From Rhizobium lentis (GTDB lineage: Bacteria > Pseudomonadota > Alphaproteobacteria > Rhizobiales > Rhizobiaceae), in contig NZ_JACHBD010000003.1 of NCBI RefSeq assembly GCF_014200175.1, positions 310,001 through 374,000 of the forward strand: a stretch of DNA of 64,000 nucleotides. Reading direction: 5' to 3'. Shown in pieces: positions 1 through 64,000 of this stretch (position 1 is the first letter of the stretch; each line of letters starts with the position of its first letter). A program made the translations under genes and the position numbers. The notes beneath the pieces are model-generated. The model did not search any database, was not told the DNA's origin, and worked only from the letters and a program-made list of their open reading frames with translations.

Positions 1-513
1 AGCGTCCGGGACAGCCGCTTCGCCAAGGCCGGCATCACGCTGACCCGCCGGCCGGGACGGCACGGTGACGGCGCTGAGGCGCTCTATGACGCGTTGCGCA
101 TCGCCCACGGCATTGCGATATCGGGATCGGACTTCGCGCTGCAGGATGCCTTTCCGCATGACGTGCTGATGGATCTGAACGGCGGCCTCTCCTTCAAAAA
201 GGGCTGCTATGTCGGACAGGAAGTGGTTTCGCGCATGCAGCACCGCGGCACCGCGCGCCGTCGCGTCGTCACGCTATCCGCCGCAACGGCTCTGCCGGAC
301 ACGGGCACCGCAATCACTGCTGCCGGCAAGCCAGTCGGCACACTCGGCTCCGTCGAGGGCGGCAGCGGACTTGCGATCGTGCGCATCGACCGCGCCGGCG
401 CCGCGATGGCGGAAGGCACGCCCCTGCTGGCCGGCGAAACACCGGTTTCTCTCGCTCTGCCTCCATGGTCAGGCCTTGTCTTCCCCACCAGCGCCGACGA
501 GGCCAGCGCGTGA
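1..513 (+). CDS. ygfZ: YgfZ/GcvT-like folate-binding protein, 3' part
   Basis: The left window edge cuts the start; 170 residues of the C-terminal part are visible in frame 1. The motif KGCYVGQE at about visible residue 67, followed by QHRG and a small C-terminal beta-barrel, is the signature of YgfZ, a folate-binding relative of the GcvT aminomethyltransferase that supports iron-sulfur cluster proteins and tRNA modification; the Cys of the motif is present. The stop codon TGA overlaps the GTG start of the next gene, so the two are probably translationally coupled. Family call is firm, the exact in vivo role in this organism is inferred. Confidence 0.85.
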   Translation, partial: SVRDSRFAKAGITLTRRPGRHGDGAEALYDALRIAHGIAISGSDFALQDAFPHDVLMDLNGGLSFKKGCYVGQEVVSRMQHRGTARRRVVTLSAATALPDTGTAITAAGKPVGTLGSVEGGSGLAIVRIDRAGAAMAEGTPLLAGETPVSLALPPWSGLVFPTSADEASA

Positions 514-1115
514 CGGCCAAAGCTCCGCGTGCCTGGCAACGCATGCTGTCCGGGCGCAGACTCGACCTCCTCGACCCCTCGCCGCTCGATGTCGAACTCG
601 CCGACATCGCCCACGGCTTGGCGCGTGTCGCCCGCTGGAACGGCCAGACGTCGGGCGATTATGCTTTTTCGGTGGCGCAGCACAGTCTCGTCGTCGAGGA
701 TATTTTCCGCCGCTTCAACAATGCCCGGCCGGAGGAGTGCCTGATGGCGCTGCTGCATGACGCGCCGGAATATGTGATCGGAGACATGATCTCGCCGTTC
801 AAATCGGTGGTCGGCGGCGGCTACAAGACTGTGGAATTGCGGCTGGAGGCGGCCATACACCTGCGCTTCGGCCTGCCGCCGCATCCCGCGCGCGAGCTCA
901 AGGACCGGATCAAGAAGGCCGACGCGATTGCCGCCTATTTCGAGGCGACGGTGCTTGCCGGTTTCACGCCGGCCGAAGCGCAAAAATTCTTCGGCCAGCC
1001 GCGCGGCGTCAGCAGGGAAATGTTGATGATCGAACCGCTTCCGGCAGTGGAAGCGCAGCAGTTGTTCTGCGAGCGCTTCGCGGCGATCGATGCCGAGCGG
1101 GAGATGGGATCGTGA
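510..1115 (+). CDS. HD-domain hydrolase (YfbR-like)
   Basis: A 201-residue protein starting at a GTG that overlaps the preceding stop (GTGA). It carries an HD phosphohydrolase fold: AQHSL around residue 57, the metal-binding pair in LLHDAPEYVIGD (His83-Asp84) and a later KKADAIAAY with the distal Asp. This arrangement resembles YfbR-type 5'-deoxynucleotidases, so a nucleotide monophosphate is a plausible substrate, but the substrate cannot be read from the sequence. An upstream in-frame start at 465 exists, but it would run deep into the YgfZ gene; the coupled GTG is preferred. The 3' end overlaps the next gene by 4 bases, making a three-gene operon. Confidence 0.85.
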   Translation: MTAKAPRAWQRMLSGRRLDLLDPSPLDVELADIAHGLARVARWNGQTSGDYAFSVAQHSLVVEDIFRRFNNARPEECLMALLHDAPEYVIGDMISPFKSVVGGGYKTVELRLEAAIHLRFGLPPHPARELKDRIKKADAIAAYFEATVLAGFTPAEAQKFFGQPRGVSREMLMIEPLPAVEAQQLFCERFAAIDAEREMGS

Positions 1116-1642
1116 GCTTCATCGTGGTCTCACCGCTGTCACGCATTGCCGAACTGGCGGTGCGCCACAAGGCGCGGGACATGATCAGTCTAATTGCCAA
1201 AGAACAGGCCTTTCACCGACCGGGCGTGATCGCGCCCGAGCGTCACCTGACGCTTGCAATGAACGACATCGCGTTCAAGAGCACCGGCGGTCTCGTGGCG
1301 CCCGATGAAACGCATGTGCGGGGGATTATCGAGTTTGCCGCATCGTGGCGGCAGGAGACGCCGCTGCTCATCCATTGCTGGATGGGTGTGTCGCGATCCC
1401 CGGCGGCCGCTCTTATCGCCGCATTGTCGCTCGCACCGGATCAGAGCGAGGAAGAGCTGGCCCTGCGGCTGCGCGCCGCCTCGCCCTTTGCGACGCCGAA
1501 TACCCGGCTGATCGAGATCGGCGACGCCCTGCTTGGCCGCGGCGGCCGGCTGGTGGCCGCCGTCCGGGCCATCGGTCGTGGCGCCGATGCCGACGGCAAT
1601 GCGCCCTTTTTGCTTGCAATCCGGGAGGCCGCTGGCGGTTGA
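1112..1642 (+). CDS. tyrosine/dual-specificity phosphatase-like protein
   Basis: 176 residues starting at GTG, which overlaps the stop of the HD gene. The motif HCWMGVSRSPAAA (Cys89, Arg95) is the H-C-X5-R phosphate-binding loop of protein tyrosine and dual-specificity phosphatases, with Cys as nucleophile. An acidic partner may be Asp65 in the segment before the loop, but I cannot confirm it. No signal peptide, so cytoplasmic. Proteins of this type occur beside HD hydrolases in rhizobia; the coupling to the HD and YgfZ genes suggests joint expression. The natural substrate is unknown. Confidence 0.8.
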   Translation: MSFIVVSPLSRIAELAVRHKARDMISLIAKEQAFHRPGVIAPERHLTLAMNDIAFKSTGGLVAPDETHVRGIIEFAASWRQETPLLIHCWMGVSRSPAAALIAALSLAPDQSEEELALRLRAASPFATPNTRLIEIGDALLGRGGRLVAAVRAIGRGADADGNAPFLLAIREAAGG

Positions 1643-1700
1643 CGCTACTGCGGCCTGCTCCATCTTGCCTTGGACCACGCAGAATACGCAGGGCCAAATC

Positions 1701-2585
1701 ATGGAACAGCAAGCAGCCGACGTCCTTCTTGCCACCCGCACGGCGCTCAGCCAGGCAAGCGCGCTCGCAGTCCAGTATTCCTTTTCCATCCTCGGAGCGG
1801 TGATCCTGCTCGTCGTTGGCTGGACGTTGGCGGGCTTCGTCAGCCGCTGGGCATATGAAGGGCTGTCGCACATCCATGGCATCGACGAGACATTGGCGCG
1901 CTTCTTCACCAATGTCATCCGCTACGCACTGCTGATCCTGGTGTTCATCACCGTGCTCGGCCAAGTCGGCGTCCAGACCGCCTCGATCATCGCCGCCCTC
2001 GGCGCAGCAGGCTTGGCGATCGGGCTGGCGCTGCAAGGGACACTGCAGAATATTGCGGCCGGCATCATGCTGTTGATCCTCAGACCGTTCCGCGTCGGCG
2101 AATATATCGAGACCAGCAGCGTGGCCGGCACGGTGCGCGAGATCGGGCTGTTTGCGACAGAACTGAGGACCGGCGACGGGCTCTATCGGCTGGCGCCGAA
2201 TTCGACGCTCTGGAACACACCGATTACCAACTTCAGCCGCGAACCTACGCGGCAGAACGACCTGAAGGTCAGCATTTCTCGTGAGGATGATCTTGATTTG
2301 ACGATGGAGACGTTGATGGGCATTGCCAAAGGGAATTCCAGGGTGCTGCCGTCACCGGCACCCAGCGTTTTCATCGACAGCCTCGGTGACAGCACGATAT
2401 CCGTAACGCTGCGCTACTGGGCAAAGACCGGCGACTGGTGGCAGGTCAGCCGTGACATGGTGAAGCGGGTAAAACTTGCCTTCGACGAAAAGGGCGATCC
2501 GGCCGCGTTGCGGGACGACTCAAATTCCCCGCCGGGAAAGAGGTCTAACGGCACCGCGACGGCCGAAAAGCCGACGCGACAGTGA
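1701..2585 (+). CDS. MscS-family mechanosensitive channel
   Basis: 294 residues. Three hydrophobic segments (about 25-47, 72-91 and 93-130) precede a soluble beta domain. The third helix contains LGAAGLAIGLALQG and LQNIAAGIMLL, the Ala/Gly-packed pore helix of MscS, followed by RPFRVGEYIE, the start of the beta domain. The protein should form a heptameric inner-membrane channel that opens on hypo-osmotic shock. ATG at 1701 is chosen because it directly precedes the first membrane helix and gives the normal family length; an upstream start at 1533 would overlap the phosphatase gene by 110 bases. The C-terminal 20 residues are polar and probably disordered. Confidence 0.9.
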   Translation: MEQQAADVLLATRTALSQASALAVQYSFSILGAVILLVVGWTLAGFVSRWAYEGLSHIHGIDETLARFFTNVIRYALLILVFITVLGQVGVQTASIIAALGAAGLAIGLALQGTLQNIAAGIMLLILRPFRVGEYIETSSVAGTVREIGLFATELRTGDGLYRLAPNSTLWNTPITNFSREPTRQNDLKVSISREDDLDLTMETLMGIAKGNSRVLPSPAPSVFIDSLGDSTISVTLRYWAKTGDWWQVSRDMVKRVKLAFDEKGDPAALRDDSNSPPGKRSNGTATAEKPTRQ

Positions 2586-2613
2586 GACACTGTTGTCCGG
2601 GGCGGTCGTCGGC

Positions 2614-3129
2614 CTATTGAATGACGCCGCAGGCAAGTCTTTCCCCGGCGTCACCGGAAGGCTGGCTGCGATAATCGTCGGAATTGACGTGCACCATCAA
2701 CGCGCGGCCTCGGATGCCGTCCTTCTTGCCGTCAAGGGTTACCATGCCGTCGAATATCTGGGCTCTCAACACGCCGTCCTGTCCCACATATTGATTGGGC
2801 ATATCGCCGGCATGGGGTCCCTTGGCCGCAAGAATCCCGTGCTCGGCCGAGCCAGGGTTGAAATGGCCGCCTGCTGATTCGTGATGGGTTGCCGCATCGC
2901 AGCGGCCGGTCTCGTGTACATGAAAGGCCACCCATTTATTGGCCGGCAGCCCCGATATCTCCACTTCGATCAAGACGCCGCCATTGGCGGCGGCGGTCAG
3001 CTGGGCGCGGCCGGTTTCCTTGCCGTCCTTGCCGACGAAATTGGCAACCGCCGTCTGCTTGTCCTGAGCGCCAGCCGGCACGGCAATCGCAAGCAGGCTC
3101 ACGGCGGCGATGATGCGCATCGCTTTCAT
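2614..3129 (-). CDS. sodC: periplasmic Cu/Zn superoxide dismutase
   Basis: 171 residues with a Sec signal peptide ending near AGA-QD at residue 21. All metal ligands of bacterial SodC are visible: His70 and His72 (FHVHETG), bridging His89, zinc ligands His97, His106 and Asp109 (PHAGDMPN) and copper ligand His147 (MVHVNSDDY). Cys77 and Cys167 form the expected disulfide. It converts superoxide to peroxide and oxygen in the periplasm. The start at 3129 is supported by AAGGAG six bases upstream. The gene converges on the MscS gene with only 28 bases between the stops. Confidence 0.95.
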   Translation of the reverse strand: MKAMRIIAAVSLLAIAVPAGAQDKQTAVANFVGKDGKETGRAQLTAAANGGVLIEVEISGLPANKWVAFHVHETGRCDAATHHESAGGHFNPGSAEHGILAAKGPHAGDMPNQYVGQDGVLRAQIFDGMVTLDGKKDGIRGRALMVHVNSDDYRSQPSGDAGERLACGVIQ

Positions 3130-3202
3130 GGAGATCTCCTTCCCTCCGGTTGTCCTTCTGAACGTGTCAGACCAGAAGGTGTTCCTCTACGGACCATCCA
3201 AC

Positions 3203-3228
3203 AAAAAAGCCGGCCAACGGGCCGGCTT
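3203..3228 (-). terminator. intrinsic terminator of the EF-hand gene
   Basis: On the minus strand a 9-bp GC-rich stem (AAGCCGGCC pairing with GGCCGGCTT, 4-base loop) is followed by a run of six T. It lies 25 bases after the stop of the EF-hand gene and upstream of sodC, so it separates the two transcripts. Confidence 0.8.
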
Positions 3229-3253
3229 GCAGATCACCTGGCTCTAGACGCCG

Positions 3254-3595
3254 TCAGGCGACGGCGTCAAAATCGAACTGGCCGTAGGTGTTGCGGTAAA
3301 GATCGTCGGATTGATCGCCGGTCGTCGGCGCAGTCTGCTGCAATGGATAGGGAACGGCGATGCTGCTCGTCGTGGCGGTGTCGCGCGTGTCCATCATCAA
3401 CGCAATCAGGCTGCCGGAAAATTTCGGCTGCGTGTCGCTGGCCGTGTCGTCTTCCAGCAGTTGCTTGATGATACCGGGCTTCTCATCGGCGGCACGTTCG
3501 CTGCGGCTGAGTACGCCGTCACCATTTGAATCGAGCCGCGAAAGCGTCGCAAGATATGCGTATGAAGTATCTGAAACGGATGTGGTGCGGGTCAT
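3254..3595 (-). CDS. small EF-hand protein
   Basis: 113 residues. A single canonical 12-residue EF-hand calcium loop, DSNGDGVLSRSE (Asp22 to Glu33), lies near the N terminus; positions 1, 3, 5 and 12 carry Asp, Asn, Asp and Glu as expected for calcium binding. The rest is polar and low in recognisable structure. There is no signal peptide. The start at 3595 is chosen because GGAGG sits six bases upstream; a start 12 bases earlier would include the ribosome binding site in the coding region. A single EF-hand usually pairs with another copy, so the protein may dimerise. Function unknown. Confidence 0.75.
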   Translation of the reverse strand: MTRTTSVSDTSYAYLATLSRLDSNGDGVLSRSERAADEKPGIIKQLLEDDTASDTQPKFSGSLIALMMDTRDTATTSSIAVPYPLQQTAPTTGDQSDDLYRNTYGQFDFDAVA

Positions 3596-4019
3596 ACAAA
3601 CCTCCATTCACCGACTTTTGCCGGTGGTGTTTGTACGCAATACGAGAATGGGAAATCACTGTTGACTCGCTGGTTAAACTGATTTGCGCATTGCGTCAAC
3701 AAGTTGTTAACTCCTCGTTAACGATGATTGACAGGTATTAACGGATCCCCCGCAAGCGGAGGTTTTGTGCGCAGCAATCGAGCAGCCTTCCCGGTATTTC
3801 AGGGATTTTTCACATACAAAACAATTATTTTTCCCAGCGAGGGTGCGACAGACTTCTCCTGAGGTCAGCGCCGAACTCCTCATGATTGCGACTCGCTTGG
3901 CAAGCCGCTACAAAACCGGCTCCGTGTTCTGCAACTGTTCGTAGGCGCGCCGCTTCCCGGAAGCCGCATTCACTTTCGGCCGGAGCGCTATGGACGATTT
4001 CCCCAATAACAGGTGCGCA
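3596..4019. other. intergenic region without a recognised gene
   Basis: About 420 bases between the divergent EF-hand and HD genes, with an AT-rich part at 3630-3740. A weak hairpin (CCCCCGC at 3747 and GCGGAGG at 3756, then TTTT) faces the plus strand; its loop of two bases makes it doubtful. I see no protein or RNA gene. Confidence 0.5.
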
Positions 4020-4664
4020 ATGTTCAAGGCCGAAGCCTTCTCCCCTCATGTGACGCTCGCAGCGTCGCTGATTGCGCATGCGGCCGAAGGCGACGACGGC
4101 TCGCACGATCTCGCCCATATCCTGCGCGTCTTCAGAAACGCAATGCGCATCCACGCGGGCGAAGGCGGAGATGGACGCATCCTCGCCGCTGCGGTGCTGC
4201 TGCACGACTGCGTCGCGGTTGAGAAGAATTCCCCCTTGCGGGCCAAAGCATCGGCGCTGGCGGCGGAAAAAGCCTCAGTGATCCTGGCCGAACTCGGCTG
4301 GAGCGCGGCGGATATCGGCGCCGTGGCGCATGCCGTCACCGCTCACAGTTTCTCAGCCGGGGTGACGCCACGGACGATCGAGGCGAAGATCCTGCAGGAT
4401 GCCGACCGGCTGGACGCGATCGGCATGGTCGGCGTCGCACGCTGTTTCTATATCGGCGGGCGAATGGGATCCGGGCTCTATGATCCGTTCGACCCGGCGG
4501 CAACGAACCGTCCTCTCGACGACAAGCGTTATGCCATTGACCATTTCCAGACGAAGCTGTTCAAACTGGCGGAAGGGTTCCAGACGGAGACCGGCCGCCG
4601 GCTGGCAGCTGCGCGTGACCAAAGTCTGCGTGATTTTCTCTCGGCATTCATGGAAGAAATTTAG
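4020..4664 (+). CDS. HD-domain phosphohydrolase (YedJ-like)
   Basis: 214 residues. HD-type metal ligands are visible: SHDLAHILRV near residue 28, LHDC (about 61-64) and the distal DADRLDAIGMVGVARCF (about 125-141), whose spacing fits the YedJ group of predicted HD hydrolases. A start at 3990 would add ten residues; ATG 4020 is preferred as it directly precedes the conserved helix. The gene is followed after nine bases by the MOSC protein gene and shares its ribosome-binding spacer (TTTAGGAGAACGGC), so the two form an operon. Substrate unknown; cytoplasmic. Confidence 0.8.
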   Translation: MFKAEAFSPHVTLAASLIAHAAEGDDGSHDLAHILRVFRNAMRIHAGEGGDGRILAAAVLLHDCVAVEKNSPLRAKASALAAEKASVILAELGWSAADIGAVAHAVTAHSFSAGVTPRTIEAKILQDADRLDAIGMVGVARCFYIGGRMGSGLYDPFDPAATNRPLDDKRYAIDHFQTKLFKLAEGFQTETGRRLAAARDQSLRDFLSAFMEEI

Positions 4665-4673
4665 GAGAACGGC

Positions 4674-5531
4674 ATGCGTGTCAGCGACCTCTTCATCTAC
4701 CCGCTCAAGAGCGCTCGCGCCATTGCGCTGCCGGCCGCCGATATTGACGCCTATGGGCTTCCCGGTGACCGGCGGGCGATGATCACCGACCCGCAGGGCC
4801 ACTTCATCACTCAGCGCGAACTGCCGGACCTCGCGCGCATCGAAATACGGCCGAAGGCCGACGCCTTCCGGCTGCTGATGCAGGGCAAGCCTGAGATATC
4901 GGTGCCGCCACCCCGGCCTGAAATCCGCATGGATGTTAGGGTGTGGAAATCGACCGTCAGCGCCGCCGTCGCCGATGCAGCGAGCAATCACCAGCTGTCC
5001 GAATGGCTCGGCCGGGAAGTGCGACTGGTGTTTTTTGACGGACAGGCACAGCGGACGGCAAATGCCGAATGGGCCGGCGACGGCACGCCGGTAAGCTTTA
5101 CCGACGGTTACCAGATCCTGGTGACGACGACCGGTTCGCTGCAGGCGCTGAACGCCGAACTTGCCGCCCATGGCGAAGGCAGCGTCGGCATGGAGCGCTT
5201 CCGACCGAACGTCGTCATCGACACCGACGCAGCCTGGCCGGAGGATCGCTGGGCGGCGATCGAGATCGCCGGCATCCGCTTCGATCTCGTCAAACCCTGC
5301 TCGCGCTGCATAATGACGACGCAGGACCAGCTGACAGGGTCACGCGAGGTGGCAAATCCGATGCCGGCCATGGGCCGCATCCGCATGTCGGCCGACCGCC
5401 GCGTACCCGGCCCGCTGTTCGGCTGGAACGTCACGCCGCGCGGCAGCGGCAGGATCACGATCGGCGACACTGTCAAGGTCATCGAGGAAAGGCCGGAGGG
5501 TTGGGCCTTGAAGGTTCGTGGGCGAGGATAG
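4674..5531 (+). CDS. MOSC-domain protein (YcbX/mARC-like)
   Basis: 285 residues. An N-terminal MOSC beta-barrel domain (starting VSDLFIYPLKSARA, GDRRAMI, FITQRELP) is followed by the MOSC catalytic domain with ERFRPNVVID and the key Cys in VKPCSRCIMTTQD. Proteins of this type bind molybdenum cofactor and reduce N-hydroxylated compounds; E. coli YcbX is the closest model. No C-terminal ferredoxin domain is present here (YcbX has one), so electrons must come from a separate partner. AGGAGAA lies just upstream of the ATG. Co-transcribed with the HD gene. Confidence 0.85.
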   Translation: MRVSDLFIYPLKSARAIALPAADIDAYGLPGDRRAMITDPQGHFITQRELPDLARIEIRPKADAFRLLMQGKPEISVPPPRPEIRMDVRVWKSTVSAAVADAASNHQLSEWLGREVRLVFFDGQAQRTANAEWAGDGTPVSFTDGYQILVTTTGSLQALNAELAAHGEGSVGMERFRPNVVIDTDAAWPEDRWAAIEIAGIRFDLVKPCSRCIMTTQDQLTGSREVANPMPAMGRIRMSADRRVPGPLFGWNVTPRGSGRITIGDTVKVIEERPEGWALKVRGRG

Positions 5532-5590
5532 GTCGAATATGGGAAGGCTAGTTGAACGGCGCCTTTCTTCCGAAACGCAGCAACGTTCTC

Positions 5591-5621
5591 CCTCATTCCT
5601 GTGCCTGTCACAGGAATGAGG
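5591..5621. terminator. bidirectional hairpin terminator between convergent genes
   Basis: A perfect 13-bp inverted repeat (5591-5603 and 5609-5621) with a 5-base loop lies between the convergent MOSC and aldo/keto reductase genes. Neither side has a long T run, so termination efficiency is uncertain. Confidence 0.5.
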
Positions 5622-5644
5622 GTGGCGTGGGTTGCGCCCGCCTC

Positions 5645-6640
5645 TTATCCGCGAGCGAGTGCAGCATCGATCTCCGCCATGACACCGGCCGGCAGCGGTC
5701 CCTTCTCCAGCGCGCCGGCATTTTCCTCCACCTGGGCGACGGTGCGGAAGCCCGGAATGGGAAAGGTGCGCGGCGACCTTGCCCAGAGCCAGGCGAGCGC
5801 GCCCTGCGTCAGTGTGCGGCCGCCTGATTTGAGAAGGTCGCGGACGGCATCAAGCCTTGCGGCAAATTTCGGGGCCATGCGCCCGTCCTTGAAGTAAACC
5901 ATCCATTCGAGCGCTGCGCCGCGGACATCCTTGGCGCCGACGGCCTTGTCGGCAGTGAACTTGCCGGTCAACAGTCCCATGGCCAGGGGACCGCGATTGA
6001 TCGAGATCAGGCCTTTCTGCTCGACCACCGCGATCATCTCCGGCACCGGCTCGAAGACATTCATCGTATGCTGGATCGAGACAAAGCCCTTGCGCCCGGC
6101 GTGGCGGGCGGCGCGATCGGGATGATCGGTGCTCCAGCCGAAGGCATCGATCTTGCCTTCGGCACGCAGCGCCTCCAGCGTATCGAAGACGACATCGGAT
6201 TGTTCCAGCGGAAAATCGTTGATGTGGAATTGCAGCAGATCGAGGCGGTCGCGCTTGAGACGGCGCAGCGATGTCTCGACGGAGCGGCGAATGAAACCCT
6301 CATCGGCAAAGGCGCCGATTGCCTGCTTCGTTTCCGGATCGGTGGCAAAGCCGAATTTGGTGGCGACGATGATGTCGTCACGATTGCCGATCGCCCGGCC
6401 GAGCACTTCCTCGGAATGGCCGGCGCCGTAATTCGAGGCGGTGTCGAAGAAGCGGATGCCGAGCTCGACGGCGCGATGAATTGCTTCCACCGATTCGTCG
6501 TCATCGACCTCACCCCAGCCGAGCGGCGTGTCGCCGGCGAAGAAAGGGCCGCCGATCGCCCAGCAGCCCATGCCGAGGCGCGGAATTTCGCGGCTATTCC
6601 AAAGCGTGATCGTCGTCGGTGATGCGGTCTTGGTCAGCAT
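5645..6640 (-). CDS. aldo/keto reductase
   Basis: 331 residues forming the (alpha/beta)8 barrel of the aldo/keto reductase superfamily. The catalytic tetrad is visible: Asp and Tyr in FFDTASNYGAGHSEEVLG, Lys in IIVATKFG and His in LLQFHIND. The C-terminal NADPH-binding part ends with IPGFRTVAQVEENAGAL. It belongs to the group annotated as NADP-dependent oxidoreductases close to L-fucose dehydrogenase or YajO-type enzymes; the substrate cannot be told. Cytoplasmic, apparently single-gene unit. Confidence 0.9.
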   Translation of the reverse strand: MLTKTASPTTITLWNSREIPRLGMGCWAIGGPFFAGDTPLGWGEVDDDESVEAIHRAVELGIRFFDTASNYGAGHSEEVLGRAIGNRDDIIVATKFGFATDPETKQAIGAFADEGFIRRSVETSLRRLKRDRLDLLQFHINDFPLEQSDVVFDTLEALRAEGKIDAFGWSTDHPDRAARHAGRKGFVSIQHTMNVFEPVPEMIAVVEQKGLISINRGPLAMGLLTGKFTADKAVGAKDVRGAALEWMVYFKDGRMAPKFAARLDAVRDLLKSGGRTLTQGALAWLWARSPRTFPIPGFRTVAQVEENAGALEKGPLPAGVMAEIDAALARG

Positions 6641-6741
6641 GAGTTACCTCCGTGGTTGGCAGCCCTTCAAGACATAGGAAGAGCTCCCAGGCGGGTAAAC
6701 CGCCAAATCCGGAGGATGTTTTGCAACAGTAAAAAACGAGG

Positions 6742-7512
6742 TCAGGCGGGGACGTCGTTTGGATCGGAAAGCGTTCGCAAGGCTGGATTGAGCGCCTTGA
6801 GTGCGGCCTGGACGAAGCCATCACGCGCTGCCGCAGCCTCCATGCCGCGTGGCTCGTAGACATGACGATGTAGGAAGAATCCCGTCAGATGGAACGCGGC
6901 TGCCAGGCTGTCGAAGTCCGCCGCGTGATTGCCTTCGGCGCCGAGAAAGGGTGGCAGGACCAGCATCTTGTCCGCCCACGGCGCACCGGCGCTGCGGCTG
7001 ACGGCGCGGCCGGATTTCGGCGAGACATAGGCGAGATCGGAACGGGCGCCGGTCGCCGCGCATTCGGCAAGATCGAGACCGAAGCCGAGATCGTTGAGTA
7101 CCGCGAGTTCGAAACGCACGAAGAGTTCGCCGGCATCGGCCGGATTGTGCAGATGATCGAGAATGACCTCCAGCGCGTCGAAAAGGTGCGGATGCGGGTC
7201 GCGCTCCGGCAGCAGCCGCAGCAGCGCACCCATCGCCTGCACGCCGTAGACGGCGGTCGCCGTTTCCATGAGACGCGCGGCGCGCAGCGTCACCGGCTCG
7301 ACGCGGAACTCACCGAGATGCTCGTCCAACCGTGCGCGCCACATGACCTCCACGGCATTACCCGGCTGCAGCACCGGCTGCATGGCGCGAGAGCGGCCGG
7401 AACGCACCAGGCCGAGATGGCGGCCGCGATCACGCGTCATCACCTCGGCGATGACGCTCGTCTCACCATGGCGCTTGACACCCAGAATGATCGCGTGGTC
7501 CTGCCACTGCAT
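6742..7512 (-). CDS. recO: DNA repair protein RecO
   Basis: 256 residues with the RecO layout: N-terminal OB fold starting [19 protein letters not shown], then a helical domain with [17 protein letters not shown] and [15 protein letters not shown], matching the RecO consensus E-x-x-L-L-x-x-L-G-x-x-x-D-L. RecO loads RecA onto gapped DNA together with RecR. The C-terminal zinc-finger cysteines found in some RecO proteins are not present. In many alphaproteobacteria recO follows era; here a Crp/Fnr gene and a receiver gene lie in between. Confidence 0.92.
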
Positions 7513-7549
7513 CCAAAGAAATCCCTGCGGCTGACGATTCCATCCTACC

Positions 7550-7588
7550 GTATAATTCGCGCCATCGGAATCGAATAGAGAATTATAC
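7550..7588. promoter_or_regulatory. AT-rich inverted repeat upstream of recO
   Basis: A perfect 9-bp inverted repeat, GTATAATTC at 7550-7558 and GAATTATAC at 7580-7588, with each arm containing TATAAT. It may hold the recO promoter -10 (minus strand, 7587-7582) and act as an operator; no good -35 is seen. Confidence 0.35.
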
Positions 7589-7631
7589 AGTAATTCAAAG
7601 CGTTACAGCGTGTTCTCGGCGTCCGGCCGGG

Positions 7632-7994
7632 TCAAGCCGCGGCCGGAAGGAGCCTCTGCAGGAATTCGCGCATCGCCTTCTCGTCGAATGGCTTCACCAG
7701 AAGCGGTATATGCTGCAGGTCGGGCGGGAAATCGCGTATATCGGAATAGCCGCTGACGAAGCCGAAGGGGATGCCGACATCGAGAAGATGGCGGGCAAAT
7801 CCGAAACTCGTGCCCTCTCCGAGATTAATGTCGAGAAGGGCGAAATCATAGCTTTCCGCAGCAATCGCCGCCCTCGCCTGTTCCAGGCTGCCGACGATAT
7901 CGATGCCGTCGACGCCAGCCAGGCGCAGAATATCCTCTGCCTCCATGGCGATGATCAGACTGTCCTCAAGAACCAGAACACGGTTTGCGCTCAT
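7632..7994 (-). CDS. single-domain response regulator (receiver)
   Basis: 120 residues consisting of one receiver domain. The acidic pocket (LEDS), the phospho-acceptor Asp in FALLDINLGEG and the conserved Lys in LLVKPFD are present; there is no output domain. Such lone receivers relay phosphate or control partner kinases. ATG 7994 (MSANRVLVLED) is preferred to the start at 8117, which adds 41 residues of low-complexity sequence unlike the family. No histidine kinase gene is near, so its partner must be encoded elsewhere. Confidence 0.85.
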   Translation of the reverse strand: MSANRVLVLEDSLIIAMEAEDILRLAGVDGIDIVGSLEQARAAIAAESYDFALLDINLGEGTSFGFARHLLDVGIPFGFVSGYSDIRDFPPDLQHIPLLVKPFDEKAMREFLQRLLPAAA

Positions 7995-8356
7995 GATTCC
8001 ACGCCCCTCGTCGGGCGCCTGTCGCAGCGCCCCGGCCGTTCCGCCAACATCATTGCCCTCCGGTGCCCCGCATGGCACACTATCGGTGAATTCCGCCACC
8101 ACTTCTGAATAAACCATTTTTCTGTCCGGCCAATAAGAATCAAATCGGAGGAAAGACGAGGGCCGACCTTATTTTGCCAGATGCTGATGCGCATTTAAAA
8201 AAGACATAGACAGGCCGGCTGTGCGTTTCCGCACGCCCATGCCGCATCTGTCCGATAGCCTGGAGCGCACCGCAACCTTCAGCTCACACCTCGCGCTTCA
8301 CGTCTTTTTTTCGTATGTCCGTATCGCAAGACCGGCCCACTTTTGCACGCCATGCT

Positions 8357-9109
8357 TCAGATGAAGGGGCGCTTGCCCTCTCCAAGCCCATCCCAGCCGG
8401 CGATCGCCATCAGTTCCTCACCATTCAGCACCTCGCAGCCGCGCTCCTGCCAACGGAGCAATCCCCGTTCGCTGAGCTTCTTCAAGGTTTTGTTGGTGTG
8501 AACGATGGAAAGACCAAGGGTGTCGGCGATGTGCTGCTGCGTGATGGGGATGAAATTGCGGCCGTTGAAGAGATCGAGCTTCCTGCCGCGCTCAAACAGG
8601 AACGCGAGCAGATAGGCCGCTCTTTCCAGTGCTGTGCGGCGGCCGATGCTGAGGAGATGTTCATCCAATATCCGCTCCTCGCGCGCGGCGATCCAGGTGA
8701 TGTCGAAGGCGAGCGACGGGTGCTTGTTATAAAGCGTCATCAGCCTGTTGCGCTCGAAGACGCAGAGGGAAACCGGCGAAAGCGCTTCGATGGAATGCTG
8801 CATTTCGCCGGCGATCGTTCCCTGCAGGCCGATCAGGTCGCCCGGCATGATATAATTCAGGATCTGTCGGCGTCCGTCTTCCAGCATCTTGTAGCGGAAG
8901 CCCCACCCGGAAAGCACCGTAAAGAGATGAGCGCTGTGGGCGCCCTCGACGAGGATGGTCGAGCCGGCGTCGACGGCAAGCTCACCCCTCTTGAAATGTG
9001 AAACGAATTCCAGCTCGTCGCGGCTGAATTCCCTGAAATGCGGCAGGGGCCGCAAAGGACACTGCTGGCAAGGCGTTTTGAAAGAATTGATCGATCTCGA
9101 CGTCGCCAT
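8357..9109 (-). CDS. Crp/Fnr-family transcription regulator
   Basis: 250 residues: cyclic-nucleotide-binding-like domain (about 30-150) and a C-terminal winged helix (ITQQHIADTLGLSIVHTNKTLKKLSERGLL, given in part). The N terminus has Cys14 and Cys17 (TPCQQCP) and a later Cys in SLCVFERN, matching three of the four cluster ligands of Fnr, but the third N-terminal Cys is replaced by Pro23. A classical [4Fe-4S] oxygen sensor is therefore doubtful. In rhizobia related proteins (FnrN, FixK and uncharacterised paralogues) control microaerobic genes. No such operator was recognised nearby. Confidence 0.85.
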   Translation of the reverse strand: MATSRSINSFKTPCQQCPLRPLPHFREFSRDELEFVSHFKRGELAVDAGSTILVEGAHSAHLFTVLSGWGFRYKMLEDGRRQILNYIMPGDLIGLQGTIAGEMQHSIEALSPVSLCVFERNRLMTLYNKHPSLAFDITWIAAREERILDEHLLSIGRRTALERAAYLLAFLFERGRKLDLFNGRNFIPITQQHIADTLGLSIVHTNKTLKKLSERGLLRWQERGCEVLNGEELMAIAGWDGLGEGKRPFI

Positions 9110-9211
9110 GTTTGCCCTTGCCGTCGCAAAACCGGCGCGCCATCGTCGGCGCGCCGTTCATCAAGGAATGCGCAAGCCGCAGATTTGTTCCGCCAGCGAG
9201 GCGGATTTTTT
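9110..9211 (+). ncRNA. candidate small RNA ending in an orphan terminator
   Basis: About 100 bases between the divergently read Crp/Fnr start and the end of era. It contains a strong hairpin made of two GGCGCGCC octamers (9134-9141 and 9148-9155, 6-base loop) and ends in a textbook plus-strand terminator, although no plus-strand gene precedes it. The 5' end is unknown. It might also be a leader read from the opposite strand. Confidence 0.35.
9189..9211 (+). terminator. intrinsic terminator without an annotated gene
   Basis: TCCGCC, 5-base loop AGCGA, GGCGGA, then six T on the plus strand. On the minus strand the stem is not followed by T, so it does not serve era. Confidence 0.7.
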
Positions 9212-9258
9212 ATGTATAAACAAGGGACTGGCCGGGGCCGATCAAATCCTTGCCATGC

Positions 9259-10200
9259 CTATCTCGGGAAATCGAGACCCATTTCGCGGAACCGCTCCGG
9301 ATCATCACCCCAATTCTCGCGAACCTTGACGAACAGGAAGAGATGGACCGGCTGTTCCAGGATTTCCGACAATTCCTTGCGGGAAGCCGTTGAGATCGCC
9401 TTGATGGTTTCCCCACCCTTGCCGAGCGCGATCTTCTTCTGGCTGTCGCGCTCGACGTAGATCACCTGCTCGATGCGCACCGAGCCGTCCTTGCGCTCTT
9501 CCCACTTCTCCGTTTCGACATGCGAGGAATAGGGAAGCTCCTGGTGCAGGCGCAGAAACAGCTTCTCGCGCGTGATCTCGGCGGCGAGCTGTCGCATGGG
9601 AAGATCGGAGATCTGGTCTTCCGGATAGTACCACGGCCCTTCAGGAAGGGTCTCGGCCAGATAGTCCATGACGTCGTCGCAGCCGGAACCGTTTTCGGCC
9701 GAGATCATGAAGGTGCGTTCGAAAGCGATCTTCTCGTTGGCGCTCGCGGCCAGCGCCAGCAGATCCTCGCGGTTGACGCGGTCGATCTTGTTGAGCACCA
9801 GGATCTTCGGCTGCTGGACTTCCTTGAGGCCTTCGAGAATGGCTTCGGCGTCACCGCGCAGGCCGCGCTCGCTGTCGATCAGCAGCATGATCAGATCGGC
9901 ATCCTTGGCGCCACCCCAGGCCGAGGTCACCATGGCGCGGTCGAGCCGGCGGCGCGGCTTGAAAATGCCCGGCGTATCCATGAAGACGATCTGGGCATTG
10001 TCGTGAATGGCAATGCCGCGCACGATCGCGCGGGTGGTCTGCACCTTGTGGCTGACGATCGAGACCTTGGCGCCGACGAGGCGATTGACCAGCGTCGACT
10101 TGCCGGCATTGGTCGGGCCGATCAGCGCGACGAAGCCCGAATGCGTCGGACCATGGGTTTCTGCAGCAGCTTCGGCCGCGATATCTTCTTCTTGTGTCAT
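9259..10200 (-). CDS. era: GTPase Era
   Basis: 313 residues. GTPase motifs: G1 GPTNAGKST, G2 Thr in TTRAIV, G3 DTPGIF, G4 NKID, G5 SAENG; then a C-terminal KH RNA-binding domain with the GKGG loop in KIALGKGGETIKAIS. Era binds the 3' end of 16S rRNA and is needed for 30S subunit assembly. ATG 10200 (MTQEEDIAAE) lies seven bases after the rnc stop; longer starts overlap rnc. It is the last gene of the acpS-lepB-rnc-era series on the minus strand. Confidence 0.97.
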   Translation of the reverse strand: MTQEEDIAAEAAAETHGPTHSGFVALIGPTNAGKSTLVNRLVGAKVSIVSHKVQTTRAIVRGIAIHDNAQIVFMDTPGIFKPRRRLDRAMVTSAWGGAKDADLIMLLIDSERGLRGDAEAILEGLKEVQQPKILVLNKIDRVNREDLLALAASANEKIAFERTFMISAENGSGCDDVMDYLAETLPEGPWYYPEDQISDLPMRQLAAEITREKLFLRLHQELPYSSHVETEKWEERKDGSVRIEQVIYVERDSQKKIALGKGGETIKAISTASRKELSEILEQPVHLFLFVKVRENWGDDPERFREMGLDFPR

Positions 10201-10207
10201 TGTCCCG

Positions 10208-10927
10208 TCAGTTTCCGGCAGGCGATTGCTGCCAAATGCCTTCGCGCTCGAGCATCTTGGTCGCCGCCACCTGTTCGGCGGCACGCTTCGACCGCTCTAC
10301 GCCGGTTTCCGGCTTTATGCCAGCAACTTCCACCGTGACCTTGAAGCGCGGATCATGATCCGGTCCGCTGCGTTCATCAACCCGATAGATCGGGGTGACG
10401 CCGAATTTCGCATGCGACCATTCCTGCAGCTCGGTCTTGGCGTCGCGCTTGGCGCCATCGGCCCTGACCGCCCTGCCCTGCCAATAACGCAGGATGAAGC
10501 GGCGCGCGACTTCGAGGCCGCCGTCGAGATAGATCGCGGCGATCAGGCTTTCGACCACATCGGCGCGCACGTTCATCATGCGCTTGCCGGTCAATTTCTT
10601 CACATCGGCGCCGGTGCGGATATAGAGGTGAAGGTCGAGTTCGTCGGCGACCGCAGCGCAGGTTTCGGCGCTGACGAGCTGGTTGAGACGAACCGAGAGC
10701 TCGCCTTCCCCCGCCGTGCCGAAGGTGCGGAACAGGAGCTCGGCGATGCAGAGTCCGAGGACCCTGTCGCCGAGGAACTCCAGCCGCTCATAATTGCCGC
10801 CCTTTTCCGTCCGGGCGCTGGCATGGGTCAGCGCGCGATCCAGGCGTGCCTTCTCGGCGAAGTCATGACCGATCAGGCTTTCAAGCTTTGCGCGGTCCGC
10901 CGCAGAAAGCGTCTGCGCCTTGCTCAT
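10208..10927 (-). CDS. rnc: ribonuclease III
   Basis: 239 residues. The RNase III signature ERLEFLGDRVLGL carries catalytic Glu and Asp, and the second acidic pair occurs in DVVESLIAAIYLDGG. A double-stranded RNA-binding domain fills the C-terminal third (KTELQEWSHAKFG to AAEQVAATKML). It processes rRNA precursors and structured mRNAs. Its ATG overlaps the lepB stop by four bases (ATGA), and era follows after seven bases, so the three are co-translated. Confidence 0.97.
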   Translation of the reverse strand: MSKAQTLSAADRAKLESLIGHDFAEKARLDRALTHASARTEKGGNYERLEFLGDRVLGLCIAELLFRTFGTAGEGELSVRLNQLVSAETCAAVADELDLHLYIRTGADVKKLTGKRMMNVRADVVESLIAAIYLDGGLEVARRFILRYWQGRAVRADGAKRDAKTELQEWSHAKFGVTPIYRVDERSGPDHDPRFKVTVEVAGIKPETGVERSKRAAEQVAATKMLEREGIWQQSPAGN

Positions 10928-11667
10928 TCAACAACCTTGAAAAGGCGGTCCCAGCGCATATTGGTCGGCCACTTCCAGATTTCGCGGAAAGACGTGTCGT
11001 TGCCGAGCGAGAAGAAGATGACGCTGGCGCGGCCGACGAGGTTTTCAGCCGGCACGAAGCCGACATCGAAGCGGCTGTCGAGCGAATTGTCGCGGTTGTC
11101 GCCCATCATGAAATAATGGCCTTCCGGCACTATGAATTCGCGGGTGTTGTCGCCGCGTGACACCGGAGACTGGTCGAGCGTGTCGTAGGTCTTGCCATTG
11201 TCCAGCGTTTCGCGGAAGACCGGTACGTCCTCACCCGGATCGAGCTTGTAATCCGAGGTGAAGCTGCCGTCCGCAACCTTCGGAACCGGCTTGCCGTTGA
11301 CGTAGAGCACGCCGTCGGTGACCTGGATGTGGTCGCCGGGAAGACCGATGCAGCGCTTGATGTAATCGATATCGGGATTGGGCGGGAAGCGGAAAACGAC
11401 GATGTCACCACGCTTCGGATCGGAACCGAACAGGCGACCGTTGAAGATATCGGGAGAGAAGGGCAGCGAATATTTCGAATAGCCGTAAGCGAACTTATTG
11501 ACGAAGATGTAGTCGCCGACGAGCAGCGTCGGCATCATCGAACCTGACGGAATGGTAAAGGGCTGGAACAGCACCGTTCGAATCACCATCGCCAAAATCA
11601 GCGCCTGGATGATGACTTTGATATTTTCCCAGAGGGCGTTCGGCTTGGCTTCGACTTTATCGGACAC
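10924..11667 (-). CDS. lepB: signal peptidase I
   Basis: 247 residues with one N-terminal membrane helix (IKVIIQALILAMVIRTVLF). Catalytic Ser lies in PSGSMMPTLLVGDY and catalytic Lys in DYIKRCIGLPGD; the box MGDNRDNSLDSRF is also present. It cleaves Sec and Tat signal peptides at the periplasmic face of the inner membrane. It is followed directly by rnc with overlapping start and stop, the usual alphaproteobacterial arrangement. Confidence 0.97.
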   Translation of the reverse strand: MSDKVEAKPNALWENIKVIIQALILAMVIRTVLFQPFTIPSGSMMPTLLVGDYIFVNKFAYGYSKYSLPFSPDIFNGRLFGSDPKRGDIVVFRFPPNPDIDYIKRCIGLPGDHIQVTDGVLYVNGKPVPKVADGSFTSDYKLDPGEDVPVFRETLDNGKTYDTLDQSPVSRGDNTREFIVPEGHYFMMGDNRDNSLDSRFDVGFVPAENLVGRASVIFFSLGNDTSFREIWKWPTNMRWDRLFKVVE

Positions 11668-11781
11668 GCAGTCTTATTCCTTCAAGACGCCGCGACGGCG
11701 CAATTCTTTATGTCGTTCTCTCTAGCGGCTTCAGCCGGATGCGGCAATGGCGACAACATCAAAAGCGACGAGAGGTCGCGA

Positions 11782-12186
11782 TCAGAGGCTCTCAGGCAAC
11801 GCCTCGATGATAACAAAGGCCTGCGCCAAGGGATAATCATCGGTTATTGTCAAATGAATGGCGGCCCTGTGGCCGGCGGGCAGCATCGATTCGAGGATTG
11901 CGGCGGCACCGCCTGACAGAACCATGGTCGGCTTGCCGCTCGGCAGGTTGACGACGCCCATGTCCTTCCAGAAGACACCCTGGGCGAGGCCCGTGCCGAG
12001 CGCCTTGGAACAGGCTTCCTTGGCGGCGAAACGCTTGGCATAGGATTCGGCGCGGTTTGCCCGGCGGTCGGAGCGTGCGCGCTCGATCTCGGTGAAACAG
12101 CGATGGGTGAAGCGCTCACCGAAGCGCTCGATCGATTTTTCGACACGGCGAATGTCGATCAGATCGCTGCCAATCCCGATGATCAT
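11782..12186 (-). CDS. acpS: holo-[acyl-carrier-protein] synthase
   Basis: 134 residues. The AcpS magnesium and CoA site is visible in [22 protein letters not shown] (in part) and [16 protein letters not shown]. It transfers the phosphopantetheine arm from CoA to acyl carrier proteins. Length is normal for the family. It lies 114 bases upstream of lepB on the same strand and 38 bases downstream of the DUF2062 gene, which suggests one long transcript. Confidence 0.95.
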
Positions 12187-12224
12187 GCCGGACCCTTCCG
12201 TCGCTTAAGCATTCTGCACGGGTT

Positions 12225-12815
12225 TCATACGCTCGGCATGTCGCTGACCGGCCCCGCCAGACGCAGGCGCGCCCGCTCCATCAGGCGCGTGCGGCGGCGC
12301 GTCTGAAACCCCTTTACGGTGTAGAACGTCAACGCATAGAGCGCAACGGAGGTCACGGCGGCCGGGGGAATGGCGCCGATCAGCATTGGCTCCAGCACCG
12401 GCTTCCATAATTCGGTGAAGTTCAGCTTGTGAAAGAGGGCGGCGAGATCCACCGCCTGACCCGCCAGATGATCCTCGCGGCTTAACAGCAGATGGCCGAT
12501 CTCCCAGGTGATGCCCCAGATGAAGGGATAGGTCAGCGGATTTCCGAAGGCAGCGCAACCGAGGGCGGCCGCCACCATATTGCCAGATAGGAAATAGCTG
12601 ATGACGAAAGCCATGACGAAATGCACGCCGATGAAAGGCGTCCACGAGACGAAGACGCCCGCGGCGACCCCGGCCGCAACCGCATGCGGCGAAGCGCTCA
12701 GGCGCAGAATGCGCATTGTCAGATAACGGATCGGGCGAAGGAAACCTTTTCGGGGCCACAGAAGCTCCCGCATCTTTTCCTTGAAGCCCGCAGGCTTGCG
12801 ACGGCGAAACAACAT
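12225..12815 (-). CDS. DUF2062 membrane protein
   Basis: 196 residues. After a basic N terminus (RRRKPAGFKEKMRELL) the protein has the DUF2062 pattern: SASPHAVAAGVAAGVFVSWTP, a membrane helix ending GVHFVMAFVISYFL, then GNMVAAALGCAAFGNPLTYP and a C-terminal helix. The family is an inner-membrane protein of unknown function, common next to acpS in Rhizobiales. An alternative upstream reading frame on the same strand covers the same bases but lacks any family resemblance. Confidence 0.85.
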   Translation of the reverse strand: MLFRRRKPAGFKEKMRELLWPRKGFLRPIRYLTMRILRLSASPHAVAAGVAAGVFVSWTPFIGVHFVMAFVISYFLSGNMVAAALGCAAFGNPLTYPFIWGITWEIGHLLLSREDHLAGQAVDLAALFHKLNFTELWKPVLEPMLIGAIPPAAVTSVALYALTFYTVKGFQTRRRTRLMERARLRLAGPVSDMPSV

Positions 12816-12968
12816 GGCGGCTATTTAGTGCAGCGCACAGGACCGTGACAAGAGCGGCAAATGATACCACCCGAAAAACAGCCGCTCAATTTTCTCTGCG
12901 GAGCAGCGGCTTCCTACCGGGGCGTTCGTAACGCAACGTCCCCCACTGATCCAAGTATAAATCTGCTA

Positions 12969-13118
12969 TTAGCGGCTGCGGAACAGACCGCGGTCGACCT
13001 GGCGCTGACGAAACTCGAGATCGATACGATCGAACGAGCCGTTCAAATAGGCCATTTCACGTTCCTGTGTGGTCGGAGCGCGAAGAGCGCGAGCGATTTT
13101 CCTGATAGGGTCAAACAT
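12969..13118 (-). CDS. DUF3563 small protein
   Basis: A 49-residue gene too short for most gene finders. The translation begins MFDPIRKIARALRAPTTQE and continues with REMAYLNGSFDRIDLEFRQ, then RQVDRGLFRSR and stop. This is the layout of the DUF3563 family of short rhizobial and burkholderial proteins (basic N-terminal helix, YLN-x-S-x-D-R-x-DLE-x-RQR-x-xDRG). AAGGA is placed two bases before the ATG, a tight but usable ribosome binding site. It sits alone in a 500-base gap between rel and the DUF2062 gene. Function unknown. Confidence 0.8.
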   Translation of the reverse strand: MFDPIRKIARALRAPTTQEREMAYLNGSFDRIDLEFRQRQVDRGLFRSR

Positions 13119-13315
13119 TTCCTTGTCTCATCTTCTGTTTACGTTTTCGATGACCAGAAGATAGTCCTGGCAGAGGTGAATTACCACCGCCCGCAACATG
13201 GGGACAGCCATGCACTGAGCGCATACACTGCCACTCCGATGCGCTATTCTGGTCTTGAAACGGTCATAAAATGTGCAAATTCTCGGTCAGCTGCCGTGAC
13301 AGGCTTAACAAAAGC

Positions 13316-15550
13316 CTATTCGTAGAGCCGCCGGACCGTGGCGATGCAGTCGAGTTCCTTCATCTGGGCGAGCAGCTGGTTGAGCTGACGCAGATCCCAG
13401 ACCTCGACCTCGAGCATCATTTCGGTGAAATCGGCTGCCACCCGTACGGTGTTCAGCAGGCGGATATTGACATCAAGACTTGCAACCGTCTGGGCGACCT
13501 TGGCGAGCGTGCCGGGCTCGTTCAATCCGTTCACCATGATGCGCGCCATGAAGCGCGACTTGTTGGCTTCGTCGAGGTCCCAGCGGACATCGATCCAACG
13601 GTCGGGCTGATCATCGAAGCGCTGCAGGCTCGGCGACTGGATCGGATAGATGGTGATACCTTTGCTCTGATCCATGATGCCGACGATGCGGTCGCCGGGC
13701 ACGGCGCCTGTCGAGGCGAACTTGACGTCGACATTGCCGGACAGGCCGCGGATCGGGCCGATATCGACATCGGCGTCTAGTTCGGAATGTCCGCCCTCAG
13801 CCCCGGCCCTCGCCTTGCCGGGGATCTTGAAGATCATGCCGGCCGCACTGCGGACATTGAACCAGCCGTCGTCGCCGGAAGGCTTGACGGTGACGCGTTC
13901 GTCCTGGTGGTCGGGATAGACGGCGCGCAGTACGTCGAGCGAGGACATCTCGCCGCGGCCGACAGCGGCGATCGCATCCTCGACGTCCTTCTGGCCGAGA
14001 CGGTGCAACGCCGGCTTCATCGCCTCGCGCGAGAAGATCTTGCCGGCCCTGTTGAAGGTGCGCTCGAGAATGCGGTGGCCGAGGCCGGCATATTGCTTGC
14101 GGATCGCCATGCGAGTGGCGCGGCGAATGGCGGCGCGCGCCTTGCCGGTGACGACAATCTCCTCCCAGGCGGCCGGCGGAACCTGCACGCCAGAGCGGAT
14201 GATTTCGACTTCGTCGCCATTGGCCAGCCGCGTCACCAGCGGCATGATGCGGCCGTTGATCTTGGCGCCGACCGTGGTGTCGCCGATATTGGTGTGAACG
14301 GCGTAGGCGAAGTCGATCGGCGTGGCGCCGCGCGGCAGGGCAATCAGCTTGCCCTTCGGCGTGAAGCAGAAGACCTGGTCCTGGAAAAGCTCGAGCTTGG
14401 TGTGCTCGAGGAATTCTTCCGGACTGTCGCCCTCCGCGAGCGCCTCGATCGTGTGGCGCAGCCAGGAATAGGCGTTGGATTCGCGCGAAAGGATGTCGCC
14501 ATCGGCATTGGTGGCGCCGTCCTTGTAGAGCGTATGGGCGGCGATGCCGAATTCGGCGATCTCGTGCATGCGCTTGGTGCGGATCTGCAGCTCGATGCGC
14601 TGGCTGGAGGGACCGACGATGGTGGTGTGCAGCGAGCGGTAATCGTTCTGCTTCGGCGTCGAGATGTAGTCCTTGAAGCGGCCGGGCACGACACGCCAGC
14701 GCGTATGGACGATGCCGAGCGCGCGATAGCAGGACGGGATGTCCTCGACGATCAGGCGGAAACCGTAGACATCCGAAAGCTGCTCGAAAGACAGCGACTT
14801 CGACTGCATCTTGCGGAAGACTGAATAAGGTTTCTTCTGCCGGCCCTTGACATAGGCGCTCGTCAGGCCGCTGGCGACCAGCAGGTCGCGCAACTCGGCC
14901 TCGATCTTCTTGACGATGCCCTCGTTGCGCTTGGAGAGCTCTTCCAGCCTTTTCGTGACGGTCTCGTAGGCCTCCGGGTTCATGTGCCGGAAGGAAAGCT
15001 CCTCGAGTTCCTCGCGCATGTCCTGCATGCCCATGCGACCGGCGAGCGGCGCATAGATTTCCATCGTCTCCTCGGAGATGCGGGCACGCTTGTCGGCCGA
15101 CATGTGATCGAGGGTGCGCATATTGTGCAGACGGTCGGCGAGCTTGACGAGCAGCACGCGCACATCGTCGGAAATGGCGAGCAGCAGCTTGCGCAGGTTC
15201 TCCGCCTGCTTTGCCTTCTTGGTGACGAGATCGAGCTTCTTGATCTTCGTCAGGCCCTCGACCAGCCGGCCGATATCCTCACCGAAGAGTTCGTCGATCT
15301 CGGCGCGCGTCGCCGTCGTATCCTCGATCGTGTCGTGCAGAAGAGCAACCGCGATCGTCGATTCGTCGAGATGCATGTCGGTGAGGATGGCGGCGACCTC
15401 GAGCGGATGGGAAATATAGGGATCGCCGCTCGCGCGCTTTTGCTGGCCATGTTTCTGCATGGCGTAGACATAGGCTTTGTTCAGCAGTGCTTCATTGGCA
15501 TCGGGCTTGTATTGCTGAACCCGCTCCACGAGTTCGTACTGCCGCATCAT
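13316..15550 (-). CDS. rel: bifunctional (p)ppGpp synthetase/hydrolase
   Basis: 744 residues with the full RelA/SpoT order: HD hydrolase domain (ISHPLEVAAILTDM, ALLHDTIEDT, KLADRLHNMRTL), synthetase domain (RFKDYISTPKQNDYRSLHT), TGS domain (VFCFTPKGKLIALPRGATP) and a C-terminal ACT domain. The intact HD site indicates hydrolase as well as synthetase activity, as expected for the single Rel of rhizobia. Start at 15550 (MMRQYEL) is preferred to 15586, because the longer form would extend into the terminator stem lying after rpoZ. It governs the stringent response, which in rhizobia also affects symbiosis. Confidence 0.95.
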   Translation of the reverse strand: MMRQYELVERVQQYKPDANEALLNKAYVYAMQKHGQQKRASGDPYISHPLEVAAILTDMHLDESTIAVALLHDTIEDTTATRAEIDELFGEDIGRLVEGLTKIKKLDLVTKKAKQAENLRKLLLAISDDVRVLLVKLADRLHNMRTLDHMSADKRARISEETMEIYAPLAGRMGMQDMREELEELSFRHMNPEAYETVTKRLEELSKRNEGIVKKIEAELRDLLVASGLTSAYVKGRQKKPYSVFRKMQSKSLSFEQLSDVYGFRLIVEDIPSCYRALGIVHTRWRVVPGRFKDYISTPKQNDYRSLHTTIVGPSSQRIELQIRTKRMHEIAEFGIAAHTLYKDGATNADGDILSRESNAYSWLRHTIEALAEGDSPEEFLEHTKLELFQDQVFCFTPKGKLIALPRGATPIDFAYAVHTNIGDTTVGAKINGRIMPLVTRLANGDEVEIIRSGVQVPPAAWEEIVVTGKARAAIRRATRMAIRKQYAGLGHRILERTFNRAGKIFSREAMKPALHRLGQKDVEDAIAAVGRGEMSSLDVLRAVYPDHQDERVTVKPSGDDGWFNVRSAAGMIFKIPGKARAGAEGGHSELDADVDIGPIRGLSGNVDVKFASTGAVPGDRIVGIMDQSKGITIYPIQSPSLQRFDDQPDRWIDVRWDLDEANKSRFMARIMVNGLNEPGTLAKVAQTVASLDVNIRLLNTVRVAADFTEMMLEVEVWDLRQLNQLLAQMKELDCIATVRRLYE

Positions 15551-15570
15551 TCCAAAGCCACTCCGGTAAA

Positions 15571-15600
15571 AATAAAAGCGCGCCAATCAACGATTGGCGC
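15571..15600 (-). terminator. intrinsic terminator between rpoZ and rel
   Basis: GCGCCAAT, loop of five, ATTGGCGC, followed on the minus strand by GCTTTTATTTTT. It lies downstream of rpoZ and only 20 bases before the rel start, so it may either end the rpoZ transcript or act as partial read-through control of rel. Confidence 0.65.
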
Positions 15601-15652
15601 ACACATGGGCAATAATATGCCTAAGCCATAAAGGCGCAAGATTGACGATTGG

Positions 15653-15716
15653 TAATCGTCGCTCTTTTCCGGATCGGATCCGGACGGCGCGCTTAATAAT
15701 CGTCGCTCTTTTCCGG
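15653..15716. repeat. 20-bp direct repeat duplicating the rpoZ tail
   Basis: A 20-base sequence encoding the last codons of rpoZ (15697-15716) occurs again exactly at 15653-15672, just after the stop codon. The copies are 44 bases apart start to start. Confidence 0.8.
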
Positions 15717-16097
15717 CGGCACCAGGCCCTCGATGCCGGCAAGCAGCTCTTCTTCCGACATCTGGTCGAAGGTGATCGTCTCCGGCACGTCGTCCTGCTC
15801 CTCGCTGTCGGCTGCGGCAACACCGCCGGCAGCGATCATGCTGGCCGGATCGGGCTCGGGCTCGTCGACTTCGACATGCTTCTGCAGCGAATGGATCAGA
15901 TCTTCCTTGAGGTCATCGGGCGAAAGCGTCTCGTCGGCAATTTCGCGCAGGGCGACGACAGGATTCTTGTCATTGTCGCGATCGATGGTGATCGAGGCAC
16001 CCTGGGAAATCAGCCGGGCGCGGTGGCTGGCGAGCAGAACCAGCTCGAAGCGGTTCTCTACCTTGTCAATGCAATCTTCAACTGTGACACGGGCCAT
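15693..16097 (-). CDS. rpoZ: RNA polymerase omega subunit
   Basis: 134 residues. The omega signature [21 protein letters not shown] (in part) and HRARLISQG are followed by [18 protein letters not shown], typical of alphaproteobacterial RpoZ. The C-terminal half ([13 protein letters not shown] onward) is an acidic tail found in rhizobia. Omega helps to assemble the polymerase and forms part of a ppGpp site in proteobacteria, which fits its location just upstream of rel. Confidence 0.95.
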
Positions 16098-16397
16098 TGC
16101 CTGTCCTTTACGGTCGTCATTTCGGGATTAGCACGCCCGATACAATTAAAACCGGGCAAATACAAGTTTTTCATTCCGGCTCCCCTCGTCTTTATCCGTG
16201 GCTGAGCTAAATTTCCATGGAGAATGTCACAATTCCACCGAAGGTTGCTTGGAATATGACGAATCGTGCCCTAAATCTCTCTTATATGAACACTTGGTAA
16301 AGTAAGGATCAAATCAAAAATCACAACAAGCCATTGTATTTATTGAAATTTGATACCCTGCGAATTTCGATTTCTCTCATTAGGAATTGGTAAGGCG
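16098..16397. other. divergent promoter region of rpoZ and the NYN gene
   Basis: 300 AT-rich bases between divergent genes. No further gene is seen. The 13-mer at 16289-16301 recurs exactly at 41932-41944. Confidence 0.5.
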
Positions 16398-16979
16398 ATG
16401 TTTGACCCACGCGAAAAAATTGCACTCTTTATTGACGGCGCCAACCTCTACGCTGCATCCAAGAGCCTCGGTTTCGACATAGACTACCGCAAGCTGTTGA
16501 AAGCGTTCCAGAAACGCGGCTATCTCCTGCGCGCCTACTATTATACCGCCTTGATCGAGGATCAGGAATATTCATCGATCCGTCCCCTGATCGACTGGCT
16601 CGATTACAACGGCTACAAGGTCGTCACCAAACCCGCCAAGGAGTTTACCGATTCCATGGGCCGGCGGAAGATCAAGGGCAACATGGACATCGAGCTTGCG
16701 ATCGACGCCATGGAGCAATCCGAAACCGTCGACCATCTCGTCATCTTCTCCGGCGACGGCGACTTCACCAACCTGGTCGAGGCGCTGCAGCGCAGAGGCC
16801 GCAAGGTCTCGGTGATCTCGACGATGGCGACCCAGCCGCCGATGATCGCTGACGACCTGCGCCGCCAAGCCGATCATTTCATCGACCTCTTGTCTCTGAA
16901 GGCTGAGATTGGTCGCGATCCGTCGGAGCGGGCGCCGCGTCCGGCCGAGGTCGCCCCGGCCAGCGATTTCGAGGACTGA
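16398..16979 (+). CDS. NYN-domain (LabA/DUF88) protein
   Basis: 193 residues. The NYN (PIN-like) nuclease fold is shown by IALFIDGANLYAASKSLGFD with its first Asp, KGNMDIELAIDAM with the second, and FSGDGDFTNLVEAL with the third acidic cluster. Proteins of this type are predicted RNA-cleaving enzymes. The C-terminal 25 residues are Pro- and Ala-rich. Start at 16398 follows GGTAAGG; the upstream in-frame start at 16350 lacks a ribosome binding site and is preceded by AT-rich promoter-like sequence. RNA target unknown. Confidence 0.88.
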   Translation: MFDPREKIALFIDGANLYAASKSLGFDIDYRKLLKAFQKRGYLLRAYYYTALIEDQEYSSIRPLIDWLDYNGYKVVTKPAKEFTDSMGRRKIKGNMDIELAIDAMEQSETVDHLVIFSGDGDFTNLVEALQRRGRKVSVISTMATQPPMIADDLRRQADHFIDLLSLKAEIGRDPSERAPRPAEVAPASDFED

Positions 16980-17018
16980 TTGAAAGCGCCGCGAGCCGAC
17001 CAGCTGCGGCATCATGGC

Positions 17019-17498
17019 TCAGCCATTATCCTTCAACAAGCGGCTCTTCTGCCGGTTCCAATCGCGCTCCTTCTCGGATTCACGCTTGTCATGTAGCTTC
17101 TTGCCCTTGGCGAGCGCCAGTTCCATCTTCGCCCGTCCCCGATCGTTGAAATAGATCTTCAGCGGGATCAGCGTCATGCCTTCGCGGTTGACTGCTGAGC
17201 GCAGGCGATGGATTTCGCGGCCCGACAGCAGAAGCTTGCGGCGCCGGCGCGGCTCGTGGTTGAAGCGGTTCGCCTGCAGATATTCCGGCAGGTAGGAATT
17301 GATCAGCCAGATCTCGCCGTCCTCGTCCGATGCGTAGGATTCGGCGATATTGGCCTTGCCTTCGCGCAGAGACTTGACCTCCGTACCCTTCAGCACGAGA
17401 CCTGCCTCATAGGTGTCGATGATCTCATAGTTGAAGCGGGCCTTGCGGTTTTCGGCCACGACCTTGTTCACCACGCGCTGGCTGCCTTTGGGGGCCAT
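17019..17498 (-). CDS. smpB: SsrA-binding protein SmpB
   Basis: 159 residues. SmpB hallmarks: [42 protein letters not shown] and the basic C-terminal tail [15 protein letters not shown]. It binds tmRNA and delivers it to stalled ribosomes. The start [10 protein letters not shown] at 17498 has GAAGGAA at the right distance; a start at 17540 would add 14 residues not found in the family. The tmRNA gene itself is not in the window. It lies 96 bases downstream of dapA on the same strand. Confidence 0.96.
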
Positions 17499-17567
17499 GA
17501 CGATATTTCCTTCGAGGCGCGCGAATAGCCGCGCCCTCATTGCTTGCCCTTTATGTAAAGGAACGAT

Positions 17568-17589
17568 CCGGCCTTGTGAAGACGGCCGG
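17568..17589 (-). terminator. possible weak terminator after dapA
   Basis: CCGGCC and GGCCGG arms with a 10-base loop directly after the dapA stop on the minus strand; only a short pyrimidine stretch follows, so read-through into smpB is likely. Confidence 0.3.
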
Positions 17590-17594
17590 TCTCC

Positions 17595-18479
17595 TCAGTT
17601 GAGCAGCCCGGCATGGCGCATGGCGGCGTCGATCGCTGCTTCGGTTGCCGGCTCCAGCGTCGACAGCAGCGGCGAGCGGACGTTGCGGCTCATGCGGCCG
17701 AGCTTGGAGAGGCCGTATTTGGCGCCGCAAAGACCGGGTTCAAGGAAGATCGCCTTGTGCAGCGGCATCAGCCGGTCCTGATATTCGAGCGCGCGGGCGT
17801 ATTCGCCGGCCAACGTTGCCGCCTGAAAATCGGCGCAGAGGCGCGGGGCGACATTGGCCGTTACCGAGATGCAGCCGACGCCGCCATGGGCGTTGAAGCC
17901 GAGCGCTGTGGCGTCTTCGCCGGACAATTGCCTGAAGTCCTTGCCGCAGGTGATACGCTGCTCGGAGACACGCTCGATCTTGCCCGTCGCATCCTTGACG
18001 CCGACGATATTCCTGTGCGTCTTGACGAGCGCACCCATCGTTTCTGGCGTCATGTCGACCACCGAACGGCCGGGGATATTGTAGATATAGATCGGCAGAG
18101 CGACCGCCTCGGCGATCGCGGAAAAATGCGCGATCAGCCCCCTCTGCGTCGGCTTGTTGTAATAGGGCGTGACGACAAGCACGGCATCGGCGCCGACCTT
18201 TTCGGCATGCTGGGCAAGCTCGATCGCCTCACGCGTGTTGTTCGAACCGGCGCCGGCCATGACGGGGAGGCGTTTTGCGGCCACTTCGATGCACAGTTCC
18301 ACGACCCGCTTGTGTTCGGCATGCGACAGCGTCGGCGATTCGCCTGTCGTGCCGACCGGAACGAGACCGCCGCTGCCTTCCTTGATCTGCCAGTCGACAT
18401 GGGCGGCGAAGCTGTCTTCGTCGATCGATCCGGCATCGGTGAAGGGGGTGACGAGGGCGGGAATGGACCCATTGAACAT
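17595..18479 (-). CDS. dapA: 4-hydroxy-tetrahydrodipicolinate synthase
   Basis: 294 residues, a class I aldolase barrel. [10 protein letters not shown] holds the Thr pair, [10 protein letters not shown] the catalytic Tyr and [14 protein letters not shown] the Schiff-base Lys. It condenses pyruvate with aspartate semialdehyde, the first step towards lysine and diaminopimelate. GAGGAGC lies just upstream of ATG 18479 ([13 protein letters not shown]); the longer reading from 18518 includes that site. Many rhizobial DapA paralogues exist, but position next to smpB and full motif agreement favour the housekeeping enzyme. Confidence 0.93.
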
Positions 18480-18694
18480 GCAAAGCTCCTCACGACCAAA
18501 TCCTTGCTTCGGCCGCATTCCATGACTAAGAGTTGCGCACCATAGAGCGCCGAAATCATCGCGACAAGCGCGGAGAGTTCGGTTTAGGGCAAAATCCGAT
18601 AGCAGATGTGAATGAATTTTACCTGGTACGGTAAGGTTTCGTTAAGATGCCTCCAGCCAAATGGGTAGGGCGTGTTTTCGTTGCGAGATCCCGG

Positions 18695-20770
18695 ATGAAG
18701 AAAGCTGTCCTGATTCTGACCGCCTTCGGCTTCGTTGCCGCCGCGTGGGGCAGCGTTGCGTCGCCGCTTGCCGGCGAAAACCTTCCGGCGGCTGACGTCA
18801 AGCCGATCGGCTTCGTTCCCGAGACATCGATACCGGAGGCGCTGACCACCGGCGCCATCCCACGCAATCCGGCTGTCGCGCCGATCGGCAGTGATCTGAA
18901 AACCGGCCTCGACGCGCTTACCGCCAAGAATCCGCAACTGGCTCTGTCGATCCGCGACAGCATGCGGCAGGAGACACTCGACCGCCATATCCTCACCTGG
19001 GCGATCGCGATGTCCGGTTTGAAGGGCGTTCCCTCCTATGAGATCGCCAGCGCAGCGCAGGAGCTCAAGGGATGGCCCGGCCTTTCGCGGCTGCGCGCCT
19101 ATTCCGAACGGGCGCTCTACGATGAAAACCCCGCCCCATCCGCCGTGCTCGCCGCCTTCGGCGACACCGCGCCCGAGACGATGCAGGGCACCGTCATTCT
19201 CGGGCGGGCGTTGGTTGCCTCAGGCAAGCAGGCGCAGGCGGCCAAATATATCCGCAAGCTCTGGCGCACGGAGGCGCTCGACAAGGCGGCTGAAGACAAG
19301 ATCCTCGTCGAATTTTCCGCCCTGCTGATGCCGGCCGACCACAAGGCGCGGATGGACTATCTGATGTATCGCGGCCGGGTGGCGCAGGCCAAGCGGTTCG
19401 GCGACATGGGTGAGGCGCAATCGCTCTACAAGGCCTGGGCCGCCGTCGACGCCAAAGCCGCCAACGCCGGCGCGCTCATCAATAGCGTCGAGGCGAAATG
19501 GCGAGGCGATGCCGGCCTGCTGTTTGCGAAGATCGAATATCTGCGCAAGCAGGACAAATATGCCGAGGCGGCAGCCCTGCTGGAGAAGATGCCGCGCGAA
19601 GCTGGCGAACTCGTCAATTCCGGCGAATGGTGGAACGAGCAGCGGATCGTCAGCCGCGGCCTCGTCGACCAGGGACAGTTCAAACCGGCCTATCGTATCG
19701 TCGCAAACTCCGCGGCAACCAGCCCGACTGATATCGTCGAGGCCGAGTTCCACGCTGGATGGTATGCGCTTCGCGGCCTGCAGGACCCGACAACGGCGGA
19801 AAGACATTTCCGCAAGATTCTGGCGACGTCGAACGGACCGATCTCGGTGTCGCGTGCCTGGTATTGGCTCGGGCGGGCAGCCGAGGCCGGCGGCCCCGGC
19901 AATTCAGGCGAATTTTACGGCAAGGCCGCGAATTTTCCCGGCACCTTCTATGGGCAGCTCGCGGCCGAAAAGTTGGGACGGAAGACGCTCAATGTCACCT
20001 ATCCGGCGCCGAGCACGGCCGACCGCCAGCACCTTCAGGCGCGCGAAGCCGTGCAGGCGATCACCCGTCTCGAGGCGGCAGGTCACGGCTGGCGCGCCGA
20101 CATTCTCTATCTCGCGCTTGCCGACCAGCTGCAGAGCCCGGGGGAACTGGCTATCCTCGCAGCACAGGCCGAGCAATCTGGCAATCACCATCTGTCGCTG
20201 CAGATCGGCAAAATCGCCTATGGCCGCGGCATTGACGTCGCAGCGCTTGCCTTTCCCGTCGGGGTGATCCCGGCGAATGCCAATATATCAGGCTCCGGCA
20301 AGGCGCTCGCCTATGCCATCGCCCGGCAGGAAAGTGCCTTCAACCCGGCCGCCGTTTCGGCAGCAAATGCGCGCGGTCTGCTGCAGCTTCTGCCCGGCAC
20401 GGCCCAGGCGGTGGCCAAGCGCCACAACATCACGTTTTCGAAGGACAAGCTGACGGCCGATGCCGGCTATAATGCGACGCTCGGCGCGCATTATCTCGGC
20501 GAGCAGATCGAGGCCTTCGGCGGCTCCTATATTCTCACCTTCGTCGCCTATAATGCCGGGCCGAAGCGGGTGCCGGAATGGATCGGCCGCTACGGCGACC
20601 CGCGCGGCAGGCCGATCGACGAGATCGTCGACTGGATCGAGCGCATCCCCTTCCCCGAGACGCGCAACTACGTGCAGCGGGTTATGGAGAATTACGAAGT
20701 TTACAAAGCTCGCCTCGGCCAGCCGACGGATATCGAGCGCGATCTGATCGGCGGACGCAGCGCCTCCTGA
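18695..20770 (+). CDS. slt: soluble lytic murein transglycosylase
   Basis: 691 residues. A signal peptide (MKKAVLILTAFGFVAAAW) is followed by a long helical ring domain and a C-terminal SLT domain: catalytic Glu546 in AIARQESAFNP, then SAANARGLLQLLPGTA and LTFVAYNAGPKRVPEW, and EIPFPETRNYVQRVM-like end. It cleaves peptidoglycan glycan strands in the periplasm forming anhydro-muramyl ends. ATG 18695 is chosen because it gives a clean signal peptide; ATG 18647 would place 16 residues before it. Confidence 0.92.
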   Translation: MKKAVLILTAFGFVAAAWGSVASPLAGENLPAADVKPIGFVPETSIPEALTTGAIPRNPAVAPIGSDLKTGLDALTAKNPQLALSIRDSMRQETLDRHILTWAIAMSGLKGVPSYEIASAAQELKGWPGLSRLRAYSERALYDENPAPSAVLAAFGDTAPETMQGTVILGRALVASGKQAQAAKYIRKLWRTEALDKAAEDKILVEFSALLMPADHKARMDYLMYRGRVAQAKRFGDMGEAQSLYKAWAAVDAKAANAGALINSVEAKWRGDAGLLFAKIEYLRKQDKYAEAAALLEKMPREAGELVNSGEWWNEQRIVSRGLVDQGQFKPAYRIVANSAATSPTDIVEAEFHAGWYALRGLQDPTTAERHFRKILATSNGPISVSRAWYWLGRAAEAGGPGNSGEFYGKAANFPGTFYGQLAAEKLGRKTLNVTYPAPSTADRQHLQAREAVQAITRLEAAGHGWRADILYLALADQLQSPGELAILAAQAEQSGNHHLSLQIGKIAYGRGIDVAALAFPVGVIPANANISGSGKALAYAIARQESAFNPAAVSAANARGLLQLLPGTAQAVAKRHNITFSKDKLTADAGYNATLGAHYLGEQIEAFGGSYILTFVAYNAGPKRVPEWIGRYGDPRGRPIDEIVDWIERIPFPETRNYVQRVMENYEVYKARLGQPTDIERDLIGGRSAS

Positions 20771-20834
20771 AGCCGTTTGGCGCGGCTTGAAAAGCAGGCT
20801 ACATCTTCGGGTTCAGATAGCCTTGAAGGATGCG

Positions 20835-21731
20835 ATGGCGGACATGGATGCAGGCGGTTTCCAGGAACGATATTATTCTTCTGCCGATGGGCTGACGCTT
20901 TATGCCCGCGACTACCGGCCGGACGGGGCGGCAGCCACCGGACGGCTGCCGGTGATCTGCCTGCCCGGCCTCACCCGCAATAGCCGGGATTTTCACCCGC
21001 TTGCGCTGCGTCTTTGCCGCGACGAGACGGGTCCACGTCGGGTGATCGCGCTCGATTCGCGGGGGCGCGGAAATTCCGCATGGGATGAGGACAAAACTAA
21101 TTACACTCTCGCCGTTGAGACCCGCGACATTATTGCCGCCTGCGCGGCATTCGGCATCGAGCGGGCGGTTTTCATCGGCACATCGCGTGGCGGACTGATC
21201 CTGCATCTGATCGCGGCTACACGGCCGGATCTTCTCGAAGCCGTCATCCTGAACGACATCGGCCCGGCAATCGAGACCGGAGGGCTGGCACTCATTCGCG
21301 ACTACTTGAACAGCGGGAGGAAGCCAGCCGATTGGAAAGAGGCGGCCGATATACTGCAGCAGAATCACGGCGCCTCGTTTACCGAGCTTGCAGGGGAAGA
21401 CTGGCGCGAGATGGCGCTTGCGCTTTACCGCGACACCGACGGAAGACCGGTCGCCGACTTCGATCCGGCAATCGCCGAGGCGCTGCGATCGGTCGATTTC
21501 AGCCAGCCGCTGCCCGACCTCTGGGAGCAATTCGAAAGCCTGAGCCGTTTGCCGCTGATGCTGATCCGCGGCGAAAATACCGCTCTGCTCTCAAAGGAGA
21601 CGGTCGCGGAAATGGTCCGGCGGCATCCGAGCCTGATCCTGCATGCTGCTCAGGGACAAGGACATGCGCCCCTCCTCCATCTAGGCAATATCCCTGCAGC
21701 AATTGGAGATTTCCTCGCCAGCTGCCGATAG
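20835..21731 (+). CDS. alpha/beta hydrolase
   Basis: 298 residues. The nucleophile elbow FIGTSRGGLI carries the Ser, VICLPGLTRNSRDF the oxyanion-hole region, and GQGHAPLLH the catalytic His near the C terminus; Asp could be in LIRGENT surroundings. The closest annotated groups are haloalkane-dehalogenase or lactonase-like hydrolases, but the substrate cannot be determined. ATG 20835 (MADMDAGGFQERYY) fits the family start. The gene follows slt by 64 bases and may share its transcript. Confidence 0.85.
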   Translation: MADMDAGGFQERYYSSADGLTLYARDYRPDGAAATGRLPVICLPGLTRNSRDFHPLALRLCRDETGPRRVIALDSRGRGNSAWDEDKTNYTLAVETRDIIAACAAFGIERAVFIGTSRGGLILHLIAATRPDLLEAVILNDIGPAIETGGLALIRDYLNSGRKPADWKEAADILQQNHGASFTELAGEDWREMALALYRDTDGRPVADFDPAIAEALRSVDFSQPLPDLWEQFESLSRLPLMLIRGENTALLSKETVAEMVRRHPSLILHAAQGQGHAPLLHLGNIPAAIGDFLASCR

Positions 21732-21868
21732 CTGACCGTTCAGCTGCAGCCGCGCGTCTTTTGAGACACGCGAAGGAGCCACAACCTTGCAAGCCGGCGT
21801 GCTTTCCGAAACCGGCTCCGATTTTCGGGCCGATGCGCCAGCTGCCTCCACGCAATTCGTGCAGATAC

Positions 21869-21896
21869 AAAAAGCCCGGCTCGAGAGCCGGGCTTT
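21869..21896 (-). terminator. intrinsic terminator of the porin gene
   Basis: Perfect inverted repeat AAAGCCCGGCTC/GAGCCGGGCTTT followed on the minus strand by a run of T, 26 bases after the porin stop. Confidence 0.85.
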
Positions 21897-21921
21897 CCTG
21901 ATTGACCGAAGTCAGATCAGA

Positions 21922-22944
21922 TTAGAACGAACGCTGCAGGCGGAAGTAGCCAGACGTCGAGTCGTCGCCGTTGTCCGGATCGAGGTACTGAACCGAAGCC
22001 TTGGCGTAGAAGTTGTCGACGATCTGGTAATCAACCGTCAGACCAACCTTCCAAGCGTCGTCATTGCTGAAGTCGTCGCCGGAAGCGTAGTAGTCACCGT
22101 AGTACTGGACGCCAGGAGTGATCTTGAGCTTGTCGGTTGCCTTGATTGCGTATTCGGCAGCGACAGCCCATTCAGCTGCGGAGTAGTAGGAGTTCGGGCC
22201 GGAGGAGTATACGGCAGCGAGGCCGAGCGTACCGGGACCGATTTCAACCGTACCCATTGCACGGACAGCGCCGTCTTCATTGTCGAAGTCCCAGCCGCCG
22301 GTGACCTGGTAGCTGAACGCGCCAGCGGTGCCACCAATGCCGAAGGCAACGCCAACGTTGTTCGGGCCTTCGCCGGACTTATAGAAGCCGTCTTCCAGTT
22401 CGTCGACGCTGATACCAGCGTAGAAGGTGCCGCTTTCATACTGATAGCGGAGGGAGTTGTGCAGCGTTACGATCGAACCGATGTCATCGGTTTCGCCGGA
22501 GAGGCCGTCGTCCCACCAGCTGTAGAAGAGACCGGCGCGGAAGCCCGCGACGTCGAGGTAAGCGGAGTCGAGGATGGCATCCTGATCCGAAGCGTTGTCA
22601 GCATTGAACTGCATGACGATAACGCCGGTCAGCGGACCGTACTCGGTGTCGCTCTTGGCCGTGAACTGAACCTGGCCGCGTGTACGGGCATCCCAATCCG
22701 AATCGTTGCTGAGCGAGCCGTTGAGCGGCTGATCACCAACGTCAACCTGGAAACGGATGTAGCCTTCGATCTTGAGGCAGGTTTCGGTGCCCGGGATGTA
22801 GAAGTAGCCGGTGCCGTAAGCGTCGCAGACGCGAACATATTCAACCGGTTCCGGCTCGGCAGCAACGATAGCGTCAGCAGCCTGAGCACCGGAAACTACT
22901 GCCAGAGCAGCAGCGGAGCCGAGAAGAAGGCTCTTGATGTTCAT
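21922..22944 (-). CDS. outer membrane porin (RopA-type)
   Basis: 340 residues. A 22-residue signal peptide (MNIKSLLLGSAAALAVVSGAQA) is followed by VEYVRVCDAYGTGYFYIPG, CLKIEGYIRFQ and alternating beta strands ending in the aromatic C-terminal residue (SGYFRLQRSF), all typical of the alphaproteobacterial porin_2 family (RopA, Omp2b). It forms a trimeric diffusion channel. GGAGGTCATTT precedes the ATG. The gene has its own terminator and a long 5' region, as usual for highly expressed outer membrane proteins. Confidence 0.93.
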   Translation of the reverse strand: MNIKSLLLGSAAALAVVSGAQAADAIVAAEPEPVEYVRVCDAYGTGYFYIPGTETCLKIEGYIRFQVDVGDQPLNGSLSNDSDWDARTRGQVQFTAKSDTEYGPLTGVIVMQFNADNASDQDAILDSAYLDVAGFRAGLFYSWWDDGLSGETDDIGSIVTLHNSLRYQYESGTFYAGISVDELEDGFYKSGEGPNNVGVAFGIGGTAGAFSYQVTGGWDFDNEDGAVRAMGTVEIGPGTLGLAAVYSSGPNSYYSAAEWAVAAEYAIKATDKLKITPGVQYYGDYYASGDDFSNDDAWKVGLTVDYQIVDNFYAKASVQYLDPDNGDDSTSGYFRLQRSF

Positions 22945-23505
22945 AAATGACCTCCAATTCAAAGTTTCGATCGGGTTTGGGATCTTTCGCTGAGCAGCGT
23001 TCCCTGCCCCATTCCCGTGTTTCAAGAAGTGGACGATCCGTCGCCCTTGCTTCCGAGGGTGAAAATACAAGACGGCGGCCGTCACGCAATCACCAACTTG
23101 CTTCAACAGGGGGTTTGAGGGAGCCTTCCCCACATTCTGTTGCTGAAAGGACACAAGTCTGGCAACCGGCCTCGATTTCCTTTATTCTTTGTTAAGAAAA
23201 GCCTGATTTTGCGGCAGCTTAGGCGAGATCGACAAGGCGCTGGACATGCGTCTTCCGACACATTTGTGACGTTCTTCTGACGAAATCTGATCGTTGCGGG
23301 AGACATCCGGATCGCCAGAAGCGTAACCGCCCGGTCACCGATTCGCTTTCGCAGGTGGCCGAGGACAGGAGCGCGGGACGTAATTCCTGCCGGCGATTCT
23401 CTCTCTTCGAAGGAAAGAGATTTCTCCACCGCGACTGAAGCATCGCCGACCAAGCGACCGTGATTCCCGCCGGAGGTAAGACATGACATGCTGCGAAAAT
23501 CGAAA
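22945..23505. other. long upstream region of the porin gene
   Basis: 560 bases between the porin start and tRNA-Ser. An AT-rich stretch at 23178-23210 is a plausible porin promoter area, which would give a long leader. Open frames here have no family resemblance. No RNA gene was recognised. Confidence 0.5.
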
Positions 23506-23596
23506 TGGCGGAGAAGATGGGATTCGAACCCACGATACGCTTTTGACGTATACTCCCTTAGCAGGGGAGCGCCTTCGACCACTCGGCCACCTCTCC
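23506..23596 (-). tRNA. tRNA-Ser (anticodon GCU)
   Basis: Read on the minus strand: acceptor GGAGAGG, D arm GGCCGAGTGGTC, anticodon stem CTCCC with loop CTGCTAA (anticodon GCT), a long variable arm typical of serine tRNA, T arm GGGTTCGAATCCC and encoded CCA. Length 91 with CCA. No integrase or attachment-site duplication was found beside it. Confidence 0.97.
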
Positions 23597-23942
23597 GGTG
23601 CGGCCTAACTATGGTGACCGGTCTGTGAATGCAAGGGTTTTTTGAGTTTTCATCAGAAGAAATGCAGCGGCCGGCATTTCGACCAGGTTGGGCAATGGGG
23701 GCATTGCTGCCTGCCCGTGATCTGCATAATTCGATCACGCGTCTCTTCAATACGAGACCACGCTCTGCCCCCCAGGCGCTCGGGGAAAGCGAGACGAAAC
23801 GGTTCCGATTCGCAGCCCCTCGGATCGCAAAATGACGCGCGACCAAAGGTTAACCTAACCATTGCAATCAGGCCCTTTCAGCAGAGGGCCGCGCCCTCTG
23901 TGTCAGGCAAAGGGCTCTTTCCTTGCGGCATCGCCTCTCGGC
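23597..23942. other. intergenic region with a hairpin
   Basis: 345 bases with no gene. A perfect 8-bp hairpin (CAGAGGGC at 23882-23889, GCCCTCTG at 23893-23900) lies 43 bases after the stop of the FAD reductase gene and may end that transcript, but no T run follows. Confidence 0.45.
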
Positions 23943-25160
23943 TCAGGCGAGCAGGCTCTTGAGATCGGCGGAGGGGTCGGCGAGAATCGATCGGTCGGGG
24001 TTAATTCCGGATTCCAGCAGTTTCTTGCCGGTCACATAGGCTTTGGCATCGTTGATCGCGTCGACTGCGATCAGCCGGCTTTCCTTGAAGTACCAGACGG
24101 AATGGGCGCCTTCGCGGGCGCCGGGGCGCAGCAACGTATCGTCATAACCGAGATTGAAGCCGGCGATCTGCAGCTTGACGTCGTACTGGTCGGACCAGAA
24201 CCACGGCTTGGGATCATAAGGCTCGTTGCCGCCGGCGATGACGGCGGCCGCCGCTTCGGCCTGGTCGACAGCGTTCTGCACCGATTCGAGCCGGATGCGC
24301 CCGCCCTGCCAGGGAAGGGCCGCGCAATCGCCGGCCGCAAAAATCGCCGAATCGGAGGTGCGGGCGAATTCGTCGACGATGATGCCGTTGGCGACTTCGA
24401 GGCCGGCTTCCTTGGCAAGCTGATCGTTCGGCACGACGCCGATGCCGACGACGACAAAATCGACGTCGATAGTCGATCCGTCGGAAAGCGCCGCACCAGC
24501 GACGCGGCCGTCCTTGCCGATCAGGTGCTTGAGCCCGGTTTTCTCACGGATCACCACGTCGTGGCCCTCGTGGATCGCGCGCATGATGTCGGCCGTCTCC
24601 TTCGCCGCAACGCGCTGCAGGATGCGGTCGGCCATCTCAATGACGGTGACTTCGAGGCCGAGATGGCGGGCAACGGCCGCCGCCTCCAGGCCGATATAAC
24701 CGCCGCCGATGATCAGGACGCGACGGCCGGGCCGCATCTCGTCGGCGAGCATGTCGGCGTCGCGCTTGTCGCGGGCGACATAGACGCCTTCGAGATCGCC
24801 GCCGATTGCGGCCGGCAGCCGGCGCGGCGTCGAGCCGGTGGCCAGCGCCAGCGTGCCGTAGTCGAGAACGGAGCCGTCCTGCAGCAGAACCTGCTTGCTG
24901 TCCGGCTTGATCTCCTCGACCCAAGTGGAAAGGCGAAGGTCGACGTCATTGTCGCCATACCAGTGCTGATCGCGAAACAGCAGGCGGTCGAAGCTCATTT
25001 CGCCGAGCAGATATTTCTTCGAAAGCGGCGGGCGCTGATAGGGCGCTACATCCTCGGCACCGATGAGAGTGATCGGGCGCGTATCCTTCAATGCTCGCAG
25101 CTTGGCCGCCAATGCGAAACCGGCTTGCCCCGCGCCGATAATCACCAATCTATCCGTCAC
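23943..25160 (-). CDS. FAD-dependent ferredoxin/rubredoxin reductase
   Basis: 405 residues. FAD-binding GXGXXG in LVIIGAGQAGFALA, NAD-binding GXGXXG in RVLIIGGGYIGLEAAAVA, the second FAD motif SAIFAAGDCAALP, and the ferredoxin-reductase C-terminal domain (DQYDVKLQIAGFN). It transfers electrons from NAD(P)H to a ferredoxin or rubredoxin partner, often of a monooxygenase; no partner is encoded nearby. GTG at 25160 is chosen since GGGAGTG sits just upstream and it starts immediately before the first FAD motif. Confidence 0.88.
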   Translation of the reverse strand: MTDRLVIIGAGQAGFALAAKLRALKDTRPITLIGAEDVAPYQRPPLSKKYLLGEMSFDRLLFRDQHWYGDNDVDLRLSTWVEEIKPDSKQVLLQDGSVLDYGTLALATGSTPRRLPAAIGGDLEGVYVARDKRDADMLADEMRPGRRVLIIGGGYIGLEAAAVARHLGLEVTVIEMADRILQRVAAKETADIMRAIHEGHDVVIREKTGLKHLIGKDGRVAGAALSDGSTIDVDFVVVGIGVVPNDQLAKEAGLEVANGIIVDEFARTSDSAIFAAGDCAALPWQGGRIRLESVQNAVDQAEAAAAVIAGGNEPYDPKPWFWSDQYDVKLQIAGFNLGYDDTLLRPGAREGAHSVWYFKESRLIAVDAINDAKAYVTGKKLLESGINPDRSILADPSADLKSLLA

Positions 25161-25247
25161 GATTTCACTCCCGAAACTGCGCCCGACAATCACGTCAAGG
25201 CCTATCCCCTGCCCGGAGCGCCGTCAACGGAAAGCGGCTTCTTACCT

Positions 25248-26363
25248 TCAGCCGATTTCGATCCAACGACGCTCGTGGAAGGACTGTGCCATGGCATGCA
25301 CCGACTTCTCTATCCTGAGACCGTCTTTAAATGTCACGATCGACGACGGTTCACCCGATATTGCCCGGATCAGCTCGCGGCATTCGATGATCTTGAGATC
25401 ATTAAAGCCGAGGCCGTGGCCGGGCGCCGGAATGAACCGATCATACGGCCGATGGGAAGGTGCCGCCAGTATCTTGCGAAAACCCTGTTCGGAGCCACGC
25501 CCGTCGGCCTGGTAGAGTTCGAATTCATTCATACGCTCCTGATCGTAGACGATCGAGCCTTTCGAGCCGTAAATCTGCAGGGCGATGCGGCCCTTGCGGC
25601 CCCACGCGGCGCGATTCGCCATCAGCACAGCGGAGATGCCGCCGCCAAGCCGCATCAGCACGTTGGCAGCGTCGTGATTTTCGACGGCACGGCGGCCACC
25701 CCCGTTGAGCGGACGGTCGGCATAGGGCTTAACCATATCTGTAATGACGGCCTCGACGTGGCCGAATAGAAACCAGAGCAACGACAGCGGGTGCACGGCG
25801 AAATCGTCGAGCGCACCATAGCCGGCGGCAAGCTCGCTCTTCCAATAGAAAAAGACGTCAGCATCGGCCATGAAATCCTCGTCCATTTCGACGCGGATAT
25901 GGTTGACCGTGCCGATGGCGCCCTCACCCAAAAGCGTCTTGATATGTCGCATGACCGGATTCTGGATGTAATTATAGCCGAGGGCGGCCACCTTGCCCGA
26001 TCGTTCAGCCGTTTCCAGCATGCGCTCGGCATCGGCATAGGCCGGCGCCATCGGCTTTTCGCACCAGACATGCTTGCCGGCTTCGAGGGCTGCAATCGCC
26101 ATCTCGGCGTGGAACTGATTGGGTGTGGTGACGGAAACGACGTCGACCTCCGGGTCGGCGATCAGCGCCCGCCAGTCGGCGGTTGCCTTCTCGAAGCCGA
26201 ATTCGGAGGCGCGCGCCTCAGCAAGCCCGGCATTGGCTTCAGCCAGATGCACGAGTCGCGGACGCTCGACATCGCCGAACACGGTCTTCACCGCATTCCA
26301 CGCCAGCGCATGGCACTTGCCCATATAACCCGTGCCGATCAAGCCGATGCCAAGTGGCTTCAT
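25248..26363 (-). CDS. iolY: Gfo/Idh/MocA oxidoreductase (IolY-like)
   Basis: 371 residues. N-terminal Rossmann fold GLIGTGYMGKCHALAW and the family motif CEKPMAP (Lys of the EKP signature), then a C-terminal beta-sheet domain with GYNYIQNP and DDFAVHPLSLL (catalytic His). The family oxidises sugars or inositols with NAD(P). It is read divergently from iolR, with IolR-type sites in between; S. meliloti has an iolY gene in the same place, so a role with an inositol isomer or derivative is likely. The symbol rests on this synteny. Confidence 0.8.
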   Translation of the reverse strand: MKPLGIGLIGTGYMGKCHALAWNAVKTVFGDVERPRLVHLAEANAGLAEARASEFGFEKATADWRALIADPEVDVVSVTTPNQFHAEMAIAALEAGKHVWCEKPMAPAYADAERMLETAERSGKVAALGYNYIQNPVMRHIKTLLGEGAIGTVNHIRVEMDEDFMADADVFFYWKSELAAGYGALDDFAVHPLSLLWFLFGHVEAVITDMVKPYADRPLNGGGRRAVENHDAANVLMRLGGGISAVLMANRAAWGRKGRIALQIYGSKGSIVYDQERMNEFELYQADGRGSEQGFRKILAAPSHRPYDRFIPAPGHGLGFNDLKIIECRELIRAISGEPSSIVTFKDGLRIEKSVHAMAQSFHERRWIEIG

Positions 26364-26396
26364 TTCCGTCTCCTCCAGGACTGCGCGCGGATTTTT

Positions 26397-26410
26397 GGAA
26401 TATTTGGATC
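26397..26410. promoter_or_regulatory. possible weak IolR half-site near iolY
   Basis: GGAATATTTGGATC shares its first ten bases with the better site at 26539 but lacks the second half of the GGAA-N6-TTCC pattern. Confidence 0.3.
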
Positions 26411-26538
26411 ATTTTGGCAAGAGACCGTTCACCGGCATTTCCGTATCATCCCCTGCCAAACCTGTTTAAAAGCCTTGAATTACAGGCGATTAAAAACAAT
26501 TAGGCGTGCCGTTTGAAATCGTTTATGCTCAATAATAT

Positions 26539-26552
26539 GGAATATTTGTTTC
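26539..26552. promoter_or_regulatory. IolR operator candidate upstream of iolR
   Basis: GGAATATTTGTTTC fits the GGAA-N6-TTCC pattern reported for the S. meliloti repressor IolR with one mismatch. It lies 19 bases before the iolR start codon, a position suited to autorepression. Confidence 0.55.
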
Positions 26553-26570
26553 ATCCCGTGAGCCGCAAGC

Positions 26571-27446
26571 ATGGATAATGACCCCCAGAGGCACGCACGT
26601 GTGCCGCGCGATTTCGAAAGCCTGCGCAGCACCATCATCGAGCGCAAGGCGAGCATGCCGAAGCGGCTGGCGCAGGTCGCTGCCTTCGCGCTGGGCAATC
26701 CCGACGAAATCGCCTTCGGCACGACGGCGAGCATCGCCGCTGCCTCCGACGTCCAGCCCTCGACCCTGGTGCGCCTGGCACACCATCTGGGTTATGAAGG
26801 CTTTTCCGATCTCCAGAGCATCTTCCGCGAAAGGCTGCGCGACCGGACACTGAGTTACGAAGAACGGCTCGTCACTCTGGAGCAGGCGAGCGGCGACGAC
26901 GAGGACGCGAACCTGCTCTCCGGCTTCATTGCCGCGGCAAGCCAGTCGGTCAACCGGCTGGCGGCGACCGTGCAGAGCGATACGTTCACGAAAGCGGTGG
27001 ATATCCTGGCCGCCGCCGAAACGATCTATCTGATCGCCAAACGACGCTCCTATCCGCTGACGGCGCATATGACCTACGCTTTTTCCAAGCTCAACATCCG
27101 CCACCAGATCGTCGCCTCGCCGAACGGCGTCGATCCTGAGATGGTGCAGTTCGCAACGCCGAAGGATGCGGCGATCGCGGCAAGCTTTTCGCCTTATGCG
27201 GCCGACAGCCTCAGCCAGAGCCAGGAGCTTGCCGACCGCGGCGTCCCCATTATCGCGATCACCGACTCGGCCTTCTCGCCGCTTGCCGCCTGCGCCACCC
27301 ATTGGTTCGAGGTGGCGGAGGCCGATTTCGCCGGCTTCCGCTCCCTGTCGGCCTCGATGGCGCTCACCATGGCGCTGCCGGTCGCCATCGCCGAGCGGCG
27401 GCGCAAGCGACAGCACGCAAAAGCGGGAAAAGCGAAAATGGAATAA
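26571..27446 (+). CDS. iolR: inositol catabolism repressor IolR (RpiR family)
   Basis: 291 residues. An N-terminal RpiR-type helix-turn-helix (LAQVAAFALGNPDEIAFGT to QPSTLVRLAHHLGYEGF) and a C-terminal sugar-isomerase (SIS) domain that senses a phosphorylated ligand. In S. meliloti IolR represses the iol genes and is relieved by an inositol catabolite. Here it heads iolCDEB and is divergent from iolY, with operator-like palindromes on both sides of the gene. The DNA-binding and effector assignments are by analogy. Confidence 0.9.
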   Translation: MDNDPQRHARVPRDFESLRSTIIERKASMPKRLAQVAAFALGNPDEIAFGTTASIAAASDVQPSTLVRLAHHLGYEGFSDLQSIFRERLRDRTLSYEERLVTLEQASGDDEDANLLSGFIAAASQSVNRLAATVQSDTFTKAVDILAAAETIYLIAKRRSYPLTAHMTYAFSKLNIRHQIVASPNGVDPEMVQFATPKDAAIAASFSPYAADSLSQSQELADRGVPIIAITDSAFSPLAACATHWFEVAEADFAGFRSLSASMALTMALPVAIAERRRKRQHAKAGKAKME

Positions 27447-27453
27447 ACATTCC
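27440..27453. promoter_or_regulatory. IolR operator, perfect palindrome
   Basis: GGAATAAACATTCC matches GGAA-N6-TTCC exactly. It overlaps the iolR stop codon and lies immediately upstream of the -35 box of iolC. Confidence 0.65.
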
Positions 27454-27456
27454 GAA

Positions 27457-27485
27457 TTGACAAAATATCGGAACCAATGTTTCAT
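27457..27485 (+). promoter_or_regulatory. iolC promoter
   Basis: A consensus -35 box TTGACA (27457-27462), 17-base spacer, and TTTCAT (27480-27485) as -10. The second IolR site covers the spacer end and the -10, so repressor binding would block polymerase. Confidence 0.55.
27470..27483. promoter_or_regulatory. IolR operator, second site
   Basis: GGAACCAATGTTTC fits the IolR pattern with one mismatch. Its centre is 30 bases from that of the perfect site, about three helix turns, so both could be bound on the same face. Confidence 0.55.
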
Positions 27486-27537
27486 TATTGTAATTCGCAG
27501 GCACTGGAAGCCGCGCAAAATCTAGCGGGAGGACATC

Positions 27538-29472
27538 ATGGTACAATCGAATCCGGGTTTACAGCCGGAGCCGGCGCTTGATGTAATCACCATCGGCCGC
27601 TCCTCGGTCGATCTTTATGGTCAGCAGATCGGCTCGCGGCTGGAGGATATCGCCTCCTTTGCCAAATCCGTCGGCGGCTGCCCGTCCAATATCGCCATCG
27701 GCACGGCGCGGCTCGGCCTCAAATCCGGCCTCATCACCCGCGTCGGCGACGAGCAGATGGGACGCTTCATCCGCGAGCAGGCGGCGCGCGAAGGGGTCGC
27801 GACGGACGGCATCGTTACCGACAAGGAACGGCTGACGGCGCTCGTGCTGCTTGCGGTCGAGGCTGAGGGCGTATCGCCGATGATCTTCTATCGTTCCGAC
27901 TGCGCCGACATGGCGCTTGAGGAAGGCGATATCGACGAAAATTTCATCAAGTCGTCACGCGCCGTTCTCGTATCCGGCACGCATTTCTCGCGGCCGAATA
28001 CCGAGGCCGCGCAGCGCAAGGCGATCCGCATCGCCAAGGAGAACGGCCGCAAAGTAATCTTCGACATCGACTACCGGCCGAACCTCTGGGGCCTTGCCGG
28101 CCATGCCGAAGGCTTCGAGCGCTACGTGAAGTCCGACCGCGTCTCCTCGAAGATGAAGGAGACGCTGCCCGATTGCGATCTCATCGTCGGCACTGAAGAG
28201 GAAATCCTGATCGCTTCCGGCGCCGACGACGTGCTCGGCGCGCTGAAGGAAATCCGCCGCCTGACGCCGGCGACGATCGTGCTGAAGCGCGGCGCCATGG
28301 GCTGCATCGTCTATGAGGGGCCGATCGCCGACGACCTCGAAGCCGGCATTGTCGGCCAGGGTTTCCCGATCGAGGTGTTCAACGTGCTAGGCGCCGGTGA
28401 TGCCTTCATGTCCGGTTTCCTCCGTGGCTTCCTGCGCGACGAACCGCTGAAGACCTGCGCCACCTGGGCCAATGCCTGTGGGGCTTTCGCCGTCTCCCGG
28501 CTGCTCTGCTCGCCGGAATATCCGACCTGGGCGGAGCTCGACTTCTTCCTGAAAACCGGCAGCAAACATCGGGCGCTGCGCAAGGACGAGGCGATCAACC
28601 ATATTCATTGGGCATCCACCCGGCGTGGCGACATCCCGCTGCTGATGGCGCTGGCGATCGATCACCGCTCGCAACTCGTCAGCGTCGCCGATGAAGTCGG
28701 CGTCGGCCACGAGAAAATCGTCGCCTTCAAGCGGCTGGCAGTCGAAGCGGCGGCGCGCGTTTCGAACGGCCGCGACGGTTACGGCATGCTGATCGACGAA
28801 CGCTTCGGCCGCGATGCCTTTTTCGATGCGGCGACGAAGAATTTCTCCTGGATCGGCCGGCCGGTGGAATTGCCGGGTTCCAAGCCGCTGCGCTTCGAAT
28901 TCAGCCAGGATATCGGTTCGCAGCTTGTCGAATGGCCGCTCGGCCATTGCATCAAATGCCTGTGCTTCTATCATCCCGACGACCCGGCCGAATTGAAGAG
29001 CGAGCAGCAAGAGAAGCTGCGCACGCTGTTCGAAGCCGCACGCAAGGTCGGCCGCGAGCTGCTGGTCGAGATCATCGCCGGCAAGAACGGACCGCTTACC
29101 GACGATACGATCGCGACCGCGCTGGAAGAACTTTATGCGCTCGGCATCAAGCCGGACTGGTGGAAGCTGGAGCCGCAAGCCTCCGGCGAAGCCTGGAAGA
29201 AGATCGACGCGGTGATTGCCAAAAATGATCCATGGTGCCGCGGTATCGTGCTCCTGGGCCTCGAGGCGCCCGCCGAGGAACTGATCTCCTGCTTCGAGGC
29301 GACGCTGGCGGCTCCTTCGGTGAAGGGCTTCGCCGTCGGCCGGACGATCTTTGCCGATGCGGCGCGCGCCTGGCTTTCGGGCGCCATGAACGACGAGGAG
29401 GCGATTGCCGACATGGCCGGCCGCTTCCGGCAACTGACAGAGGCGTGGCTGAAGACACGCGGGCTTCAGTAG
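27538..29472 (+). CDS. iolC: 5-dehydro-2-deoxygluconokinase fused to a DUF2090 domain
   Basis: 644 residues in two parts. Residues about 15-330 are a PfkB sugar kinase: ITIGRSSVDLYG, GGCPSNIAIGTARLG and the catalytic NVLGAGDAFMSGFLRG. Residues about 345-640 are a DUF2090 aldolase-like barrel starting MALAIDHRSQL. The kinase phosphorylates 5-dehydro-2-deoxygluconate in myo-inositol breakdown. Because the operon has no iolJ, the fused barrel may act as the next-step aldolase; this is inference. GGGAGGAC precedes the start. First gene of iolCDEB. Confidence 0.93.
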   Translation: MVQSNPGLQPEPALDVITIGRSSVDLYGQQIGSRLEDIASFAKSVGGCPSNIAIGTARLGLKSGLITRVGDEQMGRFIREQAAREGVATDGIVTDKERLTALVLLAVEAEGVSPMIFYRSDCADMALEEGDIDENFIKSSRAVLVSGTHFSRPNTEAAQRKAIRIAKENGRKVIFDIDYRPNLWGLAGHAEGFERYVKSDRVSSKMKETLPDCDLIVGTEEEILIASGADDVLGALKEIRRLTPATIVLKRGAMGCIVYEGPIADDLEAGIVGQGFPIEVFNVLGAGDAFMSGFLRGFLRDEPLKTCATWANACGAFAVSRLLCSPEYPTWAELDFFLKTGSKHRALRKDEAINHIHWASTRRGDIPLLMALAIDHRSQLVSVADEVGVGHEKIVAFKRLAVEAAARVSNGRDGYGMLIDERFGRDAFFDAATKNFSWIGRPVELPGSKPLRFEFSQDIGSQLVEWPLGHCIKCLCFYHPDDPAELKSEQQEKLRTLFEAARKVGRELLVEIIAGKNGPLTDDTIATALEELYALGIKPDWWKLEPQASGEAWKKIDAVIAKNDPWCRGIVLLGLEAPAEELISCFEATLAAPSVKGFAVGRTIFADAARAWLSGAMNDEEAIADMAGRFRQLTEAWLKTRGLQ

Positions 29473-29486
29473 CAATAGAATTAAAC

Positions 29487-29637
29487 CCCTCCCCAACCCC
29501 TCCCCACAAGGGGAGGGACTTAACTTGAGGCGCCGCCTCACGCCATCATCGAACATCCTTTGGATGAAACGTTGCGGCGGGAACGCAGAGAGGCGAACAG
29601 GTTAGCCCCTCCCCTTGTGGGGAGGGGTTGGGGAGGG
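29487..29637. repeat. palindromic intergenic element, copy 1
   Basis: 151 bases in the iolC-iolD gap bounded by a perfect 31-bp inverted repeat (29487-29517 and 29607-29637), with each arm holding an inner palindrome of CCCTCCCC and GGGGAGGG type. The inner flank GACTTAACTTGAGGCGCCGC resembles that of copy 2 at 32519-32674. Confidence 0.85.
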
Positions 29638-29672
29638 AAAAAGATAAAGAGTTAAAACTCCGGGAGACCCCG

Positions 29673-31523
<1,851 letters not shown>

Positions 31524-31588
31524 ATCATTGCTGTCATTTTTCGGAGGAGCGGAACCGCTCCTCCGCATTATCTTTAAGGAGAATGTTG

Positions 31589-32506
31589 ATGAAGGCCAAA
31601 CTCGGCATGTCGCCCATCGCTTGGTGGAACGACGACCTTCCAGAACTCAGCGACGATGTGTCCCTGGAGGAATGCCTGCGGCAGTCGCGCAGCGCCGGCT
31701 TTACTGGCATGGAGCAAGGGCGCCGTTTCCCGAGCAACCCGGAAGAAATGCTGCCGATCCTGCGCGCCGCCGACGTGACGCTGTGCGGCGGCTGGTTCTC
31801 CGGCACGCTGGTCAATGAGGAGCTTGCGGTCAACAAAGACCGCATCGCGCCGATGATCGAACTGTTCAAGGCAGTCAACGCGCCCTGCATCGTTTACGGC
31901 GAAGTCGGACGCTCCATCCAGGGCGACCGCTCAAAACCGCTCGCGACCAAGCCGCGCCTCGCCGACGACGAGATGAAGGCCTATGCGCGCCGCGTCACAG
32001 AATTCGGCGAATGGTGCGCCGAGCAGGGCATGCCCCTCTCGTACCACCACCACATGGCGGCCGTCGTCGAAACCGAGCCGGAGCTCGATGCCTTCATGCG
32101 CAATTCGGGCGAAGGCATTCCGCTGCTGCTCGATGCCGGTCATCTGGCTTTTGCCGGCGGCGACGTGCTGCGCGCCATCGACAATCACCATGCCCGCATC
32201 AATCATGTCCACGTCAAGGACATTCGCCAATCCGTGGTCGATGGGCTCGACCGCAGCCGGCAGTCCTTCCTCGACGCAGTAGCGCTCGGCGCCTTCACTG
32301 TCCCGGGCGACGGTTCGCTCGATTTCGGCGCCATCGTCCAGCGGTTCGCCGACCACGGCTACGAGGGCTGGTTCGTCGTCGAGGCCGAACAGGATCCGCG
32401 CAAAGCGCCGCCGCAGAAGATGGCCGAGATCGGCCATGCGGAATTGATGCGGGTGATGGCGGCGGCTGGCTATACGGTGGAAACGGAAGGTTTTCCCAAG
32501 GGATAA
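31589..32506 (+). CDS. iolE: myo-inosose-2 dehydratase
   Basis: 305 residues, xylose-isomerase-like barrel. The N terminus MKAKLGMSPIAWWNDDLPEL is characteristic of IolE; metal ligands are expected in SYHHHMAAVVET, LLLDAGHLAFAGGD and INHVHVKDIRQ, and in VVEAEQDPRKAPP. It removes water from 2-keto-myo-inositol. Two ATGs lie six bases apart; 31589 is preferred because AAGGAG (31576-31581) is seven bases from it and only one base from 31583. Confidence 0.95.
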   Translation: MKAKLGMSPIAWWNDDLPELSDDVSLEECLRQSRSAGFTGMEQGRRFPSNPEEMLPILRAADVTLCGGWFSGTLVNEELAVNKDRIAPMIELFKAVNAPCIVYGEVGRSIQGDRSKPLATKPRLADDEMKAYARRVTEFGEWCAEQGMPLSYHHHMAAVVETEPELDAFMRNSGEGIPLLLDAGHLAFAGGDVLRAIDNHHARINHVHVKDIRQSVVDGLDRSRQSFLDAVALGAFTVPGDGSLDFGAIVQRFADHGYEGWFVVEAEQDPRKAPPQKMAEIGHAELMRVMAAAGYTVETEGFPKG

Positions 32507-32518
32507 CGGAAAAGAAAA

Positions 32519-32674
32519 CCCCTCCCCAACCCCTCCCCACAAGGGGGAGGGACTTACTTGAGGCACCGCCCTGCTCCAGACAGCGCCACCTTGCAAAAGG
32601 AACGTCGCAACATGAGCGAGACAGCGCCGCAGATTAAGGCCCTCCCCCCTTGTGGGGAGGGGTTTGGGGCGGGG
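32519..32674. repeat. palindromic intergenic element, copy 2
   Basis: About 156 bases in the iolE-iolB gap with imperfect inverted arms (32519-32551 and 32640-32674) of the same CCCTCCCC type as copy 1, and the same inner flank GACTTACTTGAGGCACCGCC. The centre is different from copy 1. Confidence 0.8.
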
Positions 32675-32702
32675 ATTTTGTAGCGTACGAGGAGAAACAC
32701 CA

Positions 32703-33500
32703 ATGCCAAACCTCAAGGTGAAACCGTCCGGCACGCATGGCCGCGTCACGCATGTCACCCCTGAAAATGCCGGCTGGACCTATGTCGGCTTCGATCTGCA
32801 TCGCTTGAAGCCGGGCGAGACGGTTTCAGGAGAGACCGGCGATCGGGAAATCTGCCTCGTCTGGGTCACCGGCAAGGGCAAGGCATCGGCCGGCACCAGG
32901 GATTTCGGCACGCTCGGCGGCCGCATGAGCCCGTTCGAAGGCGCGCCGCATGCACTTTACATCCCGATGGAATCGACGTGGTCGGTGACGGCGGAGACCG
33001 ATCTCGAGCTCGCCGTCTGCTCGGCGCCCGGCGGCGGCACCTACCAGGCGAAGGAAATTCCGCCCGGCACGCATCCACAGGTGACGCGCGGCAAGGGCAC
33101 GAATGTGCGCTACGTTAACAATATCATGCCGGAGGACGACAGCTCGGCGCATTCGCTGCTCGTCGTCGAGGTGATCACGCCCGGCGGCCACACCTCCTCC
33201 TATCCGCCGCACAAGCACGACCAGGACGACCTGCCGAACGAGAGTTTTCTGGAAGAGACCTATTACCATCGCCTCAACCCGCCGCAGGGCTTCGGTTTCC
33301 AGCGCGTCTATACCGACGATCGTTCACTGGACGAAGCGATGGCGATCGAGGACGGCGACGTGACGCTGGTGCCGAAGGGCTACCATCCTTGCGCGGCAAC
33401 GCACGGCTACGATCTCTACTACCTCAACGTCATGGCCGGACCGAAGCGCATCTGGAAATTCCACAATGCCGCCGAGCACGAATGGCTGCTGAAAGCATAA
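32703..33500 (+). CDS. iolB: 5-deoxy-glucuronate isomerase
   Basis: 265 residues, a bicupin. The second cupin shows GHTSSYPPHKHDQD and EETYYHRLNPPQGF, metal-binding His and Glu, and ends VMAGPKRIWKFHNAAEHEW, a stretch conserved in IolB. It isomerises 5-deoxy-glucuronate to 5-dehydro-2-deoxygluconate, the IolC substrate. The start at 32703 follows ACGAGGAG. Last gene of the operon; iolA and idhA are not in this window. Confidence 0.95.
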   Translation: MPNLKVKPSGTHGRVTHVTPENAGWTYVGFDLHRLKPGETVSGETGDREICLVWVTGKGKASAGTRDFGTLGGRMSPFEGAPHALYIPMESTWSVTAETDLELAVCSAPGGGTYQAKEIPPGTHPQVTRGKGTNVRYVNNIMPEDDSSAHSLLVVEVITPGGHTSSYPPHKHDQDDLPNESFLEETYYHRLNPPQGFGFQRVYTDDRSLDEAMAIEDGDVTLVPKGYHPCAATHGYDLYYLNVMAGPKRIWKFHNAAEHEWLLKA

Positions 33501-33509
33501 GCGCGCCTC

Positions 33510-33535
33510 CGATCGCTAAATAATCTGACAGCGGC
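33510..33535 (+). promoter_or_regulatory. shared upstream motif, copy 1 (before DUF1127 gene)
   Basis: CGATCGCTAAA, six bases, GACAGCGGC. The same 26-base block occurs at 34728-34753 with 22 identical positions. Candidate operator of the AraC regulator lying between the copies. Confidence 0.5.
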
Positions 33536-33558
33536 AAGCCGCCGCTGATGGTTCACTG

Positions 33559-33581
33559 CCTCCATTCAACAAGAATGGAGG
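33559..33581 (+). promoter_or_regulatory. hairpin burying the ribosome binding site of the DUF1127 gene
   Basis: CCTCCATTC, loop AACAA, GAATGGAGG: a perfect 9-bp stem whose 3' arm is the GGAGG ribosome binding site (33577-33581) seven bases before the ATG. Translation should require opening of the stem. Confidence 0.6.
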
Positions 33582-33587
33582 ATCATC

Positions 33588-33812
33588 ATGCACAGCTCGA
33601 ATATCACCATAGCAGGCCGCAGCGTCCGTTCTTCGCATCACGGGCGCGGCCTGTTGCCTGCGGCAATTACGGCTGTCCGCTGGCTGGCACGCAAGGTCGG
33701 CGAAAGGCGCAACCGCAATGCGCTGATGGAACTTTCCGACGATCAGTTGAAGGATATCGGCCTTTCCCGGGGGCAGACGGAAAGCGACGTTCACGTCTAT
33801 AGCCGCTACTGA
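33588..33812 (+). CDS. DUF1127 (YjiS-like) small protein
   Basis: 74 residues. The C-terminal half RRNRNALMELSDDQLKDIGL followed by SRGQTESD is the DUF1127 consensus. The family comprises short basic alphaproteobacterial proteins; in some species members bind RNA and affect stress or phosphate metabolism. The gene has a strong GGAGG site sequestered in a hairpin and shares leader elements with the Cys-rich gene downstream of the AraC regulator. Confidence 0.85.
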   Translation: MHSSNITIAGRSVRSSHHGRGLLPAAITAVRWLARKVGERRNRNALMELSDDQLKDIGLSRGQTESDVHVYSRY

Positions 33813-33881
33813 ACACAGGCATCAGTCGTGATACTGTCCACGGGTCGCCTTGTCGGCGGCCTGTCCGGCTGGGAATATAGG

Positions 33882-34718
33882 ATGTCGCAGTTTTCAACAA
33901 CATTGCTCCTGGAAACAAAGACCGTCACCATTCGTGACATCGTCTGCAATGGCGAATGCCGGCATAAGAGCGACGAGGAATGCGCCCACAAGACAAGCCT
34001 CGTCTACCCCTATCGCGGCATCTTCATGCGGCATGTCGGCCGCGCCGATACGGTGGCTGAGGCCAATCAGATGCTGTTCTTCAATGCCGGCCAGAGCTAT
34101 CGGATCAGCCACCCGATCGAAGGCGGCGATGCCTGCATCGATCTGGCGGTTGACGAATCCATGCTCGAAGAGCTCGCGCCGAAGGACCAGGTGCAGCTGG
34201 GTGCGGCCTTTTCATTCCGCCGCCAGCGCCGCCGGATCGATCCGCGCGCGCAGGCGCTGGTCGCTCTGCTGCGTCACGGTCTCCGCCGCAACATCGCCGA
34301 AACGCTGGAGGCGGAAACATTGGCGCTGACGCTGGTGCGCCGTTCGCTCGGCGATCGCACATCGCATACGGCGGGCGCCAGCGCCGGCCGGCAGAAACTC
34401 GTCGACCGGGCAAAGCTGGTGCTTTCCTCCGATCTCGCGCGGCGCTGGACACTTTCGGAAATCGCCTCCGAGGTTGGCGTCTCGCCCGTTTATCTCACCC
34501 AGGTCTTCCAGCAGGTCGAGGCGACGCCACTTTACCGCTATCAGCTGCGGCTCAGGCTTGCCCGCGCACTCGATCTGCTCGGCCAGTGCGAGGATCTGAC
34601 CGCGCTTCGCCTCGATCTCGGCTTTTCCAGCCACAGCCATTTCAGCGCGTCCTTCAAGCAGTCCTTCGGGCAGACGCCGGCCGAATTCCAGCGCTCGGCG
34701 CAATTGCGGCGCAGGTAA
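33882..34718 (+). CDS. AraC-family regulator with N-terminal Cys/His cluster
   Basis: 278 residues. The C-terminal part (from about 185) holds two helix-turn-helix units: WTLSEIASEVGVSPVYLTQV and the second around LRLDLGFSSHSHFSASFKQ. The N-terminal domain has Cys22, Cys26, His28, Cys34 and His36 (VCNGECRHKSDEECAH), which looks like a metal or redox site. Start 33882 fits the family; a GTG at 33828 would add 18 residues. It lies between two small genes with matching leaders, its probable targets. Ligand unknown. Confidence 0.85.
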   Translation: MSQFSTTLLLETKTVTIRDIVCNGECRHKSDEECAHKTSLVYPYRGIFMRHVGRADTVAEANQMLFFNAGQSYRISHPIEGGDACIDLAVDESMLEELAPKDQVQLGAAFSFRRQRRRIDPRAQALVALLRHGLRRNIAETLEAETLALTLVRRSLGDRTSHTAGASAGRQKLVDRAKLVLSSDLARRWTLSEIASEVGVSPVYLTQVFQQVEATPLYRYQLRLRLARALDLLGQCEDLTALRLDLGFSSHSHFSASFKQSFGQTPAEFQRSAQLRRR

Positions 34719-34727
34719 GTTCGACAT

Positions 34728-34753
34728 CGATCGCTAAAGATTTCGACAGCGGC
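34728..34753 (+). promoter_or_regulatory. shared upstream motif, copy 2 (before Cys-rich gene)
   Basis: CGATCGCTAAA, six bases, GACAGCGGC, 22 of 26 identical to 33510-33535. A hairpin GTCCCG/CGGGAC (34784-34798) follows, then GGAGGATCATC, which is also found before the DUF1127 gene. Confidence 0.5.
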
Positions 34754-34819
34754 GATGCGGTCTTTGATGATCTTATGAAGACTGTCCCGATCCGGGACGA
34801 TCAACCGGAGGATCATCCA

Positions 34820-34981
34820 ATGAAGAAGTCGACCTGCGCTGCCTGCGACTGCGAACTCGGCACGGAGACGATTACCGTCAAGCTCGGCGGCAAGACCGTC
34901 GAGGTCTGCTGCCAGGAATGCGCCGCGGCGCTGAACGAAGCGGAAGCCGCGACATCGGCCGCTTCGGCAGACACGGAATAG
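34820..34981 (+). CDS. small Cys-rich YHS/TRASH-like protein
   Basis: 53 residues. Two cysteine groups, CAACDC (Cys6, 9, 11) and CCQEC (Cys30, 31, 34), are separated by a short beta hairpin (TITVKLGGKTVEV). The pattern C-x2-C ... G-K-x-V-x-x-C-x3-C resembles the metal-binding YHS/TRASH fold. The tail is Ala/Ser-rich. GGAGG lies nine bases before the ATG. The shared leader with the DUF1127 gene and the Cys cluster of the neighbouring AraC protein suggest a metal or redox response. Function unproven. Confidence 0.7.
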   Translation: MKKSTCAACDCELGTETITVKLGGKTVEVCCQECAAALNEAEAATSAASADTE

Positions 34982-35021
34982 AATATCCGGCAAGGCCGCG
35001 CACCGGCGCAGCTTTGCCATC

Positions 35022-36386
35022 TCAGGCAGGCAGAAGCCCGTAGCGCCAGCCGTGACGTTTCGCGTTTTGCGACAGAACCAGCACGGCCAGAACGACCATG
35101 CCGACTTCGGCGAAGACCGGCACCATCCAGATCCCCTGCTCGCCGAAAACGAAGGGCAGCAGGAAGGTAAGCGGCAAGGTGAAGAGATACGGCCGCGACA
35201 GCCCAAAGATCGCCGCGCGCGGCGCATCGCCGATCGACTGGAAATAGGACGACAGGATCAGCATCTGCCCGAAGAGAAAATAGGCGCCGATCGTCCAGGG
35301 CAGAATACGCCTAACCTCGGCGACAATGGCAGGATCGGCGACGAAGACGGCGCCGAGGCGGCCAGCCAAAAGTTCGACCGCGATCTCCACCAGGCTGCAA
35401 TAGACGAGCGCCGAAAGCATGGCGATCTGCAAGCTGCGGCCGACGCGACGCCCGAGGCCGGCACCGTGATTGTTGCCGGCAATCGTCTGCAGGGCGACGC
35501 TGAGGCCAAGCAGCGGCAGATAGGTGAAGGTCATGATCCGCGTGATGATGCCGTAAGCGGCGACCGTCGCGACATAATCTGCCACGCTCCAGAGCGAGAT
35601 ATTGACGAGAATGGCGGCGGATGCCAGCGATATGCCGATGAAGCCGAGGCTCATCGGCGCGCCGAAGGCGGCGATGCCGCGCCACTCGGCAAGGGCCAAT
35701 CCTCGAGAAGGTCTGAGTGCCGCCGCCCGGCGCCAGCGATAGGCAAGCACGGCAGCGAGACAGACGAATTGCGAGGCGATGGAGCCGGCGGCCGAACCGA
35801 GCACACCCCAATGCATAACGGCCATGAACAGCCAGTTGGCGAGGATGTTGAGCAGCGAGGCCGACAGCGTCACCAGCGTCATGAAACCGATCTTGCCTTC
35901 GCAGCGCAATCCGTCGAGATGCAGCGACAGAAAGAAGCTCACCGGCGCAAAGGCAATCATCGTGCCCATGAACAGCATGGCGCCATTGGCCACGGCGGGC
36001 GTGCCGGCACCGGTATCGATGATCTGGCGGCCGAGGGTCCAGTAGAGCATATTGAGGACCAGGGTGACGGCCAGCGCCAGCGTATGGGCGCCGGCAAATA
36101 CCCTGCCCGCGCTCTGGCGATCGCCGGCCCCGAGCCGGCGAGCGAGGATGCTCGCCATGCCGTTCGAAACGAGCGATTGCAGGGCGATCAGCAGCATCAG
36201 GCCCGGGAAAATCAGGCTGACGGCGGAGAGCGCATCAGGGCCGACATAGGCGCCGAGGAAATAGGCGTCGACGACGGTGAAGAGGCCGTTGAGCGTGGTG
36301 ATCGCGACGATCGGCACCGCCGTCCTGATGAAGACGCCCGGCAACCAGCCGGTGAGAAAAGCATTGCCCTGGGAAAGATCGGTCAT
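35022..36386 (-). CDS. MATE-family efflux transporter
   Basis: 454 residues with twelve predicted membrane helices in two repeats. MATE features include the N-terminal PIVAITTLNGLFTVVDAYFLG, LGAGDRQSAGRVFAGA in the first repeat and GNNHGAGLGRRVGRSLQIA in the second. It exports cationic drugs or metabolites in exchange for Na+ or H+. The gene converges on the Cys-rich gene with 40 bases between stops. Substrate unknown. Confidence 0.9.
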   Translation of the reverse strand: MTDLSQGNAFLTGWLPGVFIRTAVPIVAITTLNGLFTVVDAYFLGAYVGPDALSAVSLIFPGLMLLIALQSLVSNGMASILARRLGAGDRQSAGRVFAGAHTLALAVTLVLNMLYWTLGRQIIDTGAGTPAVANGAMLFMGTMIAFAPVSFFLSLHLDGLRCEGKIGFMTLVTLSASLLNILANWLFMAVMHWGVLGSAAGSIASQFVCLAAVLAYRWRRAAALRPSRGLALAEWRGIAAFGAPMSLGFIGISLASAAILVNISLWSVADYVATVAAYGIITRIMTFTYLPLLGLSVALQTIAGNNHGAGLGRRVGRSLQIAMLSALVYCSLVEIAVELLAGRLGAVFVADPAIVAEVRRILPWTIGAYFLFGQMLILSSYFQSIGDAPRAAIFGLSRPYLFTLPLTFLLPFVFGEQGIWMVPVFAEVGMVVLAVLVLSQNAKRHGWRYGLLPA

Positions 36387-36467
36387 GGAGAAATCCGTAC
36401 AATATGGCGAGCTCCGATCCGGGGTGACATCATCCGGATTCAGATGGCCTCAAGAATCAAAAGTGAT

Positions 36468-36908
36468 TTAGAGATCGAGCACCAAATGCGGCACGCCGTT
36501 CGAGGTTTTCCTCGGCGAGACGCCGTCGGCATCGATCTGCGCGCTCACACGCCGGCGAAAGGCTGAAAAGCTCTCGAAGGTCACGACATCGACCGCTTCG
36601 TCGAAATGGATGGTGATCCTGTGGAGTTCGCCTCCCGGCAGGGCCGACAGCGCCAGAACCTCGCCGGTGAACGGCTGATTGAGATAACGGCCGCGGATGT
36701 GCGCCCCGACAAAAAGGGGTGTCTTCGCAGCCGCATTGGGTTTCGCCGCCAGCGCCGCCAGCGTGTTCCAGTCGCGCGCGCCGTACTGGCGGGCGATCAT
36801 TTCGAGCGCCGCACTGTGGGTCAGCGCGGTGCGGCGATCGTTCATCGCCTGGCGCAGGCGTTTGGCCTGGGCCTTCAATTCGTCAATGCCGGGATAGGTC
36901 GTCGTCAT
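36468..36908 (-). CDS. glyoxalase-superfamily-like protein of unknown function
   Basis: 146 residues. The N-terminal helix pair LKAQAKRLRQAMNDRRTALT and SAALEMIARQYGARDWNTLA matches a module that precedes glyoxalase-type domains in proteobacteria, and the C-terminal part (RGRYLNQPFTGEVLALSAL, ITIHFDEAVDVVTFESF) is beta-rich. No metal-binding glyoxalase residues are obvious. ATG 36908 (MTTTYPGIDELK) is chosen; the longer form from 37028 has an unrelated leader. Role unknown. Confidence 0.7.
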   Translation of the reverse strand: MTTTYPGIDELKAQAKRLRQAMNDRRTALTHSAALEMIARQYGARDWNTLAALAAKPNAAAKTPLFVGAHIRGRYLNQPFTGEVLALSALPGGELHRITIHFDEAVDVVTFESFSAFRRRVSAQIDADGVSPRKTSNGVPHLVLDL

Positions 36909-37233
36909 GGAGTGGGCCTTTGCAAAAGGCATGCTCTTCGACTGTGGATGGGAGCTCGCATTGCCGTCAGTCAGCATGCACCAAGGGGCCGTGACCATGA
37001 TCGCGAAGACTTCACCATGGATTTTCATCCGCGAGCGGCCGGTGCCTCGAACCGGGAGTTTGTATGCGCGAATGCCGCCGACATGTCAAGGATGGCCGAT
37101 ATGCACCGGGAATGAACAAATTTGGAGCAACACTGCCAGAAATCGATGCGATTTTCCGGCAATCTCCCAAGAAGACTTCAAACTTAACGATGTTCTTCAG
37201 CAGCTATCAGTAATCTCGTGTTAATTTTCTCAT

Positions 37234-37596
37234 ATGATAGCGGAGGCTAAAAGGGCCTTTCAGATGCACCTCGACACAGAACACCCCAAGCCGGAACGTG
37301 CTTACAGGGAATTCAACCTCGGCAGGCCCGGCAACATCATCTTCGTCGGCCATCACCTCAGCACCGGAACGCAGGTGCGGTGCCTGATTCGGACGATCAC
37401 GCTGGCCGGCGCGGTACTCGAGGTCAGCCCGGGCCTGGAGATGCCGAGCCATTTCTTTCTTGAAATCCTCGGCATTCACGACGAGATCGGCGCCACCATG
37501 GTCAAGCGCGAAGGCGAATTGGTGACGGTCAGCTTCAACATGCTGCTCAATCCGGAATTCCTGCACCACGTGCTGCGACTGAGCTTCGAAACCTGA
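37234..37596 (+). CDS. PilZ-like protein lacking the c-di-GMP motif
   Basis: 120 residues. Its C-terminal 75 residues align by eye with the PilZ protein at 39685 (here MPSHFFLEILGIHDEIGATM, NMLLNPEFLHHVLR; there LPKHYYLNILGLAYRIGCAE, NLMDPEVLRRVVR). The PilZ signature residues are missing: the arginine motif is absent and D-I-S-Q-G-G of the paralogue is replaced by TITLAG. It probably does not bind c-di-GMP in the standard way. ATG at 37234 or 37264 could be the start. Confidence 0.7.
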   Translation: MIAEAKRAFQMHLDTEHPKPERAYREFNLGRPGNIIFVGHHLSTGTQVRCLIRTITLAGAVLEVSPGLEMPSHFFLEILGIHDEIGATMVKREGELVTVSFNMLLNPEFLHHVLRLSFET

Positions 37597-37792
37597 AGCT
37601 TCTTTCAATCCGTGCCTTATCGCGGCGTGGCCTCGTCTCGCCTCTTCTTGAGGAGAGATACGCGATGATCGGGATGATCCAGAGAAGTCCGCGCCATTCC
37701 GGGCCATCGAGCGGATCGGCCATGGGATCGCGGCGCATGCGGCGTTTGCGAGTTTCGACTTCCTCGAAGAGAACGACCCAGTTGAGAAGCAT
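37547..37792 (-). CDS. hypothetical small basic protein
   Basis: 81 residues starting MLLNWVVLFEEVETRKRRMR with one short hydrophobic stretch (GLLWIIPIIAYL) and many Arg residues. GGAGG is seven bases before the ATG, an unusually good site for a chance frame. The 3' end overlaps the convergent PilZ-like gene by 50 bases. No family recognised; it may be a spurious frame or may end earlier in vivo. Confidence 0.4.
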   Translation of the reverse strand: MLLNWVVLFEEVETRKRRMRRDPMADPLDGPEWRGLLWIIPIIAYLSSRRGETRPRRDKARIERSFRFRSSVAARGAGIPD

Positions 37793-37881
37793 TGCCTATC
37801 CTCCATCTATTGCTGGAGCACTTGAGCTAGGCCTTCACGCGCTGGCTATGTAGAGGCGCCGGGGAAAGGGGGTTTTCATCC

Positions 37882-38748
37882 ATGAAAGATGCGAGCTGGG
37901 ACGATCTGCAACTCTTCTTCCATGTTGCGACCGGCGGCGGGCTTTCGGCGGCGGCAACACGCACCGGCCTCAGCGCGCCGACGATCGGCCGGCGCATGCT
38001 GGCGCTCGAACGGGTGACCGGGCGGTCGCTGTTCAGCCGTGGGCCCACCGGTTACCTTCTGGCCAAGGACGGTCAGGAGCTCCTCGATCGCGTCCGGCGA
38101 ATGCAGGATGCGGCGCAGGCGATCTCAGACTGGCGCGACGAGGTGCTGATGCTGCCGATCGTCTCGACGGCCGCCGACAGCTGGACCCTGCGCTTCATTG
38201 CCGACCATCTGGCCGGCGTCTGGACGCCGAAGGACAGTTTCCGCATGTGCTACAAGACGTGTGATGCGAGCGTCGACTTCACCTATCGCGAGGCGCATAT
38301 CGCCATTCGCCATAGCCGGCCGGACAGCGGCAACGTCGCGATCCGCCGTTCGGTCAAAGTCGCCCATGCCGCTTACCAGGCGGCCGACTTTGCGCAGACC
38401 AATTGCAACTGGATTTCGCTTGGCACCGACACCGCGATTACCCCGGCGGACAAATGGACGTTCGAACAGCCGGATTATTGGATCACCAGCTGGACGAACA
38501 CGCCGCATATGCTCTTTTACCTGATCCGGGGCGGAGCCGGCCGCGGCGTACTGCCCTGTTTCATCGGCGATCAGGAGCGCAAGCTCGTGCGCGCCGGGCC
38601 TGTCATCGACGATCTGACCTACGACATGTGGATCGTCGCGCATGACGATGAGCGGCAACGGCCGGAGGTCAGGATCGTCATCGACCGCCTGGGAGCCCTG
38701 TTTGCCGACCATGAAGATCTGTTTGCCGGGCAGAGGCCGTCGGAGTGA
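37882..38748 (+). CDS. LysR-family transcription regulator
   Basis: 288 residues. The N-terminal winged helix (WDDLQLFFHVATGGGLSAAA, TGLSAPTIGRRMLALERVTG) is that of LysR proteins, followed by a linker helix (SRGPTGYLLAKDGQELL) and a substrate-binding domain that is shorter than average and rather divergent. The target genes and inducer are unknown. It lies in front of a convergent host-attachment-type gene and has no divergent partner, so it may act elsewhere. Confidence 0.88.
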   Translation: MKDASWDDLQLFFHVATGGGLSAAATRTGLSAPTIGRRMLALERVTGRSLFSRGPTGYLLAKDGQELLDRVRRMQDAAQAISDWRDEVLMLPIVSTAADSWTLRFIADHLAGVWTPKDSFRMCYKTCDASVDFTYREAHIAIRHSRPDSGNVAIRRSVKVAHAAYQAADFAQTNCNWISLGTDTAITPADKWTFEQPDYWITSWTNTPHMLFYLIRGGAGRGVLPCFIGDQERKLVRAGPVIDDLTYDMWIVAHDDERQRPEVRIVIDRLGALFADHEDLFAGQRPSE

Positions 38749-38799
38749 GGGGAACAAGAAGTGCGCGCCAGCCAGTCCGCGCTCTCTTAATGCCTTTGA

Positions 38800-39252
38800 T
38801 CAGGCGGCGAGATGTCGCTCGATCTCGTCGATCGGCAGATTGGTATAGTCTTTCGCCAATTCCGCCGAAATCGCCGCCTGCGTCTCGGCGCTGAGCGCCG
38901 GCCGCAAGGTGCCGAGCGCCTTCGGCGGCGCAATGAGGACGATGCGGTGTGCATCCTTTGCCTGGGTCAGCTCGTCCATTCGTTCCGCCACATGTCTCAG
39001 GAATTGAGCTTCGGCCTGCTCCTGCCAGCTGGTCTCTTCGACAGCGCTGCGGCTGAACCCATCGGCGGCATGGCTGCGACCAGGCTTGTCGGCGCCGATC
39101 TCGCGATCGGGCTCGTTCGGCTGCGTCAGGGTTTCCAACACCTTGAGGTTCACCAGTTGGGCATCGCCGGCATTCTGCATGATCAGGGCCTTGGCTCCAT
39201 TGCAGACTACGACCCATGTTTTCCCAGGAATTCTGAAGTCGGTCATCTTCAA
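38800..39252 (-). CDS. host-attachment family protein
   Basis: 150 residues of the family named for a protein required for attachment to host cells in Agrobacterium. Visible features: KTWVVVCNGAKALIMQNAGD at the start, GADKPGRSHAADG in the middle and RIVLIAPPKALGTLRPALS with TNLPIDEIERHL at the end, a layout resembling an RNase/eRF1-like fold. No signal peptide, so the attachment role, if any, is indirect. A second ATG six bases inside (39246) is possible. Confidence 0.85.
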   Translation of the reverse strand: MKMTDFRIPGKTWVVVCNGAKALIMQNAGDAQLVNLKVLETLTQPNEPDREIGADKPGRSHAADGFSRSAVEETSWQEQAEAQFLRHVAERMDELTQAKDAHRIVLIAPPKALGTLRPALSAETQAAISAELAKDYTNLPIDEIERHLAA

Positions 39253-39684
39253 CTCCTCGCTGTCCTCATCGAAGCGCGCTGTGCTTCATCGATCAAGACA
39301 GAACGTCCGGCCGTTGAAAGAGTTCGAGAAATGGCGCCGGAAATCGATTGGAGCGGCGGTCCGGTTTCCAGGCCTCGCTGTTTTCTCGTCTTTCGCCGCC
39401 GCGGCGATTTGTGCAGGCGATGTTGTCCGGCAGCTGCGGCGCCGACCGCTGGCCGACGCATATCTCGCCCTCAGAAATCTCGGATGAAACGGGTGTCGGG
39501 CTGACGGCCCCGTCCCGATTGTGAACATCGGGGCGTCCCGCTTGGGAACAAAATTGAAAGTCGTTAAAATTGTCCCTTTATATTTGACGAATGCGCAAAA
39601 CATTCATGTGACCTTGGCCGGAGCAAGATCAGCTTGCACCAGAGCAAGAACCCCAACTGTGCCCTGCCTGACGGAGAATGCAAG
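39253..39684. other. intergenic region between divergent genes
   Basis: 430 bases. A plus-strand open stretch ending at 39487 shows a hydrophobic segment (LAVFSSFAAAAICAG) but has no convincing start or ribosome binding site. A small hairpin (CCCGAT/ATCGGG) lies near 39516-39534. Nothing else was recognised. Confidence 0.45.
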
Positions 39685-40116
39685 ATGACTATGCTCCGCG
39701 CCACACACCTTGCCACGGTCAAATCCGCCATCTACGACCTGCGCTGGGAAGAATTCCACGTCAAGCGCCCCGCCCGTATCGTCGCCGTCCGGCCGTGCCT
39801 CACCGGCGTATCGATGCGAAGCGCCGAGATCATCGATATCTCGCAAGGCGGCGCCACTTTCATCGTGTCGACCACCGCCGGTCTGCCGAAACATTATTAT
39901 CTCAACATTCTCGGCCTCGCCTATCGGATCGGCTGTGCCGAGGTCTACCGTCGCAAGGAACGCATCGGCGTGCGGTTCATCAACCTGATGGATCCCGAGG
40001 TTCTGCGCCGCGTGGTGCGCACCGACTTCCTTGTCGGCAACATGGAAGCGCTCGATGCACGGCGTGCGCCGATGTTCCACCCGCAGGCGTCGCCCATCGG
40101 TCAGCTGTTGAAATAA
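39685..40116 (+). CDS. PilZ-domain protein
   Basis: 143 residues. A PilZ domain is indicated by basic residues in VKRPARIVAV and the motif IIDISQGGATFIV (D-x-S-x-G-G), which contact c-di-GMP, followed by beta strands to RKERIGVRFINLMD. Single PilZ domains act as c-di-GMP-responsive adaptors for motility or polysaccharide export. GGAGAATGCAAG precedes ATG 39685. It is a clear paralogue of the protein at 37234. Confidence 0.82.
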   Translation: MTMLRATHLATVKSAIYDLRWEEFHVKRPARIVAVRPCLTGVSMRSAEIIDISQGGATFIVSTTAGLPKHYYLNILGLAYRIGCAEVYRRKERIGVRFINLMDPEVLRRVVRTDFLVGNMEALDARRAPMFHPQASPIGQLLK

Positions 40117-40188
40117 TCTGGCTTGCCTTGGCCGTACCCCGGCCTATTGTTGCGTCAACCGTCAACATGTCCGGGAACTAGCCTTCGC

Positions 40189-41301
40189 ATGTCCGCCTTT
40201 TCGCGCTTTACGCCCCTCATCAGCGCCCTGCCCTCCACGGTTCCCTTCGTGGGCCCCGAGGCCATCGAGCGCCAGCGCGGACGTGCCGTCTTGGCACGCA
40301 TCGGCGCCAACGAGAACGGCTTCGGCCCGGCCCCTTCCGTGCTTGCGGCGATAAGCGAGGAGGCGGGCAATATCTGGAAATACAATGACCCGGAAAATTT
40401 CACGCTGAGGGAAGCGCTCGGCGCTCATCTCGGCACCTCCTCCGCCAATATCGCCATCGGCGGCGGCATCGACGAGTTGCTTGGCCAGATCGTCCGGCTG
40501 GTGATCGAAACCGGCGCGACGGTTGTCACCTCGCTCGGCGCCTATCCGACGTTCAATTTCCATGTCGCCGGCTTCGGCGGCCGGCTGGTGACCGTGCCCT
40601 ATGTCGATGACCGCGAGGATCTCGACGGGCTGCTCGAGGCCGTCAGGCGCGAGAATGCGCCGCTCGTCTATTTCGCCAATCCCGACAATCCGATGGGAAG
40701 CTGGTGGGACGCCGACAGCATCGTCGCTTTCGCCCGGGCACTGCCCGAGACGACGCTGATGGTGCTCGACGAGGCCTATAGCGAGACGGGACCGGCAAAT
40801 TCGCTGCCGTCGATCGCTTCGCTGATCGATCTGCCGAACATCGTGCGCACCCGCACCTTCTCCAAGGCCTATGGCCTTGCCGGCTCCCGCACCGGGTACG
40901 TTATCTCGACGCCCGGCACGGCGCAGGCCTTCGATAAGATCCGTAATCATTTCGGCATGAACCGGCTGGCGACGGCAGCCGCGCTCGCCGCCCTCGAGGA
41001 CCAGGCCTATCTCACCGAGGTGGTCCGCAGGATCCATGCGGCGCGGGAGCGCATCGGCCGCATCGCCCGGGCAAACGGCCTTGAGCCGCTGCCCTCGGCG
41101 ACGAATTTCGTGGCGATCGACGCCGGCCGCGACGGCGCTTATGCGCGGGCGATCGTCGACGGGCTGATGGAGCATGGCGTCTTCATCCGCATGCCCGGTG
41201 TGGCGCCGCTCAATCGCTGCATCCGCGTCAGCGTCGGGCCGGAGACCGACATGGCGCTGTTCGAGGAAGCGCTGCCGCAGGTGCTGAAGGCGATCGGCTG
41301 A
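40189..41301 (+). CDS. histidinol-phosphate aminotransferase-like enzyme
   Basis: 370 residues, fold-type I PLP aminotransferase. Substrate-side N terminus RIGANENGFGPAPSV, PDNPMGSWW, Asp in MVLDEAYSETGP, and the Schiff-base Lys in TRTFSKAYGLAGSRTGY. It resembles HisC but the proper hisC of rhizobia normally sits elsewhere, so this may be a paralogue acting on aromatic or other amino acids. Start 40189 gives the usual family N terminus. Single gene, 72 bases after the PilZ gene. Confidence 0.85.
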   Translation: MSAFSRFTPLISALPSTVPFVGPEAIERQRGRAVLARIGANENGFGPAPSVLAAISEEAGNIWKYNDPENFTLREALGAHLGTSSANIAIGGGIDELLGQIVRLVIETGATVVTSLGAYPTFNFHVAGFGGRLVTVPYVDDREDLDGLLEAVRRENAPLVYFANPDNPMGSWWDADSIVAFARALPETTLMVLDEAYSETGPANSLPSIASLIDLPNIVRTRTFSKAYGLAGSRTGYVISTPGTAQAFDKIRNHFGMNRLATAAALAALEDQAYLTEVVRRIHAARERIGRIARANGLEPLPSATNFVAIDAGRDGAYARAIVDGLMEHGVFIRMPGVAPLNRCIRVSVGPETDMALFEEALPQVLKAIG

Positions 41302-41366
41302 TCAAGCATGATGCTGAAACATGTGAGCGGTTTTCGTTCGACATCATGCTGATAATTAAACGAAGA

Positions 41367-41391
41367 ACCGCGGCCGGTATCCGGCCGCGGT
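41367..41391. terminator. hairpin between convergent genes
   Basis: A perfect 11-bp stem (41367-41377 and 41381-41391, loop TAT). On the minus strand it is followed by TTCTTCGTTTAATTA, so it may end the Sel1-like gene; it can also serve the aminotransferase gene. Confidence 0.6.
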
Positions 41392-41480
41392 GCTCTTCTC
41401 CCGGCATCGGCGTTTCAAACGCCCCGCCCGCCCCTCTTTCGAGGTTGTTATTTCTGTCGAAGCGCCAGCAGGAGACGGTT

Positions 41481-41747
41481 TCAGTGAACCGTCATCCATT
41501 CGCGGGCAGCGCGCAACGCTTCCACGAGCTGCATCTTGTTCATGGTGGCGGCCACGTCGGCGCGAAGCTCGGCGGCGCGGTCGTTACCCTTGATCGCGGC
41601 AATGTTCAGCCATTTGTGGGCAGCGACGAGATCGACGGCGCAGCCGCGGCCGGTCGCATACATCAGACCCATTTCGCAGAAGACATCGGCGCTGTTGTCG
41701 CCACCCATGGTGGCCGTTTCAGCATTGTGCATTTCAAAGCGTGCCAT
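41481..41747 (-). CDS. Sel1-like repeat protein, short
   Basis: 88 residues. ADVFCEMGLMYATGRGCAVD followed by LVAAHKWLNIAAIKGN is a Sel1-like (TPR-related) helical repeat, with a second partial helix pair after it. Such repeats mediate protein contacts. No signal peptide. The gene stands alone with its own hairpin terminator. The partner is unknown. Confidence 0.8.
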   Translation of the reverse strand: MARFEMHNAETATMGGDNSADVFCEMGLMYATGRGCAVDLVAAHKWLNIAAIKGNDRAAELRADVAATMNKMQLVEALRAAREWMTVH

Positions 41748-42192
41748 CGGTTTTATCCCTGTTAGCCTGTTTATGACTTACCCTGTTTTACCTCCGGACC
41801 TTGCCGTCTATTGCGGCTTGCAGCCCTTCAGTTTCGGCGGGTTTGCCCCGCTCGTTTGATGGCTTCACTATGCCGAACCGCCTTCAAAAAACGCCTAAAA
41901 TCCATGATTAATTTGAGACAAACAAAGTGCAAACACTTGGTAAAATTGGGTTTTTATTAAACATCGGATGCCTTGGAGCTTAAGGGTTTTCGTTCGAATT
42001 TTACGAAAGATTCAGATTCGAAAATAAACCGATCGTTCATCATGAAATCAGCAGACGACAGATTTAAGAGCCTCGACCTTTCGCTTTTTTCCAGCTTTCG
42101 GCGATCTCCGGCGATAGCGATCACCCTGTATTTACCTTTACGTTCGCGTCAGTTATTTTCGCGGCCGGTCAAAGGACATCAGGGAGGAAAAG
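41748..42192. other. AT-rich intergenic region
   Basis: 445 bases between divergent genes, AT-rich at 41880-42030. It holds the 13-mer AACACTTGGTAAA (41932-41944) also present upstream of the NYN gene. No gene recognised. Confidence 0.5.
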
Positions 42193-42531
42193 ATGATCCG
42201 CAGCTTCATTCTCGCCGGCGCCATCGCCGTGATCGCGGGTACCGCGCATGCCGAAGAGCCGATCGTTGGCAATTGGAAAACCGCCTCGGGCGAAACGGCG
42301 GTGATCGCGGCCTGCGGCGGCAGCTACTGCGTGACGCTAAAAACCGGCAAATACAGCGGTCGGAAGATCGGCAGGCTTGCCGGTACCGGCGGCAGCTACG
42401 CCGGCGAGATCACCGATCCGGCCGCCGACAAGACCTATAGCGGCTCGGGCAAGGTTTCCGGCAATTCGCTGCGGATGCAGGGCTGTGTCTTGAAAGTCCT
42501 CTGCAAGTCGCAGACCTGGACGCGGCTCTGA
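42193..42531 (+). CDS. DUF2147 exported protein
   Basis: 112 residues with a signal peptide ending at AHA-EE (residue 20). The body begins PIVGNWKTASGETAVIAACG, then beta strands and GCVLKVLCKSQTWTRL, the end typical of DUF2147. The family is periplasmic with an unknown function; four cysteines could form two disulfides. GGAGGAAAAG lies just before the ATG. A single gene. Confidence 0.88.
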   Translation: MIRSFILAGAIAVIAGTAHAEEPIVGNWKTASGETAVIAACGGSYCVTLKTGKYSGRKIGRLAGTGGSYAGEITDPAADKTYSGSGKVSGNSLRMQGCVLKVLCKSQTWTRL

Positions 42532-42746
42532 TGCGATAAGGCCAGCACAGCAAATATCCAAAGCGGCCTAATCATGCCGGCCGAAATGCCGGCATGCCTC
42601 GGAGCTTTCTCAGCTCGCCAATCGTCACGACAATTCTTCAACCCTGCCCCGCAAGCTGAACGGTGGATGAACCGGCATCTCAGCACTCGTTCAGCCGTCT
42701 CATGGCAAAACTCATGTCATGGTTAGGTTGCGCATCGGGGCATGAG

Positions 42747-42926
42747 ATGAACCTCTACATTCTGGCAAGACGTTTCAGCATCATCACGCTGTTCGCAGCA
42801 ATCTTCGCGATCACATTTTCGGCGGTCGTTGTGCATGAGGGCGGCGGCGGCACGCAGTCGCATTTCGGTGCGAGCTATACCTGCCTGGAGAGAAACGGGA
42901 CCTTCTGCGCGCCGACGGTGCGGTGA
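42747..42926 (+). CDS. hypothetical small membrane or exported protein
   Basis: 59 residues: MNLYILARRFSIITLFAAIF continues as a hydrophobic helix to about residue 28, then a Gly-rich stretch and two cysteines (YTCLERNGTFCAP). The helix could be a signal anchor. The ribosome binding site is weak (GGGGCATGAG), and a longer start at 42702 is possible. No family recognised. Confidence 0.45.
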   Translation: MNLYILARRFSIITLFAAIFAITFSAVVVHEGGGGTQSHFGASYTCLERNGTFCAPTVR

Positions 42927-43012
42927 ACGGTACAGACACGGAAGAAGATAAAAAATCGATTTCCGTCGGCGCACGTCGTTTGCTTGTCAAAAACAACTCT
43001 CTATAATGCGTC

Positions 43013-44515
43013 ATGAACAAACGAATCTCCCCTTTGTCGCCCCTCGACATTTCCTCTCCGCCCCCTTTCCAGCCGCAGAGCTTCGATGATCCCGCCAAGG
43101 CCGTCGACACGCTGACCGAACTCTACGAGCGCAATACGGCCTTCCTGATCGAGAGCTTCACCGAGCTTGCCCAAGGCGCTCCGATCGCCTCGCGCTACCG
43201 CGCTTTCTATCCGCAGGTGAGCATCGAGACGACCAGCTTCGGGCATGTCGATTCGCGCCTCTCCTACGGCCACGTCACGGCGCCCGGCATCTACACGACG
43301 ACGGTCACGCGGCCGAAGCTCTTCAAGCATTACCTGAAGGAGCAGCTGTCGCTGCTGATGAAGAGCCACAATGTTCCAGTGATCGTCTCGGAATCGACGA
43401 CGCCGATTCCGCTGCACTTCGCCTTTGGCGAGGGCGCGCATGTGGAAGCAGCGACCTCCGCCTTCGTCGACGTCCCGATGCGCGATATCTTCGACACGCC
43501 GGACCTCAACACCACCGACGACGAGATCGCCAACGGCGAATATATCCCGCCGCCGGGCGAGCCCTCACCGCTTGCTCCGTTCACCGCCCAGCGTATCGAT
43601 TATTCGCTCGCCCGGCTGTCGCATTATACGGCGACGCATGCCGAGCATTTCCAGAATTTCGTGCTATTCACGAACTACCAGTTCTATATTGACGAATTCT
43701 GCAGCTGGGCGCGCAAGCTGATGGCCGAGGGCGGCGACGGTTATACCGCCTTCGTCGAGCCCGGCAATATCGTCACCCTGCCCGGTTCGAGCGTGCCGGA
43801 TACGGATGCGACACTTGCCCGCCTGCCGCAGATGCCGGCCTACCATCTGAAAAAGAAGGGCCATGCCGGGATCACCATGATCAATATCGGCGTCGGTCCC
43901 TCCAACGCCAAGACGATCACCGACCATGTCGCCGTGTTGCGCCCGCATGCCTGGTTGATGCTCGGCCACTGCGCCGGCCTGCGCAACAGTCAGCGGCTCG
44001 GCGATTATGTGCTTGCCCATGCCTATATGCGCGAGGACCATGTGCTCGACGACGACCTGCCGGTCTGGGTGCCGATCCCGGCGCTCGCCGAAGTGCAGGT
44101 GGCGCTGGAGGCGGCCGTCGCCGAAATCACCGGCTACGAGGGTTTCGAGTTGAAGCGCATCATGCGCACCGGCACCGTCGGCACGATCGACAACCGCAAC
44201 TGGGAACTGCGCGACCAACGCGGGCCGGTGCAGCGGCTGTCGCAGGCACGCGCCATAGCGCTCGACATGGAATCGGCAACGATCGCCGCCAACGGGTTCC
44301 GCTTCCGCGTGCCTTACGGAACGCTGCTCTGCGTCTCCGACAAGCCGCTGCACGGCGAATTGAAGCTGCCGGGCATGGCTACCGCCTTCTACCGCACGCA
44401 GGTCAACCAGCATCTGCAGATCGGCATCCGCGCCGTGCAGAAACTGGCCGCCATGCCGAAGGAAGCCCTGCATTCGCGCAAGCTGCGCAGCTTCTTCGAG
44501 ACAGCCTTCCAATAG
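43013..44515 (+). CDS. amn: AMP nucleosidase
   Basis: 500 residues. N-terminal regulatory domain (RYRAFYPQVSIETTSFGHVD) and a C-terminal phosphorylase-type domain with TMINIGVGPSNAKTITDHVA, WLMLGHCAGLRNSQRLGDYV and AIALDMESATIAANGFRFRVP. It hydrolyses AMP to adenine and ribose 5-phosphate, controlling AMP levels. Length agrees with the proteobacterial family. It is a single gene with its own terminator. Confidence 0.95.
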   Translation: MNKRISPLSPLDISSPPPFQPQSFDDPAKAVDTLTELYERNTAFLIESFTELAQGAPIASRYRAFYPQVSIETTSFGHVDSRLSYGHVTAPGIYTTTVTRPKLFKHYLKEQLSLLMKSHNVPVIVSESTTPIPLHFAFGEGAHVEAATSAFVDVPMRDIFDTPDLNTTDDEIANGEYIPPPGEPSPLAPFTAQRIDYSLARLSHYTATHAEHFQNFVLFTNYQFYIDEFCSWARKLMAEGGDGYTAFVEPGNIVTLPGSSVPDTDATLARLPQMPAYHLKKKGHAGITMINIGVGPSNAKTITDHVAVLRPHAWLMLGHCAGLRNSQRLGDYVLAHAYMREDHVLDDDLPVWVPIPALAEVQVALEAAVAEITGYEGFELKRIMRTGTVGTIDNRNWELRDQRGPVQRLSQARAIALDMESATIAANGFRFRVPYGTLLCVSDKPLHGELKLPGMATAFYRTQVNQHLQIGIRAVQKLAAMPKEALHSRKLRSFFETAFQ

Positions 44516-44546
44516 AGATTTCCGTTTCTTCGACGGAAATCTCTTT
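44514..44546 (+). terminator. intrinsic terminator of amn
   Basis: A perfect 12-bp stem (44514-44525 and 44533-44544) with a 7-base loop begins inside the stop codon and is followed by TTGTCTT. Confidence 0.75.
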
Positions 44547-44554
44547 GTCTTCAC

Positions 44555-44621
44555 GCAATTCCGGCAAAAGCGCTTCGCGCTTTGCCTGGCAAAACCCACC
44601 GCGCATTTTTACCGGAATTGC
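44555..44621. repeat. nested palindromic element
   Basis: Outer arms GCAATTCCGG (44555-44564) and CCGGAATTGC (44612-44621) enclose a second hairpin around AAAGCGCTTCGCGCTTT. It sits between convergent transcripts, just after the stop of the small membrane protein gene, and may act as its terminator or be a REP-like repeat. Confidence 0.55.
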
Positions 44622-44635
44622 TGTAGGCCGTTTCC

Positions 44636-44851
44636 TCATCGGCCTGCGACGACAGGCGCTGGGTGCTGCGCAACCACCTGCGGTCGGCCGGCAGCAAGAT
44701 TCAGCCCTGCTATCAGCAGGGTGAAGGCGACGAAGGTGAAAGCGGTGCGCAGCAGAATCTTCAGCCCATCGCCTTCGTCGAACGCCTGGGGACGCTTGTC
44801 ATGGCGGCGGGCCCAGATTTGGCTTGCGAGCGCGATTTCAAGAATACTCAT
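44636..44851 (-). CDS. small membrane protein, putative ECF42 regulon member
   Basis: 71 residues: MSILEIALASQIWARRHDKR, a linker, one membrane helix (LLRTAFTFVAFTLLIAGLNL) and a short polar tail. GAGGAGAA precedes the ATG. Its -10/-35 region on the minus strand (44886-44912) is a mirror of the promoter of the YCII/sigma operon, both fitting the ECF42 pattern with a 17-base spacer. It is thus probably co-induced with that operon. No family recognised; function unknown. Confidence 0.7.
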   Translation of the reverse strand: MSILEIALASQIWARRHDKRPQAFDEGDGLKILLRTAFTFVAFTLLIAGLNLAAGRPQVVAQHPAPVVAGR

Positions 44852-44885
44852 TGCCGTTCTCCTCGACAGGTTTCGATGAAGCCTT

Positions 44886-44912
44886 GTCGAGTGCTGCCTT
44901 GCGATTTCGACA
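44886..44912 (-). promoter_or_regulatory. ECF42-type promoter facing the small membrane protein
   Basis: TGTCGA (44912-44907), 17 bases, CGAC (44889-44886), 35 bases before the ATG at 44851. Matches the TGTCGA and CGA/TC boxes that I recall being reported for ECF42 sigma factors. Confidence 0.6.
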
Positions 44913-44942
44913 GCCGGCGGCGACAAAGATTTTTTCTGCCGC

Positions 44943-44969
44943 TGTCGAAATGTGTGAAGCTCGATCGTC
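44943..44969 (+). promoter_or_regulatory. ECF42-type promoter of the YCII/sigma operon
   Basis: TGTCGA (44943-44948), 17 bases, CGTC (44966-44969), 37 bases before the first YCII start codon. AAGGAGG at 44990-44996 serves translation. Confidence 0.65.
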
Positions 44970-45005
44970 CAGAGTCATTGAAACATCCCAAGGAGGCTGT
45001 CTGCG

Positions 45006-45365
45006 ATGAAATATCTCTGTCAGGTCTGGTTCGACGGCGCGGTGCTCGACGCGATGACGAAAGAGGAGAAGGCCGAGTTCGACGCGAATTCCTTGAACTA
45101 CGACAAGGACCTTGCCGAAAGCGGCCACATGATCGTCGCCCAGGCGCTGCAGCCGCCGACATCGGCGGTGACCGTGCGGGTGCGCAGCGGTGAAACATCG
45201 GTGACGGACGGTCCTTTCGCCGAGACGAAGGAGGCGCTCGGCGGTTTCATCCTGATCGAGGCCAAGGATCTCAACGAAGCGATCCGCATCGCCGCCGGCA
45301 TCCCGCTTGCGAAGCTCGGTGCGATCGAGGTGCGGCCCATTCATTCCTTCGGAAAAGACGCGTGA
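45006..45365 (+). CDS. YCII-family (DGPF) protein 1
   Basis: 119 residues. KYLCQVWFDGAVLDAMTKEE starts the ferredoxin-like YCII fold and VTDGPFAETKEALGGFILIE carries the name-giving DGPF motif. Proteins of this family are genetically tied to ECF42 sigma factors, but their biochemical role is unknown. It is the first of three tandem copies; copies 1 and 2 are most alike. The gap to the next start is ten bases. Confidence 0.92.
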   Translation: MKYLCQVWFDGAVLDAMTKEEKAEFDANSLNYDKDLAESGHMIVAQALQPPTSAVTVRVRSGETSVTDGPFAETKEALGGFILIEAKDLNEAIRIAAGIPLAKLGAIEVRPIHSFGKDA

Positions 45366-45375
45366 GGAGACGGCG

Positions 45376-45735
45376 ATGAAATATCTGTGCCAGGTCTGGT
45401 TCGAAACCGCGAAGATCAACGCAATTTCCGCCGAGGAAGGCGAAAAGCTGACGAAGGATTCGATCATCAACGATGATCGGCTGCGCGACAGTGGCCACCT
45501 GCTCGTCGCATTGGCGCTGCGCGAGCCGGCCACAGCCGTGACGGTCAGGGTTCGCAGCAACGAAGTGACGGCGACGGACGGCCCTTTCGCCGAGATCAAG
45601 GAACATCTCGGCGGCTTCGTGCTGATCGAGGCCAAGGATATGCAGGAAGCAACCGCGATCGCCGCGACCTTTCCCGTGGCGCGTTATGGCGCGATCGAGG
45701 TGCGACCGGCCTATTCGATCAAGGAGGAGTGCTGA
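45376..45735 (+). CDS. YCII-family (DGPF) protein 2
   Basis: 119 residues. KYLCQVWFETAKINAISAEE and TATDGPFAEIKEHLGGFVLI show the same fold and an intact DGPF motif. It probably arose by duplication of copy 1. It is spaced three bases from copy 3. Role in ECF42 signalling unknown; cytoplasmic. Confidence 0.92.
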   Translation: MKYLCQVWFETAKINAISAEEGEKLTKDSIINDDRLRDSGHLLVALALREPATAVTVRVRSNEVTATDGPFAEIKEHLGGFVLIEAKDMQEATAIAATFPVARYGAIEVRPAYSIKEEC

Positions 45736-45738
45736 GCG

Positions 45739-46098
45739 ATGCGCTACATCTGCCTGATCTATAACAGCGCCGACACCGACGGCAGACTGACAGCTGACGA
45801 AGGCGTCGACCTCATCAAAGCGCATTTCGCCTTCGACGAGGAACTGCAACGCGACGGCTTCATGATCCATTCGGATGCGCTCGAAATGCCTGACCAGGCG
45901 AGCGTGCTGCGGGTTCGAAACAATAGGCTCTCCGTCACCGACGGCCCCTATGTCGAAACGAAGGAGCATCTGGCCGGCTTCTACGTCATCGAGGCGCCTG
46001 ACATAGCGAAGGCGAAGGAGATCGCCGGGCGAATTCCGTCGGCCCGCTATGGCGCGGTCGAACTGAGACCGGTGCGAACGCTCACCCTCCCGAACTGA
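45739..46098 (+). CDS. YCII-family (DGPF) protein 3, DGPY variant
   Basis: 119 residues. RYICLIYNSADTDGRLTADE and SVTDGPYVETKEHLAGFYVI: the motif is DGPY here, and the protein is clearly more distant from copies 1 and 2. It may be the oldest partner of the sigma factor, whose start lies eight bases after this stop. Confidence 0.9.
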   Translation: MRYICLIYNSADTDGRLTADEGVDLIKAHFAFDEELQRDGFMIHSDALEMPDQASVLRVRNNRLSVTDGPYVETKEHLAGFYVIEAPDIAKAKEIAGRIPSARYGAVELRPVRTLTLPN

Positions 46099-46106
46099 GG
46101 TGCCCC

Positions 46107-47348
46107 TTGGAAAGCGTCATCGAGGAGATCTACCGAAGCCAGTCTCGCCGGGTGCTGGCGACGCTGATCCGATTGCTCGGCGATTTCGACCGTGCGGAGG
46201 AAGCGCTGCACGATGCCTTTGCAGCGGCCGCACGAACATGGCCGGTCGACGGCATTCCCGACAACCCCTCCGGCTGGCTGGTGTCGACCGGCCGCTTCAA
46301 GGCGATTGACGCAATCCGCCGGCGAGCGCGTTTCGATGCCGCGCAGCAGCACATCGAGGACAGCCTCTACAGCGTCGACGCAACGGAGATGGGCGAGATG
46401 GAAGCGATCGAGGACGACATGCTGCGGCTGATCTTCACCTGCTGCCACCCTGCGATCCCGGCGGATGCGCAAACGGCGCTGGCGCTGCGGGAAATCTGCG
46501 GACTGACCACCGAAGAGATCGCCCATGCCTTCCTCATCCCGGCGCCGACGGTCGCCCAGCGGATCGTGCGCGCCAAAGGCAGGATACGGACCGCGAACAT
46601 CCCTTATGAAGTGCCGGGCCGCGAGGCGCTACCCGAGCGGCTCGACCGGGTGCTGCATGTCATCTATCTCGTCTTCAACGAAGGCTATTCCGCCTCTTCA
46701 GGAGACGCGGTCGTTCGTGCCGACCTGACCGGAGAAGCAATCCGGCTGGCGCGGCTGCTGCTGGCGCTGCTGCCGCATCCTGATGTTTGCGGACTTCTGG
46801 CGCTGATGCTGCTGCAGGATTCCCGCCGCAGCGCGCGCAGCAGCGAGGAGGAAGCGCTGGTGCTGCTTGCCGATCAGAACCGCTCGCTCTGGGACCGCGC
46901 CAAGATCTTGGAAGGCCTGGCACTCCTGGCCAAGGCAATGCGGACAGACGAGATCAGCACCTATACGGTACAGGCGGCGATCGCCGCCGAACATGCGAAG
47001 GTGGCGACCGCCGAGCAAACCGACTGGCCGCGGATTGCCTTCTACTACGACCTGCTTCTGGCGGCCCAGCCCTCGCCGGTCGTCGAGCTCAACCGCGCCG
47101 TGGCGATTTCGATGGCCGAGGGGCCGGCAAAGGGGCTGGATCTGATCGATGCCATTCTGGGACGCCAGGAACTGCAGGCCTATCATCTTGCCCATTCGGC
47201 CCGTGCCGATTTCCTGCGGCGGCTCGGCCGGAGGGAGGAGGCGATTGCAGCCTACCAGACGGCCTTGTCGCTCTGCCGGCAGGAGCCGGAGCAGGCGTTT
47301 CTCCGAAAGCGGATTTCAGCGCTTGCCGCGGCGTCCGAGCGGCAGTGA
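46107..47348 (+). CDS. ECF42-type RNA polymerase sigma factor
   Basis: 413 residues, starting at a TTG that follows GAGGTGCCCC. Residues about 1-175 contain sigma regions 2 (SRRVLATLIRLLGDFDRAEE, ALHDAFAAAARTWP) and 4 (ALREICGLTTEEIAHAFLIP, APTVAQRIVRAKGRI). The remaining 230 residues are a helical, TPR-like extension (VIYLVFNEGYSASSGD, AIAAYQTALSLC) diagnostic of ECF42. No anti-sigma gene is present, as usual for this group; the extension is thought to control activity. It ends 33 bases inside the convergent flippase-like gene. Confidence 0.92.
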   Translation: MESVIEEIYRSQSRRVLATLIRLLGDFDRAEEALHDAFAAAARTWPVDGIPDNPSGWLVSTGRFKAIDAIRRRARFDAAQQHIEDSLYSVDATEMGEMEAIEDDMLRLIFTCCHPAIPADAQTALALREICGLTTEEIAHAFLIPAPTVAQRIVRAKGRIRTANIPYEVPGREALPERLDRVLHVIYLVFNEGYSASSGDAVVRADLTGEAIRLARLLLALLPHPDVCGLLALMLLQDSRRSARSSEEEALVLLADQNRSLWDRAKILEGLALLAKAMRTDEISTYTVQAAIAAEHAKVATAEQTDWPRIAFYYDLLLAAQPSPVVELNRAVAISMAEGPAKGLDLIDAILGRQELQAYHLAHSARADFLRRLGRREEAIAAYQTALSLCRQEPEQAFLRKRISALAAASERQ

Positions 47349-48278
47349 GATCGCTGTGCCCGTCAGCGCCGAAACGATGATCAGCAGATGGGCATTGACG
47401 CTCGCCTGTGCCAGCACGGCGAGTGCCGCCCGCTCGCTCGACGCTCCGAGCGCAATGGCGCCGGCGGTGATGCCGGCCGGATAGGTGCCGACCCCGCCCG
47501 GCGCATGCACCGGCAGGACGGAGGAGAGTTCGCCGCCAAGCGCGCCGCCAAAGCTGGCCGCCATGGGAAACACGCCCATCAGGCCGAGCGCCCATGCGAG
47601 CACGATCACCTTCACCAGCCAGTTGACGATGGTCATCGCCCAGGCGCGCGCAAAGGCTGCGGCATCGAGCGGCAAGCCGTTTTCGATCTCGACGACCAAT
47701 CTCTGCGCCTTTGCAGGCAGAAGCCTGGCGGCGACGCGCAACAGCGGCTTGCGCGCGGCGAAGGCTGCGACCGGCAGCAGCAGGAAGGCCGCCCAAAGCG
47801 ACCATGCGACGAGAGCATCGGCTGCGGCGAGCGCAAAGCCAATGCCGGCGGCCGCCAGCAGAGCATGCAGGTCGAGCAGCCGCATGACTAGGAGTGCCGA
47901 GGTCCCGCGCGTCAGCGGAATGCCGAATTCAGTGCGCATCAACAGAGGAAAACTGGTCTCGCCGGTCCGGAAGGGTAGCATGATGTTCAGGAGATTGTGG
48001 ATCTGCGTGACCCGGAACAGGGTCGCAAACCGGCCCGCGGTCTCCGTCGGAAAATAGTCGTAGATGCGCCAGGTCCGCAGGAAATAGGTACCCGTCAGAG
48101 CCACGAGCGCGCCGATCACGGGACCTGCCCCGACATCGGCCCATTGGCTGATGATGACGGGCCACCCCCAGAACCACTGCACGAAGAGCGCATAGGCTGC
48201 GACAATTACGACCGTCAGCGCCGTCATGCGATTGCGCATAAACCAGGACTGCTGGCTTTCAACGATCGAACTCTTCAT
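47316..48278 (-). CDS. flippase-like membrane protein (LPG synthase TM family)
   Basis: 320 residues with about eight membrane helices. The family pattern is seen in [20 protein letters not shown] (the conserved N-x-x-L-P-x-R-x-G-E) and [20 protein letters not shown]. Related proteins are lysyl-phosphatidylglycerol synthase membrane domains and putative lipid-linked sugar flippases. It is divergent from the glycosyltransferase cluster, so movement of a polyprenyl-linked sugar across the inner membrane is an attractive guess. Start 48278 is the first ATG before a good helix; its ribosome site is distant. Confidence 0.78.
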
Positions 48279-48350
48279 GTAGTAGGCATTCCTCGCTTGG
48301 CGTCGGCATGGGCCTCGGTTCCGTCCCCGGCGTTTTAGGAGAAATGAAGG

Positions 48351-48446
48351 TTGCGCACAACGGCGGAGTTGATGACGGTGACGGGATCGCCTCAAGCCGG
48401 CGATCCGCGCGGCGGACCGACAGATGGCGAGGCCTTGCCGGCTTGA
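48351..48446 (+). pseudogene. relic of an RgtE-like glycosyltransferase start
   Basis: A 31-codon frame beginning TTG CGC ACA ACG after a strong AGGAGA site reads [15 protein letters not shown], alike to the LQTTVEPIRGTNDPVQ start (TTG) of the GT2 gene at 50086, whose leader is also duplicated here (48273-48287 equals 50008-50022). It stops at 48446. This looks like the remains of a second GT2 copy. Confidence 0.5.
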
Positions 48447-48457
48447 CTTGGAGATCG

Positions 48458-49951
48458 ATGTTGGAGCGCATTACCAAAAGCATCAAGAGCGCCAGCATTT
48501 TTCTGGCAGTCTATTTCCTGCTGAACATCCTGCTCCGCATCTCATTGCCTCATACGCTCGATCTCGACGAGGCAGAGCAATCATTCTACTCGCAATATCT
48601 TCTGGCCGGCTACGGCCCACAGCCGCCCTTTTATAACTGGATCCAGTACGCCATTGTCTCGGTGACCGGCATCACGATGTGGGCGCTCTCGGTTCCCAAA
48701 AACATCATCCTGTTCGGCTGCTATCTTTTCTACGGTCTGGCTGCCCGCGAGGTGCTGAAGAGCCGTTTGCTCCCGCCCATCGCCATGCTGAGCCTGATCA
48801 CCCTGCCGCAGGTCGGCCTGATGGCGCAGCGCGAGCTCACCCATACCGTTGCCCTGCTGTTTGCGACCTCGCTCTTCCTCTTCGGCTTTTTCCGGACGCT
48901 GCGCCAGCCGACGACCGGCAGTTATCTCATCATCGGCATTGCCACCGGCATCGGTCTCATCTCCAAGTATAATTTCGCCATCCTGCCGTTTGCCGCCTTC
49001 GTCGCCGTGCTGCCGGACTGGAAGTGGCGCAACCGCCTGTTCGACTGGCGCCTGCTGCCGGCGGCCGTCATCGCCATTCTGATCGTTCTGCCGCATGCGC
49101 TCTGGCTGCCCGATAACCTCGTCAGCGCTTCGGCCCCGACGTTGGAGCGGATGACTGCCGAGCATGAGGCTGCAGCCGGCCTCCCCCGCATCGGACAGGG
49201 GCTGTTGTCCCTCGTCATCGCAGTGCTCGGCTTCATCGCGTTGCCGATCGTTCTCATCGCGGCTGCCTTCAGGCGGGATTTCTTCCGTGCGCTCTCTTCG
49301 TCCAGTCCGATGATCCGGGTGATCGAGCGGATGATGGTTGTCAGCCTGCTCGCCTTCGCCGGCATCGTCGTCTTTGCCGGCGCGAGCGACATCCATGAAC
49401 GCTGGCTCGACCCGTGCCTGCTCGTCCTGCTGATCTATCTGTTCCTGAAACTGGAGACAGCAGGTTTCGATCTCTCCGCCGGCCTTGCACGCTTCCGGCC
49501 GGTGGTGCCGGTTTTCATGATCGTCATCCTGTCGATCCTGCTGCTACGGATCGTCGCCATTCAATATATCGGCACCTATACGAGAACGAACGTCCCCTTC
49601 GCGAACTTCGTGACCGAACTGACCGCGACCCGGAAACCGGTTCTGATCGTGGCGGGGACCAAGTTCGTGGCGGGCAATATGAAGCTGGAGTTTCCCGACG
49701 TTCCCGTCGTGATCCCGTTCTTCCCCGGCCCCGGGGTTCCCGAATATGCGGCTGCGAAGGGGCCGGTGCTGGTTGTCTGGCGCGGCGAAACGGCAAACGA
49801 CCCTACCATTTCCCCCGGCTTCGCCAACGATCTCGTGAAATCGGGTATTCATCTGAAAGAGATAAATACCCTGACGCTGCCCTATCTTTTCGGTGACGGC
49901 AAACATACCTTCTCCATAGGCTACTCCTGGGTGAAGGGCGGCGCGCAATAG
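48458..49951 (+). CDS. GT39 (ArnT-like) glycosyltransferase 1, Rgt family
   Basis: 497 residues with about ten membrane helices. The periplasmic catalytic acid pair lies in [20 protein letters not shown], followed by [14 protein letters not shown]. These polyprenyl-phosphate-sugar-dependent transferases modify lipopolysaccharide at the periplasmic face; R. leguminosarum RgtA, RgtB, RgtC and RgtD attach galacturonic acid and belong to this group. I cannot say which Rgt this is. It follows the relic of a GT2 gene and precedes an intact one. ATG 48458 is preferred; ATG 48344 is in the relic leader. Confidence 0.85.
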
Positions 49952-50085
49952 CGTTGCGGCAGCTGGAGCGAGGGAAACCGGCATTGCCCGCTGGCAACGG
50001 GCGGACACTTCATGTAGTAGGCTTCCGCATACGCGCGGTGGCGGCAGTAAGGACTGTCAGGCCGCCGGCCTTTTGGAGATGAAAG

Positions 50086-51102
50086 TTGCAGACAACGGTA
50101 GAGCCCATTCGCGGCACGAATGATCCGGTACAATCGCTCGAGCTGTCGCTGGTCGTGCCCGTTTTCAACGAAGAGGAAAGCGTCGGCCCTCTGGTCGAAC
50201 GTATCCTTGCAGCGATGTCCCAATATCCTCATCGCTGGGAACTGATCCTCGTCGACGATGGCAGCACGGATGCGACGCTCGTCAACGCCCGCAAATACGT
50301 CGGGCGCGAGGGGCTGGCGCTGAGGATCGTAGAGCTGCAGCGCAATTTCGGCCAGACCGCCGCCATGCAGGCCGGCATCGATACCGCCCAGGGCCGGCTG
50401 ATCGCGACGATGGACGGCGACCTGCAGAATGATCCGAAGGACATTCCTGCGATGGTCTCGGAGCTCGAGCGGCGAGAACTCGACCTCCTGGTCGGCTGGC
50501 GCAAGAACCGCAAGGACGGTCTGTTCCTGCGCAAGATACCCTCCTGGTGCGCCAACTACCTGATCGGCCGTATCACCGGCGTCAAGCTGCACGATTACGG
50601 CTGCAGCCTGAAGATCTACCGTGCCTCGATCATCAAGCAGGTGAAGCTGATGGGCGAAATGCACCGCTTCATCCCGGCCTGGGTGGCCGGTGTCGTGCCG
50701 AGCTCGCGCATCGGCGAAATGGCCGTCACCCACCATGCCCGCGAGCACGGCGTTTCGAAATACGGGATTTCGCGTACCTTCCGCGTCATCCTCGACCTGC
50801 TGTCGGTGATGTTCTTCATGCGCTACAAGGCGAGGCCGGGGCATTTCTTCGGCTCGCTGGGTCTCGGTCTCGGCGCCGTCGCCATGCTGATCCTGCTTTA
50901 CCTTGGCTTCGACAAGTTCATCATGGGCAATGATATCGGCACGCGACCGATGCTGATGGTCGGCGTCGTGCTGCTGCTGTCGTCGGTGCAGATGATCACC
51001 ACCGGCATTCTGGCGGAAATGATCGCGCGCACTTATTATCGTGACGACGCCTCTCCGAATTATATCGTGCGGCAGATCTTCGACGATCAAAGCCAAGCCT
51101 AA
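50086..51102 (+). CDS. rgtE: polyprenyl-phosphate glycosyltransferase (RgtE/DPM-like)
   Basis: 338 residues, starting at TTG seven bases after GGAG. The GT2 domain shows LSLVVPVFNEEESVGPLVER, LVDDGSTD, QRNFGQTAAMQAGID and ATMDGDLQNDP; two C-terminal helices (SLGLGLGAVAMLILLYLG, LMVGVVLLLSSVQMITTGIL) anchor it. It transfers a sugar from a UDP donor to polyprenyl phosphate. Position among GT39 genes fits RgtE, the dodecaprenyl-phosphate galacturonate synthase of R. leguminosarum. It lies 12 bases from the second GT39 gene. The symbol is by analogy. Confidence 0.85.
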   Translation: MQTTVEPIRGTNDPVQSLELSLVVPVFNEEESVGPLVERILAAMSQYPHRWELILVDDGSTDATLVNARKYVGREGLALRIVELQRNFGQTAAMQAGIDTAQGRLIATMDGDLQNDPKDIPAMVSELERRELDLLVGWRKNRKDGLFLRKIPSWCANYLIGRITGVKLHDYGCSLKIYRASIIKQVKLMGEMHRFIPAWVAGVVPSSRIGEMAVTHHAREHGVSKYGISRTFRVILDLLSVMFFMRYKARPGHFFGSLGLGLGAVAMLILLYLGFDKFIMGNDIGTRPMLMVGVVLLLSSVQMITTGILAEMIARTYYRDDASPNYIVRQIFDDQSQA

Positions 51103-51114
51103 GCCGGCAGCACG

Positions 51115-52614
51115 ATGCTGGAACGCGCGACCAGGACGATCGGAATCGCGGGTCTGCTGCTCGCAGCCTATTTCGTGCTGAACGTCGGGCTGCGACTTGC
51201 GCTTCCGCATTCGCTGGAGCTGGATGAAGCCGAGCAGTCCTTCTTCTCGCAATATCTGCTGGCGGGCTACGGCCCGCAGCCGCCCTTCTATAACTGGATG
51301 CAATATGCCGTCGTTTCGGTGACGGGCATGTCGATCGGCGCGTTGATCGTGCCGAAGAATATCCTGCTCTTCCTATGTTACCTCTTTTATGGCCTTGCCG
51401 GGCGCGAAGCACTGAAGGACCAGGCGCTCGCCGCCGTCGGCATGCTGGCGCTGATCACCCTGCCCCAGGTCTCCTACATGGCCCAGCAGGATCTGACCCA
51501 CACGACGGCGCTGCTCTTCGCCAGTTCCCTGTTCCTCTATGGCTTCTTCCGCACGCTCGACCGGCCAGGCATCGGCAGCTACCTTCTGCTCGGCCTTGCA
51601 ACGGGCATCGGGCTGATCTCGAAGTACAATTTTGCGCTGATGCCGGCGGTCGCGCTGATTGCCATCCTGCCTGACGCCGAATGGCGGCGCAGGGCGCTCG
51701 ACTGGCGCATGCTTATCGCAATCGCCGTTGCGCTCATCATCGTCCTGCCGCACGCGATCTGGCTGCAGGGCAATCTCGAATTCGCCTCCTCCGACACTCT
51801 GGTCAAGATGGCCGCCGGCAACGAACCCGCCGGCATCGTGCGGATCGGCAAAGGCATTCTCGCCTTTGTCGTCGCCATCCTCGCCTTTGCAGCACTGCCG
51901 ATCGCAATTTTCGCCGCCGCCTTCCGCCGGGATTTTGTCCTGATGCTTTCATCCGGAAACCGCTGGACCGGGATGATGGAGCGGATGATGCTTGCTAGCC
52001 TCGCCGGAATCCTTCTGATCGTGCTGTTCACGGGTTCCACTACGGTGCGCGAGCGCTGGCTCGATCCGTTCCTGCTGGTGCTGCCGATCTACTTTCTGGC
52101 AAAGATGAAGGCGGCCGGGCTCGATCTTTCCGCCGGGCTGCGCCGCTTCCGGCCGGTCGTGCCGGTGCTGATGGCCTGTGTGCTGGTCGCGCTCGGCTTC
52201 CGTGTGGTCGGCGCCGGGCTGATCGGCACCTATAGCCGACCGAATGTGCCGATGGCCGATCTCGCCCGCGAAATGACCCGGCAGGCCGAACCCGCGCTGG
52301 TGATTGCCTCGGATACCTATGTCGCCGGGAATATGCGTCTGCAGCTTCCCCATGTGCCCGTCGTCATCCCCGATTTTCCCGTTGCCGGCATTCCGGCCTA
52401 CACGACAGCAGGCGGACCGGTGCTGATCGTCTGGCGCGGCAAGAAGACGGCGACGGCGGCGGATGCCGTCATGCCGGAGAGGTTTTCATCGGCGCTGACG
52501 GCGGCGGGCATCGCGCCGCAGGAGATCGGCGCCTTGTCGCTTCCCTATTATTTCGGCCGCCAGGGCGATAATTTCGCACTCGGCTATGCCTGGGTTCGGC
52601 CGGGGGCCAGATAG
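51115..52614 (+). CDS. GT39 (ArnT-like) glycosyltransferase 2, Rgt family
   Basis: 499 residues, closely resembling copy 1: [40 protein letters not shown], then ten or so helices and a C-terminal periplasmic domain ending NFALGYAWVRPGAR. Probable transferase of galacturonic acid from dodecaprenyl phosphate to the lipopolysaccharide core. It is in one operon with the RgtE-like gene upstream and copy 3 downstream (one base between stop and ATG). Confidence 0.87.
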   Translation: MLERATRTIGIAGLLLAAYFVLNVGLRLALPHSLELDEAEQSFFSQYLLAGYGPQPPFYNWMQYAVVSVTGMSIGALIVPKNILLFLCYLFYGLAGREALKDQALAAVGMLALITLPQVSYMAQQDLTHTTALLFASSLFLYGFFRTLDRPGIGSYLLLGLATGIGLISKYNFALMPAVALIAILPDAEWRRRALDWRMLIAIAVALIIVLPHAIWLQGNLEFASSDTLVKMAAGNEPAGIVRIGKGILAFVVAILAFAALPIAIFAAAFRRDFVLMLSSGNRWTGMMERMMLASLAGILLIVLFTGSTTVRERWLDPFLLVLPIYFLAKMKAAGLDLSAGLRRFRPVVPVLMACVLVALGFRVVGAGLIGTYSRPNVPMADLAREMTRQAEPALVIASDTYVAGNMRLQLPHVPVVIPDFPVAGIPAYTTAGGPVLIVWRGKKTATAADAVMPERFSSALTAAGIAPQEIGALSLPYYFGRQGDNFALGYAWVRPGAR

Positions 52615-52615
52615 A

Positions 52616-54106
52616 ATGATCAAGACCGGTCTTCGCGACGTGCGCTGGATTTTCGTGCTGCTGGCCGTCTATTTCACGCTTCAGGTCGGTGTGCGGCTCG
52701 CAACCTCGCATTCACTCGATCTCGACGAGGCCGAACAGGTTTTCCGCTCGCAATGGCTCGCCGCCGGTTACGGACCGCAGCCGCCGTTCTACAACTGGCT
52801 GCAATATGCCGTCTTCCGGTTTGCCGGTGTTTCGCTTGTCGCGCTTTCGGTCGTGAAGAATCTCCTGCTGTTCAGCGCCTACCTGCTGTACGGCCTGACC
52901 GCACATCTCATTTTGCGCGACAAGGCGCTGGTGGCGATCGCGACGCTCGGATTGCTGACCATCCCGCAAATGGCTTTCGAGATGCAGCGAGACCTGACGC
53001 ACACGGTCGCGGTGTTCTTCTCGGCCAGCATCTTCTTCTACGGCTTCATCCGCAGCCTGAAGCAGCCGAGCCTTGGCTCCTATCTGATAACAGGCATCGG
53101 CATCGGCTTCGGCCTGCTGGCCAAATATAATTTCGCGATCTTGCCGGCGGCAGGGCTGATTGCCGCGCTGGCGGATGCGCGCCTGCGGCCGCGGATCTTC
53201 GACCGGCGGCTGGTGCTGACCGCTGTCGTGGCGCTTATCATCGTCCTGCCCCATCTCTTCTGGCTGAAGGACAATCTCGATTTCGCCACCGCCCGCACGC
53301 TGGAGAAAATGACCGCGAGCGGCGATGCGAGCTATCTCATGCAGGTCACCATGGGTGTCAGTTCGCTTGTTCTCGCCACCTTAAGCTTCGCCGGATTGAC
53401 GGTGGCGGTCTTCGCCATCGTCTTCGGCAAGAGCCTTCGTCCGGCGCTCACCGCCGGCTCGGAATGGACGCGGCTCATCGAGCGGATGCTGCTCGTCTTC
53501 CTCATCGGCATCCTGCTGTTGATCGTCTTCGGCGGTGCTGCCGGCATCAAGGATCGCTGGCTGGTGCCGATGCTCTTCATCCTGCCGCTCTATTTCTGCC
53601 TGAAGATCGACGCAGGCGGCGTCGTGACCGACAAGGCGTTCCGGCGTTTCATGGCCGTCGTCGCCGTCATCATGATCGCCGTTCCGGCCGCCCTTTACGG
53701 CAGCGTCGCCGCCGCACGCTTCACCGGCCATTACGAACGGCTGAGCAGGCCCTATGCCACGATGCTGGAAAGCTTGCGCAAACAGGCCGAACCAGCGGCG
53801 ATCCTTGCCGGCGACAGCCTGCTCGCCGGCAATCTCAGGCAGGATATTCCCGGTGTGCCGGTCCTCTCCGTGGATTATCCCGGTTTCCGTCCGGATCTTA
53901 GCGGCCGGCAACCGTTGCTTCTCGTGTGGCTGATCCCGCCGAAGGGAGCAAGCGAGGGGCTTCCGCGGACCATGGCTGACTGGCTCCAGGCAAATCTCGG
54001 CGTGTCCGCGCCTGAGACATCAGTGATCGACGTGCCCTATTTTTATCAGCGCGGCGACGACCACTACCGATTCGGGTATGCTTGGCTCCACCGGTCGGCT
54101 GAGTGA
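52616..54106 (+). CDS. GT39 (ArnT-like) glycosyltransferase 3, Rgt family
   Basis: 496 residues. [20 protein letters not shown] and [20 protein letters not shown] keep the catalytic acidic pair; the rest is more divergent from copies 1 and 2, so a different acceptor position is likely. The start ATG lies one base after the stop of copy 2. An earlier in-frame ATG at 52586 overlaps copy 2 and is less likely. Confidence 0.86.
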   Translation: MIKTGLRDVRWIFVLLAVYFTLQVGVRLATSHSLDLDEAEQVFRSQWLAAGYGPQPPFYNWLQYAVFRFAGVSLVALSVVKNLLLFSAYLLYGLTAHLILRDKALVAIATLGLLTIPQMAFEMQRDLTHTVAVFFSASIFFYGFIRSLKQPSLGSYLITGIGIGFGLLAKYNFAILPAAGLIAALADARLRPRIFDRRLVLTAVVALIIVLPHLFWLKDNLDFATARTLEKMTASGDASYLMQVTMGVSSLVLATLSFAGLTVAVFAIVFGKSLRPALTAGSEWTRLIERMLLVFLIGILLLIVFGGAAGIKDRWLVPMLFILPLYFCLKIDAGGVVTDKAFRRFMAVVAVIMIAVPAALYGSVAAARFTGHYERLSRPYATMLESLRKQAEPAAILAGDSLLAGNLRQDIPGVPVLSVDYPGFRPDLSGRQPLLLVWLIPPKGASEGLPRTMADWLQANLGVSAPETSVIDVPYFYQRGDDHYRFGYAWLHRSAE

Positions 54107-54561
54107 AATCAGAAATACGGCGGTCGCATCAACCGAATGGCCGGAATAAGTGTAGCCTTGATTAAAGTGGCCGACCTCGTTGATCTGCACATGGGCTATC
54201 ATCCGCCTCGTCACCGGTTTAGGCCGTGACTGGACATTGTCTGGTTTCCCTGGCGGGTGCTGACACGGGCGTCTGCGCTGTGAATGCTTTGCCGTGCCTA
54301 CCTCATCATGCATCAGCAGCAGCGGCATGGATCGCAGGCTCAAGGGTCTGGGACGACGGAGAGTGGGGTTGGCGTTCTCGCCAAACTCGCCGCGGCGTAC
54401 AGAGACACACTACAACCGGTGCTTCAGTAGGCCAGCCTTACCACGTCCGCCTCACCTGTGTTTCAGGCGGCGGCGTCAATGGTGCATACGGCCGGAAGTG
54501 CGGGCATTGCGAGCGCCTGCTTATCGCCGCATTCGCAATGGACCCAGCCGGCTGGGCGACA
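54107..54561. other. degenerate intergenic region
   Basis: About 450 bases with lower coding character than the neighbours. 54113-54202 is a relic of an aminotransferase gene (separate entry). The remaining 54205-54561 has stops in all convincing frames and no family resemblance; it could be further decayed sequence. Confidence 0.55.
54113..54202 (-). pseudogene. fragment of a class III aminotransferase gene
   Basis: On the minus strand this reads MIAHVQINEVGHFNQGYTYS then GHSVDATAVF, which aligns with IADALINEVGEFNHGFTYSG and HPVCAAAALE in the intact aminotransferase 750 bases away in the same orientation. Only about 30 codons remain, so it is a dead partial copy. Confidence 0.75.
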
Positions 54562-55929
54562 TCAGGATCTCAGTTCCTTCCAGGTCGCATCCAGCGCCAG
54601 CTTGGTAATCCTGGCCATCTCGTCCACTTCCGCGTGGCTGATGACGAGTGGCGGCGAAGCCAGCATGCGGTCGCCGGTGGCGCGCAGCACGAGGCCGTTC
54701 GCCAGCGCGTGATTGCGCACCAGCGCGCCGACCGGATCGGGCCGCTCATAACGGCTGCGCGTGCTCTTATCGGCGGCAAGCTGCAGGCCGCCCATCAGGC
54801 CGATGCTGACGGCCTCGCCGACCAGATCATGGTCCACGAGCGCTTCCCAGTCCCTGCCGAAATAGGGGCCGATATCGTCACGCACGCGTTCGACCAGCCC
54901 TTCCGCCTCGATGATGCGCAGATTTTCGAGTGCGGCGGCAGCACAGACCGGGTGGCCGGAATAGGTGAAGCCGTGATTGAACTCGCCGACCTCGTTGATC
55001 AGCGCGTCGGCAATCCTATCACTGACGAGTACGCCGCCGATCGGCAGGTAACCGGAGGAAAGCCCTTTGGCTATCGGCGCGAGATCCGGCTCGACGCCGA
55101 AATGCTGGTGGCCGAACCAGGCGCCCAACCGGCCGAAACCGCAGATCACCTCGTCGGTCACCAGCAGGATATTGCGCGCCTTGCAGATGCGGTCGATCTC
55201 CGGCCAATAGGTTTCCGGCGGGATGATGACGCCGGCAGCTCCCTGCACCGGCTCGGCGACGAAGGCGGCGACGTTCTCCTCGCCCAGTTCATCGATCTTC
55301 GCTTCGAGTTCGCGGGCGACCTTCAGCCCGAATTCATCAGGCGAGAGATCGCCGCCCTCGCCGTACCAATAGGGCTGGCCGATATGAACGATTCCAGGGA
55401 TCGGCAGGTCGCCCTGCTCGTGCATGTATTTCATGCCGCCGAGACTGGCGCCGGCGACGGTCGAACCGTGATAACCGTTCTTTCTCGCGATGACGATCTT
55501 CTTCGACGGCTTGCCGACGGCGCTCCAATAGACGCGAGCCATGCGGAACCAGGTGTCGTTCGCCTCCGAACCGGAACCGGTGAAAAAGATATGGTTGAAA
55601 CGCGCGCCGGCGTGCGACGTCACCTTCTGCGCCAGCAGCGCCGTCGGCGTCGAGGTCGTGCCGAAAAAGGTGTTGTAATAAGGCAGCTCGTTCATCTGCC
55701 TTGCGACGGCCTCAGCGATCTCGCCGCGGCCATAGCCTATATTGACGCACCAGAGGCCGGCGAAGCCATCGAGATATTTCCGGCCGCGATCATCGAAGAT
55801 GTAAACGCCCTCACCGCGCTGGATGACGCGGGCGCCATCGGCGTTCAGCTTCTTCATGTCGGTGAAGGGGTGCAGATGATGGGCTGCGTCGATCGCGGCA
55901 AGGTTCGAGGGAGGGTAAGTATCGGGCAT
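54562..55929 (-). CDS. class III aminotransferase
   Basis: 455 residues. FFTGSGSEANDTWFRMARVY binds the PLP phosphate, VTDEVICGFGRLG carries the ring-stacking Asp, and the Schiff-base Lys is in PDLAPIAKGLSSGYLPIGG. The protein belongs to the omega-amino acid/putrescine-pyruvate type of transaminase. Being divergent from a glutamine-synthetase-like gene of the gamma-glutamylpolyamine kind, it may act in polyamine or beta-amino acid breakdown; this is inference. A relic copy lies downstream. Confidence 0.9.
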   Translation of the reverse strand: MPDTYPPSNLAAIDAAHHLHPFTDMKKLNADGARVIQRGEGVYIFDDRGRKYLDGFAGLWCVNIGYGRGEIAEAVARQMNELPYYNTFFGTTSTPTALLAQKVTSHAGARFNHIFFTGSGSEANDTWFRMARVYWSAVGKPSKKIVIARKNGYHGSTVAGASLGGMKYMHEQGDLPIPGIVHIGQPYWYGEGGDLSPDEFGLKVARELEAKIDELGEENVAAFVAEPVQGAAGVIIPPETYWPEIDRICKARNILLVTDEVICGFGRLGAWFGHQHFGVEPDLAPIAKGLSSGYLPIGGVLVSDRIADALINEVGEFNHGFTYSGHPVCAAAALENLRIIEAEGLVERVRDDIGPYFGRDWEALVDHDLVGEAVSIGLMGGLQLAADKSTRSRYERPDPVGALVRNHALANGLVLRATGDRMLASPPLVISHAEVDEMARITKLALDATWKELRS

Positions 55930-55931
55930 GG

Positions 55932-56290
55932 CTAGAGCCTTTCCTGGTTAGATTGAAGCATTCTGTTGGCTCAAACGGAGTCGGATGGTCGACCGGCCGG
56001 CGCGCGTCGTAGCCCGGCTCTACCGCCAAGCCGGCCGGTCGATCAGACGGCCCGTTTCAGCCAACCCTCCCGCAGATTTGCCTGGCAAATCTGCAAGACT
56101 TGGGAAGCGCCGGACGCACTTATCGCTTCGCCATAGCGAAGCGGTGCGGCCGGTGGGCCGGGCATCTTTCCGCCAGCATCAGAGGCGATCGGCTCGGACG
56201 TACCTTGAGGTATGCCCGTCGCCAATCGCCTCTGCCCTGACGGAAACCTGCTCCGGCAGAATGCTTCAATCTAACCAGGAAAGGCTCTAG
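55932..56290. repeat. multi-hairpin element bounded by a perfect 34-bp inverted repeat
   Basis: Outer arms at 55932-55965 and 56257-56290 are exact inverted repeats starting and ending CTAG. Inside are a 13-bp inverted repeat (55989-56001 and 56030-56042), a 10-bp hairpin at 56072-56094, an 8-bp hairpin CGCTTCGC/GCGAAGCG at 56124-56143 and AGAGGCGAT/ATCGCCTCT arms near 56185-56233. No coding frame. It fills the gap between the divergent aminotransferase and glutamine-synthetase-like genes. Confidence 0.9.
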
Positions 56291-56367
56291 TGAAAGACCC
56301 TCGCGGATTGAAAGGCTGCTATCGATGGGATAGGAGCTTGGCCTTGTCCCGGAGGATTTTCAAGGTC

Positions 56368-57717
56368 ATGGCGAGCGACAGGATGGACGGCAAGGCCGGT
56401 GGCGACCCGCGTTTCGAGATCCTGATCGTCGGCATGAACGGTGAGCTGCGCGGCAAGCAGCTTCCATCAGGCGCCGAAGGCAAGGTCTGGGCCGGTGAGA
56501 TCCGCCTGCCGACGTCAACGCAGTCGCTCGATATCTGGGGCGACGACAATGACGACATTACCGGCCTGTCGCTGACGATCGGCGATCCCGACGGCATGGT
56601 CGTCGCCGACCGGCGCAGCCTTGCGCCGATGCCCTGGGCGCCCGAGGGCTCGATGCAGGTGCTCGCCACCATGTGTGAATTCGACGGCAGCCCGAGCTTC
56701 ATGGATCCGCGCGCCATCCTCGCTTCGGTGGTCGAGCGCTATCGCAACCGCGGGCTGACGCCTGTCGTCGCCACCGAGCTGGAATTCTACGTGATGTCAG
56801 CGGACTGGCGCGATACCGGGCGACCCTCGCCGCCTGAAAGCCTTACCTATCGCGGCGAACCGAACGGCTTTCAGCTCTACGACATGAGCGCCGTCGATGC
56901 ACTCGAGGACTATCTGCAGACGCTCAAGGCCTACGCCAAGGCGCAGGCACTACCGGCGGATGCAACGACGGCGGAATTCGGCCCGGGCCAGTTCGAGATC
57001 AATCTCATGCATCGCGCCGATGCGCTGGCCGCCGCCGACGATTGCCTCTATCTCAAGCGTATCGCCGAACAGGCGGCGCGCCGCCATGGGCTGAAATCAA
57101 CCTGCATGGCCAAGCCCTATTCCGAGCATGCCGGTTCCGGTCTGCATGTGCATGCCAGCGTCATCGACAGCCAGGGCCGCAACATCCTCGATGCCAAGGG
57201 CGGCGAGCCGAAGCTGTTGAAATCGGTGACGGCCGGCCTGCTCGACAGCATGCGCGCTGCGCAGTTGATCTTCGCGCCCTTCGCCAATTCCTACCGCCGC
57301 TTCCAGCCGGGCTCCTTCGCGCCGGTCGATCTGACCTGGGGCAGCGGTCACCGCGGCACGGCGGTCCGCATCCCTGACAAGGACGGGCCGGCCGCGCGTA
57401 TCGAGCACCGCGTCGCCGGTGCCGATGCCAATCCCTATCTGCTGCTCGCGGCGATCCTCGGCGGCATGCTGAATGGGCTCGACCGAGAACTCGACCCCGG
57501 CGAGGAGACAATGCCTTCATACGCGCCCGCGAACACGACCCGGCTGACCCATGATTTCCTCAGCGCGGTGGAGACGTTCCGCACCTCGCCCTTCATCGCC
57601 GACATCTTCGGCGCACGCTACCAGGCACTCTACGGCGACACAAAGCGCAAGGAAGCGCTGGCGCATCTCAGCACCGTGTCGGATTTCGACTACCGCACTT
57701 ATCTGGCCCGGCTCTGA
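56368..57717 (+). CDS. glutamine-synthetase-family protein (PuuA-like)
   Basis: 449 residues. The GS beta-grasp domain starts FEILIVGMNGELRGKQLPSG; the catalytic domain shows VATELEFYVMS, TTAEFGPGQFEINLMHR and SGLHVHASV with metal-binding Glu and His, and NPYLLLAAILGGML near the end. It lacks the tyrosine adenylylation site region of GlnA. Homologues such as gamma-glutamylputrescine synthetase ligate glutamate to amines. The start at 56368 follows CGGAGGATTTTCAAGG; a GTG at 56290 would start within the repeat and is not favoured. Confidence 0.85.
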   Translation: MASDRMDGKAGGDPRFEILIVGMNGELRGKQLPSGAEGKVWAGEIRLPTSTQSLDIWGDDNDDITGLSLTIGDPDGMVVADRRSLAPMPWAPEGSMQVLATMCEFDGSPSFMDPRAILASVVERYRNRGLTPVVATELEFYVMSADWRDTGRPSPPESLTYRGEPNGFQLYDMSAVDALEDYLQTLKAYAKAQALPADATTAEFGPGQFEINLMHRADALAAADDCLYLKRIAEQAARRHGLKSTCMAKPYSEHAGSGLHVHASVIDSQGRNILDAKGGEPKLLKSVTAGLLDSMRAAQLIFAPFANSYRRFQPGSFAPVDLTWGSGHRGTAVRIPDKDGPAARIEHRVAGADANPYLLLAAILGGMLNGLDRELDPGEETMPSYAPANTTRLTHDFLSAVETFRTSPFIADIFGARYQALYGDTKRKEALAHLSTVSDFDYRTYLARL

Positions 57718-57735
57718 AGCTTATGCCGCAGCCGA

Positions 57736-58680
57736 CTACGCAGCGGGCTCGCGGCGTTCGTCCTCGTCCACCTGGGCTGCGAGGCCTTGCTTGACCAGGA
57801 CCTTCAACTCGCCGGGATGCAGCCTGATCGAGACGTCACGCTCAAGCGGCAGCAACTCGCCGTCCATGACGCAATTGGCCTTGCGGCGCAGTTTCGGGAA
57901 ATGCAGGTGCACCTCCGCCGGGTGCATCACCATGACGTCGGCATTCTCACGGACTTTGCCGCGCAGCATGTCGACGGCGAGGCGGGCGACACCGAGCGGC
58001 TTCAGTGGGTTTGCCGTATAGAAGCCGAGTTCGCCGCTTGTGAGATTATCGGCATAGAGCAACGCATTTTCGCCGAAAGGATTGTTGGAAACCGAGATTG
58101 CCGAGACCCTGCGGCGTTCTCGCATGCCGGCGGCTTCGAATTCGACCTCAAACTCAGGTGGATTGAAGATCACGCCGAGAGCTGCCTTGGTGCTTGCCCG
58201 TATTTTGCCGAGCCGCGAACGATAGCTGTAGGCATTGCGGTAGCGTACCATCCGGGCATGCAGGCCGGCGGAAAACTGGTGGATGAAAGGCCTTCCGTTG
58301 GCGCTGGCAATATCGACATTGTCGATCTCGCCGGAGGCAAGCACATCGAGGGCCTGCCAGATATCGAGCGGTACGCGTAGCGAGCGGGCAAAAAGGTTCA
58401 TCGTACCGGCCGGTACGACGCCGAGCGCGATGCCGTTTTTCCAGGCGATCGACGCCGCCGCCGAAATCGTCCCGTCGCCACCGCCGGCGACGATACCATC
58501 GATATCGTCGCGCTTGGCCGCCCTTTCCATGGCGGGAATGATTTCATTGCCGGAGAAAACGATGGCATCGAAGTCGTGCCCGGCATCCCGAAAGGCCGCC
58601 TCCGCCCTCTTCTCGTAGGCCAGCATATCGGTGGTCCTGAAGGTGCCGCCGTCGCGATTGAAAAAGCCTACAAGCTTCAT
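57736..58680 (-). CDS. diacylglycerol/lipid kinase family protein
   Basis: 314 residues. The nucleotide motif GIVAGGGDGTISAAASIA and ALGVVPAGTMNLFARSLRVP define the diacylglycerol kinase catalytic domain (YegS/DgkB group); the C-terminal beta-sandwich ends VMDGELLPLERDVSIRLHPG. It phosphorylates a lipid or sphingoid-like alcohol. GGGAGG lies before ATG 58680. The gene converges on the glutamine-synthetase-like gene with 18 bases between stops. Confidence 0.87.
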   Translation of the reverse strand: MKLVGFFNRDGGTFRTTDMLAYEKRAEAAFRDAGHDFDAIVFSGNEIIPAMERAAKRDDIDGIVAGGGDGTISAAASIAWKNGIALGVVPAGTMNLFARSLRVPLDIWQALDVLASGEIDNVDIASANGRPFIHQFSAGLHARMVRYRNAYSYRSRLGKIRASTKAALGVIFNPPEFEVEFEAAGMRERRRVSAISVSNNPFGENALLYADNLTSGELGFYTANPLKPLGVARLAVDMLRGKVRENADVMVMHPAEVHLHFPKLRRKANCVMDGELLPLERDVSIRLHPGELKVLVKQGLAAQVDEDERREPAA

Positions 58681-58971
58681 GAGGCCTCCCTTCTCTGGCG
58701 CGGAACTGCTCCTGCCTTGCTCCTCAGATGGTTGCGGTATCGGCGATTTCAAGCGCCGCCGCTTTTCCCCACAAGCTCCGGAAGTGCAAAAATTGCAATA
58801 GACGTATGCACATAACAGGACGCTGCACTGCAAAAAATGCACTCGACGCGGGCGGGGATCTCACGGATAGATAGAGGTTCCCAATACCTCTCCACGTCCT
58901 GCCAATCAAACGATCGGCCCGCCTCCGTGCCAGGCCCTTTGCCAAGCAGAGAACCGCCTCAAGGAGCTCTC

Positions 58972-60201
58972 GTGAGCCAGATCGCGATCAATGAATCCGT
59001 CGAAATCGAGCCGGATGCCGAGCTGCCGTCGGCGACCACTGTTGCCTTGGTTCAACTGGCGCTTGCCTGCGGCGGCTTTGGCATCGGTACCGGCGAATTC
59101 GCCATCATGGGACTGCTGCCCAATGTCGCCGAAACCTTCTCGGTGACGACGCCGCAGGCCGGCTATGTTATCAGCGCCTATGCGCTCGGCGTCGTCATCG
59201 GCGCGCCGGTCATCGCCGTGCTCGCCGCCAAGATGGCGCGCCGCACACTGCTGTTGACGCTGATGCTGGTCTTTGCCGCCGGCAACATTCTCAGCGCCGT
59301 CGCCCCGACCTTCGAGACCTTCACTTTGCTGCGCTTCGTCAGCGGCCTGCCGCATGGCGCCTATTTCGGCGTTGCGGCCCTGGTCGCCGCCTCGATGGTG
59401 CCGGTACATCGGCGGGCACGCGCGGTCGGGCGCGTCATGCTCGGATTGACGGTGGCCACCCTTCTCGGCACGCCGGCCACAACGCTCTTCGGCCAATCGC
59501 TCGACTGGCAGGTGGCATTTCTGACGGTCGGCGTCGTCGGCCTGCTGACGGTGGCACTGATCTGGTTCTACGTTCCGAAGGACAGGGTTTCAGAAGAAGC
59601 GAGCTTCCTGCGCGAACTCGGCGCCTTCCGCCGGCCGCAAGTCTGGCTGACGCTCGGCATCGCCGCCGTCGGCTATGGCGGGATGTTCGCCATGTTCAGC
59701 TATATCGCCTCGACGACGACCGAGGTGGCGATGCTGCCGGAAACCGCGGTTCCGATCATGCTGGTGCTGTTCGGCGTCGGCATGAACGCCGGCAATTTCA
59801 TCGGCTCGTGGCTCGCCGACAAGTCGCTGCTCGGTTCGATCGGCGGATCGCTGGTCTATAATATCGTCGTGCTGACCACCTTCTCGCTGACCGCCGCCAA
59901 CCCCTACATGCTCGGCCTCTCGGTCTTCCTCGTCGGCTGCGGTTTCGCCGCCGGCCCGGCACTGCAGACGCGGCTGATGGATGTCGCAGCCGATGCGCAG
60001 ACGCTTGCGGCCGCCTCCAATCATTCCGCTTTCAACATCGCCAATGCGCTCGGCGCCTGGCTGGGTGGTCTCGTCATCGCCTGGGGCTACGGTTTTGCGG
60101 CAACCGGTTATGTCGGCGCGGCGCTGTCCTTCCTCGGTCTTTTCGTCTTTGCAGCCTCGCTACGACTGGAGCGCCGTAGCGCAAGCTTCGAAGCCCTCTG
60201 A
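58972..60201 (+). CDS. MFS transporter (AraJ-like exporter)
   Basis: 409 residues with twelve membrane helices. The first helix region FGIGTGEFAIMGLLPNVAET is typical of DHA1-type sugar or drug exporters such as AraJ; VISAYALGVVIGAPVIAVLA and LRFVSGLPHGAYFGVAALVA follow. Start is a GTG five bases after AAGGAG (58961-58966); upstream frames have no signal. The gene overlaps the convergent HxlR gene by 42 bases. Substrate unknown. Confidence 0.9.
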   Translation: MSQIAINESVEIEPDAELPSATTVALVQLALACGGFGIGTGEFAIMGLLPNVAETFSVTTPQAGYVISAYALGVVIGAPVIAVLAAKMARRTLLLTLMLVFAAGNILSAVAPTFETFTLLRFVSGLPHGAYFGVAALVAASMVPVHRRARAVGRVMLGLTVATLLGTPATTLFGQSLDWQVAFLTVGVVGLLTVALIWFYVPKDRVSEEASFLRELGAFRRPQVWLTLGIAAVGYGGMFAMFSYIASTTTEVAMLPETAVPIMLVLFGVGMNAGNFIGSWLADKSLLGSIGGSLVYNIVVLTTFSLTAANPYMLGLSVFLVGCGFAAGPALQTRLMDVAADAQTLAAASNHSAFNIANALGAWLGGLVIAWGYGFAATGYVGAALSFLGLFVFAASLRLERRSASFEAL

Positions 60202-60549
60202 CGCGGCCTCCGGGCTGCAGAAGACGTGTTCCTCTCCCCATGCGGCCAGCGCAAGGATGACAGGCTTCAGCGTCGTGCCAAGCGGCGTCATCTTATATTC
60301 GACGCGTGGCGGCACGACCGGGTAGACGGTGCGCGACACCAGGCCTGACTCTTCCAGTTCCCGTAACTGCTTGGTCAGCATACGTTGTGTCACGGCCGGC
60401 AGCTTTCGGCGCAATTCGTTGAACCGCAACGTGCCCTGCATCAGGTGAAACAGAATCACGCCTTTCCATTTGCCGTCCAGAAAACTCAGCGTTGCCTCAA
60501 CCGGACAGCCCGGGAAATTCTTGACAAGCTTGGCGCGGGGCAGCGACAT
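60160..60549 (-). CDS. HxlR-family transcription regulator
   Basis: 129 residues. CPVEATLSFLDGKWKGVILF is the HxlR N terminus with the single conserved Cys, followed by the winged helix LRFNELRRKLPAVTQRMLTK and KMTPLGTTLKPVI. It probably senses an electrophile or aldehyde through the Cys and controls the divergent quinone reductase-like gene. ATG 60549 fits the family length. Its 3' end overlaps the MFS gene. Confidence 0.9.
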   Translation of the reverse strand: MSLPRAKLVKNFPGCPVEATLSFLDGKWKGVILFHLMQGTLRFNELRRKLPAVTQRMLTKQLRELEESGLVSRTVYPVVPPRVEYKMTPLGTTLKPVILALAAWGEEHVFCSPEAASEGFEACATALQS

Positions 60550-60565
60550 CGACAGTATCCTTTTT

Positions 60566-60578
60566 GGTACTACGTACA
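60566..60578. promoter_or_regulatory. candidate HxlR operator
   Basis: A short palindrome (GTAC-TAC-GTAC at 60567-60577) in the 102-base gap between the divergent HxlR and quinone reductase genes. Its position suits a repressor site; specificity is not proven. Confidence 0.35.
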
Positions 60579-60651
60579 GAATTTGTGCATTCTTGCGTTG
60601 CCTGAGCGTAATGCGCATCTAGCTTCCGTGCAATGAACACAGGAGCTTCCG

Positions 60652-61665
60652 ATGCGCGCCGTTGCTTACAAGACGCCCCAACCGATAACCTCGGAGACCT
60701 CGTTGATCGATGTCGATCTGCCGATGCCCGAGGCCAGCGGCCACGATCTGCTCGTCGAAATCCGGGCGGTCTCCGTCAATCCGGTCGATGTAAAGGTGCG
60801 CGCCCATTCCGCACCGCCGGCCGGCCAGCTCAAAGTGCTCGGGTGGGATGCCGCCGGCACAGTCAGGGCCGTCGGCGCCGATGTCACCTTGTTCAGGCCG
60901 GGCGACGAAGTCTTTTATTCCGGTGTGATCAGCCGCCCGGGCAGCAATGCCGAATTCCATCTTGTCGACGAGCGCATCGTCGGCAGGAAACCCACGAGCC
61001 TCGATTTCGCGGCGGCAGCCGCCCTGCCGCTGACCTCGATTACCGCTTATGAGGCGCTTTTCGACCGGCTGAAAGTAATGGACCCGGTGGCGGGCGCGCC
61101 GCGCACGATTCTCATTATCGGCGGCGCCGGCGGCGTCGGCTCGATCGCCATCCAGATCGCCCGCGCGCTCACTGATCTGACCGTTATCGCCACGGCGTCA
61201 CGGCCGGAAACACAGGGCTGGGTGAAGGAACTCGGGGCGCATCACGTGGTCGATCACTCCAAGCCGATCGCCTCACAGGTGGCAGCGCTCGGCCTCGGCG
61301 CACCAGGCTTCATCTTTTCGACGACCAATACCGACAGCCATATCGGCGACATCATCGAAGCGATCGCACCGCAGGGCCGTTTTGCGCTGATCGATGATCC
61401 GAAGACGCTCGATATCGTGCCCTTCAAGCGCAAGGCTGTTTCCATCCATTGGGAGTTGATGTTCACCCGCCCGCTTTTCGCCACGCCTGACATGATCGAG
61501 CAGCACAAGCTGTTGAACAAGGTTTCCGAGCTCGTCGACGCCGGCAAAATCCGCACGACGCTTTCCGAGGTCGTCGGTCCGATCAACGCGGAGAACCTGA
61601 AGAAGGCGCATATGATGGTCGAAAGCGGCCGGATGAAGGGCAAGGCGGTGCTTGCCGGATTTTGA
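60652..61665 (+). CDS. zinc-binding-type alcohol dehydrogenase / quinone oxidoreductase
   Basis: 337 residues. Medium-chain reductase fold: SVNPVDVKVRAHSAPP, GWDAAGTVRAVGADV, and the NADP-binding ILIIGGAGGVGSIAIQIARA. The zinc-ligand cysteines of classical alcohol dehydrogenases are not present, so it is closer to zeta-crystallin-like quinone reductases. It is likely controlled by the divergent HxlR regulator and may detoxify quinones or enones. Start at 60652 has AGGAGC upstream. Confidence 0.9.
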   Translation: MRAVAYKTPQPITSETSLIDVDLPMPEASGHDLLVEIRAVSVNPVDVKVRAHSAPPAGQLKVLGWDAAGTVRAVGADVTLFRPGDEVFYSGVISRPGSNAEFHLVDERIVGRKPTSLDFAAAAALPLTSITAYEALFDRLKVMDPVAGAPRTILIIGGAGGVGSIAIQIARALTDLTVIATASRPETQGWVKELGAHHVVDHSKPIASQVAALGLGAPGFIFSTTNTDSHIGDIIEAIAPQGRFALIDDPKTLDIVPFKRKAVSIHWELMFTRPLFATPDMIEQHKLLNKVSELVDAGKIRTTLSEVVGPINAENLKKAHMMVESGRMKGKAVLAGF

Positions 61666-61967
61666 CGGACGCCTAACGTCTCGTACGGGGCTGCAAGACG
61701 CCATCAAGGAACATTGGGTGTCGCATCACAGGGTGCGACATTCTGGCGTTAAGCATTTCTCCCGCTTGACTTATTCCGCGTTCGGGACCACTAGCATGAC
61801 ACGTGGATGACACCTGTCTTCCACGGATTTCAACGGAGCCATCACTCAGATGCCAAGCGACAGTAGCAGTCGATTGCCTTTGCCGTACGCGGCCCTCGTG
61901 CGCTGACCGACTCCTGTCGGCTCGCCCGTCGGGACGCTACGGCGGATCGATGGAAAGGCGAGCCTCA
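61666..61967. other. intergenic region and structured leader of mgtE
   Basis: 300 bases. 61719-61740 is a hairpin (TGTCGCA/TGCGACA) that may end the reductase transcript. A promoter candidate follows, then about 170 bases of leader with CGTGGA/TCCACG (61802-61825) and CCGACTCCTGTCGG-type stems near 61908-61921. No known riboswitch was recognised. Confidence 0.5.
61766..61796 (+). promoter_or_regulatory. candidate mgtE promoter
   Basis: TTGACT at 61766-61771, 18-base spacer, ACTAGC around 61790. It would give a leader of roughly 165 bases. Confidence 0.4.
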
Positions 61968-63341
61968 ATGAATATCAATCGCTTCCCTCTTCGGGCAGGC
62001 CATGCCGCCCGTGCCTTCATCAACAACAGCCGCGGTGCAACGATCGCCGAGCGCGTCGACGCGTTGAACGCACTCACCGTCCAGGATGCCGGCCGCGTTC
62101 TGACCGGCATGCCGCTCGACTATGCCGTCAACATCCTCGACCGGCCGGAGCTTCGCAACGCCGCACAGATCCTGGCGCTGCTGAGCGCCGAGGATGCCGC
62201 ACGGCTGCTGCACGGCATGTCCAACGACCGCGTCGCCGACGTGCTGCTCGAACTTGACGCAGAGACCCGCGCCCGGCTGTTTGCCAGCCTCGACGAGCCG
62301 GTGCGCATCGCCATCCAGCACCTGATGGGCTATCCGCCGCGAACCGCCGGCGGCATCATGACGACGGAGTTCGTCAGCGTTCCTGACAGCTGGACCGTTG
62401 GCCAGACGCTCGACCATGTGCGCCAGGTCGAACGTTCGCGCGAGACCGTCTACGCCATTTATGTGCTCGACGAGGCAAGCCATGCGCTGATGCATGTGGT
62501 GACGCTGCGCCGCCTGATCACCGGCGAGCCGGATGCTTCCATTCTTACGGTGGCGCAGAAGGGCGTTCCGGTTGCGGCCGATCCGTTGATGAAGCAGGAG
62601 GATGTCGCCCGGCTGATCCGCAAGCACGATCTGCTCGCTTTGCCTGTGACCGACGACCATGGACGGATGCTCGGCATCGTCACCGTCGACGACGTGATCG
62701 ATACGATGATCGCCGATACGACGGAAGCAGCTCAGAAGTTCGGCGGCATGGAGGCGCTCGGCCAGCCCTATATGAAGATCGGCTTTGCCGGCATGATCCG
62801 CAAGCGCGCCGGTTGGCTCGCCGCGCTCTTCCTCGGCGAGATGCTGACGGCAAGCGCCATGCAGCATTTCGAGGGCGAACTGGAAAAGGCCGTGGTGCTG
62901 ACGCTGTTCATCCCGCTGATCATGAGCTCGGGCGGCAATTCCGGGTCACAGGCAACATCGCTGATCATCCGGGCCTTGGCGCTCGGCGAGCTGAAGCTTT
63001 CGGACTGGTGGAAGGTGCTGGTCCGCGAACTCCCGACCGGCATCGTGCTCGGTGCGATCCTCGGTCTCGTCGGCTTCATCCGCATCGTCTTCTGGCAGAC
63101 CGCCGGGCTCTACGACTACGGCCCCCACTGGCAGATGGTCGCCATCACGGTGTTTGCCGCCCTGATCGGGATCGTCACCTTCGGCTCGATCTGCGGTTCG
63201 ATGCTGCCCTTCGTGCTGCAGAAGCTTCGGCTCGATCCGGCCAGCGCCTCGGCACCCTTCGTCGCCACACTGGTCGACGTCACCGGGCTCGTCATCTACT
63301 TCTCGGTGGCGCTGCTCATCCTCAGCGGGACGCTGCTTTAA
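61968..63341 (+). CDS. mgtE: magnesium channel MgtE
   Basis: 457 residues. N-terminal superhelical domain (VQDAGRVLTGMPLDYAVNIL, LLHGMSNDRVADVLLELD), two CBS domains (GGIMTTEFVSVPDSWTVGQT; DLLALPVTDDHGRMLGIVTV) and five membrane helices with IMSSGGNSGSQATSLIIRAL, the pore motif. Mg2+ bound to the cytosolic domains closes the channel. The start at 61968 fits the family; ATG 61950 adds six residues. A long leader precedes the gene. Confidence 0.95.
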   Translation: MNINRFPLRAGHAARAFINNSRGATIAERVDALNALTVQDAGRVLTGMPLDYAVNILDRPELRNAAQILALLSAEDAARLLHGMSNDRVADVLLELDAETRARLFASLDEPVRIAIQHLMGYPPRTAGGIMTTEFVSVPDSWTVGQTLDHVRQVERSRETVYAIYVLDEASHALMHVVTLRRLITGEPDASILTVAQKGVPVAADPLMKQEDVARLIRKHDLLALPVTDDHGRMLGIVTVDDVIDTMIADTTEAAQKFGGMEALGQPYMKIGFAGMIRKRAGWLAALFLGEMLTASAMQHFEGELEKAVVLTLFIPLIMSSGGNSGSQATSLIIRALALGELKLSDWWKVLVRELPTGIVLGAILGLVGFIRIVFWQTAGLYDYGPHWQMVAITVFAALIGIVTFGSICGSMLPFVLQKLRLDPASASAPFVATLVDVTGLVIYFSVALLILSGTLL

Positions 63342-63367
63342 TTCATGTCGCAGCATGCCGGGGGAAC

Positions 63368-63841
63368 TTACTTTCCCTCGGGCAGCTTCAACGGCCCATG
63401 CGTCTTGATACTGCGGATGGCGAAGTTCGAGCGGATATCGCTGACATTGGGAAGGGTCAGCAGCGTCTCGGTCAGGAGCCGCTCATAGGCGGCGAGATCC
63501 TCCACCACCACTTCGGCGAGGAAATCGGCCGTTCCCGAGATCAGGAAGCAGGAGACGATCTCGGGGATGGCGAGCAGCGCCTTCTGCTGCGCCTCGGAAT
63601 TCTCGCGGCTGTGGTGGACGACCTTGAATTCGACGAAGACCGTCAGGCCGAGACCGACTTCCTTGCGGTCGATATCGGCGGTGTAACCGCGGATGATGCC
63701 GGAACGTTCGAGATTGCGGATGCGGCGCAGGCAGGGCGACGGGGAGAGATTCACCTTCTCGGCAATCTCGACATTGGTGGCGCGCGCATCTTCCTGCAGG
63801 CATTTCAGGATGGCGAGATCGAATTTATCGAGATTTGGCAT
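63368..63841 (-). CDS. Lrp/AsnC-family transcription regulator
   Basis: 157 residues. N-terminal helix-turn-helix (LDKFDLAILKCLQEDARATN, VEIAEKVNLSPSPCLRRIRN) and a C-terminal RAM ligand-binding domain (VFVEFKVVHHSRENSEAQQ, PEIVSCFLISGTADFLAEVV). It should bind an amino acid and control the divergent gene that starts at 63987, as usual for this family. ATG 63841 gives the standard N terminus; 63862 is possible. Confidence 0.92.
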   Translation of the reverse strand: MPNLDKFDLAILKCLQEDARATNVEIAEKVNLSPSPCLRRIRNLERSGIIRGYTADIDRKEVGLGLTVFVEFKVVHHSRENSEAQQKALLAIPEIVSCFLISGTADFLAEVVVEDLAAYERLLTETLLTLPNVSDIRSNFAIRSIKTHGPLKLPEGK

Positions 63842-63986
63842 TTTCGTAATGTCCGTCGGCATGATTTGGCAGAAGATTGCGTTTAGCACGATTTTGTTGC
63901 CACAGATAGCAAGGACATGCCCCGGCATCTGGCGCTAATCTTCACTTCAACCGGACAGGATCCGGACGGAGGAAAGGATTAGGACG

Positions 63987-64000
63987 ATGAGTACGATCGC
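63987..64000 (+). CDS. start of a gene cut by the window edge
   Basis: ATG AGT ACG ATC GC after GGAGGAAAGG (63969-63978). Only four codons are visible. Its divergent position suggests a target of the Lrp regulator, commonly an amino acid catabolic enzyme or exporter; the product cannot be named. Confidence 0.55.

Follow-up and report, generated by a model that had tools for sequence, protein, structure and literature searches.

The window analysed here is a 64,000-nucleotide stretch on contig 3 of the Rhizobium lentis genome (G000; 6,593,023 b, 6.59 Mb). It contains an operon from 45006 to 47348, in which three YCII genes are followed by the gene of a 413-residue ECF42-type sigma factor, and a divergent gene for a small membrane protein on the opposite strand. 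The small ORF (start 44851, minus strand) and YCII1 (start 45006, plus strand) are separated by a gap of 154 bases that holds two predicted promoters, one facing each gene. The features are arranged as follows:

44636..44851, minus strand: small membrane protein gene, 71 aa, stop codon included (stop 44638-44636; ORF 44851-44639)
44857..44864, minus strand: Shine-Dalgarno-like GAGGAGAA of the small gene, read from the sequence
44886..44912, minus strand: predicted ECF42-type promoter TGTCGA-N17-CGAC facing the small gene, a nearly symmetrical site
44943..44969, plus strand: predicted ECF42-type promoter TGTCGA-N17-CGTC facing YCII1, from sequence and conservation
45006..45365, plus strand: YCII (DGPF) gene 1, Pfam YCII 7.6e-24
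45376..45735, plus strand: YCII (DGPF) gene 2, Pfam YCII 3.1e-15 (scanned from the second codon)
45739..46098, plus strand: YCII (DGPF) gene 3, Pfam YCII 9.2e-20
46107..47348, plus strand: ECF42-type sigma factor gene with a TTG start; sigma r2/r4, DUF6596 and TPR extension

An AMP nucleosidase gene (PF10423) at 43013-44515 converges on the small gene. Among the matches listed, the nearest to the sigma gene is that of R. croatiense, which is 97% identical.

The sigma protein has a core matching Pfam Sigma70_r2 (7e-9) and Sigma70_r4_2 (3e-8), with no r3 match, and a C-terminal extension with DUF6596 at residues 178-278 (3.9e-35) and TPR_2 at residues 361-391 (E 4.8e-6, although its 26.7 bits fall short of the cut-off of 27). 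ECF42 sigma factors are defined by, among other traits, a C-terminal extension of about 200 aa on which activity depends. The ECF core, the C-terminal TPR extension, the adjoining YCII genes, and promoters of the form TGTCG(A/G)-N17-CG(T/A)C occur together at this locus, and TGTCGA/G-N17-CGWC also precedes YCII genes outside it, which bears out the ECF42-type assignment made in the first-pass annotation. ECF42 systems with TPR, YCII, and no anti-sigma factor are described in the portions of PMC6180224, PMC8999054, and PMC8103513 that treat the group. The known members (S. meliloti RpoE10, P. putida ECF-10, and the S. venezuelae Sven_0747 group) resemble the present system in the sigma r2/r4 domains with a TPR extension, the adjoining YCII gene, the lack of a recognised anti-sigma gene, and the TGTCGA/G-N17-CGWC promoters. 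Compared with these, the present locus has three YCII genes and a divergent gene for a one-helix membrane protein, preceded by a matching promoter of its own. As the first-pass annotation had supposed, no divergent small membrane protein is named for ECF42 in the open-access literature searched, including the ECF42 portions of the three papers above; the ECF42 kind of system is known, and the small membrane protein appears to be a new component of it.

On the minus strand, TGTCGA (44912-44907) and CGAC (44889-44886) are separated by N17; on the plus strand, the same spacer separates TGTCGA (44943-44948) from CGTC (44966-44969). These coordinates confirm the pair of elements that the first-pass annotation had placed in the 154-base gap, facing both genes. 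The spacings of 35 and 37 given there hold as distances; counted as intervening bases, 34 separate the start codon of the small gene from its -10 element, and 36 do so for YCII1. From the start of the -35 element to the ATG, there are 61 and 63 bases, respectively.

A genome-wide search with TGTCGAW-N16-CGWC returned 31 sites, against 5 for a reversed-pattern control, and the two sites in the gap form the sole pair less than 500 b apart. From the site density, we estimate that two outward-facing sites would arise by chance in a 154-b gap at a rate of ~1e-7 per gap, or ~2e-4 in total if 1,500 divergent gaps are assumed. A lone motif site is weak evidence, because 19 of the 29 sites inspected (of 31) fall inside open frames of at least 300 codons. 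Furthermore, the looser TGTCGA-N16-18-CGWC matches 456 sites in the genome, and the N18-spacer pattern matches 37 against 5 for its own control; therefore, the motif alone does not define a regulon, even though the gap holds the one close pair among the 31 sites of the genome-wide scan that had been suggested.

We collected 97 loci from the genus, one per genome, of which 30 were reached via the small protein, 7 via a sigma search, and 60 via the sigma gene. The plus site TGTCGA-N17-CGTC is present in 97/97, and the minus site NGTCGA-N17-CGAC in 94/97, with an N16 spacer in two more; at the single remaining locus (L116), the minus site is absent within the interval searched. In addition, the promoter pair occurs in 31/31 listed loci named Rhizobium (28) or Rhizobiales bacterium (3), a set that partly overlaps the 97. 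On the level of sequence, this conservation across relatives settles the matter of chance: a chance origin of the pair, which had already been judged hard to credit, is ruled out.

The minus site has a property that the earlier reading missed, namely that it is nearly symmetrical. Among the 94 N17 sites, the full TGTCGA is found on the minus strand in 78 and on the plus strand in 70 (both strands in 65, minus only in 13, plus only in 5, neither in 11). The operon promoter, unlike that of the small gene, has a direction, given by its CGTC end. With its near-symmetry, the promoter of the small gene could fire both ways and leaves room for some transcription toward YCII. In the strongest form of this alternative, the minus site would mainly be a second, upstream plus-strand promoter of the YCII operon, lying before the small gene incidentally; the site does read TGTCGA-N17-CGAC on the plus strand in 70/94 loci, and better than on the minus strand in 5. 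We consider it highly improbable, since the columns outside the search pattern give the site a direction: TGTCGA is directly followed by A in 93/94 and A in 86/94, the AA being kept on the minus side only, and the second position after CGAC is A in 94/94. The distance from the minus site to the small ORF is likewise constant, at 57-62 nt across the genus loci, and the small ORF is coding and has a ribosome-binding site. The position preceding CGAC is T in 87/94.

The coding status of the small ORF was assessed on 96 genus ORFs, 25 of which lie outside all groups. Four groups (33, 15, 11, and 6 ORFs) have median dN/dS values of 0.30, 0.26, 0.33, and 0.24, against 0.78-1.58 in shifted frames (65 ORFs). 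In the fifth group (E; 6 ORFs, 9 pairs), the value of 0.67 compares with 0.62 and 1.12 in shifted frames, and no selection is demonstrable there. An SD-like 4-mer lies ahead of all 96 small ORFs scanned. A chance ORF was rejected on the dN/dS of four of the five groups, the SD motif, and the profile conservation; judged by these signatures, the small ORF is a protein-coding gene. One genome of the 97 (G266, locus L106) carries a truncated small ORF with a stop ahead of the membrane helix.

From its N- to its C-terminus, the small protein comprises a short helix, a polar linker containing basic residues, a single membrane helix, and a tail that varies. The AlphaFold2 model (mean pLDDT 70, pTM 0.38; block means of 90-92 over residues 31-50) shows helices at residues 3-19 and 26-54 and a disordered C-terminal tail; the membrane helix, at about residues 33-51, lies inside the second helix and has a hydropathy of 2.05 over 19 residues. 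The N-terminus is probably cytoplasmic, considering the basic residues that precede the membrane helix. In a 32-member alignment (A3), M1, L4, E5, R35, and L50 are invariant; in the more diverse 30-member alignment (A1), invariance is limited to M1 and R35, while E5 and L50 are kept in more than 90%. The conserved portions are thus the N-terminal and membrane helices. The length varies across the genus from about 50 to 77 aa, and the tail is dispensable, because one genus group has proteins of 52-55 residues that end soon past the membrane helix. Pfam and NCBIfam gave no family for the protein of the window and only isolated weak matches for single members, and a known family was rejected on these grounds. 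No anti-sigma domain was detected, the best such match being NCBIfam NF052375 (E 0.051) in 1 of 30 members, although the protein may still act as the functional equivalent of an anti-sigma factor.

A profile built from the 30 members of A1 was run on 148 genus genomes. The small protein was found in 132 of them, in each case divergent from the orthologous ECF42 operon (97 placements verified on sequence, 35 by coordinates compared by eye), and YCII matches were present in every genus locus scanned. This was the search of rhizobial genomes that the first-pass annotation had called for, and the one-helix gene, with its genus-wide occurrence, divergent placement, and matching promoter, proves to belong to the locus. 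A lack of conservation of the promoter pair or of the small gene in relatives, on which that annotation had staked its proposal, was tested for and did not occur. Orthologs of the sigma factor (E 3e-173 or stronger; next class 5e-102 and weaker) are present in 133/148 genomes. The small protein is missing in 16 genomes, of which 15 are without the sigma ortholog; in the 16th (G258), the start of the sigma gene and a contig end are just 1.3 kb apart, which cuts off the neighbourhood of the gene, so that the small gene is not visible. Each of the 132 genomes has one small-protein match, save for weak second matches (4e-4) in G264 and G265.

Beyond the genus, a single-sequence search of the family found the protein in only 5/151, three of them weakly; the result was misleading because the protein changes fast. 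A profile search of the family gave 22/297, mostly partial matches, and the protein was recovered by the genus profile and by a sigma-anchored approach. By an HMM ranking that included 281 decoys and shuffles (the top decoy had E 0.014), the other genera of the family contain clear homologs in g45 (two genomes) and g62 and a fair one in g86 (E 9e-9 to 4e-4). A facing TGTCGA-N17-CGAC lies about 62 nt ahead of the small gene in g45 and 81 nt in g62; no facing promoter was found before the homolog in g86. A genome of g64 (G064) has a 46-residue one-helix ORF with a promoter, unrecognisable by sequence and not recognised by the HMM. In 16 other family stretches, including second ECF42 copies, no one-helix ORF with a facing promoter was found (L167, L174, and L175 among them have no YCII in reach, and the gap was left out). 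In the second family (f6), 7 of 30 loci have a one-helix ORF of 48-79 residues, 144-158 nt from YCII (two of the 30 are without YCII in reach; L355 was measured from its second ATG), and a matching minus promoter accompanies 3 of the 7; by HMM, the f6 candidates are marginal one by one. At two loci of the order (L348, L349), the small protein is replaced by a divergent gene assigned by Pfam to the GFA family (glutathione-dependent formaldehyde-activating enzyme).

In 49 ECF42 loci of other organisms from many phyla, no small one-helix ORF was found 50-80 nt after a site, and the identical scan found the small ORF in 30/31 loci of a Rhizobium control. At least one strict site is present in 36/49 of these outside loci, and TGTCG(A/G)-N17-CG(A/T)C lies 35-140 nt ahead of YCII in 26/43 of those with YCII. 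ECF42 sigma factors in general probably function without the small protein, because 0/49 outside loci carry such a gene. A tree of 52 sigma proteins places the small gene on several lineages, with 6 label changes (at least 3 forced), so a single origin is unsupported. Label shuffles gave a mean of 14.5 changes and reached 6 in 0/500, a result that near-copies favour. One f6 row (L385) lies inside a labelled clade and is without the small gene. In genome G045 (L378, C13:483500-488000), two YCII genes accompany the small gene and its promoter, but these 4.5 kb contain no match to the sigma factor; G138, from the same genus, differs in this respect.

G000 contains a second ECF42 paralog (C1:894182-895372) with 45% identity to the sigma factor of the window. 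Its YCII gene is preceded by TGTCGG-N17-CGTC in G000 and in G128, which is the form that the RpoE10 portion of PMC6180224 gives for those targets of S. meliloti RpoE10 whose starts were mapped. Judging by these promoter sequences, what seems to set the two paralogs apart is the final base of the -35 element. According to the same portion of PMC6180224, the YCII gene preceding that of RpoE10 was not raised when RpoE10 was overproduced, and the authors remark that the motif there overlaps the start site; the promoter motif therefore does not guarantee activation. With two such sigma factors in one genome and promoter types only one -35 base apart, another sigma factor, for example this paralog, might use the sites in the gap in place of the neighbouring one. 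We regard this as very unlikely, since the paralog's YCII gene has TGTCGG, like the RpoE10 targets, and the plus site here is TGTCGA in 97/97; moreover, the small gene is missing from all 15 genomes that have no ortholog of the adjacent sigma factor, though 12 of them do carry a paralog-like sigma match.

The divergent ECF42 promoter pair probably allows the adjacent sigma factor to drive both its own operon and the gene of a small, predicted inner-membrane protein. When active, the sigma factor (46107-47348) would transcribe the YCII1-3-sigma operon, whose promoter is conserved and from which we infer autoregulation, and in the opposite direction it would transcribe the small gene, whose product would go to the inner membrane as a lineage-specific membrane arm of the module. 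Co-regulation of the small gene with the sigma operon is well supported as a prediction from the genomes. Several observations were counted against it: the YCII gene of S. meliloti did not respond to RpoE10, the plus-strand reading of the minus site is almost as complete as the minus-strand one (70 versus 78 of 94), the second ECF42 paralog might cross-recognise the sites, the G045 small gene and promoter have no adjoining sigma gene, group E has a dN/dS of 0.67, and G266 has a stop.

As to what the small protein does, our tentative first choice is a membrane-located output of the response, favoured by its absence from ECF42 loci elsewhere and by G045, which keeps the small gene without an adjacent sigma gene. 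Small stress-induced membrane proteins are tiny, with one membrane helix and a fast-changing sequence; the present protein resembles them and differs in being tied to one sigma locus genus-wide. The main alternative, possible yet in our view unlikely, is a local modulator that binds either a YCII protein or the sigma factor's TPR part, acting as a membrane tether or feedback brake in place of an anti-sigma factor. A partner role is favoured by the strict linkage and the occurrence at the sigma locus only, with one match per genome but for the weak extras in G264 and G265; the clustering on particular sigma lineages (6 changes against 14.5 shuffled, as near-copies favour) and the conservation of the N-terminal and membrane helices but not of the tail are consistent with it. 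The review PMC8999054, where it treats ECF42, proposes a protein partner for the C-terminal extension; for most of that extension, it says, the partner still awaits identification, and YCII may be involved. Against a regulator stand the lack of an anti-sigma domain, the position of the small gene outside the sigma operon, the 0/49 ECF42 loci of other organisms with such a gene behind this promoter type, and G045. Canonical ECF/membrane anti-sigma pairs, such as ECF26 EcfR of S. meliloti in the portion of PMC6180224 that describes it, share with this locus a one-helix membrane gene near the sigma gene; unlike in such pairs, the small gene here is divergent rather than co-operonic and encodes about 50-77 aa with no detected anti-sigma domain. 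A more specific and rather doubtful proposal is that the protein is the missing membrane partner of the ECF42 sigma factor: its cytoplasmic N-terminal helix would dock on either the TPR extension or a YCII protein and thereby couple a sigma factor that has no recognised anti-sigma factor to the condition of the inner membrane, and the divergent promoters would set the partner-to-sigma ratio. Whichever role applies, a strictly linked, genus-wide membrane protein with a matching promoter offers a concrete and easily deleted candidate for partner or output, and strains of R. leguminosarum, R. phaseoli, and R. tropici are offered as test systems.

The neighbourhoods of 29 of the 31 genome sites were inspected, and two were convincing beyond the gap's own pair. 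A DUF899 gene (L226, G000 C11:108626-109408) starts 78 bases past the start of TGTCGA-N17-CGTC. The strict motif is kept in 25 of the 30 orthologs examined (30 of 46 listed matches) and is lacking in 5, and strong orthologs (E 1e-116 or better) occur in 35/52 genomes with the sigma ortholog and 0/8 without it, in a 60-genome sample. The DUF899 gene is probably a member of the ECF42 regulon, and the joint output of the active sigma factor would then comprise soluble YCII proteins, probably the DUF899 protein, and the small membrane protein. The predicted regulon thereby gains the DUF899 gene, alongside the suggested one-base -35 difference between the paralogs. The second is an orphan YCII gene (L215, G000 C4:226910-226936), which starts 56 bases past the start of TGTCGA-N17-CGAC; on inspection, no sigma gene was apparent in its 3-kb locus.

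Two further genes, both assigned by Pfam, lie behind TGTCGA-N17-CGTC: a TPP enzyme gene (L217, G000 C5:387694) starting 122 bases past the start of the site, and an ImpA_N (type VI secretion) gene (L235, G000 C22:23252) starting 97 bases past it.
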